Of a DNA stretch of 64,000 bases, positions 1-64,000 are shown one piece after another. Source of the DNA: Thermovibrio ammonificans HB-1 (GTDB taxonomy: Bacteria; Aquificota; Aquificia; Desulfurobacteriales; Desulfurobacteriaceae); the NCBI RefSeq assembly GCF_000185805.1, contig NC_014926.1, positions 390,418 to 454,417 of the forward strand. Direction: 5' to 3'. The translations under genes and the position numbers were made by a program. Below the pieces are notes generated by a model. That model saw only the letters and a list, made by a program, of their open reading frames with translations. It had not been told where the DNA came from and did no database searches. Positions within the stretch are counted from its first letter, which is position 1, and each line of letters begins with the position of its first letter.

Positions 1-548
1 GCCCCCACCGTTGCCGCAAGTATTCCGGCAGATATGCACTCTCTGGTAGACCTCCCCGGTTTTAAGGTTTTGAACTCTTTAACTTCAGGTAGCAGGGCGG
101 TCTTTTCTCTTAAGGCCTCTGCCATTGTGTAAAGGCCCGGGAGTATGTAGCCTCCGACAAACTCCTTCTCCTTTACTGCGTCTATTACGGTTGCCGTTCC
201 GCAGCTTACAACTACGTAGCTTTCAAAGTGGTGCAGGGCGCTCATTGCCGCCAGCCTGTCGGCCCCCATTTTGGAGCCGTAGTTTACGTTTATCGGGAGC
301 TTTTGGGCCCGGGAGACTGAAAAGCTCTGGGGAAAGAGCTTGTCTATGAGTCGGGATACTTCGGGAACAACCGAGGCGTAGGCAAGGGGGGTGCCGGAAA
401 GGTTTTTAAGTTGGAGGGGAAGCTCCTCGGAGGCTCTTGCCGTAGGAACGGTAAAGAGGGAGAAGAGCTTCCCCCCTTCAAACAGGGCCGCCTTTACCGC
501 CGTGTTCCCTACGTCGAGGACAACCAGTTTACGTTCTGTACTCTGCAT
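1..548 (-). CDS. coaX: type III pantothenate kinase, C-terminus cut by the window edge
   Basis: Phosphorylates pantothenate in the first step of coenzyme A synthesis. The frame begins at ATG 546-548, inside the end of argJ (20-base overlap), and stays open to the left edge, giving about 182 residues of a family usually near 250-260. Visible ASKHA-fold motifs are DVGNT at residues 12-16 (phosphate binding), GADR near 95-98 and SCGTAT near 115-120. These are typical of CoaX rather than the type I or II kinases. The overlap with argJ suggests translational coupling on the minus strand. No defect is seen in the visible part. Confidence 0.9.
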   Translation of the reverse strand, partial: MQSTERKLVVLDVGNTAVKAALFEGGKLFSLFTVPTARASEELPLQLKNLSGTPLAYASVVPEVSRLIDKLFPQSFSVSRAQKLPINVNYGSKMGADRLAAMSALHHFESYVVVSCGTATVIDAVKEKEFVGGYILPGLYTMAEALREKTALLPEVKEFKTLKPGRSTRECISAGILAATVG

Positions 549-1701
549 TTATTCTCACGTAGTCGTAGGTTAGGTCGCAGGTAAGGTAGGTGAAGGAAAA
601 GCTCCCCAGGTTGAGGTTTAGCCTTATTACAACCTCTTGGCTCTCCTTCATGTAGTTGGATACCGCCTCTTCCGAGAACTCGGCTCTTCCCCCTTTAAAG
701 AGCAGGTAGGAGCCGAAGTAGAGCTCCGTCTGCTCCTCTACTATGCCCGCTCCTGCAGAGCCGGCCGCGGCGAGCACCCTGCCCCAGTTGGGGTCGTTCC
801 CGAAAACGGCCGTTTTAACAAGGGGCGACAGGGCTACTTTCCTCGCCACGCTCCTTGCCTGCTGCGGGCTTTCCGCTCCTTCAACTACAACCCGTATGAC
901 CTTTGTGGCGCCTTCGCCGTCTTTTACTATTTGGTAGGCGAGTTTTTCGAGTACTTCGGTAAGGGCAACTTTAAATAGCGAGTAGTTCTCCTCGGTTATT
1001 TCCACTCCGGACTTTCCGGTGGAGAGGAGGAAGACGCAGTCGTTTGTGCTCATATCTCCGTCTACGGTGATTGCGTTGAACGTTACCTCTACGGCCTCCT
1101 TTAGGGCCCGCTGAAGCAGCTCTTTGGGAACCTTTGCGTCTGTTGCAACGAAGGAGAGCATTGTGGCCATTGCAGGGTCTATCATTCCTGCCCCCTTTGC
1201 GATTCCGCCGACCACAAAGCCCGAGCTCTCTTTGAATGCCAGTTTGGGGAAGATATCGGTTGTCATTATCGCCCTTGCGGGCTCTTCCCCTTGGGCCTTT
1301 CCGAGGTTTGCCACCGCTTGGGCTATGCCGGTTCTGACTCTATCCATGGGCAGCGGCTCTCCGATTACTCCCGTTGAGGCCACCAGGAACCTTCCCTTTC
1401 CTGTGAGCTGAGAGGCGAGTGAGGCCATTTCCAGTGCGTCTTTTATCCCCCTTTCGCCTGTGCAGGCGTTTGCGTTGCCGCTGTTTGCCACAATGCCCGA
1501 TACCTTACCGCTGAGCTCCATGCTCACCTTTACCGGTGCGGCTTTAACGTCGTTGGTTGTGTAAACGGCTGCAAACTCTGCCGGCTCCTCGGTTACAACA
1601 ACGAGGAGGTCGGGCCTCTCCTGGGGTTTGGCGGTTTTTTTTATGCCGGCCCTTGCAACTCCGCAGGTTATTCCCGGAACTTCGGCAATTCCTTTAGCCA
1701 T
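529..1701 (-). CDS. argJ: bifunctional ornithine acetyltransferase / N-acetylglutamate synthase
   Basis: Moves the acetyl group from N-acetylornithine to glutamate and may also make N-acetylglutamate from acetyl-CoA, so arginine synthesis recycles acetate. The 390-residue length fits the family. The autocleavage region is recognisable as ATMLSF near residues 179-184, where the Thr becomes the N-terminal nucleophile of the beta chain. DPNWGR near the C-terminus is also characteristic. It starts at ATG 1699-1701, divergent from the Trm10-like gene, and its stop overlaps the start of coaX. argB lies about 56 kb away, so arginine genes are dispersed. Confidence 0.95.
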   Translation of the reverse strand: MAKGIAEVPGITCGVARAGIKKTAKPQERPDLLVVVTEEPAEFAAVYTTNDVKAAPVKVSMELSGKVSGIVANSGNANACTGERGIKDALEMASLASQLTGKGRFLVASTGVIGEPLPMDRVRTGIAQAVANLGKAQGEEPARAIMTTDIFPKLAFKESSGFVVGGIAKGAGMIDPAMATMLSFVATDAKVPKELLQRALKEAVEVTFNAITVDGDMSTNDCVFLLSTGKSGVEITEENYSLFKVALTEVLEKLAYQIVKDGEGATKVIRVVVEGAESPQQARSVARKVALSPLVKTAVFGNDPNWGRVLAAAGSAGAGIVEEQTELYFGSYLLFKGGRAEFSEEAVSNYMKESQEVVIRLNLNLGSFSFTYLTCDLTYDYVRINAEYRT

Positions 1702-1716
1702 AGTGCCTCCGCTTTC

Positions 1717-1722
1717 TATAAT
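1717..1722 (+). promoter_or_regulatory. possible -10 element upstream of the Trm10-like gene
   Basis: A perfect TATAAT lies in the short divergent gap between argJ and the rightward gene starting at 1761. No good -35 is seen at the usual distance, since the candidate region falls on the argJ start, so this is a weak call. Confidence 0.3.
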
Positions 1723-1760
1723 TGTGGTTACTTCTGTGTAAGTTTAACACCGGAGGGGCC

Positions 1761-2849
1761 GTGAAGTTCAGGAAACCCAAGGAGCTGGTTGCTGAAGCCC
1801 TTGTTCGGACGGGAGTGAAACGCCCGAAACTGCTTTTTCAGCCCGGCAGGGGAGATTTCTTTAACCGCATAGCTTACAGGCTCGTTAAGGGGGATTACGG
1901 AGTTGTTAGGGCTGAAGAGCTCGGTGAGGAGATAAGGCCCGGTAAGGTTGTAGAGGAGTGTGGCGAGCTGAAGCTCCTCGCTTTTCGCGGAGCCGTAGAG
2001 GCCGACGCCGCTGTAGTGAGGCGGCCGGGAACGGTTGACCTTTCGGGGGTGAAGCTCTCTTACCCGGACTTTGCCGTAGACCTTTCCCTCTCTTCGGAGC
2101 TTCTTCCCCAAGAGCGTAAAAGCCTTGCCGTTCAGCTCGAGATAGCCTACGGCACCGTTAAAGACTTTTTCACTCCGGAGAACTTTTTCCTGACCGGCGT
2201 TACCCCCGAAGCCCAGCGCTTCCTCGGGGAGTTTTTCTCACCGCGGGTACCTTTTCCGGTTCTCGGTAGCCTTAAGGGTTACGATACCGTTATAGTTCTT
2301 GACCCTTCCGGGGAGAAGGAGTTTACCCACGAGGAGGTTACCCCGAACACGCTGATAGTTGTAGGCGGTATAGTCGACAGCAGTAAACGCCTTGAGGGCT
2401 CTACCAGGCGGATAATTCCCGAGGCGTTCCACAGGAGAATCACCTATAAAGGTATAGTTGAGCTGGTTCCCGATAGGATAAACGAGATAATAAAAATCGT
2501 ATGCGATTACCTTACTTCAGACTCCTCCCTTTACGAGGCCGTAAGGCGCAACCTTACAAGGGACTCTAAGCTCCACTTTATGAGGCGGCTCGTTCAAAAC
2601 AGTATAGTCCGCTTCAGGTATAGGGGAGAGCTTCTAAGAGGCATTCCTTACGACCTTTACCGAAAGTGGAAGGAGGAGCTCTCCCTTACCGATTTTTACT
2701 TCCGGAAGGCGGCAAAGCACGTGGGCGGTTTCTTCGTTTTTCGCCCATCAATCTTTGATAAAGTAACCGGTAGAGAGAGAGTTAGGGGAAAGGAAGTTTT
2801 TGTTCTGAAGGAGCTTAACGATGAAGACGTGGTTGTCAGGTATCCTTGA
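1761..2849 (+). CDS. Trm10-like SPOUT tRNA methyltransferase (probable)
   Basis: Probable SPOUT-fold, SAM-dependent tRNA methyltransferase related to the archaeal/eukaryal Trm10 family, which methylates N1 of purine 9. The C-terminal half carries GGIVDSSKRLEG followed by RRITYKG and VPDRIN, resembling the SAM-binding knot of archaeal Trm10. The N-terminal ~150 residues match nothing I recognise. I chose GTG 1761 (362 residues) because a GGAGGGG lies just before it; an upstream TTG at 1722 has no such site. cysM starts inside its last 29 bases. The family call is from remembered motif similarity; substrate base and position are inferred. Confidence 0.55.
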   Translation: MKFRKPKELVAEALVRTGVKRPKLLFQPGRGDFFNRIAYRLVKGDYGVVRAEELGEEIRPGKVVEECGELKLLAFRGAVEADAAVVRRPGTVDLSGVKLSYPDFAVDLSLSSELLPQERKSLAVQLEIAYGTVKDFFTPENFFLTGVTPEAQRFLGEFFSPRVPFPVLGSLKGYDTVIVLDPSGEKEFTHEEVTPNTLIVVGGIVDSSKRLEGSTRRIIPEAFHRRITYKGIVELVPDRINEIIKIVCDYLTSDSSLYEAVRRNLTRDSKLHFMRRLVQNSIVRFRYRGELLRGIPYDLYRKWKEELSLTDFYFRKAAKHVGGFFVFRPSIFDKVTGRERVRGKEVFVLKELNDEDVVVRYP

Positions 2850-3732
2850 CGCTGTTGGAAATACGCCCCTGCTCAGGGTTGAGCTCGGCGGGGTGGAGGT
2901 TTTCCTGAAGCTCGAATCTTTCAATCCCGGCGGCTCTATAAAGGACAGGGTGGCAAAGGCGATAATCGAAGAGGGAGAGCGCTCCGGGGAGCTTACACCC
3001 GATAAAACTGTTATAGAGGCCACAAGCGGTAATACCGGAATAGGCCTTGCCATGGTTTGTGCCGCTAAAGGCTACAGGTGCCTGATAGTGATGCCCGAGA
3101 ACATGAGCCAAGAGCGGAAGAAGATTCTCAGGGCTTACGGTGCCGAGCTTCTGCTAACTCCGGCAGAAGAGGGGGTGGCAGGCGCCGTTAGGCGGGCCCA
3201 AGAGCTGGTAGAGAGGGAACCCGAGCGCTTTTTCCCTGCGCGCCAGTTTGAGAACCCGGTGAACCCTAAAGTTCACTACGAGCAGACCGCCCTTGAGGTT
3301 CTTACCCAGTTGGGGCGCCTTCCTGCCCTTTTTGTTGCAGGTATAGGCACCGGAGGCACATTTACCGGGATGGCAAGGCGCTTTAAGGAGGTGAACCCCA
3401 ACTGTCTGTGCGTTGCCGTTGAGCCCGATACCTGTGCACCCCTTTCGGGAGGCCCCGTCGGCCCCCATAGGATACAGGGAATAGGGGCCGGTTTCGTTCC
3501 TAAAACCCTCGATAGAGGCCTTGTTGATAGGGTAGAAACCGTCTCCTACGAAGAGGCTCGGGAGTTTACAAGGCGCCTTGCAAAAGAGTTCGGGGTTCTG
3601 TGCGGCGTTTCAACCGGGGCCAACCTGGCGGTTGCCGTTAGGGTTGCAAAAGACGTGAAGCCCAACGGGCCGGTTGTAACGGTTGCTCCCGATACCGGCG
3701 AGCGTTACCTCTCGACCGACCTGTTTGAGTGA
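2821..3732 (+). CDS. cysM: cysteine synthase (O-acetylserine sulfhydrylase, CysM/CysK family)
   Basis: PLP enzyme making cysteine from O-acetylserine and sulfide, the step after CysE, whose gene lies at 24.7 kb. Lys41 in PGGSIKDR is the expected PLP Schiff-base lysine; TSGNTG near residues 69-74 binds the substrate carboxylate and GIGTGGT near 173-179 holds the PLP phosphate. At 303 residues it is typical. It overlaps the preceding gene by 29 bases, and the next gene's GTG overlaps its stop codon (GTGA), so translation is probably coupled. CysM versus CysK specificity cannot be settled from sequence alone. Confidence 0.93.
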   Translation: MKTWLSGILDAVGNTPLLRVELGGVEVFLKLESFNPGGSIKDRVAKAIIEEGERSGELTPDKTVIEATSGNTGIGLAMVCAAKGYRCLIVMPENMSQERKKILRAYGAELLLTPAEEGVAGAVRRAQELVEREPERFFPARQFENPVNPKVHYEQTALEVLTQLGRLPALFVAGIGTGGTFTGMARRFKEVNPNCLCVAVEPDTCAPLSGGPVGPHRIQGIGAGFVPKTLDRGLVDRVETVSYEEAREFTRRLAKEFGVLCGVSTGANLAVAVRVAKDVKPNGPVVTVAPDTGERYLSTDLFE

Positions 3733-4742
3733 GGGAGCGGGTGGAAATCAGGAGGATAGAGGGGATAATTCCCGTAGAGGCAGTCTCCCGGAACCTGCCC
3801 GTTAAGTGGGAGAACTTCTCCTACCGGCAGATGAGGCAGCTACTCTCCCTTGTGAGCAAGGGGGAGCAGAAGGGAAAGGGGGAGTTTGAGGACATAATCA
3901 GGGCCACGTTCCTCGGCTACACCCCGGAGGGGAAGGCCAAGCTCCGCTCCGGTAAGTTGACCCTTATTGCCGATGTTAAGCTACCGGTTGAGCTTCAGGA
4001 GGGGCAGGAGCTCCTTCTCAGGCTGAAGGAGGTTTCGCCGAAGCTCGTTTTCTCTTTGGTCTCCGCCGGAGTTTCGCCGAAGGAACTTTCAAAGTTTGTG
4101 GCTTCGGTTCTGGGTAAGCTCCTTAAGGGCGAACCCCTTCCCTTAAACGCCGTATTTACGCCTGCGGTTGTTACCTACCTTGAGGAGCTTTTTAAAAAAG
4201 AGCTTCCCCAGCTTGCCCCCGCCTTCGGGGAGTTTAAGGAGGCCCTTCTTAAGGGAGACCCTGCCGCCGCCGTGAGCCGGTATGCGCTTGTTGGGCTGCT
4301 GCTTCTGATAGACAACTTTGAACAGTTTAAGCCCCGCCTACCCCGCTGGGTCACCAAGGAGAAGCTCACCGAGCTTCTGAACACCCTTTTGGGCGTTTAC
4401 GCCCTCTACCTGGTTACCGGAACTGTGATTGTTCCCCTTTTAACCGTTTCGGACTTTAAGGGGAGGCTCTTTGTGAAAAGGGAGGGGGAGCTCTTTAAGG
4501 CGCTGCTCGAGCTTGAAACCCCCAAGGGGGAGCTGAAGGCCCTTTTGAAGCTCTTGGGGTATGAGCTCTCGGTAGACCTCTGGGCCGAAGAGCCTTTAAA
4601 AGAGCTTTTAAGGCCCGAAGAGCTTGCCGCAGAGCTTGAGTCGGTCGGCTTTAAGGTGGTTTACTGCAAGTTCTCTCCGGGAGAGCTTCACCCCCGGGAA
4701 GAGGGCTTTCTGAAGGGAAGCTCTTTTGAGTTCTTAGCCTAA
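3729..4742 (+). CDS. hypothetical protein, FliK-like
   Basis: Unassigned 337-residue protein starting at GTG 3729, which overlaps the cysM stop by four bases. An N-terminal block around residues 70-115 of the form 'V-x-LPVELQEGQELLLRL' and a C-terminal block around 240-325 (GRLFV, LELETPKGEL, LLGYELSVDL) recall the domain layout of divergent hook-length control (FliK) proteins. No signal peptide or membrane segment is seen, and no other flagellar gene lies in the window. Its stop overlaps the oppositely oriented ThyX-like gene by nine bases. The FliK link is a weak inference. Confidence 0.4.
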   Translation: MRERVEIRRIEGIIPVEAVSRNLPVKWENFSYRQMRQLLSLVSKGEQKGKGEFEDIIRATFLGYTPEGKAKLRSGKLTLIADVKLPVELQEGQELLLRLKEVSPKLVFSLVSAGVSPKELSKFVASVLGKLLKGEPLPLNAVFTPAVVTYLEELFKKELPQLAPAFGEFKEALLKGDPAAAVSRYALVGLLLLIDNFEQFKPRLPRWVTKEKLTELLNTLLGVYALYLVTGTVIVPLLTVSDFKGRLFVKREGELFKALLELETPKGELKALLKLLGYELSVDLWAEEPLKELLRPEELAAELESVGFKVVYCKFSPGELHPREEGFLKGSSFEFLA

Positions 4743-5114
4743 GAAGTCGGGGATGAACTTTGAGAGCTCCCGAACCAGCTTTAAGTGAGGCTTCTCCTCT
4801 CTCAGCTCGAGGAGGGTCCTCAGGTTAACCGATAAGATGAAGGAGTCTTCCCTCTCCGAGACCTTAAAGAAGGGTTTATCACACAGAAGCTCAAAGAGCT
4901 CTTCCTTGAACTCCTTTCCCACTTTAAAGGTTAAAACGCCGTGCTCAACAACCGAAAGGTGGCCCATAGAGACCACTCTCTTTACGAGCTCCCGGTCCTC
5001 CTCCTCCCCGTAGCGGGAGAGGAGCTCCTCAAGGGGAAGCCCGGAGTAACAGACCCGGGCGGCCGTTGCAACAACCTTGAGGAGGTTCTCCGTTTGGGAG
5101 AGGAGCTCAACCAT
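4734..5114 (-). CDS. short ThyX-related protein lacking the ThyX signature
   Basis: This 126-residue protein resembles the first half of flavin-dependent thymidylate synthase: ARVCYSG at residues 18-24 and GHLSVVEHGVLTF at 51-63 match the ThyX 'CYS' and 'GH.S..EH..FTF' blocks. Full ThyX is about 200-250 residues and needs the RHR-x7-S motif and a C-terminal half. Here the frame ends in TAA soon after, at a point corresponding to the middle of the family, with no RHR. It is therefore unlikely to be a complete synthase. It begins one base after the rpmE stop (TAAGATG), so it is probably co-transcribed with rpmE. Confidence 0.6.
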   Translation of the reverse strand: MVELLSQTENLLKVVATAARVCYSGLPLEELLSRYGEEEDRELVKRVVSMGHLSVVEHGVLTFKVGKEFKEELFELLCDKPFFKVSEREDSFILSVNLRTLLELREEKPHLKLVRELSKFIPDFLG

Positions 5115-5115
5115 C

Positions 5116-5322
5116 TTAGTACTTGCCCTGGTACTTGGCCATAAACTTCTCTACCCTACCCCTTACAACTTTCTGCTTCTGGGTGCCGGTAAAGAACGGG
5201 TGGCACTGGTTGCAAACCTCTACCTTTATCTCGGGAAACTTAGTGGACCTTGTTACCCAAGTGTTACCGCAGGCACATACAACCCTTGTCTCCCTGTATT
5301 CGGGGTGGATACCCTTCTTCAT
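5116..5322 (-). CDS. rpmE: 50S ribosomal protein L31, zinc-binding form
   Basis: Large-subunit ribosomal protein of 68 residues. It has the four-cysteine zinc form: CxC at residues 16-18 and CNQC at 37-40. It starts with HPEY, as is usual for L31 (MKKGIHPEY). It is preceded by AGGAGG and a good sigma-70-like promoter at 5365-5393, and followed after one base by the ThyX-like gene. The cysteine-containing form is the one normally used in zinc-replete cells. Confidence 0.95.
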
Positions 5323-5364
5323 ACCCGATACCTCCTGATATAATTGGCCGTCGTGCGATTGGAA

Positions 5365-5393
5365 AGTTTAGTTTACCTCTCTGAAGGTGTCAA
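5365..5393 (-). promoter_or_regulatory. sigma-70-type promoter for rpmE
   Basis: On the minus strand TTGACA (5388-5393) is followed after 17 bases by TAAACT (5365-5370), placing transcription start roughly 35 bases upstream of the rpmE ATG. The -35 hexamer abuts the GTG start of the divergent dedA gene. Confidence 0.6.
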
Positions 5394-6029
5394 GTGGACC
5401 TCTCTTCCCTCTACTCCCTTGTAAACGAGAGCGTTAACTTTATAAAGGCCCACCCAGACCTGGCCTGCCTGGTCATATTCACCTGGGCCTTCCTTGAAAC
5501 CGCCCTGCTCTTGGGGCTCTTACTCCCGGCGGAAAAAGTGTTGCTGCTCTCGTCGCTCCTTGCGGCAAAGGGAATTATCTCACCCCTTCAGTTTCTGGTG
5601 TGCGGAACCGTAGGAACGTTTCTCGGCTACACGGTTTCCTACTTCTTCGGGGCTATGCTGGGGGAGGAGCTTCTAACTTCTGTTGCCGCAAAGTTCGGGC
5701 TCTCGGAGGAAAGCCTTAAGAAAACGAAGAGGTTCATCGAGACCCGTGGGGAGCTCTCTTTGGTTGTGGGCAGGTTTCTTCCCGTTGTAAGGCCTCTGCT
5801 GCCGGTTGTTATAGGAGCTTTCAGGCCCTCCTTTTTAAAGTTCTCGCTCCTTAACGCCGTTGGTGCCCTCCTGTGGATACTCTCTTACCTGCTATTTGGA
5901 AACTTGATAGGTTACCTCTTTTCCTTTATTATTAGCCATAAGTTTGTTGCTATCCCTGTTATCCTTCTCGTTCCTACTCTTTACCTAATCTGGAGACGCT
6001 ATGGAAAGAATAGCCGCCACCTTCTCTGA
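5394..6029 (+). CDS. DedA family membrane protein
   Basis: Integral membrane protein of the DedA/Tvp38 (SNARE-associated) family; several members are implicated in undecaprenyl-phosphate or phospholipid translocation. The 211 residues show a hydrophobic N-terminal block with an acidic residue (ETALLLGLLLPAEK), the family signature GRFLPVVRPLLPVVIGA near residues 125-141, and three or more further membrane segments. Start is GTG 5394 after a GAAGG stretch. trpA begins 29 bases before its stop, so the pair is probably co-transcribed. The substrate is unknown. Confidence 0.85.
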   Translation: MDLSSLYSLVNESVNFIKAHPDLACLVIFTWAFLETALLLGLLLPAEKVLLLSSLLAAKGIISPLQFLVCGTVGTFLGYTVSYFFGAMLGEELLTSVAAKFGLSEESLKKTKRFIETRGELSLVVGRFLPVVRPLLPVVIGAFRPSFLKFSLLNAVGALLWILSYLLFGNLIGYLFSFIISHKFVAIPVILLVPTLYLIWRRYGKNSRHLL

Positions 6030-6795
6030 GCTCGAGGCGAGGGGAGAGAAACCTCTTATAGTTTACGCAACTGCCTGTGACCCGAACTGTTCAAAGTCCC
6101 TCGATTTCTTCAAACTCATACTTGAGTTTGCCGACATGGTTGAAGTGGGAATGCCCTTCTCCGACCCCCTTGCCGACGGCCCTACGATTCAGAAAGCCCA
6201 CGAAAGGGCCCTTGCCTCCGGGGCAAACACGGTAAGGGTGTTGGAGCTGGTTGAGAAGCTCAGGGCTTTTGCTCCCACAAAGCCCATAATCCTTATGGGT
6301 TACTACAACCCCATATTCGCATACGGGGAAGACCGCTTCATTAAAGACGCAAAGGCCGCCGGAGCAGACGGCTTCATAGTCCCGGACCTGCCTCCCGAGG
6401 AGGGGAGGGACTTCTCGAGGAAGGCAAAGTCTTTGAAGCTCTCTCCCGTGTTCCTTGCCGCCCCAACCAGCACCGACGAGAGGGTTAAGCTCATAGGGGA
6501 GGTTACGGGAGACTTCATCTACTACGTTTCCGTTACCGGAATAACGGGCGAGAGGGAGAAGCTGGCCTACAAGCAGATAGAGGAGGATATAGCAAGGGTT
6601 AAGCGCATCTCCGGTAAGAGGACGGTGGTAGGCTTCGGTATATCCCGGCCGGAGCATATAAAAGAGATGTATAATAGTCCAGATGGCTTTGTTGTAGGCA
6701 GCGCCGTTGTTAGGCGTATAGAGCAGGAGGACTTTGAAGGGTTGAGAGAGCTTCTCTCCTCTCTGAAAGAAGCGACGAAACGCAGTTCCCTATAA
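6001..6795 (+). CDS. trpA: tryptophan synthase alpha subunit
   Basis: Cleaves indole-3-glycerol phosphate to indole and glyceraldehyde 3-phosphate; indole is then channelled to TrpB. The catalytic pair is present: Glu48 in [10 protein letters not shown] and Asp59 in PLADGP, equivalent to the classical Glu49/Asp60. Phosphate-binding GSAVV near the C-terminus also fits. Length of 264 residues is normal. No other trp gene lies in the window; it sits between dedA and tatA, so the pathway genes are dispersed. Confidence 0.95.
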
Positions 6796-6817
6796 AGCCC
6801 TATCTTCTGGAGGTGCC

Positions 6818-7057
6818 ATGTTCGGCATTGGAACCCAAGAGCTAATAATTATTCTGGTTATTGCCCTGCTGATTTTCGGGCCCAAGAAGCTCCCCGAGCT
6901 TGCCCGTTCCATGGGTAAGGCCATAAACGAGTTCAGGAAAGCCTCCTCCGGCCTTATGGACGAAGAGGAGAAGCAGGAGAAGAAAGAGACCACCGTTGCC
7001 AAGTCTGAGCAGACCAAAAAAGAAGAGCAGGTAGAGAAGATAAAGGTTAAGGAATAG
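6818..7057 (+). CDS. tatA: Sec-independent translocase protein TatA/B
   Basis: Pore-forming component of the twin-arginine translocase, which exports folded, often cofactor-bearing proteins. The 79 residues have one N-terminal membrane helix, the FGPKKLPEL hinge, an amphipathic helix and a charged Lys/Glu-rich tail. It is 22 bases after trpA and one base before tatC, forming a minimal Tat pair. No separate tatB is present, consistent with two-component TatAC systems. The hydrogenases in this window lack visible Tat signals, so other substrates must justify it. Confidence 0.93.
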
Positions 7058-7058
7058 G

Positions 7059-7817
7059 ATGCCCGAGAAACGCCCCCTTCCCGACGAAGAACTTCCGGTA
7101 ACCGAACACATAGAAGAGCTGAGAGAACGCCTCTTTAAGTCGGTGGCCGCCATATTTGTAGGTTTCCTTATTGCGTGGCCATTCAAAAAGGAGCTCCTTC
7201 TGCTCCTTGAAAGGCCCCTTCCCAAGAACCTGCAGGGTAAGCTGATATTCCTCTCCCCTCCCGAGGCCTTCTTCACGGCCCTTAAAATCTCGTTCTTTGC
7301 GGGTATTCTCTTTGCCCTGCCCTTCATCCTCTACCAGGTGTGGAAGTTTATAGAGCCGGGCCTTTACGAGCACGAAAAGCGGTTTATCCTGCCTTTTCTC
7401 TTCTTCTCGGTTCTCTTCTTCTTCCTCGGGGCCTCATTTGCCTACTTCGTTATCCTCCCTTTTGGCTTGAGGTTCCTCCTGGGCTTTATGGGCGACCTCC
7501 TTACGCCCCAAATAACCATAGGGAGCTACGTCTCCTTCGTTATTCAGATGATTCTCGCCTTCGGCTTTGTCTTCCTCCTGCCGGTTATAGTGTGGCTCCT
7601 TTCAAAGCTCGGGGTGATAAACTACAAAATGCTTGAAAATAACCGTAAGTATGCTATCTTAGTTATATTCATAGTAGCGGCAGTCCTTACGCCTCCCGAT
7701 GTGTTCTCTCAAATAATGATGGCACTTCCCCTTTTGGTTCTCTACGAGCTTAGCATCTGGGTCTCCCGCATTGCAGGTAGAAGTGCGAAAGAGAGAGAAG
7801 AAGAGGCTTCAGAATAA
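7059..7817 (+). CDS. tatC: Sec-independent translocase protein TatC
   Basis: Receptor of the twin-arginine translocase; it binds the RR signal peptide. At 252 residues it is typical, with six predicted membrane helices, an N-terminal HIEELRERL motif (residues 16-24) containing the conserved glutamates, and SPPEAFFT near 66-73. A charged C-terminal tail (SAKEREEE) follows the last helix. It begins one base after the tatA stop and is followed by rho after 29 bases. Confidence 0.95.
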
Positions 7818-7846
7818 ACATTCAAACCAGTTGGAGGGAGAAGTTT

Positions 7847-9118
7847 ATGGCAGAAAACCTTGTAGAGGGTTTTACTATTGACCAGCTCCAGAAAATGAGC
7901 ATTTTCGACCTGAGGAAGATTGCAAAGTCCCTGGGAGTGGAAGTAAAGTCCGCAAAAAAGCAGGAGCTTATAAAGAGGATTCTGGAAAAAGACGCAGAGC
8001 GAAGGGGAGCAATTTTCAGAGTTGGCGTTCTTGAGGTTCTGCCCGACGGTTTCGGCTTTCTCCGCTCTCCCGAGAACAACTACCTGCCGAGCTCGAGCGA
8101 CATCTACGTTTCCCCCTCTCAAATCAGGAAGTTCGGCCTGAGGACCGGGGATACCGTTGCCGGAGAGGTTCGCCCCCCCAAGGAGGGTGAGAAGTACTAT
8201 GCCCTTTTAAAAGTCCACGCTATTAACTGGGAGCCCCCGGAAGTTGCCAAAACCAGGCCCCAGTTCGACCAGCTCACTCCACTGCACCCTACGGAGCGTT
8301 TCAGGCTCGAAAACGACCCCAGCGAGCTCTCTACCAGGGTTGTGGACCTTATAACCCCTGTCGGTAAGGGTCAGAGGGGGCTTATAGTTGCTCCTCCCCG
8401 GGCGGGAAAGACCGTTCTGCTCCAGAAAATTGCCAACGCCATAAAGACCAACTACCCCGATACTTACCTGATTATCCTCCTCATAGACGAGCGCCCCGAG
8501 GAAGTTACCGATATGAAGAGGAACACCCTCGCCGACGAGGTTATCTCCTCTACCTTCGACGAGCCTCCCGAGCGCCACGCCCAGGTTTCCGAGATTGTCA
8601 TAGAGAAGGCCAAGCGCCTTGTGGAGCACAAAAAGGACGTTGTAATACTCCTTGACTCCCTTACCAGGCTTGCAAGGGCCTACAACACCTTAACCCCTCC
8701 AAGTGGTAAGATTCTATCGGGAGGTATAGACGCCCACGCCTTCCACAAGCCCAAGCGGTTCTTCGGCGCGGCAAGGAACATAGAGGAAGGCGGTAGCCTG
8801 ACGATTCTCGCTACGGCGCTTGTGGAGACCGGCTCCCGTATGGACGACGTTATCTTCGAGGAGTTTAAGGGAACCGGAAACATGGAGATAGTGCTCGACA
8901 GGCAGCTTGTTGAGAGGCGGATATTCCCGGCCATAAATATCCACAAGTCGGGAACGAGGAAGGAGGAGCTTCTGCTCTCCGAGTGGGAGCTTAACAGGGT
9001 GTGGATTCTGAGGAGACTCCTGACCTCTATGTCTCCGGTTGAGGCTATGGAGTTCCTCCTTGAGAAGCTGAGGAAGTACAAGACGAACGAAGATTTCCTG
9101 AAGGCGATGAACGCATGA
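7847..9118 (+). CDS. rho: transcription termination factor Rho
   Basis: Hexameric RNA-dependent ATPase that terminates transcription. Of the 423 residues, the first ~45 form the Rho_N helical domain, ~50-125 the cold-shock-like RNA-binding domain (GFGFLRSP), and the rest the RecA-like ATPase with P-loop APPRAGKT, Walker B region [16 protein letters not shown] and the SGGIDA secondary RNA-binding loop. All key elements look intact. A good AGGGAG precedes ATG 7847. gmhA starts within its stop codon (ATGA), linking the two translationally. Confidence 0.97.
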
Positions 9119-9723
9119 AGGAGCTGATTTACTACACCTTCCTTGAGAGTGCGGACCTCAAGAGGGACTTTATAGAGGAGAACAAAGAGCGGATATACTC
9201 CGCTTTCTTAGAGGTTGCCCGCAGGCTGAAGGCGGGGGGGAAGCTCCTCATCTGCGGTAACGGCGGTTCGGCGGCCGATGCCCAGCACATAGCCGCCGAA
9301 CTTGTAGGGCGTTTCGAGCTTGAAAGGCCGCCCGTTGCCGCCGTAGCCCTTACAACCGATACATCGGTTTTAACCGCCGTTGCCAACGACTACTCCTTTG
9401 CCAGCGTTTTTGAGCGTCAGGTAGAGGCCTTGGGAAGAGAGGGAGACGTTCTCCTGGCCATTAGCACCAGCGGTAACTCCGAAAACGTTGTGAGGGCCGT
9501 AGAGAAGGCAAAGGAGATTGGCCTTCTTACAGTCGGCTTTCTCGGTAAAGACGGTGGGAAGCTCGCCTCCCTGTGTCACCACCCTTTCATCGTTAAGAGC
9601 TTTTCCACTCCGAGGATTCAAGAGGTTCACATAACCCTGGGTCACGTTCTCTGCGACTTCATAGAGAAATACCTTTTCTCCCCCAGCGGCTATTTCCCTC
9701 CCTCCGGGGAGGGAGAGGGCTAA
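9115..9723 (+). CDS. gmhA: phosphoheptose isomerase (sedoheptulose 7-phosphate isomerase)
   Basis: Converts sedoheptulose 7-phosphate to D-glycero-D-manno-heptose 7-phosphate, the first step to the heptose of LPS inner core. The SIS domain shows [17 protein letters not shown] (residues 47-63), LVGRF, and [10 protein letters not shown], all typical of GmhA. Length is 202 residues, slightly longer than usual because of a Ser/Pro/Gly-rich tail. It overlaps rho by four bases. Together with kdsD at 31 kb it implies a Gram-negative LPS inner core. Confidence 0.92.
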
Positions 9724-9799
9724 GTCACCGTCGATTTCGTAAAATCACCACCTAACCGACGCCTGAACAGAAATTCCACTTATCCCGGAGGTATCGGCC

Positions 9800-10594
9800 A
9801 TGAAGATAGGTAAGGCCATCCGAATGGAGAGGATTATTAACAGGGAAACGGGAAATACGGTCATAATACCCATGGACCACGGGGTTTCCATGGGCCCGAT
9901 TCCCGGCATAATCGACATCAGGGAGTCTATAGACAAGGTGGCCAACGGCGGTGCCAACGCCGTTATCATCCATAAGGGGCTCGTTCGCCACGGCCACAGG
10001 AAGAGGGGTAAAGACGTGGGCCTCATAGTTCACCTCTCTGCCAGTACCAACCTCTCCCCCAAGCCCAACTCCAAAGTTCTCGTTTGCACGGTAGAGGAGG
10101 CGATAAAGCTCGGAGCCGACGGCGTTTCCGTCCACGTGAACCTCGGTGATGTAAACGAAGACAAGATGCTTGAAGACCTCGGCAGGGTTGCCGAGAAGTG
10201 TCTTGAGTGGGGAATGCCCCTTATTGCGATGATGTACGCCCGCGGCGAGCACATAGAGAACCCCTTCGACCCCGACACGGTTGCCCACTGTGCCCGCGTT
10301 GCTGCAGAGCTGGGGGCAGATATAGTTAAGGTTGCCTACACCGGTGACCCTCAAACCTTCGAAAGGGTTACCAAGGGATGCCCCATTCCCGTTGTTATAG
10401 CCGGCGGCCCCAAGATGAGCAACGACATGGAGATTCTCGAGATGGTTGAAGGGGCTATGAAGGCTGGAGCCAAGGGCGTTTCTATAGGAAGGAACGCCTT
10501 CCAGCACGACGACCCCGAGAAGATAGTAAGGGCGATAGCGGCGATAGTTCACGAGGGTAAGAGCGCCAAAGAGGCCGTAGAGTACCTCAAGTAG
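9800..10594 (+). CDS. class I aldolase family, probable 2-amino-3,7-dideoxyheptulosonate (ADH) synthase
   Basis: Belongs to the DeoC/FbaB Schiff-base aldolases. The 264-residue sequence closely resembles the archaeal AroA' ADH synthase, which condenses a C3/C6 sugar phosphate with aspartate semialdehyde for the alternative entry into dehydroquinate and aromatic amino acids: [29 protein letters not shown], and [10 protein letters not shown] with the expected Schiff-base Lys. Fructose-bisphosphate aldolase activity is the main alternative. It stands alone between gmhA and a strong terminator; no aroB'-type partner is in the window. Confidence 0.8.
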
Positions 10595-10613
10595 GGGGAG
10601 CTTCCCCCTACTT
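10589..10613. terminator. bidirectional terminator between ADH synthase and radical SAM gene
   Basis: A perfect 10-bp stem (AAGTAGGGGG / CCCCCTACTT) with a five-base loop spans the stop codon of the aldolase-family gene and ends at the stop codon of the convergent radical SAM gene. The T-run after it is short on the plus strand. Confidence 0.75.
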
Positions 10614-12295
10614 TAAACGGTTAAGTGCTCTTTGAAGCTTTCCAGCTGGGGGAAGAGCTTCAGAAGCTCCTCCTTACTCTTAAAGGGCCTCCTGAGAACG
10701 ATGTCCGAGGCCGTTTTCCTTGAGATTCCTGGTATGAAAGAGAGGAGCTTAACGCTGGCCTCGTTTACGTTCAGCGGCGTAGGGAGCCCGATTACAGAGC
10801 GCTCCCTGTGGCCAACAACCACGGCGTTAACCGTTTTAAAGAGCGGCAGCTGCTCGGGAATCCTAACGAGAACCGGGTAGCTCCCTATCTGCCTGCCGAG
10901 GGTATGGCCTCCGTCGTGGGCCTCCAGCAGAACCTCCCTTATTACGGTTCCCACCGGGAAAACCCGCCTCATCATGGGCAGGTCGAACTGCTCCCTTACC
11001 CACTCCTTGAACTTTTCAAACTCCCTGCGGTGTTTCGTCTTTGCCCTTTTGACCATCTCGGCTATGGGCGTTCCCTCAAATACCATCACCTGCCGTATGT
11101 TCACCCTCCTTACAAGCAGGCCTTCGTCCAGTATCGCTTCAAGGAACTCCCTGTTCTTCTGAAAGGTCTTCTTGGTTTCCCCGGGCAGCCCTACGAGGAA
11201 GTTAATACCCGGCAGTAACTTGTAGAGGCCGTTTTCCCTTTCCTTAAAGGCCCCCACCTCGTTAACGACCTTTACCGCAAACTTAATCCCCTCGGGGTCA
11301 ACTTTCAGGAAGTTCCTCCTTATCACCTCCGGGTCTGCGCTCTCAAGGCCGAAAGGTGCAACGTCCCCTTCGGTGTCGAGCCGGGCAATTGCCTCAAGGG
11401 CTTCCCTGCTCTCTGCCGGGTGGGCCTTTATCGTTCCGGCGTTTACGTTGTCTATGTGGAGGGTCTTTATCTCTCCAACCGACCTTATCCTCTCGAAGAG
11501 CTCTCTTATAACTTTTGGGTTTGGTTTTGGAAACTCTCCCTCGGCGGGGAGGGCTTTGAACCCCAGTATGTTGGGCTGACGGCCGATTCTGAAGTACCTT
11601 ACCCCCTCTCCGTATAGGGCTTCAACCTCTTTAACTATGCCCTCTACGCTCCGCTCGTCGGGTTTGCCGTAGAAAGCCTCGGTACAGTAGGAGCAGTGGT
11701 GTCTCCGCTCGCACCCCCTAAAGGTTTCCACTTCGCAGATTACAAAGGGGTAGTAAAAGTGCTGCTTCACTATGAAGGCCCCTAATGGGGCCACCTCATC
11801 TACGAACCGGGCACTCCTTTTAAGGGTGAACTCCCCTTCCGGCAGGGCTTCGCCCCCTACAAGGGCCCTGCCGATGTGGAATGCCGCAAGCTCGGGGTCT
11901 CCCGATATGAAAAGGTTGAAACTCTCAAGGTTTAGGCTCTCTGCCCTCGTTCCCCCCTTTAGGGTAAAGCCGAACTTTACCGGCCCGCCTATCGCCGTGT
12001 AGGTGGGCAGCTCCCCTATTCGCTCTATCTCCTCCTTTGTTATCGGCCTGCCGCCGAGGTAGCGGCCCGGAACGGTCATTCCGGTTATGAGCAAAACGAC
12101 GTCGGCCTCTTTGAGGGCTTCCCACCTTTCCGGTTCCCTTCGCAGCTGGTCTACGGTTGTGTAGTAAATCGCCTCCTGAGGTATGCCTGCCTTAACCAGA
12201 GCTCCGGCACAGTAGCGGACGTAGGTCGATATAAACGGGGGAACGCCCAGGCAGGTGGGCTCATCTACGTAGCCGTCAACTATTGCTACTTTCAC
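10613..12295 (-). CDS. radical SAM protein with C-terminal helix-hairpin-helix (COG1031-like)
   Basis: About 560 residues: an N-terminal domain beginning VKVAIVDGYVDEP, a radical SAM core, and a C-terminal HhH domain (NVNEASVKLLSFIPGI, KTASDIVLRRPF). This layout matches COG1031, an uncharacterised group known mainly from Archaea. The cluster cysteines are C195, C201 and C204, a CX5CX2C spacing instead of the canonical CX3CX2C. I chose GTG 12295 (AAGGGG upstream, 20-base overlap with the antiporter gene) over the ATG at 12337, which would overlap by 62 bases. The reaction is unknown; the HhH suggests nucleic-acid binding. Confidence 0.75.
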   Translation of the reverse strand: MKVAIVDGYVDEPTCLGVPPFISTYVRYCAGALVKAGIPQEAIYYTTVDQLRREPERWEALKEADVVLLITGMTVPGRYLGGRPITKEEIERIGELPTYTAIGGPVKFGFTLKGGTRAESLNLESFNLFISGDPELAAFHIGRALVGGEALPEGEFTLKRSARFVDEVAPLGAFIVKQHFYYPFVICEVETFRGCERRHHCSYCTEAFYGKPDERSVEGIVKEVEALYGEGVRYFRIGRQPNILGFKALPAEGEFPKPNPKVIRELFERIRSVGEIKTLHIDNVNAGTIKAHPAESREALEAIARLDTEGDVAPFGLESADPEVIRRNFLKVDPEGIKFAVKVVNEVGAFKERENGLYKLLPGINFLVGLPGETKKTFQKNREFLEAILDEGLLVRRVNIRQVMVFEGTPIAEMVKRAKTKHRREFEKFKEWVREQFDLPMMRRVFPVGTVIREVLLEAHDGGHTLGRQIGSYPVLVRIPEQLPLFKTVNAVVVGHRERSVIGLPTPLNVNEASVKLLSFIPGISRKTASDIVLRRPFKSKEELLKLFPQLESFKEHLTV

Positions 12296-13445
12296 TCCCT
12301 TCCCCTTTAACCAGTAGGTTAAAGAGAACCGGTGCAAGTATGCCGGTTACTATTGCGAGGAGTATCAGCAGGTTCTCTGTGTGGTGGTCTATGACCTTCA
12401 GCTTCGTCCCGAGCTCCGCCGTAACAATAACCAGGGTCAGCGGCGCAGACAGCAGTGCTCCGGCTCCTACAGACTCCCTCAGTGTGAACCCTTCAAGTTT
12501 TAGCAGCAGCGACGGCAGGATTTTTGCCGTGAAGCTTAGGGCTACTAAAACTCCGAGCAGCTGGAGCAGGTGGAGCGACAGGTGGGGCATTTTAAAGTTT
12601 ATCCCCACGTATATGAAAAATATAGGTATTAGGAAGCCGAAGCTGATGCCGGAGAGCTTCTCCTCTATGTTCTCGGTCTCCTCAAACACCGTGGCGAATA
12701 TAACGCCCGAAATGAATGCCCCTATAATCGGTTCAAGGTTTATGAGCGACGCCGCAACCGAGAGCATGAACATAACCGCAAGGCTTATCCTCACCCCGAT
12801 TTCCGAGGGGTTCTTCTCGAAGAAGAACTTGAACTTGTTGGGAAACCACCAGACTATGCTCTTCAGGAAAACCAGCAGAATCCGCGCAACGAGCAGGTAG
12901 ACTCCCAGCTTCAGTAACCCCAGCCAGAAACCGCTACTGAAGCCAAACTCGGTGTAAAGGGAAAAGAGCGTCAGCAGGGCGATACTTATAACTTCGCCTA
13001 CTATTCCTACCAGGAAAACGGTTTTGCCGTAGCGGGTCGAGAGTAGCCCCTTCTCCCTGAGAACCGATACCACTATGCCGACCGATATGGCCCCTATCGC
13101 TATTGCCGTTAAAGCGTTGAGCTTTAGCCAGTGGGTTCCTGCAAAGGCAACTGTGAAAACGAGAACCGGTATGACCGTGTATAGCAGGCGCGTTTTTAGC
13201 GGCAGGGAGGCAATCTCTTTCAGTTTCACCTCGAGGCCCGCTATGAACATCAGTAAGAGGAAGCCGAAGGTTGAGAGGAAGTTGAGCCACTGGGAGTGGT
13301 GAACGAGGTTCAGCAGCGACTTGCCGATTACTACGCCGTAGAGTATCTCTCCCACCGATACCGGTATCCTCAGAACCCGGCTGAGGAAGGGAACGAAGAG
13401 GATACCTACGGCTATAAGGATTATCGCAAGCAGGGAGTTCTCCAT
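12276..13445 (-). CDS. KefC/NhaS-type monovalent cation:proton antiporter (CPA2)
   Basis: About 389 residues, almost entirely hydrophobic, with 11-13 predicted membrane helices. Family marks include GEILYGVVIGKSLL, LLMFIAGLEVKLKEI and the EPIIGAFISGVIFA segment. It lacks the C-terminal RCK domain that fused KefC proteins carry; that regulatory part is supplied by the adjacent gene upstream in the operon. I chose the ATG one base after the upstream stop (TAAGATG) over a GTG nine bases earlier. Ion specificity (Na+ or K+) cannot be read from sequence. Confidence 0.85.
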   Translation of the reverse strand: MENSLLAIILIAVGILFVPFLSRVLRIPVSVGEILYGVVIGKSLLNLVHHSQWLNFLSTFGFLLLMFIAGLEVKLKEIASLPLKTRLLYTVIPVLVFTVAFAGTHWLKLNALTAIAIGAISVGIVVSVLREKGLLSTRYGKTVFLVGIVGEVISIALLTLFSLYTEFGFSSGFWLGLLKLGVYLLVARILLVFLKSIVWWFPNKFKFFFEKNPSEIGVRISLAVMFMLSVAASLINLEPIIGAFISGVIFATVFEETENIEEKLSGISFGFLIPIFFIYVGINFKMPHLSLHLLQLLGVLVALSFTAKILPSLLLKLEGFTLRESVGAGALLSAPLTLVIVTAELGTKLKVIDHHTENLLILLAIVTGILAPVLFNLLVKGEGSESSNS

Positions 13446-13446
13446 C

Positions 13447-14850
13447 TTACTCACCTACACATATTAGTAGTGAACTGCACTTGGACCTGTGAACCATGTG
13501 GTAGGGAGGGTAGGGGTTGAACCAGTTGGTTTTCCTTCCCTTTCTCGCCCCGATTACCGATAGCTGGTAGTTCTTGCTCTCCTTCGCGAACTCGTTAACC
13601 GGGTTTCCTACCCTGTGTTTGAACTCTATGGAGACCCTGTAGAGCCCCGAGATTTTGGCCACCCGTTCTCTGAGGGGCTGAACTCTCGAGTCGTTCTCGG
13701 ACGGCGTTACGAAGAGGGCGGTGATGTTTGCCTGCCACATTATGGAGAGCTCTATTGCCACCTCCAGGGCCCTGAGGCCGCTAAAGGAGCCCGATACGGG
13801 AACCAGTATCCGCTCTACCGGCGTTGTTCCCCTGGCTATGAGAACGGGGGATAGGGTCTCTTCGGCAACTAAAATGGGGAGCGTTTTTATCCCGAAGAAG
13901 AGGGGGGTCTCCCTGTACTTGTCGGGCATTGTGATGAGGCCGAAGCTCTCCTCTTTTATCTCCTGGAAGAACTCCTTCTCGCAGAGCTTGAGCTTCTTGA
14001 ACTTGAGCTCGCTTACTTTAAGCTGCTCGAACGCCTCTTTTGCCCTTTCCCCTCCGTTGCAGGTGTAGAGCCTTACCTTCTGGAGCTTCGTGTTCCGGAA
14101 GAAGAAGAGGGCGTCCTTTACAACCTCCTCCCTGTAGTTGGGGAGGAATACCACCTCCTCCACTCCGAACTGTAGGGGGAACTGGGGCTCTCCCGACTTT
14201 ATAAGCCCCGCTATGTACTTGAGGATTTTCGGGTCTCCCACTATCAGGACCCTGTCGCCCGGTTTAACGACAGTTCTCGGCCTGGGGAGTATGAGCTTGT
14301 CGCCCCTAAAGATGGCCACTATCCGCCACCTCTTGGAGGAGAACTTCCCGACCGGGTAGCCGGCTATTATGGAGGTGGGCATAACGGCCACCTCCATAAT
14401 CTCCCCCTGCCCCAGGCCTATGTTTGTGGGTATCACAACCCCCGACTCTATCTGCCTTTCAAGGATGGAGGCCGTTGCCGCCGCTTTGTTTACGTAGTTC
14501 ACCCCTTCTTGTTCGTACAAGGGGTCGTTCTCAGTGCTGTTTGAAACGGCGAATATGCTGGGAACGTTGAACTCCTTGGCTATTCTGCACGCCTCAAGGT
14601 TCACTTCGTCGTCTCCGGTGCAGGCGGCGAAGGCCGTTGCCTGCTCTATACCGGCCTTTTTCAGCATCAGCTTGCTCGTTCCGTCTCCCTGCAGGAGTAT
14701 CACCCTGTTGAGGGACTCGGAGTCGAGTAGCTCCACGACCCGGGTGAGCTTTTCGGCGTCTTGGTCTATTACGGCAATCTCCCACTCTTTCTGGAGCCTT
14801 TTCAGCAGCTCCCTGCCGACCTCGCCGGCACCGACGATGATGAGCTTCAT
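13447..14850 (-). CDS. RCK (TrkA-N/TrkA-C) plus universal stress domain regulatory protein
   Basis: A 467-residue cytosolic regulator. Residues 1-120 form a TrkA-N/RCK Rossmann domain starting IIVGAGEVG for NAD(H) binding with ALLD-like VELLD, ~145-220 a TrkA-C ligand domain ending KPGDRVLIVGD, and ~340-467 a universal-stress-protein domain (ERILVPVSGSFSGLRALEVA, SVIGARKG, CSSLLICVG). It directly precedes the KefC-like antiporter with one base between, so it most likely gates that transporter in response to nucleotide. The C-terminal USP domain suggests ATP or another nucleotide as a second input. Confidence 0.8.
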   Translation of the reverse strand: MKLIIVGAGEVGRELLKRLQKEWEIAVIDQDAEKLTRVVELLDSESLNRVILLQGDGTSKLMLKKAGIEQATAFAACTGDDEVNLEACRIAKEFNVPSIFAVSNSTENDPLYEQEGVNYVNKAAATASILERQIESGVVIPTNIGLGQGEIMEVAVMPTSIIAGYPVGKFSSKRWRIVAIFRGDKLILPRPRTVVKPGDRVLIVGDPKILKYIAGLIKSGEPQFPLQFGVEEVVFLPNYREEVVKDALFFFRNTKLQKVRLYTCNGGERAKEAFEQLKVSELKFKKLKLCEKEFFQEIKEESFGLITMPDKYRETPLFFGIKTLPILVAEETLSPVLIARGTTPVERILVPVSGSFSGLRALEVAIELSIMWQANITALFVTPSENDSRVQPLRERVAKISGLYRVSIEFKHRVGNPVNEFAKESKNYQLSVIGARKGRKTNWFNPYPPYHMVHRSKCSSLLICVGE

Positions 14851-14920
14851 TCTCCCACGCTCCTTTCTGTGTTGGTCCTAATTTATACTTGGTTTGAGGG
14901 GGTGGCGAAAGAAAAATAAG

Positions 14921-14933
14921 AATGGTTACCATT
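14921..14933. promoter_or_regulatory. perfect 13-base palindrome, possible operator
   Basis: AATGGT-T-ACCATT lies in the divergent region between the RCK gene and sufC, ending 17 bases before the suf -35. It has the form of a dimeric repressor or activator site. No other copy was noticed in the window, and the binding protein is unknown. Confidence 0.4.
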
Positions 14934-14949
14934 AAGATAGAGGTAGAGG

Positions 14950-14978
14950 TTGACAGTCCGTTGGGAAGCTCTTAAGAT
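14950..14978 (+). promoter_or_regulatory. sigma-70-type promoter for sufC-sufB-sor
   Basis: Perfect TTGACA (14950-14955), 17-base spacer, TAAGAT (14973-14978). Start of transcription would be about 20 bases before the sufC ATG. A direct repeat AAGATTAAGATTAA overlaps the -10 region and may be regulatory. Confidence 0.7.
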
Positions 14979-15005
14979 TAAGATTAACTAACGGTGGAGG
15001 AAGCG

Positions 15006-15740
15006 ATGGAGCCGATTCTCACGGTTAACGACGTTAAGCTTACCATAGACGGAAGGCCCATTCTCAAAGGGGTAAACCTCGTTGTAAACAAGGGAGAGAT
15101 TCACGCCGTTCTCGGCCCCAACGGAGCCGGTAAGTCTACCCTTGCCAGCCTTATCATGGGGATAAACGACCTTAAAGAGCCCGATTCCGGAGAAATCGTG
15201 TTTAAAGATAAACTCCTCAACGGCCTTGAGATATCCGAGAGGGCAAAACTCGGAGTTACCCTTGCCTGGCAGGAGCCCGCAAGGTTTGAAGGCATTACCG
15301 TAGAGGAGTACCTGAAGCTCTCCGGCAGGAACAACCCCGACCTTGACGTTGTTGAGTGTCTTGAACTTGTAGGGCTCGACTGTTCCTACCTTAACCGCTT
15401 CGTAGACGATACCCTCTCCGGCGGGGAGAGGAAGAGGGTTGAGCTTGCCTCCGTTCTGGCCATGAGGCCTGAGCTTGCCGTCCTCGATGAGCCCGACTCC
15501 GGAATAGACTTTGCCTCTATGGAAGACATAGCCAACATGATTCGCACTATGAGAGACCGGGGAACAACGGTTCTAATGATTACCCACCGGGAGGAGATAG
15601 CCGAAATCGCCGACAGGGCGACCCTCATGTGCGACGGTAAGGTGGTTCAAACCGGCGACCCCAAAGAGGTCGGCGGTAAGTTCAAGAACATGTGCGTTAA
15701 GTGTGAGGTTCGTAACCCCGAGCTTGTTGGAGGTGAGTAA
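15006..15740 (+). CDS. sufC: Fe-S cluster assembly ATPase SufC (SmsC-type)
   Basis: ABC-type ATPase that powers cluster assembly on SufB. Motifs: Walker A GPNGAGKST near residues 36-44, signature LSGGERKRVE, Walker B ELAVLDEPDSGID, and the switch histidine in MITHREE. At 244 residues it is standard. I start at ATG 15006, ten bases after GGTGGAGG, not at the upstream GTG. The sufB-like gene starts on the last base of its stop codon. No sufD, sufS, sufE or sufU follows, so this is a minimal CB pair like the SMS systems of anaerobes and archaea. Confidence 0.93.
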   Translation: MEPILTVNDVKLTIDGRPILKGVNLVVNKGEIHAVLGPNGAGKSTLASLIMGINDLKEPDSGEIVFKDKLLNGLEISERAKLGVTLAWQEPARFEGITVEEYLKLSGRNNPDLDVVECLELVGLDCSYLNRFVDDTLSGGERKRVELASVLAMRPELAVLDEPDSGIDFASMEDIANMIRTMRDRGTTVLMITHREEIAEIADRATLMCDGKVVQTGDPKEVGGKFKNMCVKCEVRNPELVGGE

Positions 15741-16690
15741 TGGCCACCGAAACCAAGAAACTTTTAGATACGATTAGTAGGAAGTTCATTCAGATAGGGC
15801 TTCCCAGGGAGCTCTTCGAGAAGAACAGGTTTAACCTCCTTGTAGACAGGAACAAAGTCGTTGTTCGCTACCCGGCTCCCGGAGTTCGCTCCGAAGTTGT
15901 TGAAACCCCTACAGGGGTGAAAACGAAGGTCTACGTTGAGCCGGGCACGAAGCTCGAAGAGCCCGTTACCCTCTGCTTTGGCGCCGCAGAAACAACCGAG
16001 GTTCAAACGACCGAGGGCGAAATTGTTGTAGGCGAAGGGGCCGACGTAAAGTTCCAGGTTTACGGCGCCATGGCCGAGGGGATAAAGCTGAAGCACAAGA
16101 ACAAGCTGAAGGTGCGGGTTGAGAAGAACGCTCGCTTTGAGTTTCTCGACCTCCACTACAACGGCGAGGAGACCTTTGTGGAGCTGGAGACCGAAACCGA
16201 GGCCTACGTAGGTGAGAACGCCTACTTCCGCTCTGTCTTCAAACAGACCCGCGGCCGTGCCGGTAGGGTGCGGATAGTCCTTAGAGCCAAGGTGGATAAG
16301 AAGGGCGTTGCCGTTTTTGAAACCAAGATGATTGGGAAGAAGGACGACGAAATATACGTTGAAGACGTTATCCACCTTGAGGGTGAAGAATCCCGCGGCA
16401 TCTCAAAGAGCAGGATAATCGCCGTAGACCAGACAAAGGCCACTTTCGTAGGCGAGACTTACGGTAACGGCCCCAAGTGTAGGGGGCATATAGACTGCTC
16501 CGAGATTATCAGGGGTAAAGACGTAACCGTTAAGGCTGTCCCCGTTGTAGTTGTTAACGACGAAACTGCAAAGGTGACCCACGAGGCCGCTATCGGCAGC
16601 ATCGATAAGAAACAGCTTGAAACCCTGATGGCGAGGGGCCTCTCTGAAGACGAGGCCGTAGACGTTATCGTCCAGGGAATGCTCAGATAA
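15740..16690 (+). CDS. sufB: SufB/SufD-family scaffold protein (SmsB-type)
   Basis: Partner of SufC for building Fe-S clusters. It has 316 residues, much shorter than classical SufB (~470), and mainly consists of the right-handed beta-helix core plus the C-terminal helical region (HEAAIGSIDKKQLETLMARG, which resembles the SufC-binding end of SufB). CRGHIDCSEII contains two cysteines that could bind metal. It overlaps sufC by one base and is followed by superoxide reductase after 24 bases. The short single-scaffold form fits the two-gene SMS systems rather than SufBCD. Confidence 0.88.
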   Translation: MATETKKLLDTISRKFIQIGLPRELFEKNRFNLLVDRNKVVVRYPAPGVRSEVVETPTGVKTKVYVEPGTKLEEPVTLCFGAAETTEVQTTEGEIVVGEGADVKFQVYGAMAEGIKLKHKNKLKVRVEKNARFEFLDLHYNGEETFVELETETEAYVGENAYFRSVFKQTRGRAGRVRIVLRAKVDKKGVAVFETKMIGKKDDEIYVEDVIHLEGEESRGISKSRIIAVDQTKATFVGETYGNGPKCRGHIDCSEIIRGKDVTVKAVPVVVVNDETAKVTHEAAIGSIDKKQLETLMARGLSEDEAVDVIVQGMLR

Positions 16691-16714
16691 AACCACTTTA
16701 TAGGAGGAGGAAGG

Positions 16715-17050
16715 ATGAAGGTTCACGGACCGGAGCCGGAAGGCAAGAGGAAGCACACACCTGTTATTGAAGCTCCCGCAAAGGTTAAGAAGGGAGAGTG
16801 GTTCGAGGTAAGGGTTGTTGTAGGGAAGGACATTCCCCACCCCAACACCAAGGAGCACTGGATTGAGCACATCTCCCTGTGGGCCGGTGACTTCCTTGCA
16901 GGAAGGGCAGACCTTGAGCCCGAGAGGGCCGCTTCCGAAGTAGTTTTCAAGATTAAGCTCGAGGAGACAACAACCTTAACCGCTCACGCCTACTGTAACC
17001 TCCACGGCCTCTGGCACAGCGAAGACGTTACAGTAGAAGTTGAGGAGTAG
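16715..17050 (+). CDS. superoxide reductase, neelaredoxin type (class II)
   Basis: Reduces superoxide to peroxide without making oxygen, usual in anaerobes. In 111 residues it retains the Fe(His)4Cys centre: His14 (KRKH), His42 and His48 (PHPNTKEH), Cys94 and His97 (CNLH). The N-terminal desulforedoxin domain of class I enzymes is missing, as expected for class II. It follows the two Fe-S assembly genes closely, with its own AGGAGGAGG ribosome-binding site, consistent with a joint response to oxidative damage of clusters. Confidence 0.93.
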   Translation: MKVHGPEPEGKRKHTPVIEAPAKVKKGEWFEVRVVVGKDIPHPNTKEHWIEHISLWAGDFLAGRADLEPERAASEVVFKIKLEETTTLTAHAYCNLHGLWHSEDVTVEVEE

Positions 17051-17669
17051 TTCCCGGGGGCGTTGTCCCCCCTTTTAACCTTCCCGTTTCTGTAAGCCTC
17101 ACCACGTACTTCCCTATTACGTCGAACTCAAGGTTTACAGTTTCTCCGGGCTTTCTGAACTTCAGGTTCGTGTTGTTTAGGGTGTGGGGAATCACCGCAA
17201 CTGAGAAGGTAGTTGGGAACAGGCCCGCAACGGTGAGGCTGATGCCGTCTATGCCGATAGAGCCTTTCTCAACCAACAGGTGGCTGAAGCTCCTGGGGAG
17301 TTTGAAGAGGAACAGGAAGCTGTCTCCCTCCCTCCTTATCCCCTCTATCTTCGTTGTTGTATCTACGTGACCTAAGAGTAGGTGGCCGCCGAGGCGGTCT
17401 CCTAACTTCAATGCCCTCTCGAGGTTCACCCGGAAGCCGGGCCTCAGCTGCGAAAGGTTTGAACGCTTTAAGGTCTCTGGCGAAACGAAGAACTCCAGCC
17501 TGTTTCCTTCTACCTTCGTTACCGTAAGGCACACTCCGTTAACGGCTATGCTGTCGCCGAGCTTTGTCCCCTGGGAGCAGAGCGGAGCCTCTACCAGGAG
17601 GGTTCCCCCCTTTGAGCTCCTTCCGAACCGAACCACTTCTCCCACTTCTTCAACGAGTCCTGTAAACAT
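17028..17669 (-). CDS. ribE: riboflavin synthase, alpha-chain type
   Basis: Dismutates two lumazines to riboflavin. The two tandem lumazine-binding barrels begin MFTGLVEEVG and (near residue 95) the second repeat; GDSIAVNGVCLTV and GSIGIDGISLTV are the paired family motifs. I start at ATG 17667-17669, as in all homologues, giving 213 residues, rather than nine codons upstream. The 3' end overlaps the convergent superoxide reductase gene by 23 bases. A RIB7-type reductase of the same pathway lies at 20.6 kb; other rib genes are elsewhere. Confidence 0.93.
   Translation of the reverse strand: MFTGLVEEVGEVVRFGRSSKGGTLLVEAPLCSQGTKLGDSIAVNGVCLTVTKVEGNRLEFFVSPETLKRSNLSQLRPGFRVNLERALKLGDRLGGHLLLGHVDTTTKIEGIRREGDSFLFLFKLPRSFSHLLVEKGSIGIDGISLTVAGLFPTTFSVAVIPHTLNNTNLKFRKPGETVNLEFDVIGKYVVRLTETGRLKGGTTPPGTTPQLLL
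17056..17076 (+). terminator. rho-independent terminator after the superoxide reductase gene
   Basis: GGGGG, six-base loop, CCCCCC, then TTTT, six bases past the stop codon and inside the 3' end of the convergent ribE. Confidence 0.7.
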
Positions 17670-17720
17670 CTTCCGCCCGCTTGTTAAAATTGGCAATCAA
17701 TTATAGCGGGAGGGAAAGGC

Positions 17721-18632
17721 TTGAGGATAGCCACCATCGATGTGGGAACGAACTCAACCCGGCTTCTCATAGCCGATGTTGAAGGGGGGAGCATAAAGCC
17801 GCTTTTCAAAACCGGAAGGGTTACCAGGCTCGGAAGGGGGGTTAGGCAAACCGGCAGGCTTTCATCGGAGGCCATAGAGGCGACCCTTTCCACCCTAAAG
17901 GAGTTTAAAAAGCTCATTGAAGACTTTGGGGCAGAAAGGGTTGTTGTTGCAACAACCGAGGCCGCAAGGCTTGCCGAAAACGCCGAGGAGTTCTTAAGGC
18001 GCGTTAGGGAGCTCGGCTTCCAGATAGAGATTCTCAGTGACCGGGAAGAGGCGGAGCTCGTATTTGCCGCCAATATGAAGGTTTTCTCCCCCTCGGGCAG
18101 GGCAATGACGGTAGACCTTGGGGGCGGCAGCACTGAGGTTGTTTACGGGACTCCTTCGGAGGTTAAGTTCCTTAAAAGCCTTAAATTCGGAGTTGTTTTC
18201 CTCTACGAGAAGTTTTTAAAGGGCGACCCGCCCACCGCCGAGGAGCTTCGCGCCATGGAGTCCTTCATAAGGGAGGAGCTCCTGCCGATAAGGGAGGTTA
18301 TAGGCGGCTCGGACTTTACCGTTTTCGCCGTTGGCGGAACCATAACCTCCGTTGTTGCGATGGAAGAGGAGATGACCGTTTACAGGGCAGACGTTGTTCA
18401 CGGCTACACGGTAACGTCTCGGATGATTGATAAGTGGTACTCTAAGCTCGCCTCTCTTCCCGTAGAGGAGCGTAAGAAGGTTGTTGGCCTGGAGGAGAAC
18501 AGGGCCGACGTGATAATTCCCGGCCTTGCTTTCTTTAAGGTGTTCTGTGAGCTTTTCGGGAAGGAGCGTTTGACGGTCAGTGAGGTAGGACTACTTTACG
18601 GTTTAGCACTTAGGGAGGCTGCAAGGTGTTGA
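17721..18632 (+). CDS. ppx: exopolyphosphatase / pppGpp phosphatase (Ppx/GppA family)
   Basis: Hydrolyses terminal phosphate of polyphosphate and/or pppGpp. The 303-residue protein is the short single-module (ASKHA) form without the HD domain of enteric Ppx. Motifs: DVGTNSTRLLIAD at residues 7-19, VVATTEAARLAENAEEF, DLGGGSTEV and FAVGGTITS. Start is TTG 17721 behind GGGAGGGAAAGG. Its end overlaps ugd by seven bases. Whether polyphosphate or pppGpp is the main substrate is not determinable here. Confidence 0.88.
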   Translation: MRIATIDVGTNSTRLLIADVEGGSIKPLFKTGRVTRLGRGVRQTGRLSSEAIEATLSTLKEFKKLIEDFGAERVVVATTEAARLAENAEEFLRRVRELGFQIEILSDREEAELVFAANMKVFSPSGRAMTVDLGGGSTEVVYGTPSEVKFLKSLKFGVVFLYEKFLKGDPPTAEELRAMESFIREELLPIREVIGGSDFTVFAVGGTITSVVAMEEEMTVYRADVVHGYTVTSRMIDKWYSKLASLPVEERKKVVGLEENRADVIIPGLAFFKVFCELFGKERLTVSEVGLLYGLALREAARC

Positions 18633-19963
18633 AGGGAAAACGCATAGCCGTTATAGGTACAGGTTACGTGGGGCTTGTGTCCGGAGCCTGTTTTGCCTAC
18701 TTGGGCCACAGAGTTATAGGCCTCGATGTGGATACAAACAAAATAGAGCGACTCAAAAGGGGAGAGGTTCCTATCTACGAGCCCGGGCTCGACAGGATAC
18801 TCAAGAAGGCGATAGAAGACGGCAATATAGAGTTTACAACCGACTACAGCTACGCCGTTAAGAACGCCGATTACATCTTCATAGCCGTTGGAACCCCCTC
18901 CCGGGAGGACGGCTCTGCAGACCTCTCCTACGTAGAGAGCGCCTACCGTAGCATAGCCGAGTTTATAGACGGCGACGACTTTAAGGTGATAGTGAATAAA
19001 TCTACCGTTCCCGTGGGAACCGGCAGGTGGGCAAAGGAGTTTATAGCCGGCCTGCTTAGGGAAAAGGGCGTAAAGGAGCCCGAGAAGCGGTTCGAAGTGG
19101 TTTCAAACCCGGAGTTCCTCCGGGAGGGGAAAGCCGTTGAGGACTTTATGAACCCCGACAGGGTAGTTGTAGGTGCCGACAACAGGGAGGTTGCGGGCCT
19201 CGTTGCTTCTCTGTACGAGCCCCTTCAGCCCCCCATTCTCATTACAGACCTCCCTACGGCCGAGATGATAAAGTACGCTTCGAACGCCTTTCTGGCTACG
19301 AAAATCTCGTTCATAAACGAGATTGCCAACGTCTGTGAGAAACTGGGGGCCGATGTTACCGTTGTCGCCAGGGGAATGGGATTGGACCACCGGATAAGCC
19401 CCCACTTCCTCAGGGCCGGCTGTGGCTTCGGCGGCAGCTGTTTCCCTAAGGATGTAAAGGCCCTTATCCACACGGCTAAGTCTGTGGGCGAAGAGCCCCG
19501 ACTCCTTGAATCGGTTATAGAGGTGAACGAGAGGCAGAAGCTCAGGCCGGTTGAGAAGCTCTTAAAGCACATCCCCGACCTTGAGGGCAGGACCGTTGCC
19601 GTTTGGGGCCTTGCCTTCAAGCCGGAGACCGACGATATGAGGGAAGCTCCCTCCATTCCCATAATCAGGGAGCTCCTTGCCCGGGGTGCAACCGTTAAGG
19701 CCTACGACCCTGTTGCCGTTGAGAACGCCAGGCGGGTTTTTGAGAAGGAGCTTCACACCCACCCTCAACGCCTCATTTTCACCTCCGACATGTACTCGGC
19801 CCTCGAGGGAGCCGACGCCCTAATCCTTGTTACAGAGTGGCCCCAGTTCAAAGAGGTTGACTTTGATAAACTTAGGGGAAAAGTTGTTATCGACGGTAGG
19901 AACCTCTGGAATCCTACCCTTATGAGGAAGTACTGCACCTACGAAAGTATCGGGAGAAGCTAA
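18626..19963 (+). CDS. ugd: UDP-glucose / nucleotide-sugar 6-dehydrogenase
   Basis: NAD-dependent oxidation of UDP-glucose (or a related UDP-sugar) to the uronic acid for surface polysaccharides. The Rossmann motif GTGYVGLVSGA is near residues 11-21, STVPVGTG near 128, and the catalytic cysteine lies in GCGFGGSCFPKD. Length of 445 residues is typical. GTG 18626 fits the GGGAGG spacing; TTG three bases later is possible. It is tightly followed by a CDP-alcohol phosphatidyltransferase (TAAATG). The exact sugar is uncertain, since UDP-ManNAc dehydrogenase is a close relative. Confidence 0.9.
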   Translation: MLKGKRIAVIGTGYVGLVSGACFAYLGHRVIGLDVDTNKIERLKRGEVPIYEPGLDRILKKAIEDGNIEFTTDYSYAVKNADYIFIAVGTPSREDGSADLSYVESAYRSIAEFIDGDDFKVIVNKSTVPVGTGRWAKEFIAGLLREKGVKEPEKRFEVVSNPEFLREGKAVEDFMNPDRVVVGADNREVAGLVASLYEPLQPPILITDLPTAEMIKYASNAFLATKISFINEIANVCEKLGADVTVVARGMGLDHRISPHFLRAGCGFGGSCFPKDVKALIHTAKSVGEEPRLLESVIEVNERQKLRPVEKLLKHIPDLEGRTVAVWGLAFKPETDDMREAPSIPIIRELLARGATVKAYDPVAVENARRVFEKELHTHPQRLIFTSDMYSALEGADALILVTEWPQFKEVDFDKLRGKVVIDGRNLWNPTLMRKYCTYESIGRS

Positions 19964-20587
19964 ATGAACATAACCAGTAAGAGGGATACCCTTAAAAAAC
20001 TATACTCCCCTTTTGGGTGGCTGCTTGCCAAGGCAAACGTTTCCCCAAACCTTATAACTCTTGCAGCCGTTATCACGGGAACGCTGGCCGCTTTCCTCTA
20101 CTACACGGGTCACCCGGTTGTCGGGGCCTTCCTCTTGCTCTCTTCGGGCCTTTTCGACCTGTGCGACGGCTACGTTGCCGTTAACAATAAAAAGGCCACT
20201 AAGTTCGGCGCCGTTTTCGACTGGCTGGCCGATAAGTGGGTAGACGGTTTTGTTCTGGGTGCTGTTGCCCTCAGGTACGCAAGCGACTGGGTTGCACTTC
20301 TGGCCGTTGTGGCCACCATGCTCCACACCTTCATAAAGCCCGTTGCCTACGCCGAGATAGGCTACCAGGAGCGGACAACGGGCAAGATTAAAGACCCCCT
20401 TGAGAGTACCGGCTTTTTCGGCAGGCCCGAAACCCTTATTGTTCTTGTGGTTTCCTCCCTCATTTACCCCTTCTACCACAAGGCACTCACCTACGGAATA
20501 GAGTTTATTGCCGTAATGTCGCTCCTCTCCTTTGTCCACAGGCTCTACTACCTCTACAAACGCTACGGAGACCACTACGAGGTATAA
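19964..20587 (+). CDS. CDP-alcohol phosphatidyltransferase family protein
   Basis: Integral membrane enzyme that joins a CDP-activated lipid to an alcohol. The 207 residues carry the family signature D-x2-DG-x2-A-x8-G-x3-D-x3-D as DLCDGYVAV...FGAVFDWLAD near residues 65-90. About five or six membrane helices are predicted. The acceptor (glycerol phosphate, serine, inositol phosphate) cannot be assigned; archaetidylinositol-phosphate-synthase-like members look similar. It directly abuts ugd upstream and is one base from the reductase gene downstream. Confidence 0.82.
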   Translation: MNITSKRDTLKKLYSPFGWLLAKANVSPNLITLAAVITGTLAAFLYYTGHPVVGAFLLLSSGLFDLCDGYVAVNNKKATKFGAVFDWLADKWVDGFVLGAVALRYASDWVALLAVVATMLHTFIKPVAYAEIGYQERTTGKIKDPLESTGFFGRPETLIVLVVSSLIYPFYHKALTYGIEFIAVMSLLSFVHRLYYLYKRYGDHYEV

Positions 20588-20588
20588 G

Positions 20589-21251
20589 ATGGAAAGGCCT
20601 TACGTTCTGATAGTTTCGGAAGTGACCATAGACGGGAAGCTCACCCTTGCCAAAGGGGTGTCCAGCAAGGAGATAATGAAGCTCATGGACGATGAGGCAA
20701 ACCGTTACCTCCACGCCGTTAGGGCTGAGTGCGACGGCATAATGGTGGGCGCCAACACGGTGAGGATAGATAACCCCAACCTTACGGTGCGCTACGTTGA
20801 GGGGAAGAACCCTATCCGCGTTATCCCCACCTCAACCGGCGACATTCCCCTCGATGCCAACGTTTTGAACACCGAGGTTGCCCCCACTATTATCGCCGTA
20901 TCGGAGAGGGCTCCCAAGGAGAAGGTAGAGGCTTTTAAGGAGAGGGGGGCCGAAGTTCTGGTTGCCGGAAAGGAGAAAATTGAGTTTCCGTTGCTTTTGA
21001 AGCTCTTGAAGGAGCGGGGTATAGAGAAGCTCATGGTTGAAGGCGGCAGCGCGGTCAACTGGGAGCTCATAAAAAACGACCTTGTAGACGAGATAAGGCT
21101 CATCCACCTGCCCGTGATTGTCGGCGGCGACGACGTTCCCTCCCTCGTTTCCGGAGAGGGCTTTAAAACCTTGAGTGCCGTAAAACGCTTCAAGATAAAG
21201 AGGGTTTTCCGCTGCGGAAATCAGGTAATTACAGAGTTTGAGCGGCTTTAA
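20589..21251 (+). CDS. 2,5-diamino-6-ribosylamino-pyrimidinone 5'-phosphate reductase (RIB7/ArfC-type)
   Basis: RibD C-terminal (DHFR-like) reductase acting early in riboflavin synthesis. About 220 residues: SEVTIDGKLTLAKG near the start, GIMVGANTVRIDNPNLTVR, KLMVEGGSAVNWEL and a GGDD-containing end. It has no deaminase domain, unlike bifunctional bacterial RibD, so it resembles the fungal/archaeal stand-alone reductases. ATG 20589 follows the preceding stop after one base; the longer frame from 20532 overlaps that gene and is unlikely. The next gene starts three bases after its stop. Confidence 0.82.
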   Translation: MERPYVLIVSEVTIDGKLTLAKGVSSKEIMKLMDDEANRYLHAVRAECDGIMVGANTVRIDNPNLTVRYVEGKNPIRVIPTSTGDIPLDANVLNTEVAPTIIAVSERAPKEKVEAFKERGAEVLVAGKEKIEFPLLLKLLKERGIEKLMVEGGSAVNWELIKNDLVDEIRLIHLPVIVGGDDVPSLVSGEGFKTLSAVKRFKIKRVFRCGNQVITEFERL

Positions 21252-21254
21252 AGG

Positions 21255-22244
21255 ATGCTCCGCTACCTTCTGAAGCGCCTCCTTCAGATGGTTCCCCTCG
21301 TTATAGGGATGACCTTTATCTCGTTCGTTGTGATAAAGCTCGCCCCCGGAGACTTCCTTACGAGGCTGGAGCTTAACCCCTCCTACTCTAAGGAGACCAT
21401 TCAGGAGCTTCGCCGCCTCTACGGCCTCGACCAGAACATCTTCGTTCAGTACCTCCACTGGCTAAAGAACGCCCTTGTTTTCAACCTCGGCTACTCCTTC
21501 GCCTACCACAAGCCGGTCCTCTCCCTCATAGAGGAGAGACTCCTTAATACCTTGGAGCTTACCGTTACCTCCTTCGTTCTCTCCTGGCTCCTTGCGGTTC
21601 CCCTCGGGATAGTTGCGGCCGTTTACAGGGGGAAGCTCCTCGACAGGGCCATAACCCTCTTTTCGCTCTTTGGAATCTCCGTTCCGAACTTCTTCCTCGC
21701 CTTTCTGCTTATGTTCTTTGCCGCTAAAACAGGCCTCTTTCCCATAGGAGGGGTTGTCTCCCAGAACTACAGTCAGCTCCCCTGGTACGGTAAAATTCTC
21801 GATAGGCTCTGGCATATGGCAATCCCCCTAACTGTTCTCGTTGTAGGGAGCATCGCCGGCCTCCTGAGGCTCGTGAGGAGTACCGTTTTAGAGGAGCTCG
21901 GGAAAGACTACGTGAAGGTGGCGATTGCCAAGGGCCTTCCCTACAGGAGGGTAGTTCTGAAGCACGCCTTCAGAAACGCCCTCAACCCGTTTCTTACCCT
22001 TATAGGTTTTGATATTGCCGGCCTGCTTTCGGGTGCTGCCCTTGTGGAAATCATAACCGCCTGGCCCGGTATGGGGCGGCTCATGTTCGAGGCCGTAATG
22101 GCTCAGGACCTCTTCGTTGTTATGGGTTCCCTCTATATCGGGGGTATAATGCTGGTTATCGGCAACCTTATAGCCGACCTCCTCCTTGCCCTGAACGACC
22201 CGAGAATCAGGGAGCGTGAGGTGGAGGGAAGAGTTGCTCGCTAA
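21255..22244 (+). CDS. peptide/nickel-type ABC transporter permease (DppB-like)
   Basis: First membrane subunit of a Dpp/Opp/Nik-type importer. 329 residues with about six helices, the usual N-terminal segment (MLRYLLKRLLQMVPLVIGMT) and the EAA loop VKVAIAKGLPYRRVVLKHAFRNAL near residues 218-241, which contacts the ATPase. It overlaps the second permease by 29 bases. No solute-binding protein or ATPase gene is adjacent, so these must be supplied from elsewhere. Substrate (peptide, nickel or other) is not evident; nickel would suit the hydrogenases but this is speculation. Confidence 0.85.
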   Translation: MLRYLLKRLLQMVPLVIGMTFISFVVIKLAPGDFLTRLELNPSYSKETIQELRRLYGLDQNIFVQYLHWLKNALVFNLGYSFAYHKPVLSLIEERLLNTLELTVTSFVLSWLLAVPLGIVAAVYRGKLLDRAITLFSLFGISVPNFFLAFLLMFFAAKTGLFPIGGVVSQNYSQLPWYGKILDRLWHMAIPLTVLVVGSIAGLLRLVRSTVLEELGKDYVKVAIAKGLPYRRVVLKHAFRNALNPFLTLIGFDIAGLLSGAALVEIITAWPGMGRLMFEAVMAQDLFVVMGSLYIGGIMLVIGNLIADLLLALNDPRIREREVEGRVAR

Positions 22245-23304
22245 GCTCAGAGCTTTCATTTCTGGCCTTTACCTTAAGAGTCCGGCTGCCGTGTACTCCC
22301 TGGTTTTCCTCGCTCTCCTCTACTTTGTTGCCCTCTTTGCCGACTTTATAGCCCCGTACCCTTACGACGTTCAGTTCAGGCACCACCCCTACCAGCCTCC
22401 CACTCCCATTCACTTCATAGACAGAGAAGGGCACTTCCACCTTAGGCCCTTTGTCTATAAGCACAGGCTCGTAGACCCGGTTAACAAAACCTACACCACC
22501 GACTACTCAAAGCGCTACCCCATTTACTTCTTCGTTAAGGGAGAGCCCCACTACCTGTTCGGTCTTTTCAAAACCGACTACCACCTGTTCGGCGTTAAGG
22601 GCGATGCCCACATATTCCTCCTGGGGACCGACCGTTTGGGCAGGGACATCTTCTCGAGGCTGCTCTACGGAACGAGAATCTCCCTTACGGTGGGCCTCAT
22701 AGGCGTTTTAATATCCTTCACCCTCGGGGTTCTTATAGGTGCCGTTTCCGGTTACTTCGGCGGCGTTGTAGATACGGTTACGATGCGGTTTGTGGAGCTT
22801 CTCATGGCCTTCCCCGCCTTCTACTTAATGCTTGCCCTCCGCTCCATGTTCCCCATAGATATCCCCAGCTACCTCGTTTTCATAATCATAGTGGCCATTC
22901 TCTCCCTTATAGGCTGGGCCGGCCTTGCAAGGGTTATAAGGGGAATGGTCCTTTCGATAAGGGAGAGCGACTTCGTGAAGGCCGCAAGGGTTCTGGGCGC
23001 TTCCCACCTGTACGTAATATTAAGGCACGTTATACCGAATACCCTCTCCTACGTTATAATTGCAGCCACTTTGAGTATTCCCGGCTACATACTGGGAGAA
23101 GCAGCTTTGAGCCTTATAGGACTGGGAATCCAGGAGCCGATTCCCTCCTGGGGAAATATGCTATCTGAGGCGAGTAACGTTCACGTTCTCTCTGCCTACC
23201 CGTGGGTGCTGGCGCCGGGCTTTGCAATCTCCGCAGTTGTAATAGCCTTTAACCTGTTGGGAGACGGCTTAAGGGACTTCTTAGACGTTAAGCTGGAGAG
23301 GTGA
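22216..23304 (+). CDS. peptide/nickel-type ABC transporter permease (DppC-like)
   Basis: Second membrane subunit. 362 residues; the first helix is followed by an enlarged periplasmic insert (about residues 55-130, rich in His, Tyr and Phe) before LLGTDRLGRDIFSRLLYGTR, a strong family marker. The EAA loop is FVKAARVLGASHLYVILRHVIPN. Start GTG 22216 overlaps the end of the DppB-like gene. mraY starts one base after its stop. Inserts of this size occur in some oligopeptide permeases; the histidines may or may not matter. Confidence 0.85.
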   Translation: MRWREELLAKLRAFISGLYLKSPAAVYSLVFLALLYFVALFADFIAPYPYDVQFRHHPYQPPTPIHFIDREGHFHLRPFVYKHRLVDPVNKTYTTDYSKRYPIYFFVKGEPHYLFGLFKTDYHLFGVKGDAHIFLLGTDRLGRDIFSRLLYGTRISLTVGLIGVLISFTLGVLIGAVSGYFGGVVDTVTMRFVELLMAFPAFYLMLALRSMFPIDIPSYLVFIIIVAILSLIGWAGLARVIRGMVLSIRESDFVKAARVLGASHLYVILRHVIPNTLSYVIIAATLSIPGYILGEAALSLIGLGIQEPIPSWGNMLSEASNVHVLSAYPWVLAPGFAISAVVIAFNLLGDGLRDFLDVKLER

Positions 23305-23305
23305 A

Positions 23306-24385
23306 ATGCTCTACCTGCTTTTCTACAAGCTCTTAGGTGTAAACCTGTTCAAGTACATAACTTTTAGGAGCATCTACGCGGCCATAACCGCCATGTTCCT
23401 GGGCTTTTACCTCTACCCTTACTTTGAACGCTTCCTGAAGGACTTTCAGTTCAAGCAGACCATAAAGGAGTACATGCCCGAAGGCCATAAGGGGAAGAGC
23501 GAAATCCCCACTATGGGCGGCATACTCATCATAGTTTCACTGCTGCTTGCGGTCCTACTGTGGAGCAACCTGGAGAACCCTTTCGTTTGGGTAACCGTTT
23601 TCGTTGTTCTTACCTTCGGGCTTATAGGCTTTGTAGACGACTTCGTGAAGGCCAAGCTGAAAAGGCCCGAGGGGATATCCGAGAGGGCAAAGTTCCTCTC
23701 GCAGCTGGCCGCCGCAACGGCTGTTGCCCTTTTCCTCTACAAGAGCGGTTTCTCTACCGTTTTGTACTTCCCGGTTTTTAAGGAGCTTCACGTAGATTTG
23801 GGACTCCTCTTTATCCCCTGGGCGGTTTTCATAATTGTCGGCACTTCAAACGCCGTTAACTTAACCGACGGCCTCGACGGCCTTGCCATAGGACCCGTTA
23901 TAACCACCAGCTTCGTTTTCCTCATTTTCTCCTACGTTGTGGGTAACTACAGGCTGGCAACTTACCTGCAGCTGCCCTACGTTCCCGGGGCCGGAGAGCT
24001 TACAGTTGTTTGTGCCGCCGTTATAGGGGCCTCCTTGGCCTTCCTGTGGTTCAACGCTTACCCGGCGGAAGTGTTTATGGGAGATGTGGGCGCTCTCTCT
24101 TTAGGTGCCCTCCTTGGAACGGTTGCCCTCCTGACCAAGCAGGAGTTTGTTCTGGCCATTGCGGGAGGCATTTTCGTTGTGGAGACCATGTCGGTTATTA
24201 TTCAGCGGTTCGTTTTTAAGCTCACGAAGCGCCTCTACGGTGAAGGGAAGAGGGTCTTTAAGATGGCTCCGCTTCACCATCACTTTGAGAAGAAGGGGTG
24301 GAAGGAGCCGAAGATTACTGTTAGGTTCTGGATAGTCTCAATTATCCTCGCCCTTGTCTCCCTGAGTCTGCTGAAAATCAGGTAG
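23306..24385 (+). CDS. mraY: phospho-N-acetylmuramoyl-pentapeptide transferase
   Basis: Makes lipid I from UDP-MurNAc-pentapeptide and undecaprenyl phosphate at the inner face of the membrane. 359 residues, ten predicted helices. Family motifs: PTMGG(I) near residue 70, FVDDFVK, NLTDGLDGLA, FMGDVGALSLG and MAPLHHHFEKKG. It lies apart from other division/cell-wall genes, after two ABC permeases. The last 48 bases overlap the convergent arsR-type gene. Confidence 0.97.
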   Translation: MLYLLFYKLLGVNLFKYITFRSIYAAITAMFLGFYLYPYFERFLKDFQFKQTIKEYMPEGHKGKSEIPTMGGILIIVSLLLAVLLWSNLENPFVWVTVFVVLTFGLIGFVDDFVKAKLKRPEGISERAKFLSQLAAATAVALFLYKSGFSTVLYFPVFKELHVDLGLLFIPWAVFIIVGTSNAVNLTDGLDGLAIGPVITTSFVFLIFSYVVGNYRLATYLQLPYVPGAGELTVVCAAVIGASLAFLWFNAYPAEVFMGDVGALSLGALLGTVALLTKQEFVLAIAGGIFVVETMSVIIQRFVFKLTKRLYGEGKRVFKMAPLHHHFEKKGWKEPKITVRFWIVSIILALVSLSLLKIR

Positions 24386-24676
24386 GGCCACTCCTGCGGC
24401 TTTGAGTATTTCCAGGACCTTTTTATCCTTCAGCCTACAGGGAGATTTTACGTTGAACTTGTCGGTTTTCTCTATTATCCCCATCTCCCTCAGGATTGTT
24501 GCGTGTTGAGAGAGCAGCGGTTGGGGAACTCCCAGCTCTTCTCTTATCTCCTTGGGTCTTTTGGGGCCTTCGGCAAGAGAGACGATGATGCCTATCCTTA
24601 TGGGGTTTGAGAGGACTTCGAAGAGTTTGGCCACCTGGCCGTATTTTTTATACTTTTTCCCGCAGGAGTCAGGCAT
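24338..24676 (-). CDS. ArsR-family transcriptional regulator
   Basis: Small winged-helix repressor of 112 residues. The HTH is recognisable: KLFEVLSNPIRIGIIVSLAEG, RPKEIREELGVPQPLLSQHATILREMGII. An N-terminal Cys (PDSCGKK) and one near the C-terminus (SPCRLKD) could bind metal or sense redox, but the classical ELCVCDL site is absent. I use the ATG at 24676 (GGAGG five bases before) rather than GTG six bases upstream. It diverges from cysE with only 50 bases between, so cysE is a candidate target. Confidence 0.85.
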   Translation of the reverse strand: MPDSCGKKYKKYGQVAKLFEVLSNPIRIGIIVSLAEGPKRPKEIREELGVPQPLLSQHATILREMGIIEKTDKFNVKSPCRLKDKKVLEILKAAGVALPDFQQTQGDKGEDN

Positions 24677-24726
24677 AGACACCTCCCCTCGTTCTAACTC
24701 TGCTATTTTAGCACAAGGGAGCAGTT

Positions 24727-25377
24727 ATGTTTAAAAGGCTTCGCGAGGATATTAAAACGGTTTTTGAAAGGGACCCGGCCGCACGGAGCGTTTTGGAGGT
24801 GCTGCTGTGTTACCCGGGACTCCACGCAATCTGGCTCCACAGGGTTGCCCACTGGCTCTGGTGTAGGGATTTGAAGCTCCTTGCGAGGCTTGTTTCCCAC
24901 TTCTCCCGGTGGCTTACCGGTATAGAGATTCACCCCGGCGCCAAGATAGGCAGGCGCTTCTTTATAGACCACGGTATGGGAGTTGTTATAGGCGAAACAA
25001 CCGAGATAGGCGACGACGTTACCCTGTACCACCAGGTAACCCTGGGGGGAACGAGTACCAAGAAGGGGAAGAGGCATCCCACCGTTGGTAACAATGTTGT
25101 TATAGGGGCGGGGGCCAAGGTTCTCGGACCTGTTAAAATTGGCGATAACTGTAAAATCGGGGCCAATTCAGTGGTTGTGAAAGACGTTCCTCCCAACTCT
25201 ACCGTTGTGGGAATTCCGGGGAAAGTTGTAAAGCGGGAGGGGATTAAGCCCACAAAAGTTGACCTTGAGCACGGGAAGCTCCCCGACCCGGTTATGGAGA
25301 CCCTTAAGGAGATGCTCAACCTCATTCACGACCTTGAGCTTGAGGTTAAAACTTTAAAGAAAGAGATGAAGAAGTGA
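24727..25377 (+). CDS. cysE: serine O-acetyltransferase
   Basis: Acetylates serine to O-acetylserine, the substrate of the cysteine synthase at 2.8 kb. It has an N-terminal helical part ([20 protein letters not shown]) and a left-handed beta-helix of hexapeptide repeats: [18 protein letters not shown] and [14 protein letters not shown]. The catalytic His-Asp pair sits in FFIDHG. At 216 residues it is a short form. It diverges from an ArsR-type regulator, which may control it. The next gene overlaps its stop (GTGA). Confidence 0.95.
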
Positions 25378-26321
25378 GAAGGCTCATCCCTTTTTTGCTC
25401 TTCCTTCTGTTTGCGGCGGGGGCTTTGGGAGCTCAGTTGAAGCTCCCCCCTCCGGGAAGCAGGGTTTACACCGTTCAAGTTGGCTCTTTCCTGAAGAAGG
25501 AGGAGGCCCTTTGGGTTTTTGAAAAGGTTAAAGACCTTCCCGGGGCCAGGATTGTTTTGAGGGGAGGGCGGTATAAGGTAAGGGTGGGCTTCTTTAGTTC
25601 CTACAAGAAGGCCCTTGAGTTCTGCCGCTCCGCCCACATTCCCCAAAGGGTGGACAGCTACTACGTGACCCTTGTGCGGTTTTACCCGAAGGGGATTGTA
25701 GAGCTGGCAGGTGAGCCTCCGAAAAAAGAGGTAAAAACCGTAAACGCTACAGAGCTTCGCCCTTCGGTTAAACTTGTCACTTTTATACCCTTAAACGAGA
25801 AGGCTTCTAAAGGTTCTGAAGCTAAACCGAAAACTTCTGAAACTTCCAAACCTCCGCAGGTAAACGGAACCGCCCGGGTTGAAACCCCCGAACCTTCCGC
25901 TCCTAAAAGCCTTCCCTCCGGGAAAACCCCGGAGCGGGAGGGGAGCTTTCACCTTCCTGCAAGGAAGCTCCTTTACGGCTTTGGAGCCCTGTTGGCCTTG
26001 GGAGTTGCGGTTCTCTTCCTGCGCAGGCGTTCCCTGAGAAGCTCTACGCCTCAAGCGGTTGTTGCCAAGCTCCTTGCCGACGGTAAGTTCGAAGAGCTCA
26101 TAGAGTTTGCCCTTCCCTACCTTGAAGAGAACCCGAAAGACACCTTTGTTAAGAAGGCCCTTGCGGAGAGTTACGAGAAGCTCGGCAGGTTCTTAGAGGC
26201 TGCGGCCGTTTACGAGGAGATATCTAAGGATTTGGAGGAAAAGGGGCTCAACATCCTTGCAGAAGGTTTCAGGAAGAGAGCAGAGGAGCTCTACGCCGCC
26301 GAGTTTAAAAAGGGGGGATAA
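25374..26321 (+). CDS. SPOR-domain membrane protein with TPR-like C-terminus
   Basis: 315 residues starting at GTG 25374. A probable signal sequence ([17 protein letters not shown]) is followed by a SPOR domain (about 30-105: [38 protein letters not shown]), which binds septal peptidoglycan denuded of stem peptides. Then come a Lys/Ser/Pro-rich linker, a membrane helix (about 200-222) followed by arginines, and a helical C-terminal region with tetratricopeptide-like repeats. The order suggests both ends are separated by the membrane. Role in the cell envelope or division is inferred; the gene is otherwise unknown. Confidence 0.7.
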
Positions 26322-26329
26322 CCCCCCTT
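26310..26329 (-). terminator. terminator after ilvC (possibly bidirectional)
   Basis: Perfect 8-bp stem AAGGGGGG / CCCCCCTT with a four-base loop. On the minus strand it is followed by TTTTT, a good terminator for the ilvBHC operon; it overlaps the end of the convergent SPOR gene. Confidence 0.75.
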
Positions 26330-26332
26330 CGG

Positions 26333-27361
<1,029 letters not shown>

Positions 27362-27880
27362 TTAGTCTCCGAATGTGTCGCCCTGAAGGGCTCTAACCAT
27401 TGCAACCCTTCCGGTTCTTGCCATCTCCCTGATGCCTAAGGGCTTTATGAGCTGGAGGAAGGCGTCTACTTGGTCTTCGTCTCCGGTGAGCTCAACTGTG
27501 TAGGTGTCGTGGGAAACGTCGACGATTTGGGCCCCGAATATCTCCACCAGCCTTTTTATCTCCTCCTTTTTCTCGCTCTTTTCGGCGTTTACCCTTACTA
27601 TCAGAAGCTCTCTATCGAGCTTCTTCTTATCTGTAAGGTCTCTCACCTTGAATACGTCTATTATCCGCCTGAGCTGCTTGACTATCTGCTCTATCGTGTG
27701 CTCATCTCCCTTTGCAACCATCGTAATACGGGAGATTGTAGGGTCCTCGGTCTGCCCTACGTTCAAGCTCTCTATGTTGTAGCCCCTGGAGCTGAAGAGC
27801 TCTATTATCCGGGCGAGGGCTCCGGGCTGGTTCTCAACCAAAACGCTTATAACGTGCTTGCGCTCCTCTTTCCTGTCCAT
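27362..27880 (-). CDS. ilvH: acetolactate synthase small (regulatory) subunit
   Basis: Regulatory subunit that binds the feedback inhibitor (usually valine) and activates IlvB. 172 residues with an N-terminal ACT domain (VISVLVENQPGALARIIELFSSRGYNI) and a C-terminal ACT-like domain (RELLIVRVNAE). It lies nine bases after ilvB and before ilvC. Confidence 0.95.
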   Translation of the reverse strand: MDRKEERKHVISVLVENQPGALARIIELFSSRGYNIESLNVGQTEDPTISRITMVAKGDEHTIEQIVKQLRRIIDVFKVRDLTDKKKLDRELLIVRVNAEKSEKKEEIKRLVEIFGAQIVDVSHDTYTVELTGDEDQVDAFLQLIKPLGIREMARTGRVAMVRALQGDTFGD

Positions 27881-27889
27881 GGCTTCCCC

Positions 27890-29629
27890 TTAAACCGCTT
27901 TCTTGGCTTTCTTCTTGCCGTAGTCGGGTAGTATCATCTCGTGGAGTGCTCCGCCGGGCGGAACCATCGGGAAGACGTCCTCTTCCCTGTCTACTATAAA
28001 GTCTATAACTACCGGGCGGTCGTTTATCGCCATGGCCTCTTTTAGAACCTCTTCAACCTCCTGGGGCCTTTCGGCACGCAGGCCAACGGCGCCCATTGCC
28101 TCAACGAGCCTCACAAAGTCGGGCTGGACGTCTAAGTGAACCTGGGAGTAGTTCCTGTCGTAGAAGATTCCCTGCCACTGGCGGACCATTCCGAGGAAGC
28201 TGTTGTTTATTATGGCAACCTTTATCGGGATGTTGTAGTGGACGGCGGTTACAACCTCCTGCATGTTCATCTGGAATGAGCCGTCTCCCGAGATGCAGAA
28301 AACGGTTTTGTCGGGCCTTCCCACCTTTGCCCCAACGGCTGCCGGAAGACCGAATCCCATAGTTCCCAAACCACCGGAGGTTACAAGCTGCCTGGGGAAG
28401 CGGAACTTGTAGAACTGGGCCGTCCACATCTGGTGCTGGCCCACGTCGGTTGTGATTATCGCCTCTCCCTTTGTGACTTCCCAGATTTTCTCGATTACAA
28501 ACTGGGGCTTGATAACCCTGTCGCTCGGCTCGTACCACAGGGGGTAGCGCTCTGCCCAGCTGCGAACCTTAACTATCCACTTCTCCCTAACTCCGTAAAA
28601 CTCCCTGTTTTTGGCAACCTGCTTTTCAACTTCCGGAAGGAGCTCTTCCAGAACCAGTTTGGCATCGCCTACTATCGGAATGTCTACAGCCCTGTTCTTG
28701 CCTATCTCGGCGCTGTCTATGTCTATGTGGATAACCTTTGCGTTGGGTGCAAACTCCGAGAGCTTCCCGGTAACCCTGTCGTCGAAGCGTGCCCCCACCG
28801 CTATGAGCAGGTCGCACTCCTGAACGGCCATGTTGGCGGCGTACGTACCGTGCATGCCCAGCATGCCGAGGAAGAACGGGTGGTCGCCGGGGACTGCGGT
28901 GAGGCCCATGAGGGTGGCAACCATCGGGATGTTGGCCACTTCCGCCAGCTTTACAACGAGGTCTGCCGCCCCCGACGAGACGGTACCTCCCCCAATGTAG
29001 AGAACCGGCCTTTCGGCGGAGGCTATGGCTTTAGCCGCCCGCTTTATCTGGCCCGGGTGGCCTTTAAGGACCGGCTTGTAACTCCTTATCTGAACAGGGC
29101 TTTTGTACTCCTCTTCGAAGAAGTCTGCAAGCTCCCTCGTTACGTCTTTGGGAAGGTCTACGAGAACAACGCCGGGTCTTCCGGTTCTGGCTATGTAAAA
29201 GGCCTTCTTAACGGTATCGGCAAGCTCTTTAACATCTTTTACGAGAAAGTTATGCTTCGTTATCGGCCTGGTTATGCCAACCGTGTCAACTTCCTGGAAT
29301 GCGTCGTTGCCTATCATGTAGGTGGGAACGTTCCCTGTAAAGGCTACAACCGGAACCGAGTCTATTTGAGCTGTTGCAAGCCCGGTTACGAGGTTTGTTG
29401 CCCCCGGGCCGCTTGTGGCAAAGCAGACGCCCACTTTACCGGTTACCCTTGCGTAACCGTCTGCTGCGTGGGCGGCTCCCTGTTCGTGGCGGGTTAGGTA
29501 GTGTTTTATCGGCGAGAAGGGGAGCCTGTCGTATATGTCTAATACGGCTCCTCCCGGGTATCCGAATATCTTCTCAACGCCTTCAAGCTCTAAGGCCCTT
29601 AAAAGGATTTCTGCTCCGGAGAGCTTCAT
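27890..29629 (-). CDS. ilvB: acetolactate synthase large (catalytic) subunit
   Basis: ThDP- and FAD-dependent condensation of pyruvate with pyruvate or 2-oxobutyrate. 579 residues from ATG 29629, which sits right behind AGGAGGAAGGCT; the in-frame codon 13 positions upstream has no such site. GYPGGAVLDIYD carries the catalytic Glu region (EQGAAHAADGYAR); the ThDP motif is GDGSFQMNMQEVVTAVHYNIPIKVAIINN (only key parts: GDGS and NN). First gene of the ilvBHC operon, divergent from pabB. Confidence 0.96.
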   Translation of the reverse strand: MKLSGAEILLRALELEGVEKIFGYPGGAVLDIYDRLPFSPIKHYLTRHEQGAAHAADGYARVTGKVGVCFATSGPGATNLVTGLATAQIDSVPVVAFTGNVPTYMIGNDAFQEVDTVGITRPITKHNFLVKDVKELADTVKKAFYIARTGRPGVVLVDLPKDVTRELADFFEEEYKSPVQIRSYKPVLKGHPGQIKRAAKAIASAERPVLYIGGGTVSSGAADLVVKLAEVANIPMVATLMGLTAVPGDHPFFLGMLGMHGTYAANMAVQECDLLIAVGARFDDRVTGKLSEFAPNAKVIHIDIDSAEIGKNRAVDIPIVGDAKLVLEELLPEVEKQVAKNREFYGVREKWIVKVRSWAERYPLWYEPSDRVIKPQFVIEKIWEVTKGEAIITTDVGQHQMWTAQFYKFRFPRQLVTSGGLGTMGFGLPAAVGAKVGRPDKTVFCISGDGSFQMNMQEVVTAVHYNIPIKVAIINNSFLGMVRQWQGIFYDRNYSQVHLDVQPDFVRLVEAMGAVGLRAERPQEVEEVLKEAMAINDRPVVIDFIVDREEDVFPMVPPGGALHEMILPDYGKKKAKKAV

Positions 29630-29716
29630 AGCCTTCCTCCTGAATCGTGTAATTGGGAATGATAGCAAATAGCCAAAGGCACTACTATATTTTGAGCAGC
29701 TTACAAGGAGGAGGCC

Positions 29717-31003
29717 GTGAGAGTTTTCGACCTTCCCTTTGCAGACCCGTTTAAGGTGTTCCTCTGGCTGAAGGAGAGGGGATACCCCGTTAGGCTGTTC
29801 CTCGATTCGGCTCAGGTTAACCCCAAAACTGGGCGTTACTCCTTTATCTGTTTAGAGTGTGAGGAGGAGCTGCGCCTTGCCGGTGACCCTGCCGCCTTTG
29901 AGAAGCTCAACCGCCTCTTTTTCGCCCTGAAGGAGCGTTACTCCGCAGGTGACTTACCTTTCGGGCTTTTCGGTTACGTAACCTACGACGCAAACCGCTT
30001 CATAGAGGAGCTTCCCACCCCCTTCGTTAACGACATCGGCATGCCCGAGCTCCACTTCATACTCCCCAAGCAGCTCCTCATCTTCGACAACGTTAAGAGG
30101 AAACTCTACGGCGTTTCCCTTGAAGGGCCTCTGCCGGAGCTGAAAGAGCTCCCCGACTACTGCGGCAGTTACTCGTCGCGCCTTTTGGGCTTTAACATGG
30201 ACAGGGAGTACTTCTACTGGGCGGTGAACCGCATAAAGGAGTTTATAGCCGCAGGAGACACCTTCCAGGTGAACTTCTCTCAGCGGATAGACCTCCTCTT
30301 TGAAGGCGACCCCGTGGCCCTTTACAGCCGTTTAAGGAGCATAAACCCCTCTCCCTTTGCCTTCTACTTTGAGCTCGGCGGGTTTACTGCCGTCTCCTGC
30401 TCCCCCGAGCGCCTCCTTAAGCTGGAGGGGCGCCTCGCCCAAACCAGGCCAATAGCCGGCACCAGGCGGCGGGGCAGAACGGAAGAGGAGGACAGGGCCC
30501 TTGAGCGGGAGCTGTTTCTCTCGGAAAAGGAGCGGGCCGAACACGTTATGCTTGTAGACCTTGAGCGTAACGACCTCGGGAGGGTCTGCCGTTACGGAAC
30601 CGTTGAGGTAGATGAGCTTATGGTTCCCGAGCGCTACTCCCACGTGACCCACATAGTATCAAACGTTCGCGGAATCCTGAGGGAGGACGTTTCGCCGATT
30701 GAGGCCCTTGTTGCTCTTTTCCCCGGAGGAACCATAACGGGGGCTCCCAAGATTAGAACGATGGAGATAATAGCCCAGCTTGAGCCCACCTGGCGGAACC
30801 TCTACACCGGCTCTGTGGGCTACTTGGGGTTCAACGGTGAGGCCGATTTCAACATAGTGATAAGAACCCTGATTCTGAAGGGGAACAGGGCTTACCTTCA
30901 GGTGGGTGCGGGGATTGTTGCAGACTCTCGGCCGGAGAGGGAGTATAGGGAAACCCTCCACAAGGGGAGGGCCCTTCTGGAGTCTTTGGGGGTTGAGCTG
31001 TAG
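29717..31003 (+). CDS. pabB: aminodeoxychorismate synthase component I
   Basis: Makes 4-amino-4-deoxychorismate from chorismate on the way to p-aminobenzoate and folate. At 428 residues it is the usual PabB size. Markers: IAAGDTFQVNFSQR near residues 178-191, TRPIAGTRRRG, MLVDLERNDLGRV and FPGGTITGAPK(I). The GDTFQVNFSQR form favours PabB over TrpE/anthranilate synthase. GTG start after AAGGAGGAGG. It diverges from ilvB, and its stop abuts that of the convergent small RHH-like gene. Confidence 0.88.
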   Translation: MRVFDLPFADPFKVFLWLKERGYPVRLFLDSAQVNPKTGRYSFICLECEEELRLAGDPAAFEKLNRLFFALKERYSAGDLPFGLFGYVTYDANRFIEELPTPFVNDIGMPELHFILPKQLLIFDNVKRKLYGVSLEGPLPELKELPDYCGSYSSRLLGFNMDREYFYWAVNRIKEFIAAGDTFQVNFSQRIDLLFEGDPVALYSRLRSINPSPFAFYFELGGFTAVSCSPERLLKLEGRLAQTRPIAGTRRRGRTEEEDRALERELFLSEKERAEHVMLVDLERNDLGRVCRYGTVEVDELMVPERYSHVTHIVSNVRGILREDVSPIEALVALFPGGTITGAPKIRTMEIIAQLEPTWRNLYTGSVGYLGFNGEADFNIVIRTLILKGNRAYLQVGAGIVADSRPEREYRETLHKGRALLESLGVEL

Positions 31004-31237
31004 TTACTCTTCGGCTTCTGCCTTCTCTTCCTTCTCCTTCTTGCCGGACTCTATAAGCTCTGTAAGCTCTGCTACCGAAGAGGTGGCGAGTTTCTCCTCG
31101 ATTATGGTCCTAATAAGCTTGTTAAGTTTCTGTTCGTTGTTGCCTGCAACCCCGTAAAGGATGTAGTAGAGCCTTTTTGGAATGGAGAGTTTTACCGTTT
31201 TGTTCGCTCTTTTTCCCGCTTTCCTTCCCCTGGCCAT
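31004..31237 (-). CDS. small basic protein, ribbon-helix-helix-like
   Basis: 77 residues, unrecognised. The N-terminus is rich in Arg/Lys (ARGRKAGKRANK), then KTVKLSIPKRLYYILYGVAG and KLNKLIRTIIEEKLA look like the strand-helix-helix pattern of RHH DNA-binding proteins, followed by an acidic Lys/Glu tail. A GGAGG lies nine bases before the ATG, and the upstream stretch contains TAAAAT. It could be a DNA-binding repressor or a nucleoid/ribosome-associated protein. No partner toxin gene is adjacent. Confidence 0.6.
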   Translation of the reverse strand: MARGRKAGKRANKTVKLSIPKRLYYILYGVAGNNEQKLNKLIRTIIEEKLATSSVAELTELIESGKKEKEEKAEAEE

Positions 31238-31308
31238 CTTTATCCTCCGATAAATAATAGTCTTGTTTTGGATTTTACCAAAAATTTTGAATTCTTAGTG
31301 GCTTTTAT

Positions 31309-32277
31309 TCAAGTTTTGAGGATTCTCCTCCCGAGAATGTCGTGGAGGTGGACTATGCCCGTTACCCTGCCCTCGCCGTCTACAACCGGCAGGACCGTTA
31401 TCTTGTGAAGCTCCATCAGCCTTAAGGCCTCCTCACCGAAGGCGTCTTCCCTTATTGTTTTCGGGTTTTCGGTCATTATCTCCTTTATTGGAGTGTTGAG
31501 GTCTGCTCCCCTTTCGAGGGCGCGGCGCAGGTCGCCGTCTGTGAATATTCCGAGCAGCCTCTCACCGTCTTTAACCAGCGTTGCCCCGAGCTTCTTGGCC
31601 GACATCTCTATTATCGCCTCTTTGAGGGTTGCCTCGGGGGGAACTTGGGGCACCTCGCCTCCCTTGTGCATGAGCTCTTTTACCCGGGCCAGCCTTACGC
31701 CCAGCTTACCGCCCGGGTGGAGCCTTGCAAAGTCTTCGCTTGTAAAGCCTTTAACCTTTACCAGGGCGGCCGCAAGGGCGTCGCCCAGGGCAAGGGTTGC
31801 GGTTGTTGAGGAGGTGGGGGCAAGGTTCAGGGGGCACGCCTCCTTCTCTACCCCGAGGTTTATGGTAACGTCTGCCACCTTGGCCAGCGTAGACTCGGGG
31901 TTGCTTGTTATCGCTATTACAGGTATGCCGAAGCTCTTTATAAGCGGGATGATGGAGAGGAGCTCGGCAGTTTCCCCGCTGTTTGAAACGGCTATTACCG
32001 TGTCTTCTCCCTTTAGCATCCCCAGGTCGCCGTGGGCGGCGTCTGTCGGGTGGAGGAAGAAGGCGGGAGTTCCAGTACTTGCAAGCGTTGCCGCTATCTT
32101 CTTACACACCAGACCCGACTTCCCAACTCCCGTAAGGACCACCCTCCCCCTGGTTGAGGCAAGGAGCTCAACGGCCTTAACGAACTCGCCGTTAAGCCGC
32201 TCTGCCAGCCGACCGAGGGTTTCTGCCTCCTCCCTCAGTACTCGCTTGCCTTCTTTTAATATCTCCTCCTTTTCCAT
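31309..32277 (-). CDS. kdsD: arabinose-5-phosphate isomerase
   Basis: Interconverts ribulose 5-phosphate and arabinose 5-phosphate, the precursor of KDO in LPS. 322 residues: SIS domain with TGVGKSGLVCKKIAATLASTG near residues 48-68, HPTDAAHGDLGM and SNSGETAELL, then two CBS domains (about 205-320) ending GRRILKT. The start overlaps the 3' end of the M48 gene by 86 bases, unusually long; the N-terminal helix before the SIS domain is normal for KdsD, so I keep this start. With gmhA it supports an LPS inner core. Confidence 0.93.
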   Translation of the reverse strand: MEKEEILKEGKRVLREEAETLGRLAERLNGEFVKAVELLASTRGRVVLTGVGKSGLVCKKIAATLASTGTPAFFLHPTDAAHGDLGMLKGEDTVIAVSNSGETAELLSIIPLIKSFGIPVIAITSNPESTLAKVADVTINLGVEKEACPLNLAPTSSTTATLALGDALAAALVKVKGFTSEDFARLHPGGKLGVRLARVKELMHKGGEVPQVPPEATLKEAIIEMSAKKLGATLVKDGERLLGIFTDGDLRRALERGADLNTPIKEIMTENPKTIREDAFGEEALRLMELHKITVLPVVDGEGRVTGIVHLHDILGRRILKT

Positions 32278-33088
32278 TTAACCTCCTTAACACCTTCTCC
32301 CTGTAGCGTTCGGCGTTGAAGGGCTGCCTCAACCACGACTTGGGGAACGTCCTTATCCACCTTTCCAAGTTGGCTATCCTCTTTTTGTTCGTGGGGTGGT
32401 CCATGAAGAGCTCCGTCACCCCCGACGGTTTGAACTTCATTAAGGAGTCGAGTATCTGAATGGTCTCCACCGAGGCTACCGGGTTCCAGCCGGCCTTTCC
32501 GGTAAAGTAGGCCCCCATTGCGTCGGCTTCAAACTCCTCCTTTCGGGAGTAGCCGGCGATAACTATCTGGTAGAGGACCTTCAAAACCTCTTCCTCTATG
32601 GGGCTGAGGTTCTTGCCTCCCAGGGTGAGGCTCAGCAGCAGGTTTATCCCGTAGATGAGCTGGAGCCTCCTTATTGCGTGTCTTCCCACTATGTGGCCCG
32701 TTTCGTGGCCTAAAACGAAGGCAAGGTCTGCTTCGTCCTTCAGGTGTTTCAGTAGCCCGGTGTAGATGTATACCCACCCTCCAGGCAGGGAGAAGGCGTT
32801 GAGCTCCGGGCTTTCGATTACTTTGTAGTGGAACTCTATGTCGTGTCTGCCGCATACTGCGGCTATCCTCTGGCCCACCCAGTTTACGTAGCCGTTTATT
32901 ACCGGGTCTTTACACATCTTTGAGCGCCGCTCAATCTGGAGGGCCGCGGCCCTGCCGATGGCCACCTCTTGTGAGGTGGGGATGAGTATGAGCGAGCGCT
33001 CCCCGAACGGCGACGTTTGAACCACTCCGCAGGCAAAGAGAAACAGCGTTAGTGTTAACCCTACCGCCGCTGCATATATTCTCTTCAT
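32192..33088 (-). CDS. M48-family metalloprotease, lipoprotein (BepA/LoiP-like)
   Basis: Zinc protease probably anchored in the outer membrane or periplasm. Signal peptide with lipobox LFAC, lipidated Cys20. The zinc motif HETGH is at residues 128-132, with the third ligand Glu in EEFEADAMG. 298 residues. Homologues degrade misfolded outer-membrane proteins or assist their assembly. The last ~28 residues are basic and Gly/Ser-rich and overlap kdsD by 86 bases, so this tail may be a poorly conserved extension. Divergent from rpoN with 32 bases between. Confidence 0.88.
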   Translation of the reverse strand: MKRIYAAAVGLTLTLFLFACGVVQTSPFGERSLILIPTSQEVAIGRAAALQIERRSKMCKDPVINGYVNWVGQRIAAVCGRHDIEFHYKVIESPELNAFSLPGGWVYIYTGLLKHLKDEADLAFVLGHETGHIVGRHAIRRLQLIYGINLLLSLTLGGKNLSPIEEEVLKVLYQIVIAGYSRKEEFEADAMGAYFTGKAGWNPVASVETIQILDSLMKFKPSGVTELFMDHPTNKKRIANLERWIRTFPKSWLRQPFNAERYREKVLRRLNGKGGDIKRRQASTEGGGRNPRSAGRAA

Positions 33089-33120
33089 AGTGGTTGAATT
33101 GTATCAGCATTCGGGGGACT

Positions 33121-34419
33121 ATGGAGCAGCGTCTTGGGTTCGACCTGAAGCTCTCTCAGCAGCTTCGACTCTCTACGGCTCAGGTTCTCGGCCTTGAGGT
33201 TCTTCAGCTTCCGATTCTTCAGCTTGAAGAGCTTCTCCGCCAAGAGCTTGAGTCCAACCCTCTCATAGAGCTGGAAGAGCCGGAAAGTTCCCCTTCTCCT
33301 GAGGAGGATACCCAACCGGACGACTTCTCGTTTGTAATAGAGGGAGGAAACCTCTTTGTTCCCGAAGAGAGAGAGGAGCTTCCGCTCCCTGCCAAAACCT
33401 CCCTTCAGGAGATTCTGAAGGAGCAGGCCCGCCTGGAGTTCTCCGACGGAGAGCTTCCGGTGGCCCTCTACATAATCGAAAACCTTGACTCCGGGGGCTA
33501 CTTTACAGAGCCCGCCTCTGCTGTTGCGGAGAAGTTCGGCGTTTCGGAGGAGCTCGTTGAGCGGGTGAGGCGCCTAATCACCCGTTTTACTCCCGCAGGC
33601 TGCGGCTCCAGAGACCTTAAAGAGGCGGTGAAGGCTCAGCTCGAAGAGCTGGGAGCCTCCGGTAAGTTCCTGAAGGCTGTTGATTACCTTGAGCTCCTTC
33701 CCCAGGAGGAGCTCTTCCTAAAGAAGAGCGGCCTGAAAAGGAGTGAGCTTAAAGAGTTCAAAGAGCTCCTTAAGAGGGTTGACCCCTCTCCGGGGGCGGA
33801 GCTCGACGCCGCCGTTAAAGTAGAGCCCGACGTTAAGGTGTGGTTAGAGGAGGGCTCTGTTAAGGTCTGGGTTCCGGAGGTGAGGCTCTCCTCCTTCCGA
33901 ATAAACCCCGCCTACCTGCGGCTTGCAGACGAGCAGGAGGTTAAAAAGTTCGTTCGGGAGAAGTACCAGCGAGCGCTCTACCTTAAGAAGGCCCTTGAGC
34001 AGAGGCGAAAGACCCTTGCAGAGATTGCCAGGTGCGTTTTTAACCGTCAGCGCCGTTTCCTCGAAGACGGTAAGAGTTTGAGGCCTTTAAGCTACTCCGA
34101 GGTTGCCGCCGCCGTCAGAATCCACGAGTCTACAGTCAGCAGGGCCGTTAAGGATAAGTTCGTGGAGACCCCTTTTGGAGTTTTCCCTTTTAAGCTCTTT
34201 TTCCCAAAAGGGGTTTCCGGAACCAGCGTGGACTCTGTAAAGGAGGCCATCAGGCGGATAATAGAGTCTGAAGATAAGAGGAAACCGTTAAGCGACAGTA
34301 AAATCGCCCGGCTCCTTGCAGAGCAGGGTATAAAGGTTGCAAGGCGAACGGTTGCCAAGTACCGGGAGGAGATGGGCATACCGGGAGCCTTTAAGCGAAA
34401 AGTCAGGGAGGGAGCGTGA
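33121..34419 (+). CDS. rpoN: RNA polymerase sigma-54 factor
   Basis: Alternative sigma factor that needs AAA+ activators. About 432 residues: region I (LGFDLKLSQQLRLSTAQV, LPILQLEELLRQELESNPLIE), an acidic region II, the core-binding region III, and the RpoN box as ARRTVAKYRE near the end. Start ATG 33121 follows the homologues' MxxxLxLxxxQ pattern. glnE begins inside its stop (GTGA). Pairing sigma-54 with glnE makes sense for nitrogen control, though sigma-54 may also serve flagellar or metabolic genes. Confidence 0.96.
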   Translation: MEQRLGFDLKLSQQLRLSTAQVLGLEVLQLPILQLEELLRQELESNPLIELEEPESSPSPEEDTQPDDFSFVIEGGNLFVPEEREELPLPAKTSLQEILKEQARLEFSDGELPVALYIIENLDSGGYFTEPASAVAEKFGVSEELVERVRRLITRFTPAGCGSRDLKEAVKAQLEELGASGKFLKAVDYLELLPQEELFLKKSGLKRSELKEFKELLKRVDPSPGAELDAAVKVEPDVKVWLEEGSVKVWVPEVRLSSFRINPAYLRLADEQEVKKFVREKYQRALYLKKALEQRRKTLAEIARCVFNRQRRFLEDGKSLRPLSYSEVAAAVRIHESTVSRAVKDKFVETPFGVFPFKLFFPKGVSGTSVDSVKEAIRRIIESEDKRKPLSDSKIARLLAEQGIKVARRTVAKYREEMGIPGAFKRKVREGA

Positions 34420-37067
34420 AACTTCTGGTCGAAAAGCTTAAGAGTTCTCTGCCGCAGGAGTGGCACCCCCTTGTTGAGTTTGTAGAGCGGGAGAAGCTGC
34501 CCAATCCCCGCAGGGCCCTTATCCTGCTGGAGAAGCTCTACAGGAAGGTGAATGCCCTTCCCGAGCCTATGAGGGGGGAGTTCGGAAGCCACGTTGTAAG
34601 GCTCTTTTCCTACTCTCAGTTCCTCGGAGAGTTCCTCGTTCGCCACCCTGAGCTCCTTCCCGAGCTTGAAAGGGTTTACGGGAAAACTCTATCTCCGGCC
34701 GACTTCAGGCCCCCTGTTGAGGGGGAACGCTCCTCTTTCATGAAGGGGCTGAGGGTTTTTAAGCACTTTCACATGTGTAGGGTTTTACTGAGGGATATAC
34801 TGGGGCTTGCTCCCTTCTCGGAGCTGGTTAGGGATGTAACCCTTATCCACAAAGGTGTTACTGCCGCCGCCCTTGAGTTTGCCTCCCGGGAGTTCGAGAG
34901 GCGTTACGGTAAGCCCTCCAGTACCTTCCTTGTTGTCGGTATGGGGAAGGCGGCAGGCTTTGAGCTCAACTACTCTTCCGACCTCGACCTCATATTCGTT
35001 TACGGCAGCCGCTACGGCGAAACGGCCGGAGGCTCTTACGGGAAGCTCCAGAACCACGACTACTTTACCCTCCTTGCTAAAGAGGTTGTTGAGCTTTTAA
35101 GTGCCAACACCCCCGAGGGCATCTGCTGCGTTGTTGACACAAGGCTCAGGCCCAACGGAACTATGGGTCCCCTTGTAAACGACCTTCAGGCCCTTGAGCA
35201 GTATTACACTGCCGTTGCAAGGCCCTGGGAGCGCTTTGCCCTGCTTAAGGCTCAGCCCTTTGCCGGCGACTGCGATGGACTCGGCGTTGAGTTTCTGAAG
35301 CTTACGAGGGCTTTCGTTTTCAGGAAGTACGTTGACCTTACGCTCATAGAGGAGGTTTTGAGGCTCAAGGAGCTCATAAAGGCCAAGGTTCAAAAAAAAG
35401 GCGCCAAAATAGACCTTAAGCTGGGTAAGGGGGGAATCCGGGAGGTTGAGTTTATAGTTCAGGCCTTCCAGCTCATCTACGGCGGGAAGTTCCCCCAGAT
35501 TCGCTCCCGCAATACCCTTGTAGCTTTAAAGAGGCTCTTTAAGTGGGGATTCCTCGACAGGCGCTCCTACACCGACCTCAGGCAGGCCTACCTCTTCTTG
35601 AGGAGGGCCGAGCATATGCTTCAGGTTACCCACTTCAGGCAGACTCAGACCTTTCACCCTGAAAGTGAGGAGGCCGCTGAGCTCGCCCTGAAGATGGGCT
35701 TTGACAGCAGGGAGGCCTTTCTGGCGGCCCTTAGGGAGGTTATGGAGAGGGTAAACGGCTACTTCAACCGCTTCTTCCCCACCGGGGAGAACAGACCCCT
35801 CTCTACGATTACGGAAGAGGACTTAAGGCGTATGGGGTTTGCCGAGCCCGCCGAGGTAAAGCGGTTCATAGAGGTGCTGCTTTCGAGTAAGAAGCTCTCT
35901 CCGGAAGAGCTTAACAGGCTCGACGTTATGGGGGAACGCTTCTTAGAGCTTCTGCTTGAAGCTCCGAGCTCCAAAAACGCCATGAAGAACCTGGTGGCCC
36001 TCTTCGATAGGGAGGAGGGGAAGCTATTCTTCTTCTCGATTCTGAACCAGGTGAACGCTTTAAGGCTTCTCCTCTTTCTCCTCTCCACCAAGGACTTTTT
36101 TATCTCCCGCTTCAGGGCAACACCCGAGCTTGTCGACTTTATCTTCCGTCCGGAGCTCATAGAGGAGCCGGTAACTTCCGAAGTTATAGAGAGGTACTAC
36201 GGCCTTCTCGGTAACCTTCAGCTCGTTAAGAACCTGTTTGAGGTTGTTGCCCTGCTGCGTTACAGGCTTGCAAGAACCAAGGTAGAGGAGTTCTTCGAAG
36301 AGTTTACAACCGTTTGCGACTTCGCCCTTAGTAGAATTTACCGGGAGGTTTCGCCCCCCTTTACGGTGTCGTCTCTGGGCAAGCACGGCAGCCGGGAGAT
36401 GACCGTAGGCTCAGACCTCGACCTCCTCTTTGTCTCGTCTGCCCCTCCGGGCGAGGAGGGAGCTCGCTCTGCCGTTGAGCTCATAAAGAGGCTCGAGGGG
36501 CTGGGCTACGAAGTTGATACAAGGCTCAGGCCTTTCGGCGAGAAAGGGGAGCTCGTTTTCACCTTGAACTACTTCAGAAAGTACCTAAAGGAAAACGCCC
36601 GCCTGTGGGAGCGGCTCGCCTTTACCAGGTTCCGCCCCTTTGCAGGGAGCATCTCTTCGGAAGTTGAGGAGGCGGTAAGGGAGTTTATATTCTCCGAGCC
36701 CTTGAATCTTGAGACCTTAGAGGGCATAGTTCAGATGAGGGAACGGCTCGAAAGGGAGCTCGGCAGGAAGGAGCCCTTAAAGTACGGCAGGGGCGGCACC
36801 GTTGACCTTGACTTTATCTCCTACACCTACCAGCTTTACAGCGGTAAGTGGTTGAGGAATACCCTAAAAGCCCTTAGAACTTTGGCCGAGCAGGAGCCCC
36901 GCTTTGAGCGGCTTGTTGAGCTCTACCGACGGCTGAGACAGGCCGAAACCGAGAAGAGGCTCTTCGGGGAGCTCGTTACCTACGGTGATAGAATAGCCGA
37001 CCTCAGGGAGGAGGTGAGAACTTTTTACCTGGAGTTTACTGAATGGATGAGAGAGAGGCTCTCCTGA
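34416..37067 (+). CDS. glnE: glutamine synthetase adenylyltransferase / adenylyl-removing enzyme
   Basis: Adenylylates and deadenylylates glutamine synthetase according to PII state. 883 residues, a little shorter than the enteric protein. Both nucleotidyltransferase centres are intact: GMGKAAGFELNYSSDLDLIF near residue 173 (adenylyl removal) and LGKHGSREMTVGSDLDLLF near 655 (adenylylation). Each is followed by a GlnD-like helical bundle. Translationally coupled to rpoN (GTGA); the following gene overlaps its end by 25 bases. Confidence 0.95.
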   Translation: MKLLVEKLKSSLPQEWHPLVEFVEREKLPNPRRALILLEKLYRKVNALPEPMRGEFGSHVVRLFSYSQFLGEFLVRHPELLPELERVYGKTLSPADFRPPVEGERSSFMKGLRVFKHFHMCRVLLRDILGLAPFSELVRDVTLIHKGVTAAALEFASREFERRYGKPSSTFLVVGMGKAAGFELNYSSDLDLIFVYGSRYGETAGGSYGKLQNHDYFTLLAKEVVELLSANTPEGICCVVDTRLRPNGTMGPLVNDLQALEQYYTAVARPWERFALLKAQPFAGDCDGLGVEFLKLTRAFVFRKYVDLTLIEEVLRLKELIKAKVQKKGAKIDLKLGKGGIREVEFIVQAFQLIYGGKFPQIRSRNTLVALKRLFKWGFLDRRSYTDLRQAYLFLRRAEHMLQVTHFRQTQTFHPESEEAAELALKMGFDSREAFLAALREVMERVNGYFNRFFPTGENRPLSTITEEDLRRMGFAEPAEVKRFIEVLLSSKKLSPEELNRLDVMGERFLELLLEAPSSKNAMKNLVALFDREEGKLFFFSILNQVNALRLLLFLLSTKDFFISRFRATPELVDFIFRPELIEEPVTSEVIERYYGLLGNLQLVKNLFEVVALLRYRLARTKVEEFFEEFTTVCDFALSRIYREVSPPFTVSSLGKHGSREMTVGSDLDLLFVSSAPPGEEGARSAVELIKRLEGLGYEVDTRLRPFGEKGELVFTLNYFRKYLKENARLWERLAFTRFRPFAGSISSEVEEAVREFIFSEPLNLETLEGIVQMRERLERELGRKEPLKYGRGGTVDLDFISYTYQLYSGKWLRNTLKALRTLAEQEPRFERLVELYRRLRQAETEKRLFGELVTYGDRIADLREEVRTFYLEFTEWMRERLS

Positions 37068-37648
37068 ACTACTACAGGGAGATAAGCCAGTTCCTCGAGG
37101 ACCACTTTGAGGGCTTTCGGCTCGGGGGCCCCTACGATATGGAGGTTATAAGGCAGTGGTTCCGCTACAACCTTCCTCCCTACTACCTGCTCCGTTTGAA
37201 GGATGAGCTTCCCGAGAGCTTCACCCTCCGGGACATAGGCGACTTCGTCTTAAGGCGTTTCCTTTCGGAGAGAAACGTCAGTTTTGTCCCCTCTCCGGTT
37301 GGGCCCTCGAGTGCCCTTGAGCGCCTTGCCCTGCGGGTCAGGGAGATTCTCGGCGAGCTCGGGGTTTCCGACTTCTCGATTGCAGAGCGCATCCTTGAGC
37401 TTGCCGCCGACGACGACCTGTTAGAGGTTGAAAAGGAGCTCTACAGCCTCGAGAAGCACTTTTTCAAGCTGCTTGCCGCCCGCTCACCCTACGCAAAGGA
37501 GTGTAGGGAGTTTGCCCGCAAGAAGCTGGAGCCCTTTAGAACCCGCTGGAGCGACAAAGTTCTGGCCCTAACGGAACAGGCGCTTGTAAAGAGGTGCCTT
37601 TGGGAGAAGCACAATGTCCCCGAGTTCACAACTGCTACGGTTACTTGA
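37043..37648 (+). CDS. hypothetical protein downstream of glnE
   Basis: I do not recognise this 201-residue protein. It appears soluble, mostly alpha-helical and charged, with no signal peptide, membrane segment or metal motif. Notable segments are DMEVIRQWFRYNLPPYYLLRLKDELP near the start and an EREL-type helix rich in Leu and Glu later. It overlaps glnE by 25 bases and the kinase-like gene by 35 bases, so it is translated as part of the rpoN-glnE run. Function unknown. Confidence 0.65.
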   Translation: MDEREALLNYYREISQFLEDHFEGFRLGGPYDMEVIRQWFRYNLPPYYLLRLKDELPESFTLRDIGDFVLRRFLSERNVSFVPSPVGPSSALERLALRVREILGELGVSDFSIAERILELAADDDLLEVEKELYSLEKHFFKLLAARSPYAKECREFARKKLEPFRTRWSDKVLALTEQALVKRCLWEKHNVPEFTTATVT

Positions 37649-38288
37649 CTACCCCCGAGGAGACGAAGGAGAGGGCAGGAAGCTCCTTGAAAGGATAGAG
37701 TCTGCCGGCGTAAAAGGGCTTTCCTTTGTTGCCAAAGGCTACCGCGGCGTGGTGTTTAAGGGGAGCCTGAAGGGTAAGCCGGTTGCTGTTAAGGTTAAAA
37801 GGAGCGACGCCGGCAAAGACTCCCTCCTTGAGCGGGAGTTTTCCGTTTTAGAGCACCTTGAAAGGGCCCTCGGCCCGGAAAACCCTGCTCCTAAGCCCTA
37901 CCTGCTCGGAGACGGCTTCTTGGTTGAGGAGTGGATAGAGGGCCTTCCCTTTGAGAGGGCCCTTGAGCTTTACCCTGCTGCTTTGGTAGTTACCCGGGCC
38001 CTTGAGGCCGCCCACCTCCTTGATAGGGCCGGTGTAGAGCACTCCGAGCTAAAGGGGGAAAAACACCTGCTCTTCGACGGCAGCCGCTTTAGGGTTATAG
38101 ACTTTGAGAGTGCCCGCTTTAAAAAGCGCCCGCGGAACCTGCTCCAGGTTGCCGGTTACCACCTGCTCAGAAGGGAAAAACTCCTTGAAAAGCTCGGGCT
38201 TACAAGGGAGGAGCTCCTCTCTGCCCTTAACCGCTACAAGGAGAGTTTCGACTTTAGTGCGGTTTCCGAACTCTTTAGCCGATTTTGA
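37614..38288 (+). CDS. predicted small protein kinase (COG2112/RIO-like)
   Basis: 224 residues with a reduced protein-kinase fold. It shows a glycine-rich start (KGYRGVVFKG), VAVKVKR with the ATP-binding Lys, a conserved Glu helix (LEREFSVLEHL), a hinge FLVEEWIEG, a catalytic loop HSELKGEKH where HRD is replaced, and IDFESA for the DFG position. These resemble the archaeal COG2112 predicted Ser/Thr kinases. The canonical catalytic Asp of HRD is not seen, so activity is uncertain. Last gene of the rpoN-glnE run; its stop overlaps the rpmH promoter. Confidence 0.65.
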   Translation: MSPSSQLLRLLDYPRGDEGEGRKLLERIESAGVKGLSFVAKGYRGVVFKGSLKGKPVAVKVKRSDAGKDSLLEREFSVLEHLERALGPENPAPKPYLLGDGFLVEEWIEGLPFERALELYPAALVVTRALEAAHLLDRAGVEHSELKGEKHLLFDGSRFRVIDFESARFKKRPRNLLQVAGYHLLRREKLLEKLGLTREELLSALNRYKESFDFSAVSELFSRF

Positions 38289-38312
38289 CAACCAACGCCC
38301 TTTGCCTATAAT
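38285..38312 (+). promoter_or_regulatory. strong sigma-70-type promoter for rpmH-rnpA
   Basis: Consensus TTGACA (38285-38290), 16-base spacer, consensus TATAAT (38307-38312), about 40 bases before the rpmH start. The -35 overlaps the stop codon of the upstream kinase gene. Confidence 0.8.
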
Positions 38313-38350
38313 TCCCAGTATCAAATTCCCAACCAGGGTGGAGGTGAAAA

Positions 38351-38512
38351 TTGTCCACTAAGAGAACCTACCAGCCCAGCAGGCTTCACGGTAAAAGGGT
38401 TCACGGTTTCAGGGCCAGGATGAAGACAAAGAGCGGTCGCGAAATCCTCAGAAGGCGCAGGAAGAAGGGGCGCTGGAAGCTTACCGTGAGCGACGAGTGG
38501 AAGAGAAGGTAA
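38351..38512 (+). CDS. rpmH: 50S ribosomal protein L34
   Basis: 53-residue basic ribosomal protein. TTG start, then [19 protein letters not shown] and [19 protein letters not shown], the universal L34 pattern. A GGAGGTG lies seven bases before the start. rnpA begins at GTG 38497, overlapping its last 16 bases, as in the classical rpmH-rnpA pair. Confidence 0.95.
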
Positions 38513-38865
38513 GGTTCACCTTCACCAAGGAAGAGCGCCTGAGGAAGAGGCGTGACTTTGAGAGAGTTTTTGCCCACGGGAAGAGCCTCGGCGGTTCTAC
38601 CGTGGCTTTTTATTTTCTGGAAAACGACGTTGGCAGGCCTCGGGCGGGGTTTATAGCCTCTAAGAAGGTTTCCCGTAAGGCCGTTGAGAGGAACAGGGCC
38701 AAACGGCTCATGAGGGAAGTGTTCAGGCTGAATAAGCACCGCCTCGGGCCCTTCGACATCGTTTTTATAGCGAGGAAGGGTATAGTCGGAAAGAGGTTTC
38801 AGGACGTTGAAGCGGACTTCCTGAGGCTTGCCAAAAAGGCGGGTATCTTTAAGGAGCAGACTTGA
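38497..38865 (+). CDS. rnpA: ribonuclease P protein component
   Basis: Protein subunit that aids RNase P RNA in 5' maturation of tRNA. 122 residues with the RNR motif [16 protein letters not shown] (about residues 66-81) and the upstream [15 protein letters not shown] start inside rpmH. Its presence is informative: Aquifex itself lacks a classical RNase P, so this lineage keeps the standard RNA-based enzyme, and an rnpB gene should exist elsewhere. Confidence 0.93.
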
Positions 38866-39068
38866 AAAAGTTGGTTATAGCTCTGATAAAGTTCTACCAG
38901 CGCTACATATCGCCGCTCACTCCCGGCACCTGCCGGTACTACCCCACCTGTTCCAGTTACGCCATAATGGCCGTTGAGAAATACGGCCTTCTGAAGGGAG
39001 GGGTAAAGGCGGTTTGGCGGGTGTTGAGGTGTAACCCCTTCTCTCGTGGCGGCGTAGACTACCCTTAG
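38862..39068 (+). CDS. yidD: membrane protein insertion efficiency factor YidD
   Basis: Small membrane-associated protein of 68 residues that aids YidC-dependent insertion. Family signature: [31 protein letters not shown] and [13 protein letters not shown], with three conserved cysteines. TTG start overlaps the rnpA stop (TTGA). It is part of rpmH-rnpA-yidD-yidC. Confidence 0.93.
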
Positions 39069-39078
39069 GAGAGGGAAT

Positions 39079-40551
39079 ATGGAGGAAGGAAAGTTCGGAA
39101 CCCTAATCCAGTCGTTGATACTGGCTCTGCTGATAGTAATCGGTTTTCAGTTCTTCTTCCACCGCGGAGAGGAGAAGAAGGAGCTTCAAAAACCCACCTC
39201 CGCCAAAACCTACTCCCTGCAGGATGTTCCCTCCTCCAAAAGGCTCGGGGAGCTCGTTACGGTAGAAACGCCCCTTTACACAGCCCAGTTCTCTACCGTT
39301 AACGGAAAGCTCGTAAAACTAACGGTTAAAAAGTACAACGCTCAGCTTGTTTCGCCTATTTCCAAGGAGCTTGGCGTTTACCCCCTTACCACGGTTGCGG
39401 CAAATCCCGAGCTCTCTAAGGTTCTGGTAGACCTTAACACCACTCCCAGTGCCAAGGAGCTAAAGGTAACAAAGGCTCCTGCAAAGCTCACCTTTACCGG
39501 TAAGCTCCCCGACGGCAGGGTGTTTAAGAAGGTTTTCACCTTCTACCCAAACTCCTACCGGATAGACTTTAAGGCTCAGCTGAAGGGGGCTCGCCTTCAG
39601 ACGATAGTGGGGCCCGACATTAAGGTGAACGAGGCCCACACCTCCAGAATGGGCCACATAGGTCCGGTTATAGAGACGCAGGAGAAGGTAATCAGGCTGA
39701 AGCCCGAAGAGATAAAGGGCTTTATGAGCTTTAACAACGTTCTTTGGGCCGGCGAGGAGGATAAGTACTTCCTCATGGCCGTTAAGGATACCGACTTTAC
39801 CGCAACCGTTGAGAAGGTAGGGCCCAAGGATACCCTCGTAAGGAACTTCGTAGGCAGCGGAATCTTCTACGGCGGTCCCAAGGAGCTTCACCAGCTGGAA
39901 CCCTTGGGGATGGACTCGGCGATAGACTTCGGGATTTTCGGCTTCCTCGCAAAGCCGCTTTTAAAGTTCTTCCTTTTCCTCCACAAGTTCGTTCCCAACT
40001 GGGGGCTGGACATAATCCTCTTCGTTCTCATCATCAAGATTCTCCTCCACCCCCTTGCCCACAAGAGCTACGTTTCGATGAAGAAGATGCAGGAGCTTGC
40101 CCCCAAGCTTGAGGAGCTGAAAAAACGCTACGGAAACGACCCCCAGAAGCTTCAAGAAGAGACGATGAAGCTCTACCAGGAGATGGGGGTCAACCCGGCA
40201 AGCGGCTGCCTGCCGATGCTCCTGCAGATTCCCATCTTCTTCGCCCTCTACGAGATATTCCTCAACGCCGTTGAGCTGAAAGGGGCCTCCTTCCTCTGGA
40301 TACCCGACCTCTCCCAGCCCGACCACACCTACATCCTTCCGGTTCTCATGGGCCTCTCTATGATTGTTCAGCAGCTCCTCACTCCCACTACCAACAAGCA
40401 GCAGCAGAAGATATTTATCCTTATGGCCGTTATCTTTACCGTTATGTTTGCCACCTTCCCTGCGGGTCTGGTTCTCTACTGGTTCACAAACAACGTGATA
40501 ACGGCCATTCAGAACTTCATAATCCTTAAGATACTCGAGAAGAAAGGGTAG
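39079..40551 (+). CDS. yidC: membrane protein insertase YidC
   Basis: Inserts and folds inner-membrane proteins. 490 residues: N-terminal helix (SLILALLIVIGFQFFF), a periplasmic beta-super-sandwich domain (about 50-290) typical of Gram-negative YidC, then five helices in the conserved C-terminal region starting PNWGLDIILFVLIIKILLHP, with the conserved Arg region MKKMQELAPKLEELKKRYG and GCLPMLLQIPIFFALY. It ends the rpmH operon core, ten bases after yidD. Confidence 0.96.
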   Translation: MEEGKFGTLIQSLILALLIVIGFQFFFHRGEEKKELQKPTSAKTYSLQDVPSSKRLGELVTVETPLYTAQFSTVNGKLVKLTVKKYNAQLVSPISKELGVYPLTTVAANPELSKVLVDLNTTPSAKELKVTKAPAKLTFTGKLPDGRVFKKVFTFYPNSYRIDFKAQLKGARLQTIVGPDIKVNEAHTSRMGHIGPVIETQEKVIRLKPEEIKGFMSFNNVLWAGEEDKYFLMAVKDTDFTATVEKVGPKDTLVRNFVGSGIFYGGPKELHQLEPLGMDSAIDFGIFGFLAKPLLKFFLFLHKFVPNWGLDIILFVLIIKILLHPLAHKSYVSMKKMQELAPKLEELKKRYGNDPQKLQEETMKLYQEMGVNPASGCLPMLLQIPIFFALYEIFLNAVELKGASFLWIPDLSQPDHTYILPVLMGLSMIVQQLLTPTTNKQQQKIFILMAVIFTVMFATFPAGLVLYWFTNNVITAIQNFIILKILEKKG

Positions 40552-40556
40552 AGGCC

Positions 40557-41828
40557 GTGGAAGGGGGCAGTCTGACTGTTTACCTTTTCGTGCTCCCCCT
40601 TCTCATTCTGCTTTCGGGCCTCTTTTCTGCCTCGGAAACGGCCTTCTTCTCCCTTAACACTTTAAGGCTTGAGAGGCTTGCCAAGGAGGGCAACAAACGG
40701 GCCCAAGAGATTTTAAAGTTCCTTCAGAACCCTGCAGACCTGATAGCTACGATTCTCATCGGGAACGAGCTGGTTAACGTTGCCATAGCTGCCACTTCGG
40801 CCGTTCTGTTTGTGAAGCTCTTGGGGGAGGAAAAGGGGCCTGCCCTGGCCGTTCCGGTCACGGTTCTCACCCTTTTAATCTTCGGCGAGGTAACTCCCAA
40901 AACCTTGGCGATTAAGTTCAGCGAGCGTTACGCCTTTTTCATTTTTCCCTTTATAAAGCTCGTGAGTTACCTGATACTGCCCGTGCGCCTTGCCCTTGTT
41001 GGATTTGCCTCCCTACTCCTCAAACCTTTCGGAGTGGAGCTCTTTAACAAACCCAAAGCCATGACAGACGAGGAGTTTCTCATTCTCGTTTCGGAAGGAG
41101 CCAAGGAGGGCACCATAAGGCGGGAGGAGAAGGAGCTGATAGGCAGGGCCTTGGAGCTCGGGGAGATGCTCGTTAAGGAGGTTATGGTTCCAAAGCACAA
41201 GATATTTGCCTTGAAGGAGGACCTTCCTGTTAGAGAAGCCCTTATGCTTTTGAAGGATACCCGCTACTCCCGGATTCCGATTTTTAAAGACTTCTTAGAC
41301 CAGATAACAGGGATTCTCTACACCAGGAGGATTTTGCCCCTGAAGCTCTCTAAGGAGGATTTAGATAAGCCCATAGCCGAGTTTGCAGACCCTCCCTTTT
41401 TCGTCCCCGAGTTCTTAACCCTGGATAAGCTCCTTGAACAGATGCAGCGGACTAAGCGCCACATGGCGATAGTTGTTGACGAGTACGGTAACACCGCCGG
41501 CCTTGTAACCTTGGACGACATTCTCAGGGAAGTTGTAGGTGAGCTTCCCGAAGAGAGGAAGAAACAGCGGGAAGAGGAGGTAAAGCGCCTCGAGGACGAT
41601 AAGTTCCGTCTGAAAGGCGACCTTCCGGTGGAGGAGCTTGCGGAGCTTCTGAAGCTCCGGGAGGACGAAATCCTCGAGGAAGTGGACACGGTTTCGGGTC
41701 TTATGATGGCCCTTTTGGGGAAGATTCCCAAGCCCGGGGACTCTGCAGTTTACCAGGGTTACCGCTTCACCGTTGAAGAGATGGAGGGCAATAGAGTCAA
41801 GAGCGTAGTTGCCGAGAGGGTTGAGTAA
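40557..41828 (+). CDS. CNNM/CorC-type membrane protein with CBS domains (first copy)
   Basis: HlyC/CorC (TlyC, UPF0053) family protein of 423 residues: CNNM (DUF21) membrane domain of three to four helices (LILLSGLFSASETAFFSLN), two CBS domains (about 205-330, with MAIVVDEYGNTAGLVTLDDILREVVGE), and a C-terminal CorC_HlyC FAD-like domain. Homologues have been linked to magnesium or other divalent metal export and were once called haemolysins. GTG start five bases after yidC. The next gene overlaps its stop (TAATG). Confidence 0.85.
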   Translation: MEGGSLTVYLFVLPLLILLSGLFSASETAFFSLNTLRLERLAKEGNKRAQEILKFLQNPADLIATILIGNELVNVAIAATSAVLFVKLLGEEKGPALAVPVTVLTLLIFGEVTPKTLAIKFSERYAFFIFPFIKLVSYLILPVRLALVGFASLLLKPFGVELFNKPKAMTDEEFLILVSEGAKEGTIRREEKELIGRALELGEMLVKEVMVPKHKIFALKEDLPVREALMLLKDTRYSRIPIFKDFLDQITGILYTRRILPLKLSKEDLDKPIAEFADPPFFVPEFLTLDKLLEQMQRTKRHMAIVVDEYGNTAGLVTLDDILREVVGELPEERKKQREEEVKRLEDDKFRLKGDLPVEELAELLKLREDEILEEVDTVSGLMMALLGKIPKPGDSAVYQGYRFTVEEMEGNRVKSVVAERVE

Positions 41829-43078
41829 TGGAGCTGTGGCCGCTCTTTGTGATACTTCTGTGTGTTCTCTTTGAAGGGTTTTTCTCCGGTAGCGAGATTG
41901 CCGTTATATCGCTGCCCAAAGTAGAGCTTGAAAAGCGCCTTCAGAAAGGGGATAAAGCGGCCAAACTCCTTGCAAGCCTTTTAAAAGAGCCGGAGAAGCT
42001 TTTGACCACTACCCTTATAGGTACAAACCTTTCAACCGTAACCGGCTCTACCCTGTTTACCACCTACCTGCTCGATGCGGTTGCTTCACACTTGCCCCTT
42101 ATAGGGAGCTATCCAGAGCTTGTCACCGTTCTCTGCTTTACGCCCGTTACCCTTACTTTTGGCGAGCTTATACCCAAAAGCCTCTTCCAGAAGTACTCCC
42201 ACGTTATTGCCTTTAAGGTGGCTTACCCCCTTTACTTTTTCTACACCCTCTTTAAGCCGGTCTCCCTGTTCGTTATGGGGCTTGCGAGGCTCCTTTCAAA
42301 ACTTCTGGGGGCCGAAACCGAAAAGAGCCCCTTTGTTACAAAAGAGGAGCTGAAAATGCTCGTAGAGAGCTCCTCTCGCCTTCTGGTTGAAAAGACCGAG
42401 AGGCGAATCTTGGGGAATATACTGAACCTTAGAGAAAAGTCGGTTGGGGATATTTACACGCCCCTCTCTTCGGTTATTGCCGTTAGCGACAATGCGGCTG
42501 TGGGGGAGGCTCTTGAGCTTTTTGAAAAGAGCGGCTTTTCCAAGCTACCCGTTTACAGGGAGCGCTTTGACAACATCGTAGGTTACCTTCTCATATCGGA
42601 CCTTATCTCCGTTACCGACGACTCAATGAAGGTAAAGGAGATTATGCGTCCCGTCCTTGTTCTCCCCGAGTATATGAGCATATTCGACGCCCTCAGGGAG
42701 TTTAGAAAGTCTAAGGAGCAGCTCGGTATTGTTGTTGATGAGTTCGGCTCCACTTTGGGAATAGTTACAGTTGAAGACATACTTGAAGAGATTGTCGGCA
42801 GAATAGAGGATGAATTTGACAAAACAACGTTGCATATTACGAAAACCGGAAACACCGTAACTGCAGACGCCCTTGTGGAAGTGGAGGAGATAAACAAACT
42901 TTTAAGGCATAAACTGCCCAAAAGCCCCGACTATACAACCGTTGCGGGTCTGATTCTCTCGAAGCTCGGTCGCTTCCCGCAGCCCGGCGAGAAGGTGGAG
43001 CTTCCCCTCCACACAATCACAGTAAACAGCCTCAACGGCCGTAGAATAGGTAAAGTAACAATAGAAGAGAAGGGCTAA
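41828..43078 (+). CDS. CNNM/CorC-type membrane protein with CBS domains (second copy)
   Basis: 416-residue paralogue of the preceding gene with the same layout: CNNM membrane domain (LCVLFEGFFSGSEIAVISLPKVELEKR), two CBS domains (about 200-320; GIVVDEFGSTLGIVTVEDILEEIVG) and the CorC C-terminal domain. Tandem copies of this family are common and may work as a heteromer. Role in divalent cation handling is inferred. It is followed by a 351-base gap with inverted repeats. Confidence 0.85.
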   Translation: MELWPLFVILLCVLFEGFFSGSEIAVISLPKVELEKRLQKGDKAAKLLASLLKEPEKLLTTTLIGTNLSTVTGSTLFTTYLLDAVASHLPLIGSYPELVTVLCFTPVTLTFGELIPKSLFQKYSHVIAFKVAYPLYFFYTLFKPVSLFVMGLARLLSKLLGAETEKSPFVTKEELKMLVESSSRLLVEKTERRILGNILNLREKSVGDIYTPLSSVIAVSDNAAVGEALELFEKSGFSKLPVYRERFDNIVGYLLISDLISVTDDSMKVKEIMRPVLVLPEYMSIFDALREFRKSKEQLGIVVDEFGSTLGIVTVEDILEEIVGRIEDEFDKTTLHITKTGNTVTADALVEVEEINKLLRHKLPKSPDYTTVAGLILSKLGRFPQPGEKVELPLHTITVNSLNGRRIGKVTIEEKG

Positions 43079-43429
43079 AACTCCTTGGTTCGAGTAAACC
43101 GGAAGGGTATCTGCCTTTAGGTAAACGGTTAAAATTCCACCCAATAGGACTTGTGAGAACTTCCGCATACTTTTCATTCCTGCCTTTACCTTCCGGTTAC
43201 TCTGGGTAAACGCTGGGAGCAAATGGGAACGGAGTATCTATAGTCCCGAAAGTGTTCTGCTTAACCCTGCGGAGCCGCTCGAAAAAGGGGGAGAGGATAG
43301 GTAGAAGCTAGGCATGGTTTCTCAGGGGCTACTTCAACTCCGGTGTAGCAAGCCGGTGAGAGGGGTTGGGGGCAGCGGACCTCTATTTAGGCCGAGTTAA
43401 AGCCGGCCCGCTGCGGTTGTTGAGCTTCA
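43079..43429. other. 351-base intergenic stretch with strong inverted repeats; possible structured RNA
   Basis: No convincing ORF. A 14-bp stem with one bulged base can form between 43092-43106 and 43189-43202 (ACCGGAAGG against CCTTCCGGT plus flanks). The left arm can alternatively pair with CGGTT at 43126-43130, and AGGTAAA (43119-43125) with TTTACCT (43185-43191). Further possible stems are GCTAC/GTAGC at 43328-43332/43345-43349 and GCAGCGG/CCGCTGC at 43372-43378/43408-43414. I find no RNase P (no GGAAAGTCC), tmRNA or SRP signature. Alternatives are a degenerate mobile-element end or simple convergent-gene 3' structure. Strand is undetermined. Confidence 0.4.
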
Positions 43430-43840
43430 CTAACTCTTCTTGGCCCTCTTCTGTCTGGCTGCAAGCCAGGCCTTTTTAGACTCTACGGCCTCTCTTTCTA
43501 CGCCGTTCCAGTCGGGGATTGTAGACTCTGTTGCTGGAGGTGCCGTCTCCTCTACTTGAGTAAGACACCCCTCTTTCGGGCAGGCCCTTACGCACTCGCC
43601 GCAGTAGATGCACAGGTAGGGGTTGTAGTGGAACTTTTTACTTCCGTCTTCGCTGTAAGTAAAGCGGATTGCTCCCGGCGGGCAAACAAGCTCGCACTTT
43701 GTGCAGAATATACACAGTTCCTCCTTGTATACAATCACCCCCCTGTAGTTGGGAGGTGGCGGCGAGAGCTCCTGGGGGTATTTAACCGTAACGGGTTTAC
43801 TGAAGAGGTTCTTTATGGTCTGAACTACCATTTTCCTCAA
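43430..43840 (-). CDS. echF: Ech-type hydrogenase ferredoxin subunit (2x[4Fe-4S])
   Basis: Polyferredoxin-like subunit relating to NuoI, thought to pass electrons between soluble ferredoxin and the small subunit. About 136 residues with two CX2CX2CX3CP motifs: CIFCTKCELVCP and CIYCGECVRACP. The C-terminal ~40 residues are charged and variable. I use TTG 43840, which overlaps the cytochrome stop (TTGA) and lies five bases after GGAGGTGG; ATG 43831 is the alternative. A longer upstream start inside the cytochrome gene is unlikely. Last gene of the hydrogenase operon. Confidence 0.85.
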   Translation of the reverse strand: MRKMVVQTIKNLFSKPVTVKYPQELSPPPPNYRGVIVYKEELCIFCTKCELVCPPGAIRFTYSEDGSKKFHYNPYLCIYCGECVRACPKEGCLTQVEETAPPATESTIPDWNGVEREAVESKKAWLAARQKRAKKS

Positions 43841-44223
43841 TTTCCACCTCCGAGTAGCTGGTTGTAGTAATTCGGCAGTGCTCCGGCTTTGATTCGCTCG
43901 TGGCACTTTACGCACTTCTTTATTACCCTGTGGGCCTTAGAAGTTCCCATGACTTTTTGGTAGTTGTGGCACTCAAAACAGTCCTCTCCGCAGCTCGACA
44001 GGTACTTGTCGGAGTGGCTCTTGTGGCACTTTTCACACTCCTTTATGGGAGCGTGGGCCTTGTCTTTGGGTATGTTAAAGTGGCACATGTAGCAGTTGCT
44101 TCCGCACGCAAGAGCGGGAGCTTCTAAAACCAAAGCCAACACAAAAGCTCCTGACAGGGCTCTACCTTGCAGTACACGAAAGGCACGGGTCAAAGCTGAT
44201 AACGGTTGCCGGAACGTCTGCAT
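43837..44223 (-). CDS. small tetraheme c-type cytochrome within the ech operon
   Basis: Up to 128 residues. An N-terminal signal-like segment (GAFVLALVLEAPALA) precedes CGS, possibly a lipobox. Four CXXCH haem sites follow: CYMCH, CEKCH, CFECH, CVKCH, with extra cysteines in CGSNC and CGEDC and several spare histidines as axial ligands. It should lie outside the cytoplasmic membrane. The ATG at 44223 overlaps echE by 62 bases but gives a proper basic N-region; a GTG at 44142 behind AGGAG is the alternative. A cytochrome between echE and echF is not part of the standard Ech operon. Confidence 0.82.
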   Translation of the reverse strand: MQTFRQPLSALTRAFRVLQGRALSGAFVLALVLEAPALACGSNCYMCHFNIPKDKAHAPIKECEKCHKSHSDKYLSSCGEDCFECHNYQKVMGTSKAHRVIKKCVKCHERIKAGALPNYYNQLLGGGN

Positions 44224-45247
44224 AGTCCATTCCTATGAACAGCTCTTTCATAACGGGTATGTTTGCAAAAGTGGGCACTCTAATTCTAAGTCTATCGAGA
44301 ACCATCTTCTTTGAAGCCTTTATGTAGTAGAAGAGCTCTCCCCTGGGAGCTTCCACCCTAACGAAGTATTCGCCCTCGGGCACGCCCTTAACGGGCACTT
44401 TTATCTCGCCCTCGGGCAGGCCCTCTAACGCGTTTTCTACCATTTCTATTGAATTTAGAACTTCTAAGGCCCTGAGGAGGTTCCTCTCGTAGATTGAGCC
44501 CCCTTCAAGGGTTATCAGTTTAAATCCTACCTCTTCAAAGGGGAGGTAGTTAAACTCCGCCCGTGCGTCCGTTGCCAGCCCTGCCGCCCTTGCCGGTGGG
44601 CCCACTACGTTCATCTCTGTGGCCATCTCCGGAGTTACAACCCCTATCCCCTTCCACCTGAGGGAAAGGGAGAAGTCGTTTTCGTAAACGTCTTTGAGCC
44701 ACAGGCAGTGCTCTTTCAGCTCTTTGAGCTTCCGCCTTATCTCAATTTCAACTTCCCTTGTGAGGTCTCTGTTTACCCCTCCGGGAGCTGCAAAGTCGAA
44801 CTGAACCCTGTTGCCGGTTAGTAGCTCCAGGATTTCCATAACAAGCTCTCTGTAGCGGAACGTCTGCATGAAGAGGTTCTCGTAGCCGGCAACCTCTGCA
44901 GTGTGGCCCATGGCGAGCAGGTGGGAGTGGATTCTGTCCAGCTCGCTTACTATGAGCCTGAGGTAAAGGGCCTTCTTGGGAACTTCAACTTTCATTAACC
45001 GCTCAACTGCTGTAACGTAGCCGAGAGTGTGGCTTATTGCACACAGGCCGCACACCCTTGCTACAACGTAACCCACCTGCAGGTACTTAAACTTTGTCAT
45101 GCAGGCCTTTTCAATGCCCCTGTGAACGTAGCCTACATCTACATCTACGTCTACAATCTTTTCGTTCTCGGTCTGGAAAACGAACCTTACCGGTTCCGGT
45201 AGGGCAACGTGTTGGCTACCGAAGGGAACGGTAATCCTTTTTCCCAT
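44162..45247 (-). CDS. echE: Ech-type group 4 [NiFe] hydrogenase large subunit
   Basis: Carries the NiFe site of the membrane hydrogenase. 361 residues from ATG 45247, one base after the echD stop (TAAGATG). Nickel ligands are intact as cysteine: RVCGLC (C66, C69) and DPCLSC (C355, C358). The protein ends three residues after the last ligand (TAR), with no cleavable C-terminal peptide, as in other Ech and CO-induced hydrogenases, so no maturation protease cut is needed. Related to NuoD. Confidence 0.92.
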   Translation of the reverse strand: MGKRITVPFGSQHVALPEPVRFVFQTENEKIVDVDVDVGYVHRGIEKACMTKFKYLQVGYVVARVCGLCAISHTLGYVTAVERLMKVEVPKKALYLRLIVSELDRIHSHLLAMGHTAEVAGYENLFMQTFRYRELVMEILELLTGNRVQFDFAAPGGVNRDLTREVEIEIRRKLKELKEHCLWLKDVYENDFSLSLRWKGIGVVTPEMATEMNVVGPPARAAGLATDARAEFNYLPFEEVGFKLITLEGGSIYERNLLRALEVLNSIEMVENALEGLPEGEIKVPVKGVPEGEYFVRVEAPRGELFYYIKASKKMVLDRLRIRVPTFANIPVMKELFIGMDYADVPATVISFDPCLSCTAR

Positions 45248-45248
45248 C

Positions 45249-45593
45249 TTAACCTCTCCTAAGGGGGGCTTTGGGGCTGTCGGGGTCGAGGAAGAGTCCG
45301 GTTTTGGCACCCTCCACCTTCAGCCCTAAAAGGTCTGCAAGCTCCCACTCTGCAATCCAGGCAGAGGGTACAAGGTAGGTAATCGTGGGAACCTCGTCTT
45401 CGTAGCCGGCCTCTGCCGTTACAACTTTAAAGGTCTCTTTTGAGCCGTAGGGCATGAAGAACCACTTTAGTTCAACTTTTCCGCCCAGGTCGGTGCCGTT
45501 TACCGTTATGAAGTGCCACTTTTTCGGGTCGTAGAACTCCTTTATCGCCCTTCTCACTTCTCTGAGGGGAACTTTAATCTCTTCTACCTGCAT
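45249..45593 (-). CDS. echD: Ech-type hydrogenase NuoC-like subunit
   Basis: 114-residue peripheral subunit related to the 30-kDa NuoC protein, which bridges large and small subunits. Recognisable segments: HFITVNGTDLG, ELKWFFMP and ITYLVPSAWIAEWELADLLGL, which parallels the NuoC 'P..ER..yDl.Gi' region. Length suits EchD. It overlaps echC by 20 bases and precedes echE by one base. Confidence 0.85.
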   Translation of the reverse strand: MQVEEIKVPLREVRRAIKEFYDPKKWHFITVNGTDLGGKVELKWFFMPYGSKETFKVVTAEAGYEDEVPTITYLVPSAWIAEWELADLLGLKVEGAKTGLFLDPDSPKAPLRRG

Positions 45594-46107
45594 GGAGCGC
45601 CTCCAGGCATTTTTCGAGGAATTTCTTCCTGTTAACGGGCTCTTTTGCCTCTATCGGTTTGCAGAGTTTTCCTTTCTCGAAGCTCTTCTTCTTCCGTTCA
45701 AGGATTTCAAGGGCCTTTATTACGCCGTCTATTATCGATTCCGGCCTTGCGGCACACCCGGGAACGTAAACGTCTACCGGTATTACGGAGTCTACGCCGT
45801 TCTCTACGTTGTACATGTGGCGGAACACGCCTCCGGTGCACGCACAGGCCCCAACTGCAACAACAACTTTCGGCTCGGGCATCTCGTAGTAAAGCCTGAG
45901 TAACCTCTCCTTTGCCCTTTTTGTCACCGGCCCCGTCACTATCAGAACGTCTGACTGTTTCGGGTTCCCCCTGTTTAAAATCCCGAACCTCTCAAGGTCG
46001 TATTTGGGGGCCAGGCACGCCAGTATCTCTATGTCGCACCCGTTGCAGCTGCCTGTGTTGTAGTGGAGCAGCCAAGGTGACTTCTTCCTAAAGGTTTCCA
46101 GTCCCAT
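45574..46107 (-). CDS. echC: Ech-type hydrogenase small subunit
   Basis: NuoB-like electron-transfer subunit with the proximal [4Fe-4S] cluster. 177 residues. Ligand cysteines: CNGCDIEIL near residues 18-26, GACACTGG near 83-90, and PGCAARPE. It directly follows echB and overlaps echD by 20 bases. The C-terminal tail is basic and longer than the NuoB core. Confidence 0.92.
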   Translation of the reverse strand: MGLETFRKKSPWLLHYNTGSCNGCDIEILACLAPKYDLERFGILNRGNPKQSDVLIVTGPVTKRAKERLLRLYYEMPEPKVVVAVGACACTGGVFRHMYNVENGVDSVIPVDVYVPGCAARPESIIDGVIKALEILERKKKSFEKGKLCKPIEAKEPVNRKKFLEKCLEALHAGRRD

Positions 46108-46950
46108 TTAGCTCCTCCATAGCGCAAGTAGAAGTAGGTTGACGATTACAACCGGGATGAGAACGTACCAGTGGAAGCCCACCATTTGGCGGAAGTTGAC
46201 CCTTGCCGTTACGTTGTCTATGAGGTTAACCAGGAAGAAGGCCAGAACCACCAGAAAAGCTCCCAGTAGGTAGTTGGAGCCTCCGAAGAGGAAAACGAAG
46301 AAGAAGCTGTAAACGTACTCAATCCACTTTGCGGTGTAGATTGCCTCGTAGAACCTTCCCGAGTACTCTATCTCCGGGCCGCCGATTATCTCCTGATGGG
46401 CCTCTGCAAGGTCGAAGGGAGACTTCTTTAAAAGTGTCGGGAGCGATAGAAGTAGCGCAAGGAAAACCAAGGGTAGGCTTACAACGGGAGGAGTTTGGGC
46501 GGCCAGTATTCCCGATACTTTAAAGGTTCCGGTAACCAGGTAAAGGCCCGCTGCGGCTAAAACGTATAGGGGCTCGTAGGCTACCATGTGGAGAAGCTCC
46601 CTCATTGCCCCTATAACCGAGTAGGGGGAGCGGACGCTGAAGCCGCCTACAACCAGGAATGCGAGTGAGAGAAGGTGGAAGAATATCGCTATGAGGAGGT
46701 CGCCTCCCGAGAGCAGAACGAACAGGGCAAACCACGTTCCTATCAGGTACATCACGCCCATAAAGGCGTGGAACGAGTGTATTATTACGGGCCTTTTCTC
46801 CATGAGCTTGAAGAAGTCGTAAAAGGGCTGAAGGAGCGGAGGGCCGACCCTCGCCTGCATTCTCGCCCTTACGATTCTCTCTACGCCGTAGATAAATCCC
46901 CCTATAACGGGAGCCAGGAGCGTTACTATCAGAGCCGCTGCAAGGTTCAT
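46108..46950 (-). CDS. echB: Ech-type hydrogenase membrane subunit, NuoH-like
   Basis: 280-residue membrane protein with about eight helices, related to NuoH of complex I, linking the hydrogenase arm to the ion-translocating part. Family features are the early charged loop RIVRARMQARVGPPLLQPFYDFFKL, the KSPFDLAEAHQEIIGGPEIEYSGR segment and a glutamate-rich cytoplasmic loop. It overlaps echA (ATGA) and touches echC. Confidence 0.92.
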   Translation of the reverse strand: MNLAAALIVTLLAPVIGGFIYGVERIVRARMQARVGPPLLQPFYDFFKLMEKRPVIIHSFHAFMGVMYLIGTWFALFVLLSGGDLLIAIFFHLLSLAFLVVGGFSVRSPYSVIGAMRELLHMVAYEPLYVLAAAGLYLVTGTFKVSGILAAQTPPVVSLPLVFLALLLSLPTLLKKSPFDLAEAHQEIIGGPEIEYSGRFYEAIYTAKWIEYVYSFFFVFLFGGSNYLLGAFLVVLAFFLVNLIDNVTARVNFRQMVGFHWYVLIPVVIVNLLLLALWRS

Positions 46951-48806
46951 ACCAGACCTCCTCCCAGAATCAGGGTAAGCACGAAGAGGGCGGTTGCAGC
47001 CGTTTCTATGAGGGGTTCAACTCTGCTGATGCAGAAGAAGTTGTAGGTTCCGATTGTGAGCTCTACCTTCTCTCCGCAGGTGTAGGGGTAAACCCTGTCC
47101 GTCCCTTCAAAGTGGACGAAGTAGGCAATTACCGGAACTACGAGCAGTAGAAGGAGGGCTCCGACTATCTGCCAGCCGTATAGCTCAGAAAGGGGCGTTT
47201 TAAGGGTTAACCCTTGGGCTGCAATTGCTGCGGGCTTACCGACCACGCTTGCAACAATCGGGTTCACAAACTCCTGGCTGAAGAGCGCTATTAGGAGTGA
47301 AGCAACCAAGGTGAAGAGAACGAGGGGAACGGTGGTCAGGAGGTATAGGGGCGGGAGTTTTTCGAGCTTGAACCTTATGAACTCGCCCCGTTTTCTCGTC
47401 ATTATGCCGATTACTTTGAAGTAGAGGAGGGTGAGTATTACGCCGCCGACCGCCATGAAGATTATTGAACCGACGTAGGCTCCGTGGGCGAGGAAGTTAG
47501 AGGCTTCCTCAAGGGCCAGCCACTTGGCAACGAATATCCCGAAGGGCACTATGGTCATGCTCATGAAGCCGATGGAAACGAACATAACGGTAATAGGGGC
47601 CTTTTCTACAAGGCGCCTGATGTCTTCGATTCTCTTTGCTTTAAAGAGTTTCTCCATAATGCCCGCCTCCATAAAGAGGAGGGCCTTTACCGCTCCGTGG
47701 AAGAGTATCAGCAGAACCGAGGCGAGAACCGCTATGGGGCTTCCCATACTCGCCGTGAGCATCATGAGCCCCAGCAGGGAGATTGTTGAGTAAGCGAGAA
47801 TCCGTTTAAAGTTGTCTTGGGTTAGGGCAAACATTCCCGCCGCAACGAAAACGAAGCCTGTTGTGATTATCAGGAGCTTCGCAAGAAGCGTCCCCTTAAT
47901 TACCGGAGAGAGCCTGAGGATTAGGTAGGGAGCTATCTTCACCATGGTTGCCGAGTGGAGAATGGCGCTCACCGGCGTTGGGGCAACCATGGCGCCGAGC
48001 AGCCACCGGTGGAAGGGCAGCTGTGCTCCTTTAACGAGTGCAGAGATTGCCAGAAATCCGAACGGAATCATAACCAAGGAGGCTCTGTTTAATTTCAGGA
48101 AGTCGGTAAAGTGGTAGAGGCCGTAGTACTTAACGGCGAACAGAATGCCCAGCAGGATTGCTATACCGCCCACCTGGTTCATCCACAGGGCCCTGAGGGC
48201 GTTTTCAACCGATACCCTGTCCCACCTGAACCTTATCAGTATGTAGGAAGCGAGAGTCGTTGTTTCGAAGAGGGCGAAGAACCACTCCAGGTTGTTTACC
48301 GTTACGGCCAGGTTCATAACCCCTAAGAACCACAGCAGGATTGCAACAAAGCGGTTCTCCCTCTCTAAGTTCTCCTGCTCCATGTACTTTGTGGCGTAAA
48401 TGCAGATAAGCGAGCCTACAGTTGCCACAAGGGCGTAAATGGCAACCGACAGTCTGTCTACGTATAGGTTGGCCGTTTCTGAGTGGGGCATAACGGTAAG
48501 TGCCCAGCTGAGCAGAAAGAGCTGAGCAACGGCCAGAACCGTTACCAGGAAGTTCCTGAACTTGAACCCCTGGTAGAGGAAGTAGGCCAGCAGGCCGTAG
48601 TCGTAGAGGGTGAATGCCAGCTCCAGCCAGCGGGGGGTGTGGATGAAGAGCGGAAGCTCGGAGTTCCAGAGCAGGAAGGTAAGGTAGGAGAGAACCGGCA
48701 GGGAGATGAGCGTTACCGCCTGCCTTACCCTGTGCCACGGAGAAACGAAAACGATTAATGCAAGGAGCCACGGAACGACAAACAGCGCGTAGACTACCTT
48801 CTCCAT
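46947..48806 (-). CDS. echA: Ech-type hydrogenase membrane subunit, NuoL/MrpA-like antiporter
   Basis: 619-residue, about 16-helix proton/sodium-translocating subunit. It has the antiporter core with Glu in the LEWFFALFETTTLASYILI region, Lys in LVKGAQLPFHRWLLGAMVAPTPVSA and HSATMVKIAPYL, and an extra C-terminal region with CGEKVELTIGTYNFF. These are the residues expected to drive ion pumping in NuoL, HyfB and EchA. It overlaps the cNMP-binding protein gene by 13 bases. The coupling ion is not determinable. Confidence 0.92.
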   Translation of the reverse strand: MEKVVYALFVVPWLLALIVFVSPWHRVRQAVTLISLPVLSYLTFLLWNSELPLFIHTPRWLELAFTLYDYGLLAYFLYQGFKFRNFLVTVLAVAQLFLLSWALTVMPHSETANLYVDRLSVAIYALVATVGSLICIYATKYMEQENLERENRFVAILLWFLGVMNLAVTVNNLEWFFALFETTTLASYILIRFRWDRVSVENALRALWMNQVGGIAILLGILFAVKYYGLYHFTDFLKLNRASLVMIPFGFLAISALVKGAQLPFHRWLLGAMVAPTPVSAILHSATMVKIAPYLILRLSPVIKGTLLAKLLIITTGFVFVAAGMFALTQDNFKRILAYSTISLLGLMMLTASMGSPIAVLASVLLILFHGAVKALLFMEAGIMEKLFKAKRIEDIRRLVEKAPITVMFVSIGFMSMTIVPFGIFVAKWLALEEASNFLAHGAYVGSIIFMAVGGVILTLLYFKVIGIMTRKRGEFIRFKLEKLPPLYLLTTVPLVLFTLVASLLIALFSQEFVNPIVASVVGKPAAIAAQGLTLKTPLSELYGWQIVGALLLLLVVPVIAYFVHFEGTDRVYPYTCGEKVELTIGTYNFFCISRVEPLIETAATALFVLTLILGGGLV

Positions 48807-49279
48807 CTGTTCCCTCCGCTTACTGAGAAGAAACCGCAGACTTGTGCAAATTTCCTGTCTTCGCTCTTGAGCCTGTCTGCAAGGAAGTTGAGAACCACTT
48901 CAAGGAGCTTCACCGCAAGTTTCGGGTTCTCGGCCTTTAGGGCCTCGTAGTCTTCCCTGCTCAGGTAGAGGGCCTCAACCTCCTCCTCTGCAACCGCCCT
49001 TAGGGAGTGGGGCGTTCCGAGGAAGAAGGCACACTCTTCCAAAGGGACTCCACCGTAAACGGCGGCAACTTTTGTCCACCTGCCGAAGTTGTCGCTTCTG
49101 AGCAGTGCCACTTTGCCCTTCGATATGAGGAAGAAACCCTTTGCCGGCTCAAACTCGTCGAACAGGAGCTCACCCTTTTTAAAGCGGACTTCCCGGAAGT
49201 GGCGGGCGAGAAGCTCCTTCTCCTCTTCTGAAAACTCCCTAAACAGCCTGCACTTCTCTACAAGCTCGGTAGATACCAT
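48794..49279 (-). CDS. stand-alone cyclic-nucleotide-binding-domain protein between two hydrogenases
   Basis: 161 residues: a Crp-type beta-roll (about 10-120: FSEEEKELLARHF, GELLFDEFEPAKGFFLISKGKVALL, GVPLEECAFFLGTPHSLRAVAEEEVEALYLSR) followed by a C-helix, then a short tail. There is no winged-helix DNA-binding domain, so it is not a normal Crp/FNR regulator. The phosphate-binding Arg of true cAMP binders is not clearly present. ATG 49279 shares its A with the hydA stop (TGATG). Position between the group 3b and Ech genes suggests it senses a ligand or modulates one of the enzymes. Confidence 0.8.
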   Translation of the reverse strand: MVSTELVEKCRLFREFSEEEKELLARHFREVRFKKGELLFDEFEPAKGFFLISKGKVALLRSDNFGRWTKVAAVYGGVPLEECAFFLGTPHSLRAVAEEEVEALYLSREDYEALKAENPKLAVKLLEVVLNFLADRLKSEDRKFAQVCGFFSVSGGNRWRR

Positions 49280-50583
49280 CACACCCTCACAACCTTTACC
49301 GTTTCAAACTGACCACCGAACTGGTGGACTGCACACGCAATTCAGGGGTCGTAGGCCCTTATGAGCATCTCTGCCCGTTTCTTAAGCTGGGAGTCGGGCA
49401 GGTATGAGAACTTCTCCGCAAGGGCTTTAAGGTCTTCCTCTATGCAGGCCTGAAGCTGGGCTGTGGGCGTCACTATGTTGGCTCCGATACAGTGGCCGGA
49501 AGGGGAAAACCTGTAGTGGTGGTAGAGAACTCCCCTCGGAGCCTCTTTCACCCCGTAGCCGCCGAACTCTCCGGGTTCCAACTCGGCTTTCGGCTCAAAG
49601 GGAAGGAGCTCTATGAGCTTCTCTGCATACTTAACGCCCCTGTGGGCGAGCTCCACCATCTCAACGGCCCTTGCAAGGTTTGCAAGGAGGGGGTTTTGGG
49701 AGGGGAACCTGTTTTTCAGCCTCGACAGAACCTCTTTCGTCTCCTCCGTGTAGAAATCCTCTCCCCGGTTGACCCGCGCGAGGGGTCCTATCCTGAAAGC
49801 CTTTCCGTTTACGGTTGAGCGCTTTGCCGTGCTGTAGGGGGATACTTCTTCCTTGATAAAGTGCTCAAACTCCTGCTTCGTGAACTTTAAGCCGTTTGAT
49901 ACGGCGACCCTGTCTGAAGGTTCGCTTGGAACCGGGTTCTCGAGGGATACCTCGAGCTCAACCGGACTTTCAAGCTCGAAGTACTCGAGGGAGTCAAACA
50001 GGAATGCGGTGGCCTCAAGCTCCGGCAGAATCTCGGTGAGCCAGTCTATGACCAGCTCAAGCTCCTCCTTCTCTGGGGCCCTTGTGAATCCTCCGGCAAC
50101 TATTGCCTCTCCGTGAACCGTTTTGCCCCCGAGCAGTTTCATAATCCTGTTGCCCACCTCTTTTATCTTGAAGCCCCTTCTGACAACGTTGGGGTAGTCT
50201 TTCGCCATCTCAACGGCCGAGCCGTATCCCATGTAGTCGGGGAGGGCCAGGAAGTAGAGGTGTAGGGCGTGGCTCTCTAAGAACTCCCCCACGATGAGGA
50301 GTCTTCTCATAAGCTCAACGGCTTCGGGAACTTCCGTTTTAAATGCGTCCTCTATTGCCTTTGCCGCAGCAAGTCTGTGGGAAACGTAGCAGATGCCGCA
50401 GATGCGGGAAACGATTTTCGGTATCTCGCTGAAGAGCCGCTCTCTCGTTATGAACTCAAAGAAACGGGGACCTTCGGTAAAGGAGAGCTTTATCTCCTTT
50501 ACCTGGCTGCCCTCCAGCTTCAGCTCAACGGCTCCGTGTCCCTCTACTCTCGTCAGGTGGTTTACTTTAAGCTCCCTTTCCAT
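49279..50583 (-). CDS. hydA: group 3b [NiFeSe] hydrogenase large subunit with UGA-encoded selenocysteine
   Basis: Catalytic subunit of the cytosolic NAD(P)-linked sulfhydrogenase type. N-terminal Ni ligands: RICGIC (C62, C65). At residue 414 the codon is UGA (49342-49344), exactly where the first Cys of DPCxxCxxH belongs. The frame then reads IACAVH and ends 14 residues later at UGA 49279-49281, giving 434 residues with C417 as the other ligand. A hairpin at the SECIS distance follows the UGA. The conserved downstream motif argues for readthrough with Sec, not truncation. The post-His tail is the usual length for protease processing. Confidence 0.88.
49313..49344 (-). promoter_or_regulatory. 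candidate bacterial SECIS element for hydA UGA
   Basis: After the UGA (49344-49342) and 14 bases, CCACC (49327-49323) pairs with GGTGG (49317-49313) around a five-base loop AGTTC. Stem position and a G among the first two loop bases agree with described bacterial SECIS features. The stem is short (5 bp), so folding of a longer region should be checked. Confidence 0.55.
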
Positions 50584-51340
50584 CTGCGTAGCTCCCCAGC
50601 TTTTCTGTGTTGAACGTTTTGCCCCTGAAAACCTTCAGGAACTTCAGGGCGTCGCTCCTTTTGAGGCCCCTTTCTGTAAGGAGCTTCACCATCTCGTCGA
50701 AGTTGGGAAAGTCACAGTTCCCCCTGCACCCTTGGCACCCTATTCCCGAGGCCGTGCACGGTGCGCCGCAGCCCGCAAAGGAAACGGGCCCTTGGCAGGG
50801 AATCCCTTTAAGGGTTAAACACTCGGTTTCCGAGAGCTTGCACTCGTGGCACACCGGAATCTTCGGGAAGAACGGCTTTACCCCGTTAAGGAGGGAAGCC
50901 ACCGTATAGATGAACTGCCTCTTGTCTAAGGGGCAGCCGGGAAGCTCGTAATCCACCCGGACAACCTCCGAAACGGGGCGGGGCTTAAACACCTTTAAGA
51001 AGAGCTTCTCCCCGCCGTAAACGGTCTCCAACATCTCCTTGAGGCTCGCCTCGTCGTTCCTCTGGGCTTGAACGCCTCCGTAACAGGCACAAGAACCTAC
51101 TGCAACAACAACTTTTGACTTTTTCCGAACCTCTTTTACCTTCTCCTCGTCGAGCTCTGTAGAAACGGAGCCCTCAACCAGTGCAAGGTCGAGCTCGGGA
51201 ACTGTGTGGTCGTCCTTTGCCAGCGGGAAGAAGGCGAGCTCTGCCCTTTGGAGTATCTTGCTCAGAGCCTCTTCACAGTTGAGAATCTCACACTGGCAGC
51301 CGGAGCACCCCGTTAAACCGACGATGCCTATCCTTACCAT
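50567..51340 (-). CDS. hydD: group 3b hydrogenase small (delta) subunit
   Basis: 257-residue electron-transfer subunit of the sulfhydrogenase-type enzyme with three [4Fe-4S] clusters. Proximal cluster: GLTGCSGCQC near residues 8-17, GSCACYGG near 83-90 and LPGCPLD. Others lie in CHECKLSETEC and GCGAPCTASGIGCQGCRGNC. It starts right after the hydG stop and overlaps hydA by 17 bases. Confidence 0.93.
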   Translation of the reverse strand: MVRIGIVGLTGCSGCQCEILNCEEALSKILQRAELAFFPLAKDDHTVPELDLALVEGSVSTELDEEKVKEVRKKSKVVVAVGSCACYGGVQAQRNDEASLKEMLETVYGGEKLFLKVFKPRPVSEVVRVDYELPGCPLDKRQFIYTVASLLNGVKPFFPKIPVCHECKLSETECLTLKGIPCQGPVSFAGCGAPCTASGIGCQGCRGNCDFPNFDEMVKLLTERGLKRSDALKFLKVFRGKTFNTEKLGSYADGKGA

Positions 51341-52219
51341 CTAAATCATCTCCGGAAGGTTTTTGGTGTCCCACAGGGGGAATATCGGGCCGTCTACACA
51401 GGCGAACTTGTAGCCTATCTGGCAGTGGCCGCACTTACCTATGCCGCACTCCATCTTCCTTTCGAGGGAAACGAAAATCTGGCTTTCGGGATACCCGTTC
51501 TTTAAGAGCTCCTTGCCTATGAAGCGGTAGGCTACCGGCGGGCCGCAGACTGCAACGTAGGTATCTGCGGGGTCGAGCTCTACCTGAGGAATGAGGGCCG
51601 TTAGAACCCCTTCAACGTCGGCCCACTCCCTATCCTCTGCCGTTTCGCACCTGTCGAGGACGAACAGGCACTTAACGTCGCTGCGCTCTCTGAGCCTTTT
51701 GAGCTCCTCTTTGTAGAGGACCATTTGGTAGTTTCTCGTTCCGTAGAGGATGTATATCTCCTTGAAACGGTGACGCCTGTCGAGGGCGAACCAGATGAGG
51801 GAGCGTAAGGGGGCTATACCCAAACCTCCCGCTATTATCAGGAGGTTGTGGCCCTCCATAATCTCCACCGGGAAGCCGTTCCCGTAGGGGCCTCTTATCG
51901 CCGCAAGGTCTCCCGGTTTCATCCTGTGGAGAACCTCTGTTTTCCTTCCCACTTTCCTCACCGTGAGCTCTACGGTGCCTCGCCTGGTAGGTGAGGAGCA
52001 GATGGAAATCGGAATCTCGCCCGCTTTGGGAACCGTCAGCATTACAAACTGGCCGGGAAGGTGGTGCCATTTGGCGTTCAGCTCTTCGTTCAAGAAGGTG
52101 AAAGAAAACTTCTTGTGGTCGGGTGCAAGCTCCTCTACGTCGGTTATTACAACTTTGTGGGGAAGGTAGGGGTCTACCGGTAGGGGTTTATTCAGTAACT
52201 TCTCTAAGCTCTTTTTCAT
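51341..52219 (-). CDS. hydG: group 3b hydrogenase FAD/NAD(P)-binding (gamma) subunit
   Basis: 292-residue ferredoxin-reductase-like subunit that exchanges electrons between NAD(P)H and the hydrogenase. FAD site near residues 75-80 (ICSSPTRRG), NAD(P) site IIAGGLGIAPLRSLIWFAL, and a C-terminal [2Fe-2S] motif CGIGKCGHCQ...C as in dihydroorotate dehydrogenase PyrK and HydG of Pyrococcus. It overlaps hydB by 32 bases. The gene name follows the hydBGDA sulfhydrogenase scheme, not the radical SAM HydG of [FeFe] enzymes. Confidence 0.92.
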   Translation of the reverse strand: MKKSLEKLLNKPLPVDPYLPHKVVITDVEELAPDHKKFSFTFLNEELNAKWHHLPGQFVMLTVPKAGEIPISICSSPTRRGTVELTVRKVGRKTEVLHRMKPGDLAAIRGPYGNGFPVEIMEGHNLLIIAGGLGIAPLRSLIWFALDRRHRFKEIYILYGTRNYQMVLYKEELKRLRERSDVKCLFVLDRCETAEDREWADVEGVLTALIPQVELDPADTYVAVCGPPVAYRFIGKELLKNGYPESQIFVSLERKMECGIGKCGHCQIGYKFACVDGPIFPLWDTKNLPEMI

Positions 52220-53255
52220 TGCACCCTCTCAGCCGCTTTATTGTCTCCACCATGCTGATTGATGCCGGGCACTCGGCACTACACCTTCCGCAGCCTACAC
52301 AGCCGAGCATCTCAACCTGATAGGGGTATCCCACCAGCTTGTGGTAGTAGCGGTGTTTGAACCTGTCGGCCCTGGTTGCCTTAAAGTAGTGGCCTCCGGC
52401 AACGAGCGAGTAGTAGGGGTACTGGCAGGAGGTTGTGAACTCTATCCGCTTAACTTCGGTTCCCGCTATGTTGGGAACGTCTACACTCGTGTAGCAGAAA
52501 CAGGTTGGACACACGTTTGTGCAGGTTCCGCAGCCCAGGCACCTCTTTGCCTCTTCCTGCCAGACTTCCGAGTCGTACTCCAGCTCTACAACGTGGGAGA
52601 TTCTCTCAAGGTCGGGCAGTTGTTCGGGCTTAAAGAGGCTTTTCTTCTTTAAGGTTGTTGCCTTGTAGGCGTTTAGGTCTTCCTTCTCTATGTCTCTAAA
52701 GAGAGACCTCTGGCTGTAAACGATTTCGTCCCCCTTGGGGCTTCCTATGGAGACGAAGTAGTCGGCCCCTATGTCTGTGAGGAAGAGGTCCCAGCTTGCC
52801 CCTTCCGGGAAGGCCGTGGCGGTGGCCAGGCAGAAACAGAACTCGTCGGGCACGCAGGAGACCCCTATCAGAACCGTTCTCTTCCTTACTTCAAGGTAGC
52901 GGGGGTCGGGGTTCTCCTTCAGGTAGATGGAGTCCAGTATGGAGATTCCGTGGAGGTCGCAGGAGTGGATTCCGAAGATTACCTGGTTCTCCGCCTTGAA
53001 GTTGGTTTTAAAGCTTAAATCCTCAACGCTGTAGGAGAAACGCTCTCTTCTGTAGGGAACGAGGAATTTCTTCGGGGGCAGAATTGTTCTGGTGTAGTTG
53101 AGCTCTACCTCTTCGGGCTTTTCCACGTGGGTGAATACGAACTTCTCCCCTTTTCTGACGGGGGCGATGAGCTTTCCCCACTTTTTGAGCCCGCTTATGA
53201 AGCTGTGTAGGTTTGCCTTGGGCAGCACTTTTGCCCGCTCTATGTGGAACTCCAC
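52188..53255 (-). CDS. hydB: group 3b hydrogenase iron-sulfur (beta) subunit
   Basis: 355-residue subunit with two C-terminal [4Fe-4S] motifs, CLGCGTCTNVCP and CVGCGRCSAECP, separated by a Cys/Tyr-rich segment. The N-terminal ~230 residues form the HydB-type domain with conserved FGIHSCDLHG and GVSCVPDEFCFC. GTG start behind GGAGG. First gene of the hydrogenase operon, about 31 bases from the predicted transcription start. Some relatives reduce polysulfide; whether this one does is unknown. Confidence 0.92.
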   Translation of the reverse strand: MEFHIERAKVLPKANLHSFISGLKKWGKLIAPVRKGEKFVFTHVEKPEEVELNYTRTILPPKKFLVPYRRERFSYSVEDLSFKTNFKAENQVIFGIHSCDLHGISILDSIYLKENPDPRYLEVRKRTVLIGVSCVPDEFCFCLATATAFPEGASWDLFLTDIGADYFVSIGSPKGDEIVYSQRSLFRDIEKEDLNAYKATTLKKKSLFKPEQLPDLERISHVVELEYDSEVWQEEAKRCLGCGTCTNVCPTCFCYTSVDVPNIAGTEVKRIEFTTSCQYPYYSLVAGGHYFKATRADRFKHRYYHKLVGYPYQVEMLGCVGCGRCSAECPASISMVETIKRLRGCNEKELREVTE

Positions 53256-53293
53256 GGAACCTCCGGGGCAAGGGAGTTATGTTTGTTCCTTTA

Positions 53294-53322
53294 TATATAC
53301 ATAAAGTTATCTCTCAAGTCAA
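53294..53322 (-). promoter_or_regulatory. sigma-70-type promoter for the hydrogenase operon
   Basis: On the minus strand TTGACT (53317-53322), 17-base spacer, TATATA (53294-53299). The whole 53256-53426 gap is AT-rich and separates the leftward hydrogenase operon from the rightward coaD; a clear promoter for coaD is not singled out. Confidence 0.65.
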
Positions 53323-53426
53323 ACTTTTCTAAATATCTAATATTTATAAAGTCTGCTGAATATAAAAAACTCCGCATAAACGGTTTTCCTTATGGAGCGT
53401 TTTGTAGAATTCCCGCAGGAGGTACC

Positions 53427-53918
53427 ATGATAAAGAGAGCCATCTACCCGGGAACCTTTGACCCCGTTACCCTCGGCCACCTTGATATTGTTAGGAGGGG
53501 ATTGAAGCTCTTCCCAGAGCTCATAGTGGGAATTGCCGAGAACCCGAGGAAGCGCCCCCTTTTCTCCCTCGAAGAGAGGAGGGAGATGTTTATAGAGAGC
53601 CTTAAAGAGGTGGGGCTAAACGGGAAAGTTCAGGTTAAGACCTTTAACTCGCTGCTCGTTGAGTTCGCAAAGAGGGAAGGCGCAGTTGCGATTTTGAGGG
53701 GGATTCGGATAGTTTCTGATATGGACCACGAGTTTACGATGGCCTCTTTGAACAGGAAGCTCTACCCGGAGATAGAGACGGTCTTCCTGATGCCGTCCGA
53801 CGACTACGCCTACCTCTCCTCTTCCGCCGTTAGGGAGATTGCCTACTACGGCGGAGACGTCTCGCAGTTCGTTACGGAGTTTGTCAGGAAAAAGCTCGAA
53901 GAGAAGTTTAAAAGGTAG
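53427..53918 (+). CDS. coaD: phosphopantetheine adenylyltransferase
   Basis: Penultimate enzyme of coenzyme A synthesis. About 163 residues: YPGTFDPVTLGHLDIVRRG (HxGH-type T/HXGH motif), LRGIRIVSDMDHEFTMA and the C-terminal SSSAVREIAYYGGDVS. I start at ATG 53427 after AGGAGG; the longer frame from 53244 runs back through the AT-rich promoter region and is not credible. It diverges from the hydrogenase operon. Confidence 0.95.
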   Translation: MIKRAIYPGTFDPVTLGHLDIVRRGLKLFPELIVGIAENPRKRPLFSLEERREMFIESLKEVGLNGKVQVKTFNSLLVEFAKREGAVAILRGIRIVSDMDHEFTMASLNRKLYPEIETVFLMPSDDYAYLSSSAVREIAYYGGDVSQFVTEFVRKKLEEKFKR

Positions 53919-53937
53919 GGGCGAAGGGCCCCTACCC
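53915..53937 (-). terminator. terminator between coaD and aldehyde dehydrogenase genes
   Basis: 9-bp stem GGTAGGGGC / GCCCCTACC with a five-base loop starting in the coaD stop. On the minus strand it is followed by TTTTAAA, fitting termination of the leftward aldehyde dehydrogenase transcript; it may work both ways. Confidence 0.65.
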
Positions 53938-53940
53938 GGC

Positions 53941-55359
53941 TCAGTTGAGGTCGAAGCAGATGGTCTTTATCTCGGTCATCTCCTCTACGGCGAACTTCGG
54001 TCCTTCCCTGCCTATGCCGCTCTCCTTAACGCCGCCGTAGGGCATCTGGTCTACCCTGAAGGTGGGAATCTCGTTTACCATTATCCCGCCGCACTCAACC
54101 TCTTCTGCAAACTTGAATGCCGCCTTTAGGTCGTTTGTGAAAATACCGGCCTGTAGGCCGTAAGGGGAGTCGTTTACGGCCTCTATTGCGGCCTCTAAGG
54201 AGTCTACAGGGTTAACAACTATTACCGGGCCGAATACTTCCTGCCTGAACAGCTTGGCTTCTCTGGGAACGTTCACAACAACCGTAGGTTCAATGAGGGT
54301 CTCGGAGAGCCTTCTGCCCCCGCAGAGAACCTGGGCCCCCATACTGCGGGCCTCTTCTATCCACTCCATTATCCTGTCTGCAGCGTTTCTGTCTATTACA
54401 GGGCCTACGTCGGTCTCCTCGAGCCTTGGGTCTCCTACCTTAAGGCTCTTGGAAAAGGAGCAGAGCTCCTTCGTAAACTCCTCGAAGAGGCTCTCGTGAA
54501 CGAAAACCCTTTGAACCGAAATGCATACCTGTCCGGCAAGGGCGTAGCCCCCTCTGCCTATGCGCTCTGCGAGCTCCTTTAGCCTTCCTGTTTGGTCTTT
54601 GTCTACGTAAACTCCGGCGTTTGAGCCCAGCTCCATTGCGTATTTTTTAAGCCCTCCGCGGCTCATGATTATCTTGCCGGTGGCCACGCTTCCGGTGAAG
54701 GTAATCATCCTCACCCTTTCGTCCCTTACGAGGGCGTCTCCGGCCTCCTCTCCGTAGCCGGTTACCACGTTAACGGCCTCGGGGGGAAATCCGGCCTCTA
54801 CGAGAACCTCGGCAAGCTTTATAACGGTTAAAGAGGTATTCTCGGAGGGCTTTATAACAACGGCGTTGCCGGCAGCGAGCGCCGGTGCAACTTTGTGGCA
54901 GGTGAGGTTAAGTGGGAAGTTGAAGGGAGTTATACAGCCTATTACTCCCAAGGGCACCCTTCTGAAGAAGCCTACCTTGCCTTTTATTCCCGGTGCTGCG
55001 TCGAAGCGCACCTCTTCCCCGAGGACCCTTTTGGCCTCTTCCGCCGAGAGGGTTATCGTGTTTACCGCCCTCCCGACTTCGCCCATCGACTCCTTTATGG
55101 TTTTCCCGACCTCTAAGGTGAGAAGCTCGGCAAACTCCCTGCTCCGGGAGGCTATTATCCTTGCCGCCTTTTGGAGCGCCTGGTAGCGCTCGTAGGCGGT
55201 CATCGACTTAACCTTTTCAAACCCTTTCAGGGCTGTTTCAACGGCAAGCTCCACGTCCTCCTTTTTGCCTCTGGGAACGGTTCCTACGGGCGAGCCGTCG
55301 AACGGAAAGTCGATTACAATCTCCTCTTTTTTAAAGACCTTTTTCCCGCCGATGAGCAT
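53941..55359 (-). CDS. aldehyde dehydrogenase (CofA/lactaldehyde or GapN-like)
   Basis: NAD(P)-dependent aldehyde dehydrogenase of about 472 residues. The catalytic Cys is in GQVCISVQR, the general-base Glu in MELGSNA, the cofactor loop is FTGSVATGK, and ITPFNFPLN fits. The sequence is most like methanogen lactaldehyde dehydrogenase (CofA) and related non-phosphorylating enzymes; GapN is the alternative. I prefer ATG 55359 (MLIGGKK matches homologues' MFIDGK start) over GTG 55374. It follows the phosphoesterase gene and is probably in the same transcript. Confidence 0.82.
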   Translation of the reverse strand: MLIGGKKVFKKEEIVIDFPFDGSPVGTVPRGKKEDVELAVETALKGFEKVKSMTAYERYQALQKAARIIASRSREFAELLTLEVGKTIKESMGEVGRAVNTITLSAEEAKRVLGEEVRFDAAPGIKGKVGFFRRVPLGVIGCITPFNFPLNLTCHKVAPALAAGNAVVIKPSENTSLTVIKLAEVLVEAGFPPEAVNVVTGYGEEAGDALVRDERVRMITFTGSVATGKIIMSRGGLKKYAMELGSNAGVYVDKDQTGRLKELAERIGRGGYALAGQVCISVQRVFVHESLFEEFTKELCSFSKSLKVGDPRLEETDVGPVIDRNAADRIMEWIEEARSMGAQVLCGGRRLSETLIEPTVVVNVPREAKLFRQEVFGPVIVVNPVDSLEAAIEAVNDSPYGLQAGIFTNDLKAAFKFAEEVECGGIMVNEIPTFRVDQMPYGGVKESGIGREGPKFAVEEMTEIKTICFDLN

Positions 55360-55375
55360 GTACCCTTTAATCACT

Positions 55376-56098
55376 TTACACCCCCAGCAGTAGTCTTGCG
55401 GCAAGGAACTCGGGCAGACCGGCGTTTAGGATTGCCCTTGCCGCCTCTTTAACGTTGTATTCTATCCTATGGAGGTAAAAGGCGTTCTCCTCAAGGTCTA
55501 AAACTCCGAAGGAGGCCCTCGGGTCTCTGTCTCTGGGCTGGCCAACGCTTCCCGGGTTTATGAGGTATCTCCCTCCCCTTATCAGAACTATCGGCAGGGA
55601 GAGTTTATCTACCGCGGAGCCCAGGAGCCTGTAGGCAACCGGTATGTGGGTGTGGCCGAAGAGGCAGACCTTTTCCTTTAAGGAGAGCAAGGCCCTGTAA
55701 GCGCTTCCCTTATCGAGGATGTACTCCATGCTTCCCGGGGCTGCAGGGGTGTCGTGGACCAGCCGGCATCCGTAGGCCGTGTCGTGAAGAGGGAGGGAGC
55801 GCAGGTAAGCTATATCTTCCCGGGAGAGCCTCTCCCTGCTCCACCTAACGGCTTTTGCCGCTACATCGTTGAGCTCTTCCGGCTCTACGAATCCCAAAGC
55901 TGCAAGCTCGTGGTTCCCGAGCACTGCCTTTGAGCAGTTCTCCCTCACCCACGAGACACATTCGGAGGGGAAGGCCCCGTAACCTATTGTGTCTCCCAGG
56001 GACCAAACCTCTTCCACCCCCTGTCTGTTGAGGGCCTCTTCAACTGCTTTAAGGGCGTGGATGTTTCCGTGGATGTCGGATACTATTCCTATTTTCAA
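55376..56098 (-). CDS. YfcE/MJ0936-type metallophosphoesterase
   Basis: Calcineurin-like phosphodiesterase of about 240 residues. Metal ligands: SDIHGN near residues 7-12, GDTIGYG near 36-42, GNHE, and GHTHIPV. I start at TTG 56098 (MKIGIVSDIHGN; GGAG five bases before) because the longer frame adds a non-conserved leader overlapping the divergent epmA promoter and start. Such proteins cleave assorted phosphodiesters; the physiological substrate is unknown. It precedes the aldehyde dehydrogenase gene. Confidence 0.83.
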   Translation of the reverse strand: MKIGIVSDIHGNIHALKAVEEALNRQGVEEVWSLGDTIGYGAFPSECVSWVRENCSKAVLGNHELAALGFVEPEELNDVAAKAVRWSRERLSREDIAYLRSLPLHDTAYGCRLVHDTPAAPGSMEYILDKGSAYRALLSLKEKVCLFGHTHIPVAYRLLGSAVDKLSLPIVLIRGGRYLINPGSVGQPRDRDPRASFGVLDLEENAFYLHRIEYNVKEAARAILNAGLPEFLAARLLLGV

Positions 56099-56124
56099 CT
56101 CTACTCCGCTTAAGAGGGGTTGCT

Positions 56125-57039
56125 GTGATAGAGATTCTAATAAAAAGGGCAAAGGCCTTAGAGGCGGTTAGACGTTTTTTCTCTTCCCGCTCCTTTGTAG
56201 AGGTGGAGACCCCCAACTTGGTGCCCTATAAAAATCCGGACGACAACGTTGAGAACGTGAGGGCAACCTTCTCCGACTGGCGGGGCAGGCGTTTTGACTG
56301 GTACCTTCACACCTCTCCCGAGTTTTTCATGAAGAGGCTTCTGTGGCACGGAATGGAGCGGATTTTTCAGGTGTGTAAGGTTTACCGAGACGGCGAAACC
56401 GGTCCTCTGCACTCTGTTGAGTTTACCATGGTTGAGTGGTATAGGGTCGGGGCAGATTACAGGGCCGGTATGGAGGAGACTCTCTCTTTAATAAATGAGG
56501 TAGCAAAGGCCCTGGGAGCTTCTCCTTTCTCCGAGCCCGTTTACTTAACCGTAGAGGAGGCCTATAAGGAGTTTGCCGGAGTAGAGCTTTCAAACCGGGA
56601 GCTTGTAGCTGAGAGGTTCGGCTCGGGGAGTTTTGAGGAGGCCTTTTTCAGGTTGCTTGTAGAGAAGGTAGAACCGGCCCTCTCAGGCTTTGACTCTCCC
56701 GTTGTTCTTTACGATTACCCCGAGGAGTTCTCGGCCGTTGCGAAGGTTGAAGGCGGCACTGCCCGGAGGTTTGAGGTTTACCTTAAGGGGGTTGAGATTG
56801 CCAACGGCTACACGGAGCTGACAACCTACTCCGAGTATAAGCGGGTCTTTTCCAAAAAGGGTGGGGCCGAGGATTACGGCCTTTTGAAGCTCCTTGAAGA
56901 GAGACCCCTGCCTCCCTGTGAAGGGGTGGCTTTGGGGTTTGACAGGCTCGTTATGGTTCTGACGGGAAGCTCTTGCTTAAAAGAGGTAATGCCCTTTTCT
57001 ACTCTCTCCCTTCTTGAGGAGCTTCCCAGTTCTCAATGA
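56125..57039 (+). CDS. epmA: EF-P lysyltransferase (EpmA/GenX/PoxA-type lysyl-tRNA synthetase paralogue)
   Basis: Class II synthetase paralogue that attaches (R)-beta-lysine to elongation factor P. 304 residues, lacking the anticodon-binding domain of LysRS. Class II motifs are visible: FVEVETPNLVP (motif 1), RIFQVCKVYRDGETGPLHSVEFTMVEWY (motif 2, key RD-GE), and GVALGFDRLVM (motif 3). GTG start. No epmB or efp gene is in the window. Its 3' end overlaps the convergent ubiX by 41 bases. Confidence 0.88.
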   Translation: MIEILIKRAKALEAVRRFFSSRSFVEVETPNLVPYKNPDDNVENVRATFSDWRGRRFDWYLHTSPEFFMKRLLWHGMERIFQVCKVYRDGETGPLHSVEFTMVEWYRVGADYRAGMEETLSLINEVAKALGASPFSEPVYLTVEEAYKEFAGVELSNRELVAERFGSGSFEEAFFRLLVEKVEPALSGFDSPVVLYDYPEEFSAVAKVEGGTARRFEVYLKGVEIANGYTELTTYSEYKRVFSKKGGAEDYGLLKLLEERPLPPCEGVALGFDRLVMVLTGSSCLKEVMPFSTLSLLEELPSSQ

Positions 57040-57592
57040 GCCCAAACTCCTCGTTCAGCAGGGCTCTGAGTGCGCGTTCAACAACGAAGTCAACGAGCTC
57101 TTCTACCGTTTTCGGCCTGTGGTAGAAAGCCGGAGAGGCCGGAACAACTTTGGCTCCCGCCTCTATTGCCTTTAGGATGTTCTGGGCGTGAACCCTGTTT
57201 ATAGGGGTTTCTCTGAACAGCAGTACCAGGGGCCTTCCCTCTTTGAGGGTTACGTCTGCGGCCCTGTGGATGAGGTTGTCGGCAACGCCGTTTGCTATGT
57301 GGCCCAGTGTTCCCGCCGAGCAGGGAGCTACAAGCATCCCCTTTACCGGGTGACTGCCGCTGGAGGGCGGTGCAAAGAGGTCTGTAGGCTCGTAGAGCTT
57401 AACCTGCTCTTTCGGAAGGCTTGCAACGAATTCCTGCGGGCTCTGGCCGGTTTCAAAGAGGAATACTCTCTTGCCCGTTTCAGAGAAGATGAGCTCTACG
57501 CTGTATCCGTTTGCGACTAAGACCTCTACGCACCTTTTCCCGTAGATGCTTCCGCTTGCTCCGGTTATTCCCACAACTACCCTTTTGGTCAC
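56999..57592 (-). CDS. ubiX: UbiX-type flavin prenyltransferase
   Basis: Makes prenylated FMN, the cofactor of UbiD-type decarboxylases. 197 residues from GTG 57592 (GGAGG five bases before). Motifs: GITGASGS near residues 7-14 for FMN phosphate, SETGKRV, PCSAGTLGHIANGVADNLIHRAADVTLKEGRPLV and RETPINRVHAQNILKA. No ubiD partner is nearby; in this lineage it may serve menaquinone or other decarboxylations. Convergent overlap with epmA. Confidence 0.93.
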   Translation of the reverse strand: MTKRVVVGITGASGSIYGKRCVEVLVANGYSVELIFSETGKRVFLFETGQSPQEFVASLPKEQVKLYEPTDLFAPPSSGSHPVKGMLVAPCSAGTLGHIANGVADNLIHRAADVTLKEGRPLVLLFRETPINRVHAQNILKAIEAGAKVVPASPAFYHRPKTVEELVDFVVERALRALLNEEFGLIENWEAPQEGRE

Positions 57593-57629
57593 GCTCACCT
57601 CCCGGCGGGTTTGGGTTATTATCCTATAA

Positions 57630-58535
<906 letters not shown>

Positions 58536-58580
58536 GTGTTATTTAATATTTGACTCGGCTAATTATTAAGCTGATTTTGA

Positions 58581-58586
58581 TATAAT
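58581..58586 (+). promoter_or_regulatory. probable -10 element of the cydAB operon
   Basis: TATAAT 48 bases before the cydA ATG in an AT-rich 98-base gap. A TTGACT exists 25 bases further upstream of it, too far for a standard spacer, so the -35 is unclear and an activator may be involved. Confidence 0.4.
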
Positions 58587-58633
58587 CGCAGTTTAGAACA
58601 TTGGGATATAAAACCCCTATGGGAGGTGCCGCG

Positions 58634-60034
58634 ATGGACTTCGTACTACTGGTATCGCGATTGCAGTTCGCGATGACAGCCTTCTTCCACTTCGTGTTCG
58701 TTCCGCTTACACTGGGGCTGTCTACGCTTTCTGCAATCATGCTTACGCTCCACTACGCTACCGGTAAAGAGATTTACCGGGACATGGCAAAGTTCTGGGC
58801 GAAGCTCTTTGCCATTAACTTCGCCCTCGGAGTTGCTACCGGTCTTGTTCACGAGTTTGAGTTCGGTATGAACTGGTCGGTCTACTCCAGGTTCGTAGGT
58901 GACATCTTCGGTGCACCCCTTGCCATTGAGGGACTCCTTGCCTTCTTCATGGAGTCTACCTTTATGGGTGTTTTCCTCTTCGGTTGGGACAAGGTGCCAA
59001 AGGCAGTTCACCTTCTTGCAGCTTGGCTCTCATCTATCGGTTCTAACCTCTCTGCCCTCTGGATTCTCGTTGCAAACGGCTGGATGCAGCACCCGGTTGG
59101 CGCCAAGGTTGAGATGGCAGCTGCCGGAAAGAGGGCCGTAATGAGCGACTGGTGGGCTGTTGTCTTCAACCCTGTTGCCGACGTTAAGTTCTGGCACACC
59201 GCTACTGCTGGAATGATTCTCGCATCCGTCTTTGTTCTCTCCGTTAGTGCTTACCACCTTCTCAGGAAGCAGCACGTTGAGTTCTTTAAAAAGTCTGCTT
59301 ACATCGCCCTTATCTTCGGTTTTATAGCTTCCGTCGGCGAGATTATCATCGGTGACATCCACGCTCACGAAGTTGCCAAGACCCAGCCGACAAAGCTCGC
59401 AGCTATGGAGGCTCTTTGGGATACTAAGCAGGGTGCCAACGTTCTCCTCTTTGCCTGGGCCGACCAGAAGGCTCAGAAAAACGTAGTTGAGATACCCCTT
59501 CCGATTCCCGGACTCCTCAGCTTCCTTGCAACCCACGACTTTAACGGTAAGCTCCTCGGAGCCAAAGACCTCCAGAAGATGTTTGAGGCCAAGTTCGGCC
59601 CCGGAGAGTACATTCCTCCCGTTAACTTTGTCTTCTGGGCGTTCCACATTATGGTTTACCTCGGTTTCTTCTTCGTTCTGCTGTTCCTCGTAGGTCTTAT
59701 CAAGTACAAAGACCTCGAAAACTCCCCCGGCTTCCTCAAGCTTGCACTCTACTCCCTGCCTCTTCCGTACATTGCCTGCTGGCTCGGTTGGGCAACGGCT
59801 GAGGTCGGAAGGCAGCCTTGGATTGTCTACCCGCTTACAGATGACTACGGTAAGATTCTCCTTCCCGACATCGGCCTTAAAACTGCCCAGGCCGTTTCTC
59901 CCCTCACAAGCGTTGAGGTTATCATCACTTACATCCTCTTCGCAGTAACCTTTACAGGCCTTGCTATTGCAGACTTCTACCTGCTTTCCAAGTTTGCTAC
60001 AAAAGGCCCAGAGAAAGAAGCAGAACTCTACTAA
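58634..60034 (+). CDS. cydA: cytochrome bd-type quinol oxidase subunit I
   Basis: Oxidises quinol and reduces oxygen with high affinity. 466 residues, about nine helices. Haem ligands are in place: His19 (b595) and His188 (equivalent to His186, b558); acidic residues Glu99 and Glu107 match the proton pathway. The GRQPW quinol-oxidase motif is present (EVGRQPWIVYPL). The Q-loop appears short. ATG 58634 after GGGAGGTG; the ORF extends 11 codons upstream without support. First gene of a cydA-cydB-cydX-like operon. Confidence 0.95.
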   Translation: MDFVLLVSRLQFAMTAFFHFVFVPLTLGLSTLSAIMLTLHYATGKEIYRDMAKFWAKLFAINFALGVATGLVHEFEFGMNWSVYSRFVGDIFGAPLAIEGLLAFFMESTFMGVFLFGWDKVPKAVHLLAAWLSSIGSNLSALWILVANGWMQHPVGAKVEMAAAGKRAVMSDWWAVVFNPVADVKFWHTATAGMILASVFVLSVSAYHLLRKQHVEFFKKSAYIALIFGFIASVGEIIIGDIHAHEVAKTQPTKLAAMEALWDTKQGANVLLFAWADQKAQKNVVEIPLPIPGLLSFLATHDFNGKLLGAKDLQKMFEAKFGPGEYIPPVNFVFWAFHIMVYLGFFFVLLFLVGLIKYKDLENSPGFLKLALYSLPLPYIACWLGWATAEVGRQPWIVYPLTDDYGKILLPDIGLKTAQAVSPLTSVEVIITYILFAVTFTGLAIADFYLLSKFATKGPEKEAELY

Positions 60035-60049
60035 TGGAGGAGGTGGGTT

Positions 60050-61249
60050 ATGCACTTTGACTTGCAGACTATCTGGGCGATTCTGGTTACGATACTGGTC
60101 GCCGGTTACGTTGTTACAGACGGTTTTGACCTGGGGGTGGGTATTCTTCACCCCTTCGTTGCCAAAACCGATATAGAGAGAAGGGTTAACATCAACGCAA
60201 TCGGTCCCGTTTGGGACGGTAACGAGGTTTGGTTCATCACTGCCGGTGGTGCGGCCTTTGCCGCTTTCCCCGAGCTCTACGCTGCTCTGTTTAGCTCCCT
60301 TTACATTGCCCTCTTTGTGGTTCTCCTTGCCCTTATCTACAGGGCGGTCTCCTTTGAGTTCAGGAGTAAGGAGGAGAGCGAGGGCTGGAGGAAGTTCTGG
60401 GACCAGAGCATCTTCTGGTCTTCTTTAATCGTTGCCCTTCTTATAGGTGTTGCCATCGGTAACATCCTTGCAGGTCTTCCGATTATCAACTCTCATATTA
60501 AGGGAGACATCCTTCACGGCTTTGTCTACGCCGAGAAGTTTCCCATGAGCTTCATCAACCTGGTTAACCCCTTCGTATTCCACGGCCTCTTCGGTCTTCT
60601 CGTTGGTGTGACAACCGTTCTTTTCATCATCATGCACGGTGTTTCCTGGCTTCTGTGGAAAACCGAAGGCTCCATCGCCGAGAGGGCAAGGAGCATCGGT
60701 CTTAAGGTTTGGCTGCCCTTCGTGATTATGTACGTTATCTGTACAGGTCTTGCCTACACAATCTCCTTTAAGGTTAAGAACCCCGAGCTTGCCAAGAAGT
60801 ACCTTGAGCTTCCGCCCGATATGTTCCAGCAGATAGCCTCTATGCTCGACTCTAACGGTGTTCTCCACCACGCTCTCTTCAGGTTCCCCGTTATCGAGAT
60901 AGCTCTCATAGTTCTTGCCGCCCTCTGTGCGGTAGGCTGGCTCATTGCCGTTAAGAACGCCAACGGTGCATCTGCCTTCCTCTTCTCTACTCTCACGTTC
61001 CTCTTTGCTGGCTTTGCCGTAATGTTTGGTGCCTACCCGCTTGCAGTGCCTTCCAGCATTGCCCTTGAGCACTCCATTACCATCTACAACGGTGCCTCCA
61101 GCCACCTGACCCTTACGGTTATGTTGATTGCTGCGATTATCTTCACTCCCATCGTTATCGCTTACCAGGCATGGGTTTACAAGATGTTCCTCTTCAAAAT
61201 CTCCCCCGAGTCTATTAAGAGGGAGATTGAAGAGGCCGCAGAACACTAA
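60050..61249 (+). CDS. cydB: cytochrome bd-type quinol oxidase subunit II
   Basis: Second structural subunit, 399 residues with about eight helices. It shows the CydB N-terminal pattern (GYVVTDGFDLGVGILHPF) with the Asp near residue 29, the FNAIGPVWDGNEVW-like NAIGPVWDGNEVWFITAGGAAFAAFP block, and a C-terminal helix that ends in a charged tail. ATG 60050 follows GGAGGAGG by nine bases. A 30-residue CydX-like peptide gene follows after 11 bases. Confidence 0.95.
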   Translation: MHFDLQTIWAILVTILVAGYVVTDGFDLGVGILHPFVAKTDIERRVNINAIGPVWDGNEVWFITAGGAAFAAFPELYAALFSSLYIALFVVLLALIYRAVSFEFRSKEESEGWRKFWDQSIFWSSLIVALLIGVAIGNILAGLPIINSHIKGDILHGFVYAEKFPMSFINLVNPFVFHGLFGLLVGVTTVLFIIMHGVSWLLWKTEGSIAERARSIGLKVWLPFVIMYVICTGLAYTISFKVKNPELAKKYLELPPDMFQQIASMLDSNGVLHHALFRFPVIEIALIVLAALCAVGWLIAVKNANGASAFLFSTLTFLFAGFAVMFGAYPLAVPSSIALEHSITIYNGASSHLTLTVMLIAAIIFTPIVIAYQAWVYKMFLFKISPESIKREIEEAAEH

Positions 61250-61260
61250 GGAGGTGGAGT

Positions 61261-61353
61261 ATGTGGCTTATCATATCTTTCATCTGGTGGGTGGCCGTAG
61301 CGTGGTTGACCTATACCTTGGCGAAGTCTAAGTTTGAAGGAGGAGGGGCTTAA
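61261..61353 (+). CDS. CydX-like small subunit of bd oxidase
   Basis: 30-codon ORF with a good AGGAGG site. It encodes MWLIISFIWW then a hydrophobic run ending LAKSKFEGG, one membrane helix starting Met-Trp as in known CydX/YbgT peptides (about 30-40 residues). Position directly after cydB supports a third small oxidase subunit that stabilises the haem centres. Sequence identity to E. coli CydX is low, so the call rests on position, size and topology. Confidence 0.7.
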   Translation: MWLIISFIWWVAVAWLTYTLAKSKFEGGGA

Positions 61354-61383
61354 TCCCCCTCCTACCTTTTAAGGGGAGCCGTT

Positions 61384-61797
61384 ATGGGCGCTTTTGTGGG
61401 TCTGAAGGAAAGGTTCTTGGCGGAAAAGAGGGAACTCCTCAGCAGGGTCCGTAAGCTCTACAGGGATACGGGCAGCTGGGAAGAGGTTGAGAAACTCCTA
61501 AAAGAGGAGTTTAAGGAGGAGCTTAGCTTCTTCAGACCCAACCTTTTTACCTACTTTCTGTTTATCGGAGGCTCCCTGATACTGCCGCTGCTTTACATGT
61601 GGAAGGTGGCCTTTGAGCCGGGTACAACGGCCCACTTTATAGCCAGGCTGCTATTTGTTATAGCGGCTATGTTTGCTCTTAAGGGAATTGTCGGCCATTA
61701 CGTTGTTGTGTTCCTTAACAGGGACCGCTTTGAGGCCGAGCTTAAAGCTCTGAAAGCTTCTTTGGAAGGAGGGAAAAATGGAGAACAGCCTAATTAA
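61384..61797 (+). CDS. hypothetical membrane protein downstream of cydABX
   Basis: 137 residues, unrecognised. An amphipathic, charged N-terminus (EKRELLSRVRKLYRDTGSWEEVEKLLKEEFKEEL) is followed by two membrane helices (about 53-73 and 82-104) and a charged C-terminal tail. AAGGGGAG precedes the ATG. It sits in the same run as the bd oxidase genes and overlaps a 33-codon ORF, so an accessory role in oxidase assembly or quinone supply is possible but unproven. Confidence 0.65.
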   Translation: MGAFVGLKERFLAEKRELLSRVRKLYRDTGSWEEVEKLLKEEFKEELSFFRPNLFTYFLFIGGSLILPLLYMWKVAFEPGTTAHFIARLLFVIAAMFALKGIVGHYVVVFLNRDRFEAELKALKASLEGGKNGEQPN

Positions 61798-61879
61798 GAA
61801 ACTCATGTTCTACGGGGTGTTCGGTATATACATCCTCATAGTTCTTATCACTTCTTTCGTAATCGTTACAAGCCACTAA
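61778..61879 (+). CDS. 33-residue single-helix membrane peptide
   Basis: Small ORF behind GGAGGGAAAA, overlapping the end of the 137-residue membrane protein gene by 20 bases. It encodes a short charged N-terminus (ENSLIKK) and one hydrophobic helix rich in Ile/Val ending TSH. It is immediately followed by a hairpin. A second small membrane peptide in a bd oxidase operon, with no family recognised. Confidence 0.55.
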   Translation: MENSLIKKLMFYGVFGIYILIVLITSFVIVTSH

Positions 61880-63498
61880 TTGCGGCCCCCTTCGGGGGCT
61901 TTCCCCTTTAGAACCTCCCTTTCGAACTTCTCCGGAGTTACGGTAACCGTTGTTTCGTTTTTGTAGGTAACGAATCCCTTTCTTGTTCCCGGCGGTTTTC
62001 TGACGTACTTTACCTTTGTAAAGTCCACCTTAACTTTGCCCGATTCCCTACCTTTGCTGAAGTATGCCGCTGCGGAGGCTGCGGTTAGAAGCTCTTCCTC
62101 CGAAGGCTCTTTTCCCCTTTCAACTTTTAGAATAACGTGGGAGCCCGGAACCTCCCTTGCGTGGAACCAGTAGTCGTGGGGGGAGGCGAGCCTCAGCAGT
62201 AGCTCGTTGCCGCTGCTGTTTTTGCCGACGAGCAGCTTCCTGCCCGAAGGTAGGGTATATGCGGCTATGGGTAGCCCTTTGCTACTCTTTTCTTTTTGGG
62301 GCTGTTCAAGGAGCAGTAGCTCCTCTCTGTTTTCTGCTTTCTCTACCCTCTCTTTGAGTAGGCTTACAAGGAGGAGCTCCGTTTTGAGCTTCTGAGCCGT
62401 TTCCTTTGCCCTTTGGAGCTTCCTGGAGAGTTTCCTGTACTTTTTGAAGTAGTTTTCAAGGTTCTGCCTCGGGCTCAGGGCCGGGTCGAGTTCAACTGTT
62501 ACCGTTTCTCCGGTTTCGTAGTCTGTTACGTGGGCTTTCCGGCTTCCCGGCTTTACAAGGTGGAGGTTGTACTTTAGTAGCTCGCCCAGTTTTTTTGCCT
62601 TTAGTGCTTCTGCCTCTATTTTCTCCGGGTTTTCATACTCCCGCAGCTCTTCTCTGAGCGCTTTCTCCCTTTTGGCAAGCCTTTTCAGGATTTCCCGCTT
62701 TAGGTTCTCGAGTTCCCTCTCCTCTACTGCCTCTTCGAAGAAGGTTCTCCAGCAGTCGCTATAGGGATTATGGCCCGAAAACTCCTTAAACGGCAGCCCT
62801 TCGAGTGAGCCGTACCGGAAGGTTGTCATGAACTTGGGTTTGCCGTTTTGGTAGTAGAGGTAGCTCTTGTCGCTTTTTGCGTGCTTTTCCATAAAGGTGG
62901 CGTAGGCTACTGTCAGCTTTTTTGTCTCTTTGAAGATGTGGGCAATCTCCTTTGCGTTAAGGGGTGAAAGGCCTGCAACGAACTTGTAGAGCTTCTTCTC
63001 CACCCCTTTGGGGGTAACCTCTCCGAACTTCAGCTCCTCAAAGGGCTTTTTATCGTTGGGGGGGAGCTGGTAGAGCTCTCCCGGTTTGAGTGGGCGGACG
63101 CTGCTTTTAACTTCCTTGAGCTGGTAGATAATTCTCCTCTCCCCGTTCAGAACGAAGAAGTTGGCGTTTTTCCCCGTGAGCTCTATAACCAGGTAGCTGA
63201 CTGTGGGCTGCCCCGACAGAGAGAGTTTAACCAGCTCGATTTCCAGCACCCGGTCTGTTGTTGGGAGGTTTACGCTTTTGATGAAGCTCCCCTCTACCGG
63301 GAGCTTTCTGGTTCCCCTTTTGGCTTTGGGTTCTTCAGATACAAAGGCTGCGTTCGGGTTCCCAAAGTACAGGTTCAGCCAGAGCTTCCCCACCCCTACG
63401 GAAACCAGGTTCCCCTCTACCCTTACCTCTCTGATTTTCCCCTTCCGCAGGAGCCTGTTGAGCTCCCCGGAGAGCTTCTCTATGAAGAGGTAGTCCAT
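61876..63498 (-). CDS. NFACT family protein (RqcH/FbpA homologue)
   Basis: 540 residues: NFACT-N domain (about 1-200, starting DYLFIEKLSGELNRLLRKGKI), a helix-hairpin-helix and long coiled coil (about 255-400, Glu/Lys/Arg-rich), and a C-terminal NFACT-R domain (SPHDYWFHAREVPGSHVILK, KVDFTKVKYVRKPPG). RqcH recruits tRNA-Ala to stalled 50S subunits and adds alanine tails. The family's DR motif region is not unambiguous here. The ATG shares its A with the stop of the upstream gene (TGATG). Confidence 0.88.
   Translation of the reverse strand: MDYLFIEKLSGELNRLLRKGKIREVRVEGNLVSVGVGKLWLNLYFGNPNAAFVSEEPKAKRGTRKLPVEGSFIKSVNLPTTDRVLEIELVKLSLSGQPTVSYLVIELTGKNANFFVLNGERRIIYQLKEVKSSVRPLKPGELYQLPPNDKKPFEELKFGEVTPKGVEKKLYKFVAGLSPLNAKEIAHIFKETKKLTVAYATFMEKHAKSDKSYLYYQNGKPKFMTTFRYGSLEGLPFKEFSGHNPYSDCWRTFFEEAVEERELENLKREILKRLAKREKALREELREYENPEKIEAEALKAKKLGELLKYNLHLVKPGSRKAHVTDYETGETVTVELDPALSPRQNLENYFKKYRKLSRKLQRAKETAQKLKTELLLVSLLKERVEKAENREELLLLEQPQKEKSSKGLPIAAYTLPSGRKLLVGKNSSGNELLLRLASPHDYWFHAREVPGSHVILKVERGKEPSEEELLTAASAAAYFSKGRESGKVKVDFTKVKYVRKPPGTRKGFVTYKNETTVTVTPEKFEREVLKGKAPEGGRN
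61885..61904 (+). terminator. terminator of the cyd operon
   Basis: GC-rich hairpin GCCCCC / GGGGGC around TTC (or CCCC-C(TTCG)G-GGG), followed by TTT, six bases after the 33-residue ORF and inside the 3' end of the convergent NFACT gene. Confidence 0.6.
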
Positions 63499-64000
63499 CA
63501 GACCGCCTCGGGCTCTACTGCGGCGTAGGGCAGAACGAGCTTTGCGTTTCCGTAGAGGGCCCTTGCGGCCGTTCCGGCGTAGTTCCCTTTCAGCCTAATA
63601 AAGGGTTTACGGAGCTCTGGGTTTTCAGAGAAGGTCCTGTGAACGGCTCCTAATGGAAGGGAGAGTTTCCGGAGGGCCTCCTCGTACTCCCTCTCGGCAG
63701 CCCTTTTGGCCTCAAAGAGCTTCATCTGTATTCGGCTTTTAACGTTGACTTCGCCGTCTCCGGAGGTTTCAACGGATATGAATATTGAATCGGGAAGGTC
63801 GGAAAGCACCTTGGCCTGGGCCCCGTCGCTCTGGGTAGAGGGCATGCACCCGAACGGCTTAACCGAAACAACCATGTGGGTCTTTCTCTTCTTAACGTTG
63901 TAGATATGCTTTGCAACCTCAAGGTGCCCTTCGCCGCCAACTACGAAGTAGTCGAAGTAGGGCTTTGCAAGCTCGGCGAGCTCCCTTTGGGAGGGAAGCT
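63498..64000 (-). CDS. acyl-CoA dehydratase activase-related protein, C-terminal fragment (N-terminus beyond window)
   Basis: The frame is open to the right edge, giving about 166 C-terminal residues. Readable upstream of the internal ATG is YFVVGGEGHLEVAKHIYNVKKR, then MVVSVKPFGCMPSTQSDGAQ, a signature of the COG3581/DUF2229 proteins that accompany BadF/HgdC-type activases of 2-hydroxyacyl-CoA dehydratases. The cysteine of FGCMPS is probably a cluster ligand. Many such proteins in thermophiles have no known substrate. It precedes NFACT with a one-base overlap. Confidence 0.75.
   Translation of the reverse strand, partial: LPSQRELAELAKPYFDYFVVGGEGHLEVAKHIYNVKKRKTHMVVSVKPFGCMPSTQSDGAQAKVLSDLPDSIFISVETSGDGEVNVKSRIQMKLFEAKRAAEREYEEALRKLSLPLGAVHRTFSENPELRKPFIRLKGNYAGTAARALYGNAKLVLPYAAVEPEAV

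Follow-up and report, generated by a model that had tools for sequence, protein, structure and literature searches.

The hydrogenase gene hydA of Thermovibrio ammonificans carries an in-frame UGA codon at the point where the C-terminal nickel-binding motif DPCxxCxxH has its first cysteine, which raises the question of whether this codon terminates the protein or is read as selenocysteine (Sec). The gene was analysed within a 64-kb stretch of the genome, here called the window, and positions refer to the window unless stated otherwise. A first-pass annotation had proposed a probable selenocysteine at the Ni-binding Cys of HydA, and this proposal is supported by the Sec machinery of the organism, by the recurrence of the UGA among its relatives and by a hairpin that fits the bacterial SECIS (bSECIS) model and is under synonymous constraint. 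The features concerned are as follows.

48794–49282, minus strand: gene with a cyclic-nucleotide-binding domain, downstream of hydA; its start overlaps the hydA stop beyond the UGA
49282–50583, minus strand: hydA, catalytic large subunit of a group 3b hydrogenase (434 residues including Sec414; ends at the stop 49279–49281; PF00374, profiles and structure match)
49342–49344, minus strand: UGA codon, very probably read as Sec414; it stands where the C-terminal Ni-binding motif DPCxxCxxH has its first Cys and aligns with that Cys of P. furiosus SHI
49282–49323, minus strand: codons of the C-terminal extension, 14 residues after His420, QFGGQFETVKVVRV (from the sequence; an extension is present in 18/18 family sequences)
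49313–49327, minus strand: predicted bacterial SECIS apical hairpin CCACC-AGUUC-GGUGG (19 nt between UGA and loop; the second loop base is G, with U after it)
50567–51340, minus strand: hydD, small (delta) subunit (NF040836 HydD, 205 bits; PF01058)
51341–52219, minus strand: hydG/shyC, flavin- and NAD(P)-binding gamma subunit (ShyC 268 bits, HydG 261 bits; FAD- and NAD-binding domains)
52188–53255, minus strand: hydB/shyB, iron-sulfur beta subunit (ShyB 314 bits, HydB 305 bits; Fer4_22)

An in-frame UGA at the nickel-binding site of HydA

The plus strand reads TCA at 49342–49344, so that the hydA frame has UGA there. On the minus strand this frame runs from the ATG at 50583 to the UGA at 49344–49342, and when the codon is translated as U, the C-terminus of HydA reads MLIRAYDP-U-IACAVHQFGGQFETVKVVRV-stop. 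The second UGA (TGA at 49281–49279) is an ordinary stop and overlaps the start of the downstream gene. The first-pass annotation had placed the UGA directly after RAYDP, at the site of the group 3b motif Cys, and had read IACAVH and 14 further residues beyond it up to the next gene; the position is exact and the translation bears out the continuation. In the alignment, RAYDPUIACAVH of HydA lies against RAYDPCISCSVH of the alpha subunit of sulfhydrogenase I (SHI) of P. furiosus, with the UGA opposite the first Cys of the motif DPCISCSVH. HydA contains both Ni-binding motifs, RICGIC at residues 60–65 and DPUxxCxxH at residues 412–420, and its RVEGH motif has a Glu14 that never varies in the family alignment. 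Against PF00374, the protein scores 113 bits.

The 14-residue tail is presumably a maturation peptide, cut off by a hydrogenase maturation protease. One HycI-type protease was found in the genome (genome position 1104629–1105003), beside the Hyn group 1 genes. Since the large subunits FrhA and Ech are tail-less, Hyn and HydA may share this lone protease. The Ech group 4 large subunit (44162–45310, minus strand) ends in DPCLSCTAR-stop, with neither an extension nor the terminal His, and the group 3a FrhA of Thermovibrio and its relatives ends right at DPCIVC(A/S)xH-stop, without a C-terminal maturation peptide. According to the published genome analysis, F420 biosynthesis is nevertheless absent from T. 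ammonificans (PMC5441870).

HydA is a group 3b hydrogenase

The assignment of HydA to group 3b, already made in the first-pass annotation, holds by profile scores, alignment and structure match. HydA scored 321 bits with the ShyA profile and 302 bits with HydA, compared to 162 bits with VhuA and 118 bits with FrhA; these values lie below the strict NCBIfam equivalog cut-offs (700 and 880), as is expected for a distant branch. For all four subunits, the best or near-best scores were obtained with sulfhydrogenase profiles, and hydB, hydG (flavin/NAD(P)) and hydD share an operon with hydA. A structure model of HydA, built from eight family sequences, has a mean pLDDT of 78.5, with low values over much of the N-terminal 50 and the C-terminal 17 residues. 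Its top match among solved structures was the alpha subunit of P. furiosus SHI (TM-score 0.85), while Desulfovibrio [NiFeSe] hydrogenase gave about 0.68. By profiles, operon and structure, HydA is thus a group 3b hydrogenase, with putative NADP(H) activity. A displaced selenium hydrogenase of group 1 or 3c was considered as well and is ruled out by the profile scores and the match to the P. furiosus SHI structure.

In the published genome analysis, the cluster is described as an Ech group 4 hydrogenase (Theam_0476–0482) and a group 3b hydABCD (Theam_0484–0487), and representatives of the group 3 Hyd enzyme are reported in the T. ammonificans proteome (PMC5441870). The protein encoded at 48794–49282 (minus strand), between hydA and the Ech cluster, has no further Pfam domain, and a similar frame occurs in most relatives. 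At the end of the Ech cluster, 43837–44223 (minus strand) encodes a small protein with four CxxCH haem-binding motifs and no Pfam match; a multihaem cytochrome adjoining an Ech operon seems unusual.

Conservation of the UGA and of the codons beyond it

Alignment of homologues at the UGA position, a check suggested along with the first-pass annotation, showed TGA at the identical hydA codon in 14 Desulfurobacteriaceae genomes from six genera, and TGT or TGC in four genomes of genus g7 of the same family. The 14 UGA genomes are independent assemblies and comprise both isolates and metagenome bins. A sequencing or assembly error that turned TGC or TGT into TGA at 49342–49344, named at the outset as a possible refutation, is therefore itself refuted by this recurrence.

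Beyond the UGA, the residues IACAVHQFGG are invariant in the 14 UGA genomes, and all nucleotide differences within codons +1 to +10 fall on the third position, which indicates that this stretch is translated. The codon is never UAA or UAG in any of these genomes. In most genomes the post-UGA stop lies at most about 20 nt from the start of the next gene, and this closeness fits translation of full-length HydA. These observations bear on the reading that the UGA is a true stop, with hydA either decaying or giving a 413-residue protein that works without its C-terminal ligands. The standard code does make UGA a stop, and the shortened product would keep the N-terminal ligand pair. However, invariant residues with third-position-only changes past the codon, a well conserved protein upstream of it and the lack of any UAA or UAG substitution make a true stop exceedingly improbable.

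A conserved hairpin downstream of the UGA

The first-pass annotation had also noted a 5-bp hairpin starting 14 nt after the UGA. It was located as CCACC (49327–49323), loop AGUUC (49322–49318) and GGUGG (49317–49313). The hairpin CCACC-AGUUY-GGUGG is nearly letter-identical across the UGA genomes and is present in 14/14 of them, compared to 0/4 of the Cys genomes. The published bSECIS model requires an apical loop of 3–9 nt, an upper stem of 4–16 bp, a G within loop positions 1–2, a distance of 16–37 nt between UGA and loop, and a minimum free energy of at most −7.5 kcal/mol (PMC13188914). A bSECIS prediction had been suggested at the outset, and the hydA hairpin fits this model in 14/14 UGA genomes: the loop has 5 nt and the stem 5 bp (at least one pair more in the relatives), and the loop AGUUY lies 19 nt from the UGA in all of them. 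The segment from the UGA to +42 folds with −10.3 to −15.7 kcal/mol, within the limit of −7.5 kcal/mol, which the bare 15-nt hairpin (−6.7 kcal/mol) passes only together with its flanks.

The stem has a probability of 0.967–1.0 when folding starts at the UGA. When six bases 5′ of the UGA are added, an alternative structure has the lowest energy for the T. ammonificans sequence (−18.8 kcal/mol, z −0.96), and this single-sequence fold is not significantly stable, so that the case is built on the comparative evidence. Furthermore, 5.8% of the TGA triplets in the window are followed by one such bSECIS-like hairpin. The structure alone is unconvincing, and its weight comes from its conservation and its absence in the Cys homologues. 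As the stem is invariant, compensatory changes or covariation were not seen among the 14 UGA genomes.

The codons that make up the hairpin (+5 to +10, GTC CAC CAG TTY GGT GGW) have a mean codon entropy of 0.22 bits, compared to 1.18 bits upstream, where the baseline was taken from 159 amino-acid-invariant degenerate columns, only 1.3% of which use a single codon. None of 65 upstream six-column windows was as low (lowest value 0.72), and none of 200,000 amino-acid-matched resamplings was as conserved. Within these six codons, nothing varies but the last base of the loop and the base just outside the stem. Judged by these comparisons, the hairpin is a predicted SECIS element with frozen synonymous sites.

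Selenocysteine machinery and SelD

The T. ammonificans genome (1,759,526 bases, two contigs) contains a tRNA-Sec with the anticodon UCA (80.7 bits), and profile searches found SelB (423 bits, cut-off 242), SelA (530 bits) and SelD (365 bits); the UxxK motif of SelD is likewise encoded with an in-frame UGA. A search for selA, selB, selD and the selC tRNA had been proposed together with the Sec assignment, for which a lack of selB or selC would have been fatal; all four are present. A tRNA for selenocysteine is also counted in the genome paper (PMC5441870). Among 22 Desulfurobacteriaceae genomes, selA was found in all 22, selB above the cut-off in 20, selD above the cut-off in 21 and tRNA-Sec in 20, and the genomes missing parts of the machinery are multi-contig assemblies.

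The selD genes of the same genomes have a hairpin with the loop GGUC at a distance from the UGA similar to that in hydA, and these two unrelated genes share the loop core [A/G]GU. The in-frame UGA of selD (RASGUGAKLSPVG) occurs in every Desulfurobacteriaceae genome with a full-length gene (21 genomes), including those of genus g7 with its Cys-type HydA. Genus g7 retains the Sec machinery because its SelD is itself Sec-encoded. Among the genes examined, SelD is the only other selenoprotein found in T. ammonificans; the best match to formate dehydrogenase, checked as a further candidate, has no in-frame UGA.

The UGA might also be decoded as another residue, such as Cys or Trp, by a near-cognate tRNA or a different, selenium-free recoding system. 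Four close relatives have Cys at this position, and a Cys enzyme would therefore work. This reading is nevertheless highly improbable, given that tRNA-Sec (UCA), SelA, SelB and a Sec-containing SelD are all encoded, that the hairpin has the spacing of a SECIS and is missing from precisely those genomes that have a Cys codon, and that the second UGA, at the end of hydA, acts as a normal stop.

Evolutionary history of the Sec codon

A search of the whole phylum Aquificota found no in-frame TGA in group 3b homologues outside the Desulfurobacteriaceae. The nearest non-family homologues, from family f5, have TGC, and the other Aquificota homologues read have Cys. HydA of genus g7 belongs to the same protein family as that of T. 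ammonificans (53–55% identity over the full length), but differs in its TGT/TGC codon, its CISCSVH motif and the absence of the SECIS hairpin. Likewise, HydA of family f5 belongs to this protein family and differs in having a Cys codon and the CISCSVH motif.

In the HydA tree, 14 Sec rows and 14 Cys rows are set apart by one change (support 74/93), and the outer sequences are all Cys. The tree favours the direction from Cys to Sec in the Sec clade, with an ambiguous root inside the Desulfurobacteriaceae/f5 group. Contrary to the given taxonomy, genus g7 clusters with family f5 (95/94) and not with its own family, which suggests either gene exchange or a problem of taxonomy or rooting. A possible alternative history is that Sec was lost in g7, or that g7 acquired its gene from an f5-like donor.

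Proposed mechanism and benefit of Sec414

Combined, these results lead us to regard hydA as the gene of a genuine, family-wide [NiFeSe] group 3b large subunit with Sec414 at the UGA, read via SECIS and SelB (probability about 0.96). The UGA, the hairpin with its conservation, the Sec machinery and the operon are observed directly, whereas Sec insertion, Ni ligation, tail processing and the benefit are inferred. SelB bound to the downstream hairpin would bring Sec-tRNA-Sec to the UGA at 49342–49344, and Sec414, standing where the C-terminal CxxC otherwise has its first Cys, would coordinate the active-site nickel as a terminal ligand. The ribosome would go on to add Cys417, the second metal ligand of the motif, as well as His420 and the 14-residue tail, which would be clipped once the metal is inserted. 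Together with HydB, HydG and HydD, HydA would then assemble into an NAD(P)(H)-linked hydrogenase of the cytoplasm. If selenium is lacking, translation would stop at the UGA and yield a 413-residue product; since this product lacks two active-site ligands, the enzyme yield should follow the selenium supply.

The benefit of Sec could be resistance to over-oxidation and/or weaker inhibition by H2. In [NiFeSe] enzymes, Sec is thought to shield the nickel from over-oxidation (PMC13188914). When Sec takes the position of Cys546 in E. coli Hyd-2, the Cys that is replaced in natural [NiFeSe] enzymes, more H2 is produced while H2 is present (PMC11212049). Oxygen recovery, expected in the first-pass annotation, is one of two expectations drawn from the literature, the other being weaker product inhibition with increased H2 production (PMC11212049); at vents, either benefit would be plausible. 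Alternatively, Sec may be real but neutral, a one-time Cys-to-Sec swap kept since SECIS and codon together are hard to reverse. One genus of the family, g7, manages with Cys, as a neutral swap would allow. Against it stand the clade-wide retention across six genera with a frozen SECIS, and the finding that Se at the same Cys alters catalysis in engineered E. coli Hyd-2 and in natural [NiFeSe] enzymes (PMC11212049), and we consider it unlikely. As to the origin of the Sec form, we moderately favour a joint reading in which selenium entered group 3b a single time, at the base of the Desulfurobacteriaceae or inside the family, independently of the selenium hydrogenases of group 1 and groups 3c/3a, and in which HydA may be a main Sec client of T. 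ammonificans, tying NAD(P)H-coupled H2 metabolism at vents to the selenium supply.

Novelty and significance

Searches of the open-access literature yielded no mention of a group 3b hydrogenase with Sec. A 2026 review describes [NiFeSe] hydrogenases as exclusive to sulfate reducers and methanogens, and names the F420-reducing and methylviologen-reducing types but not group 3b (PMC13188914). Earlier surveys placed hydrogenase alpha subunits under FrhA (PMC5029168; as COG3259 in PMC9312934), and single genes from Desulfurobacteriaceae may be among those counts with their 3b identity unnoticed. What is new is the selenium form of subgroup 3b, Sec hydrogenases of other groups being already known. 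In the part of the T. ammonificans genome analysis considered here, HydA is called unique to the Desulfurobacteriaceae, with no significant homologue outside, and the in-frame UGA of hydA is not mentioned (PMC5441870). The UGA may help to account for this reported lack of homologues, although divergence alone could suffice.

With a family-wide Sec group 3b enzyme from thermophilic vent bacteria that depend on hydrogen, the [NiFeSe] class gains one more hydrogenase group and one more phylum. Since Cys sister enzymes occur naturally within the family, native orthologues can serve to test how the S-to-Se exchange affects catalysis. Databases that end HydA at the UGA would miss its catalytic C-terminus.

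Comparison with known hydrogenases

A scan of 84,980 species genomes for the motif R-x-[YF]-DP-UGA-I-x-C-xx-H, limited to this variant, returned at least 120 stretches. Among the matches listed, 98 were near full-length, of which 73 were group 3c-like, 18 group 1-like and 7 group 3b, and all 7 of the latter belong to the Desulfurobacteriaceae. Within the scanned motif, and among the matches listed, Sec group 3b enzymes beyond this family thus appear rare. The first-pass annotation had expected a bacterial Sec group 3b enzyme to be uncommon. For bacterial group 3 overall, Sec forms are not rare, as Sec group 3c is common in the Desulfobacterota; it is for subgroup 3b that the Sec form is new. 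In phage records, hydrogenase matches were weak and partial only. Group 1-like hydrogenases with a UGA at the same Ni-binding position were also seen in Actinomycetota/Coriobacteriia, Dehalococcoidia, Ammonifex and Desulfofervidaceae bins, and in the loci tested the sequence past the UGA folds stably; their occurrence in these lineages conflicts with the restriction to sulfate reducers and methanogens stated in the review (PMC13188914).

Among the closest known systems is the group 3b sulfhydrogenase I of P. furiosus (HydBGDA), which has the same four-subunit operon type and the same NAD(P)-type gamma subunit as T. ammonificans. Its large subunit shares the fold of HydA (TM-score 0.85, 36–38% identity) and the C-terminal DPxIxCxVH, but has Cys (DPCISCSVH) where HydA has UGA/Sec. 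The group 1 [NiFeSe] enzymes HysAB of Desulfovibrio and Desulfomicrobium resemble HydA in carrying Sec in the same motif, DPUxxCxxH, with bacterial UGA/SECIS coding. However, they belong to a different group, share only 20–22% identity with HydA, are longer and are periplasmic, whereas HydA is predicted to be cytoplasmic and NAD(P)-linked. The Sec-containing group 3c MvhA/VhuA-like enzymes (Desulfobacterota; methanogen VhuU) are group 3 enzymes with Sec at the same position as in HydA. Unlike the HydA operon, the known group 3c cases are tied to heterodisulfide reductase and not to NAD(P), and their profile preference is reversed, the best profile for group 3c being VhuA with 432 bits versus 185 for ShyA, compared to 321 bits for ShyA versus 162 for VhuA in T. 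ammonificans HydA.
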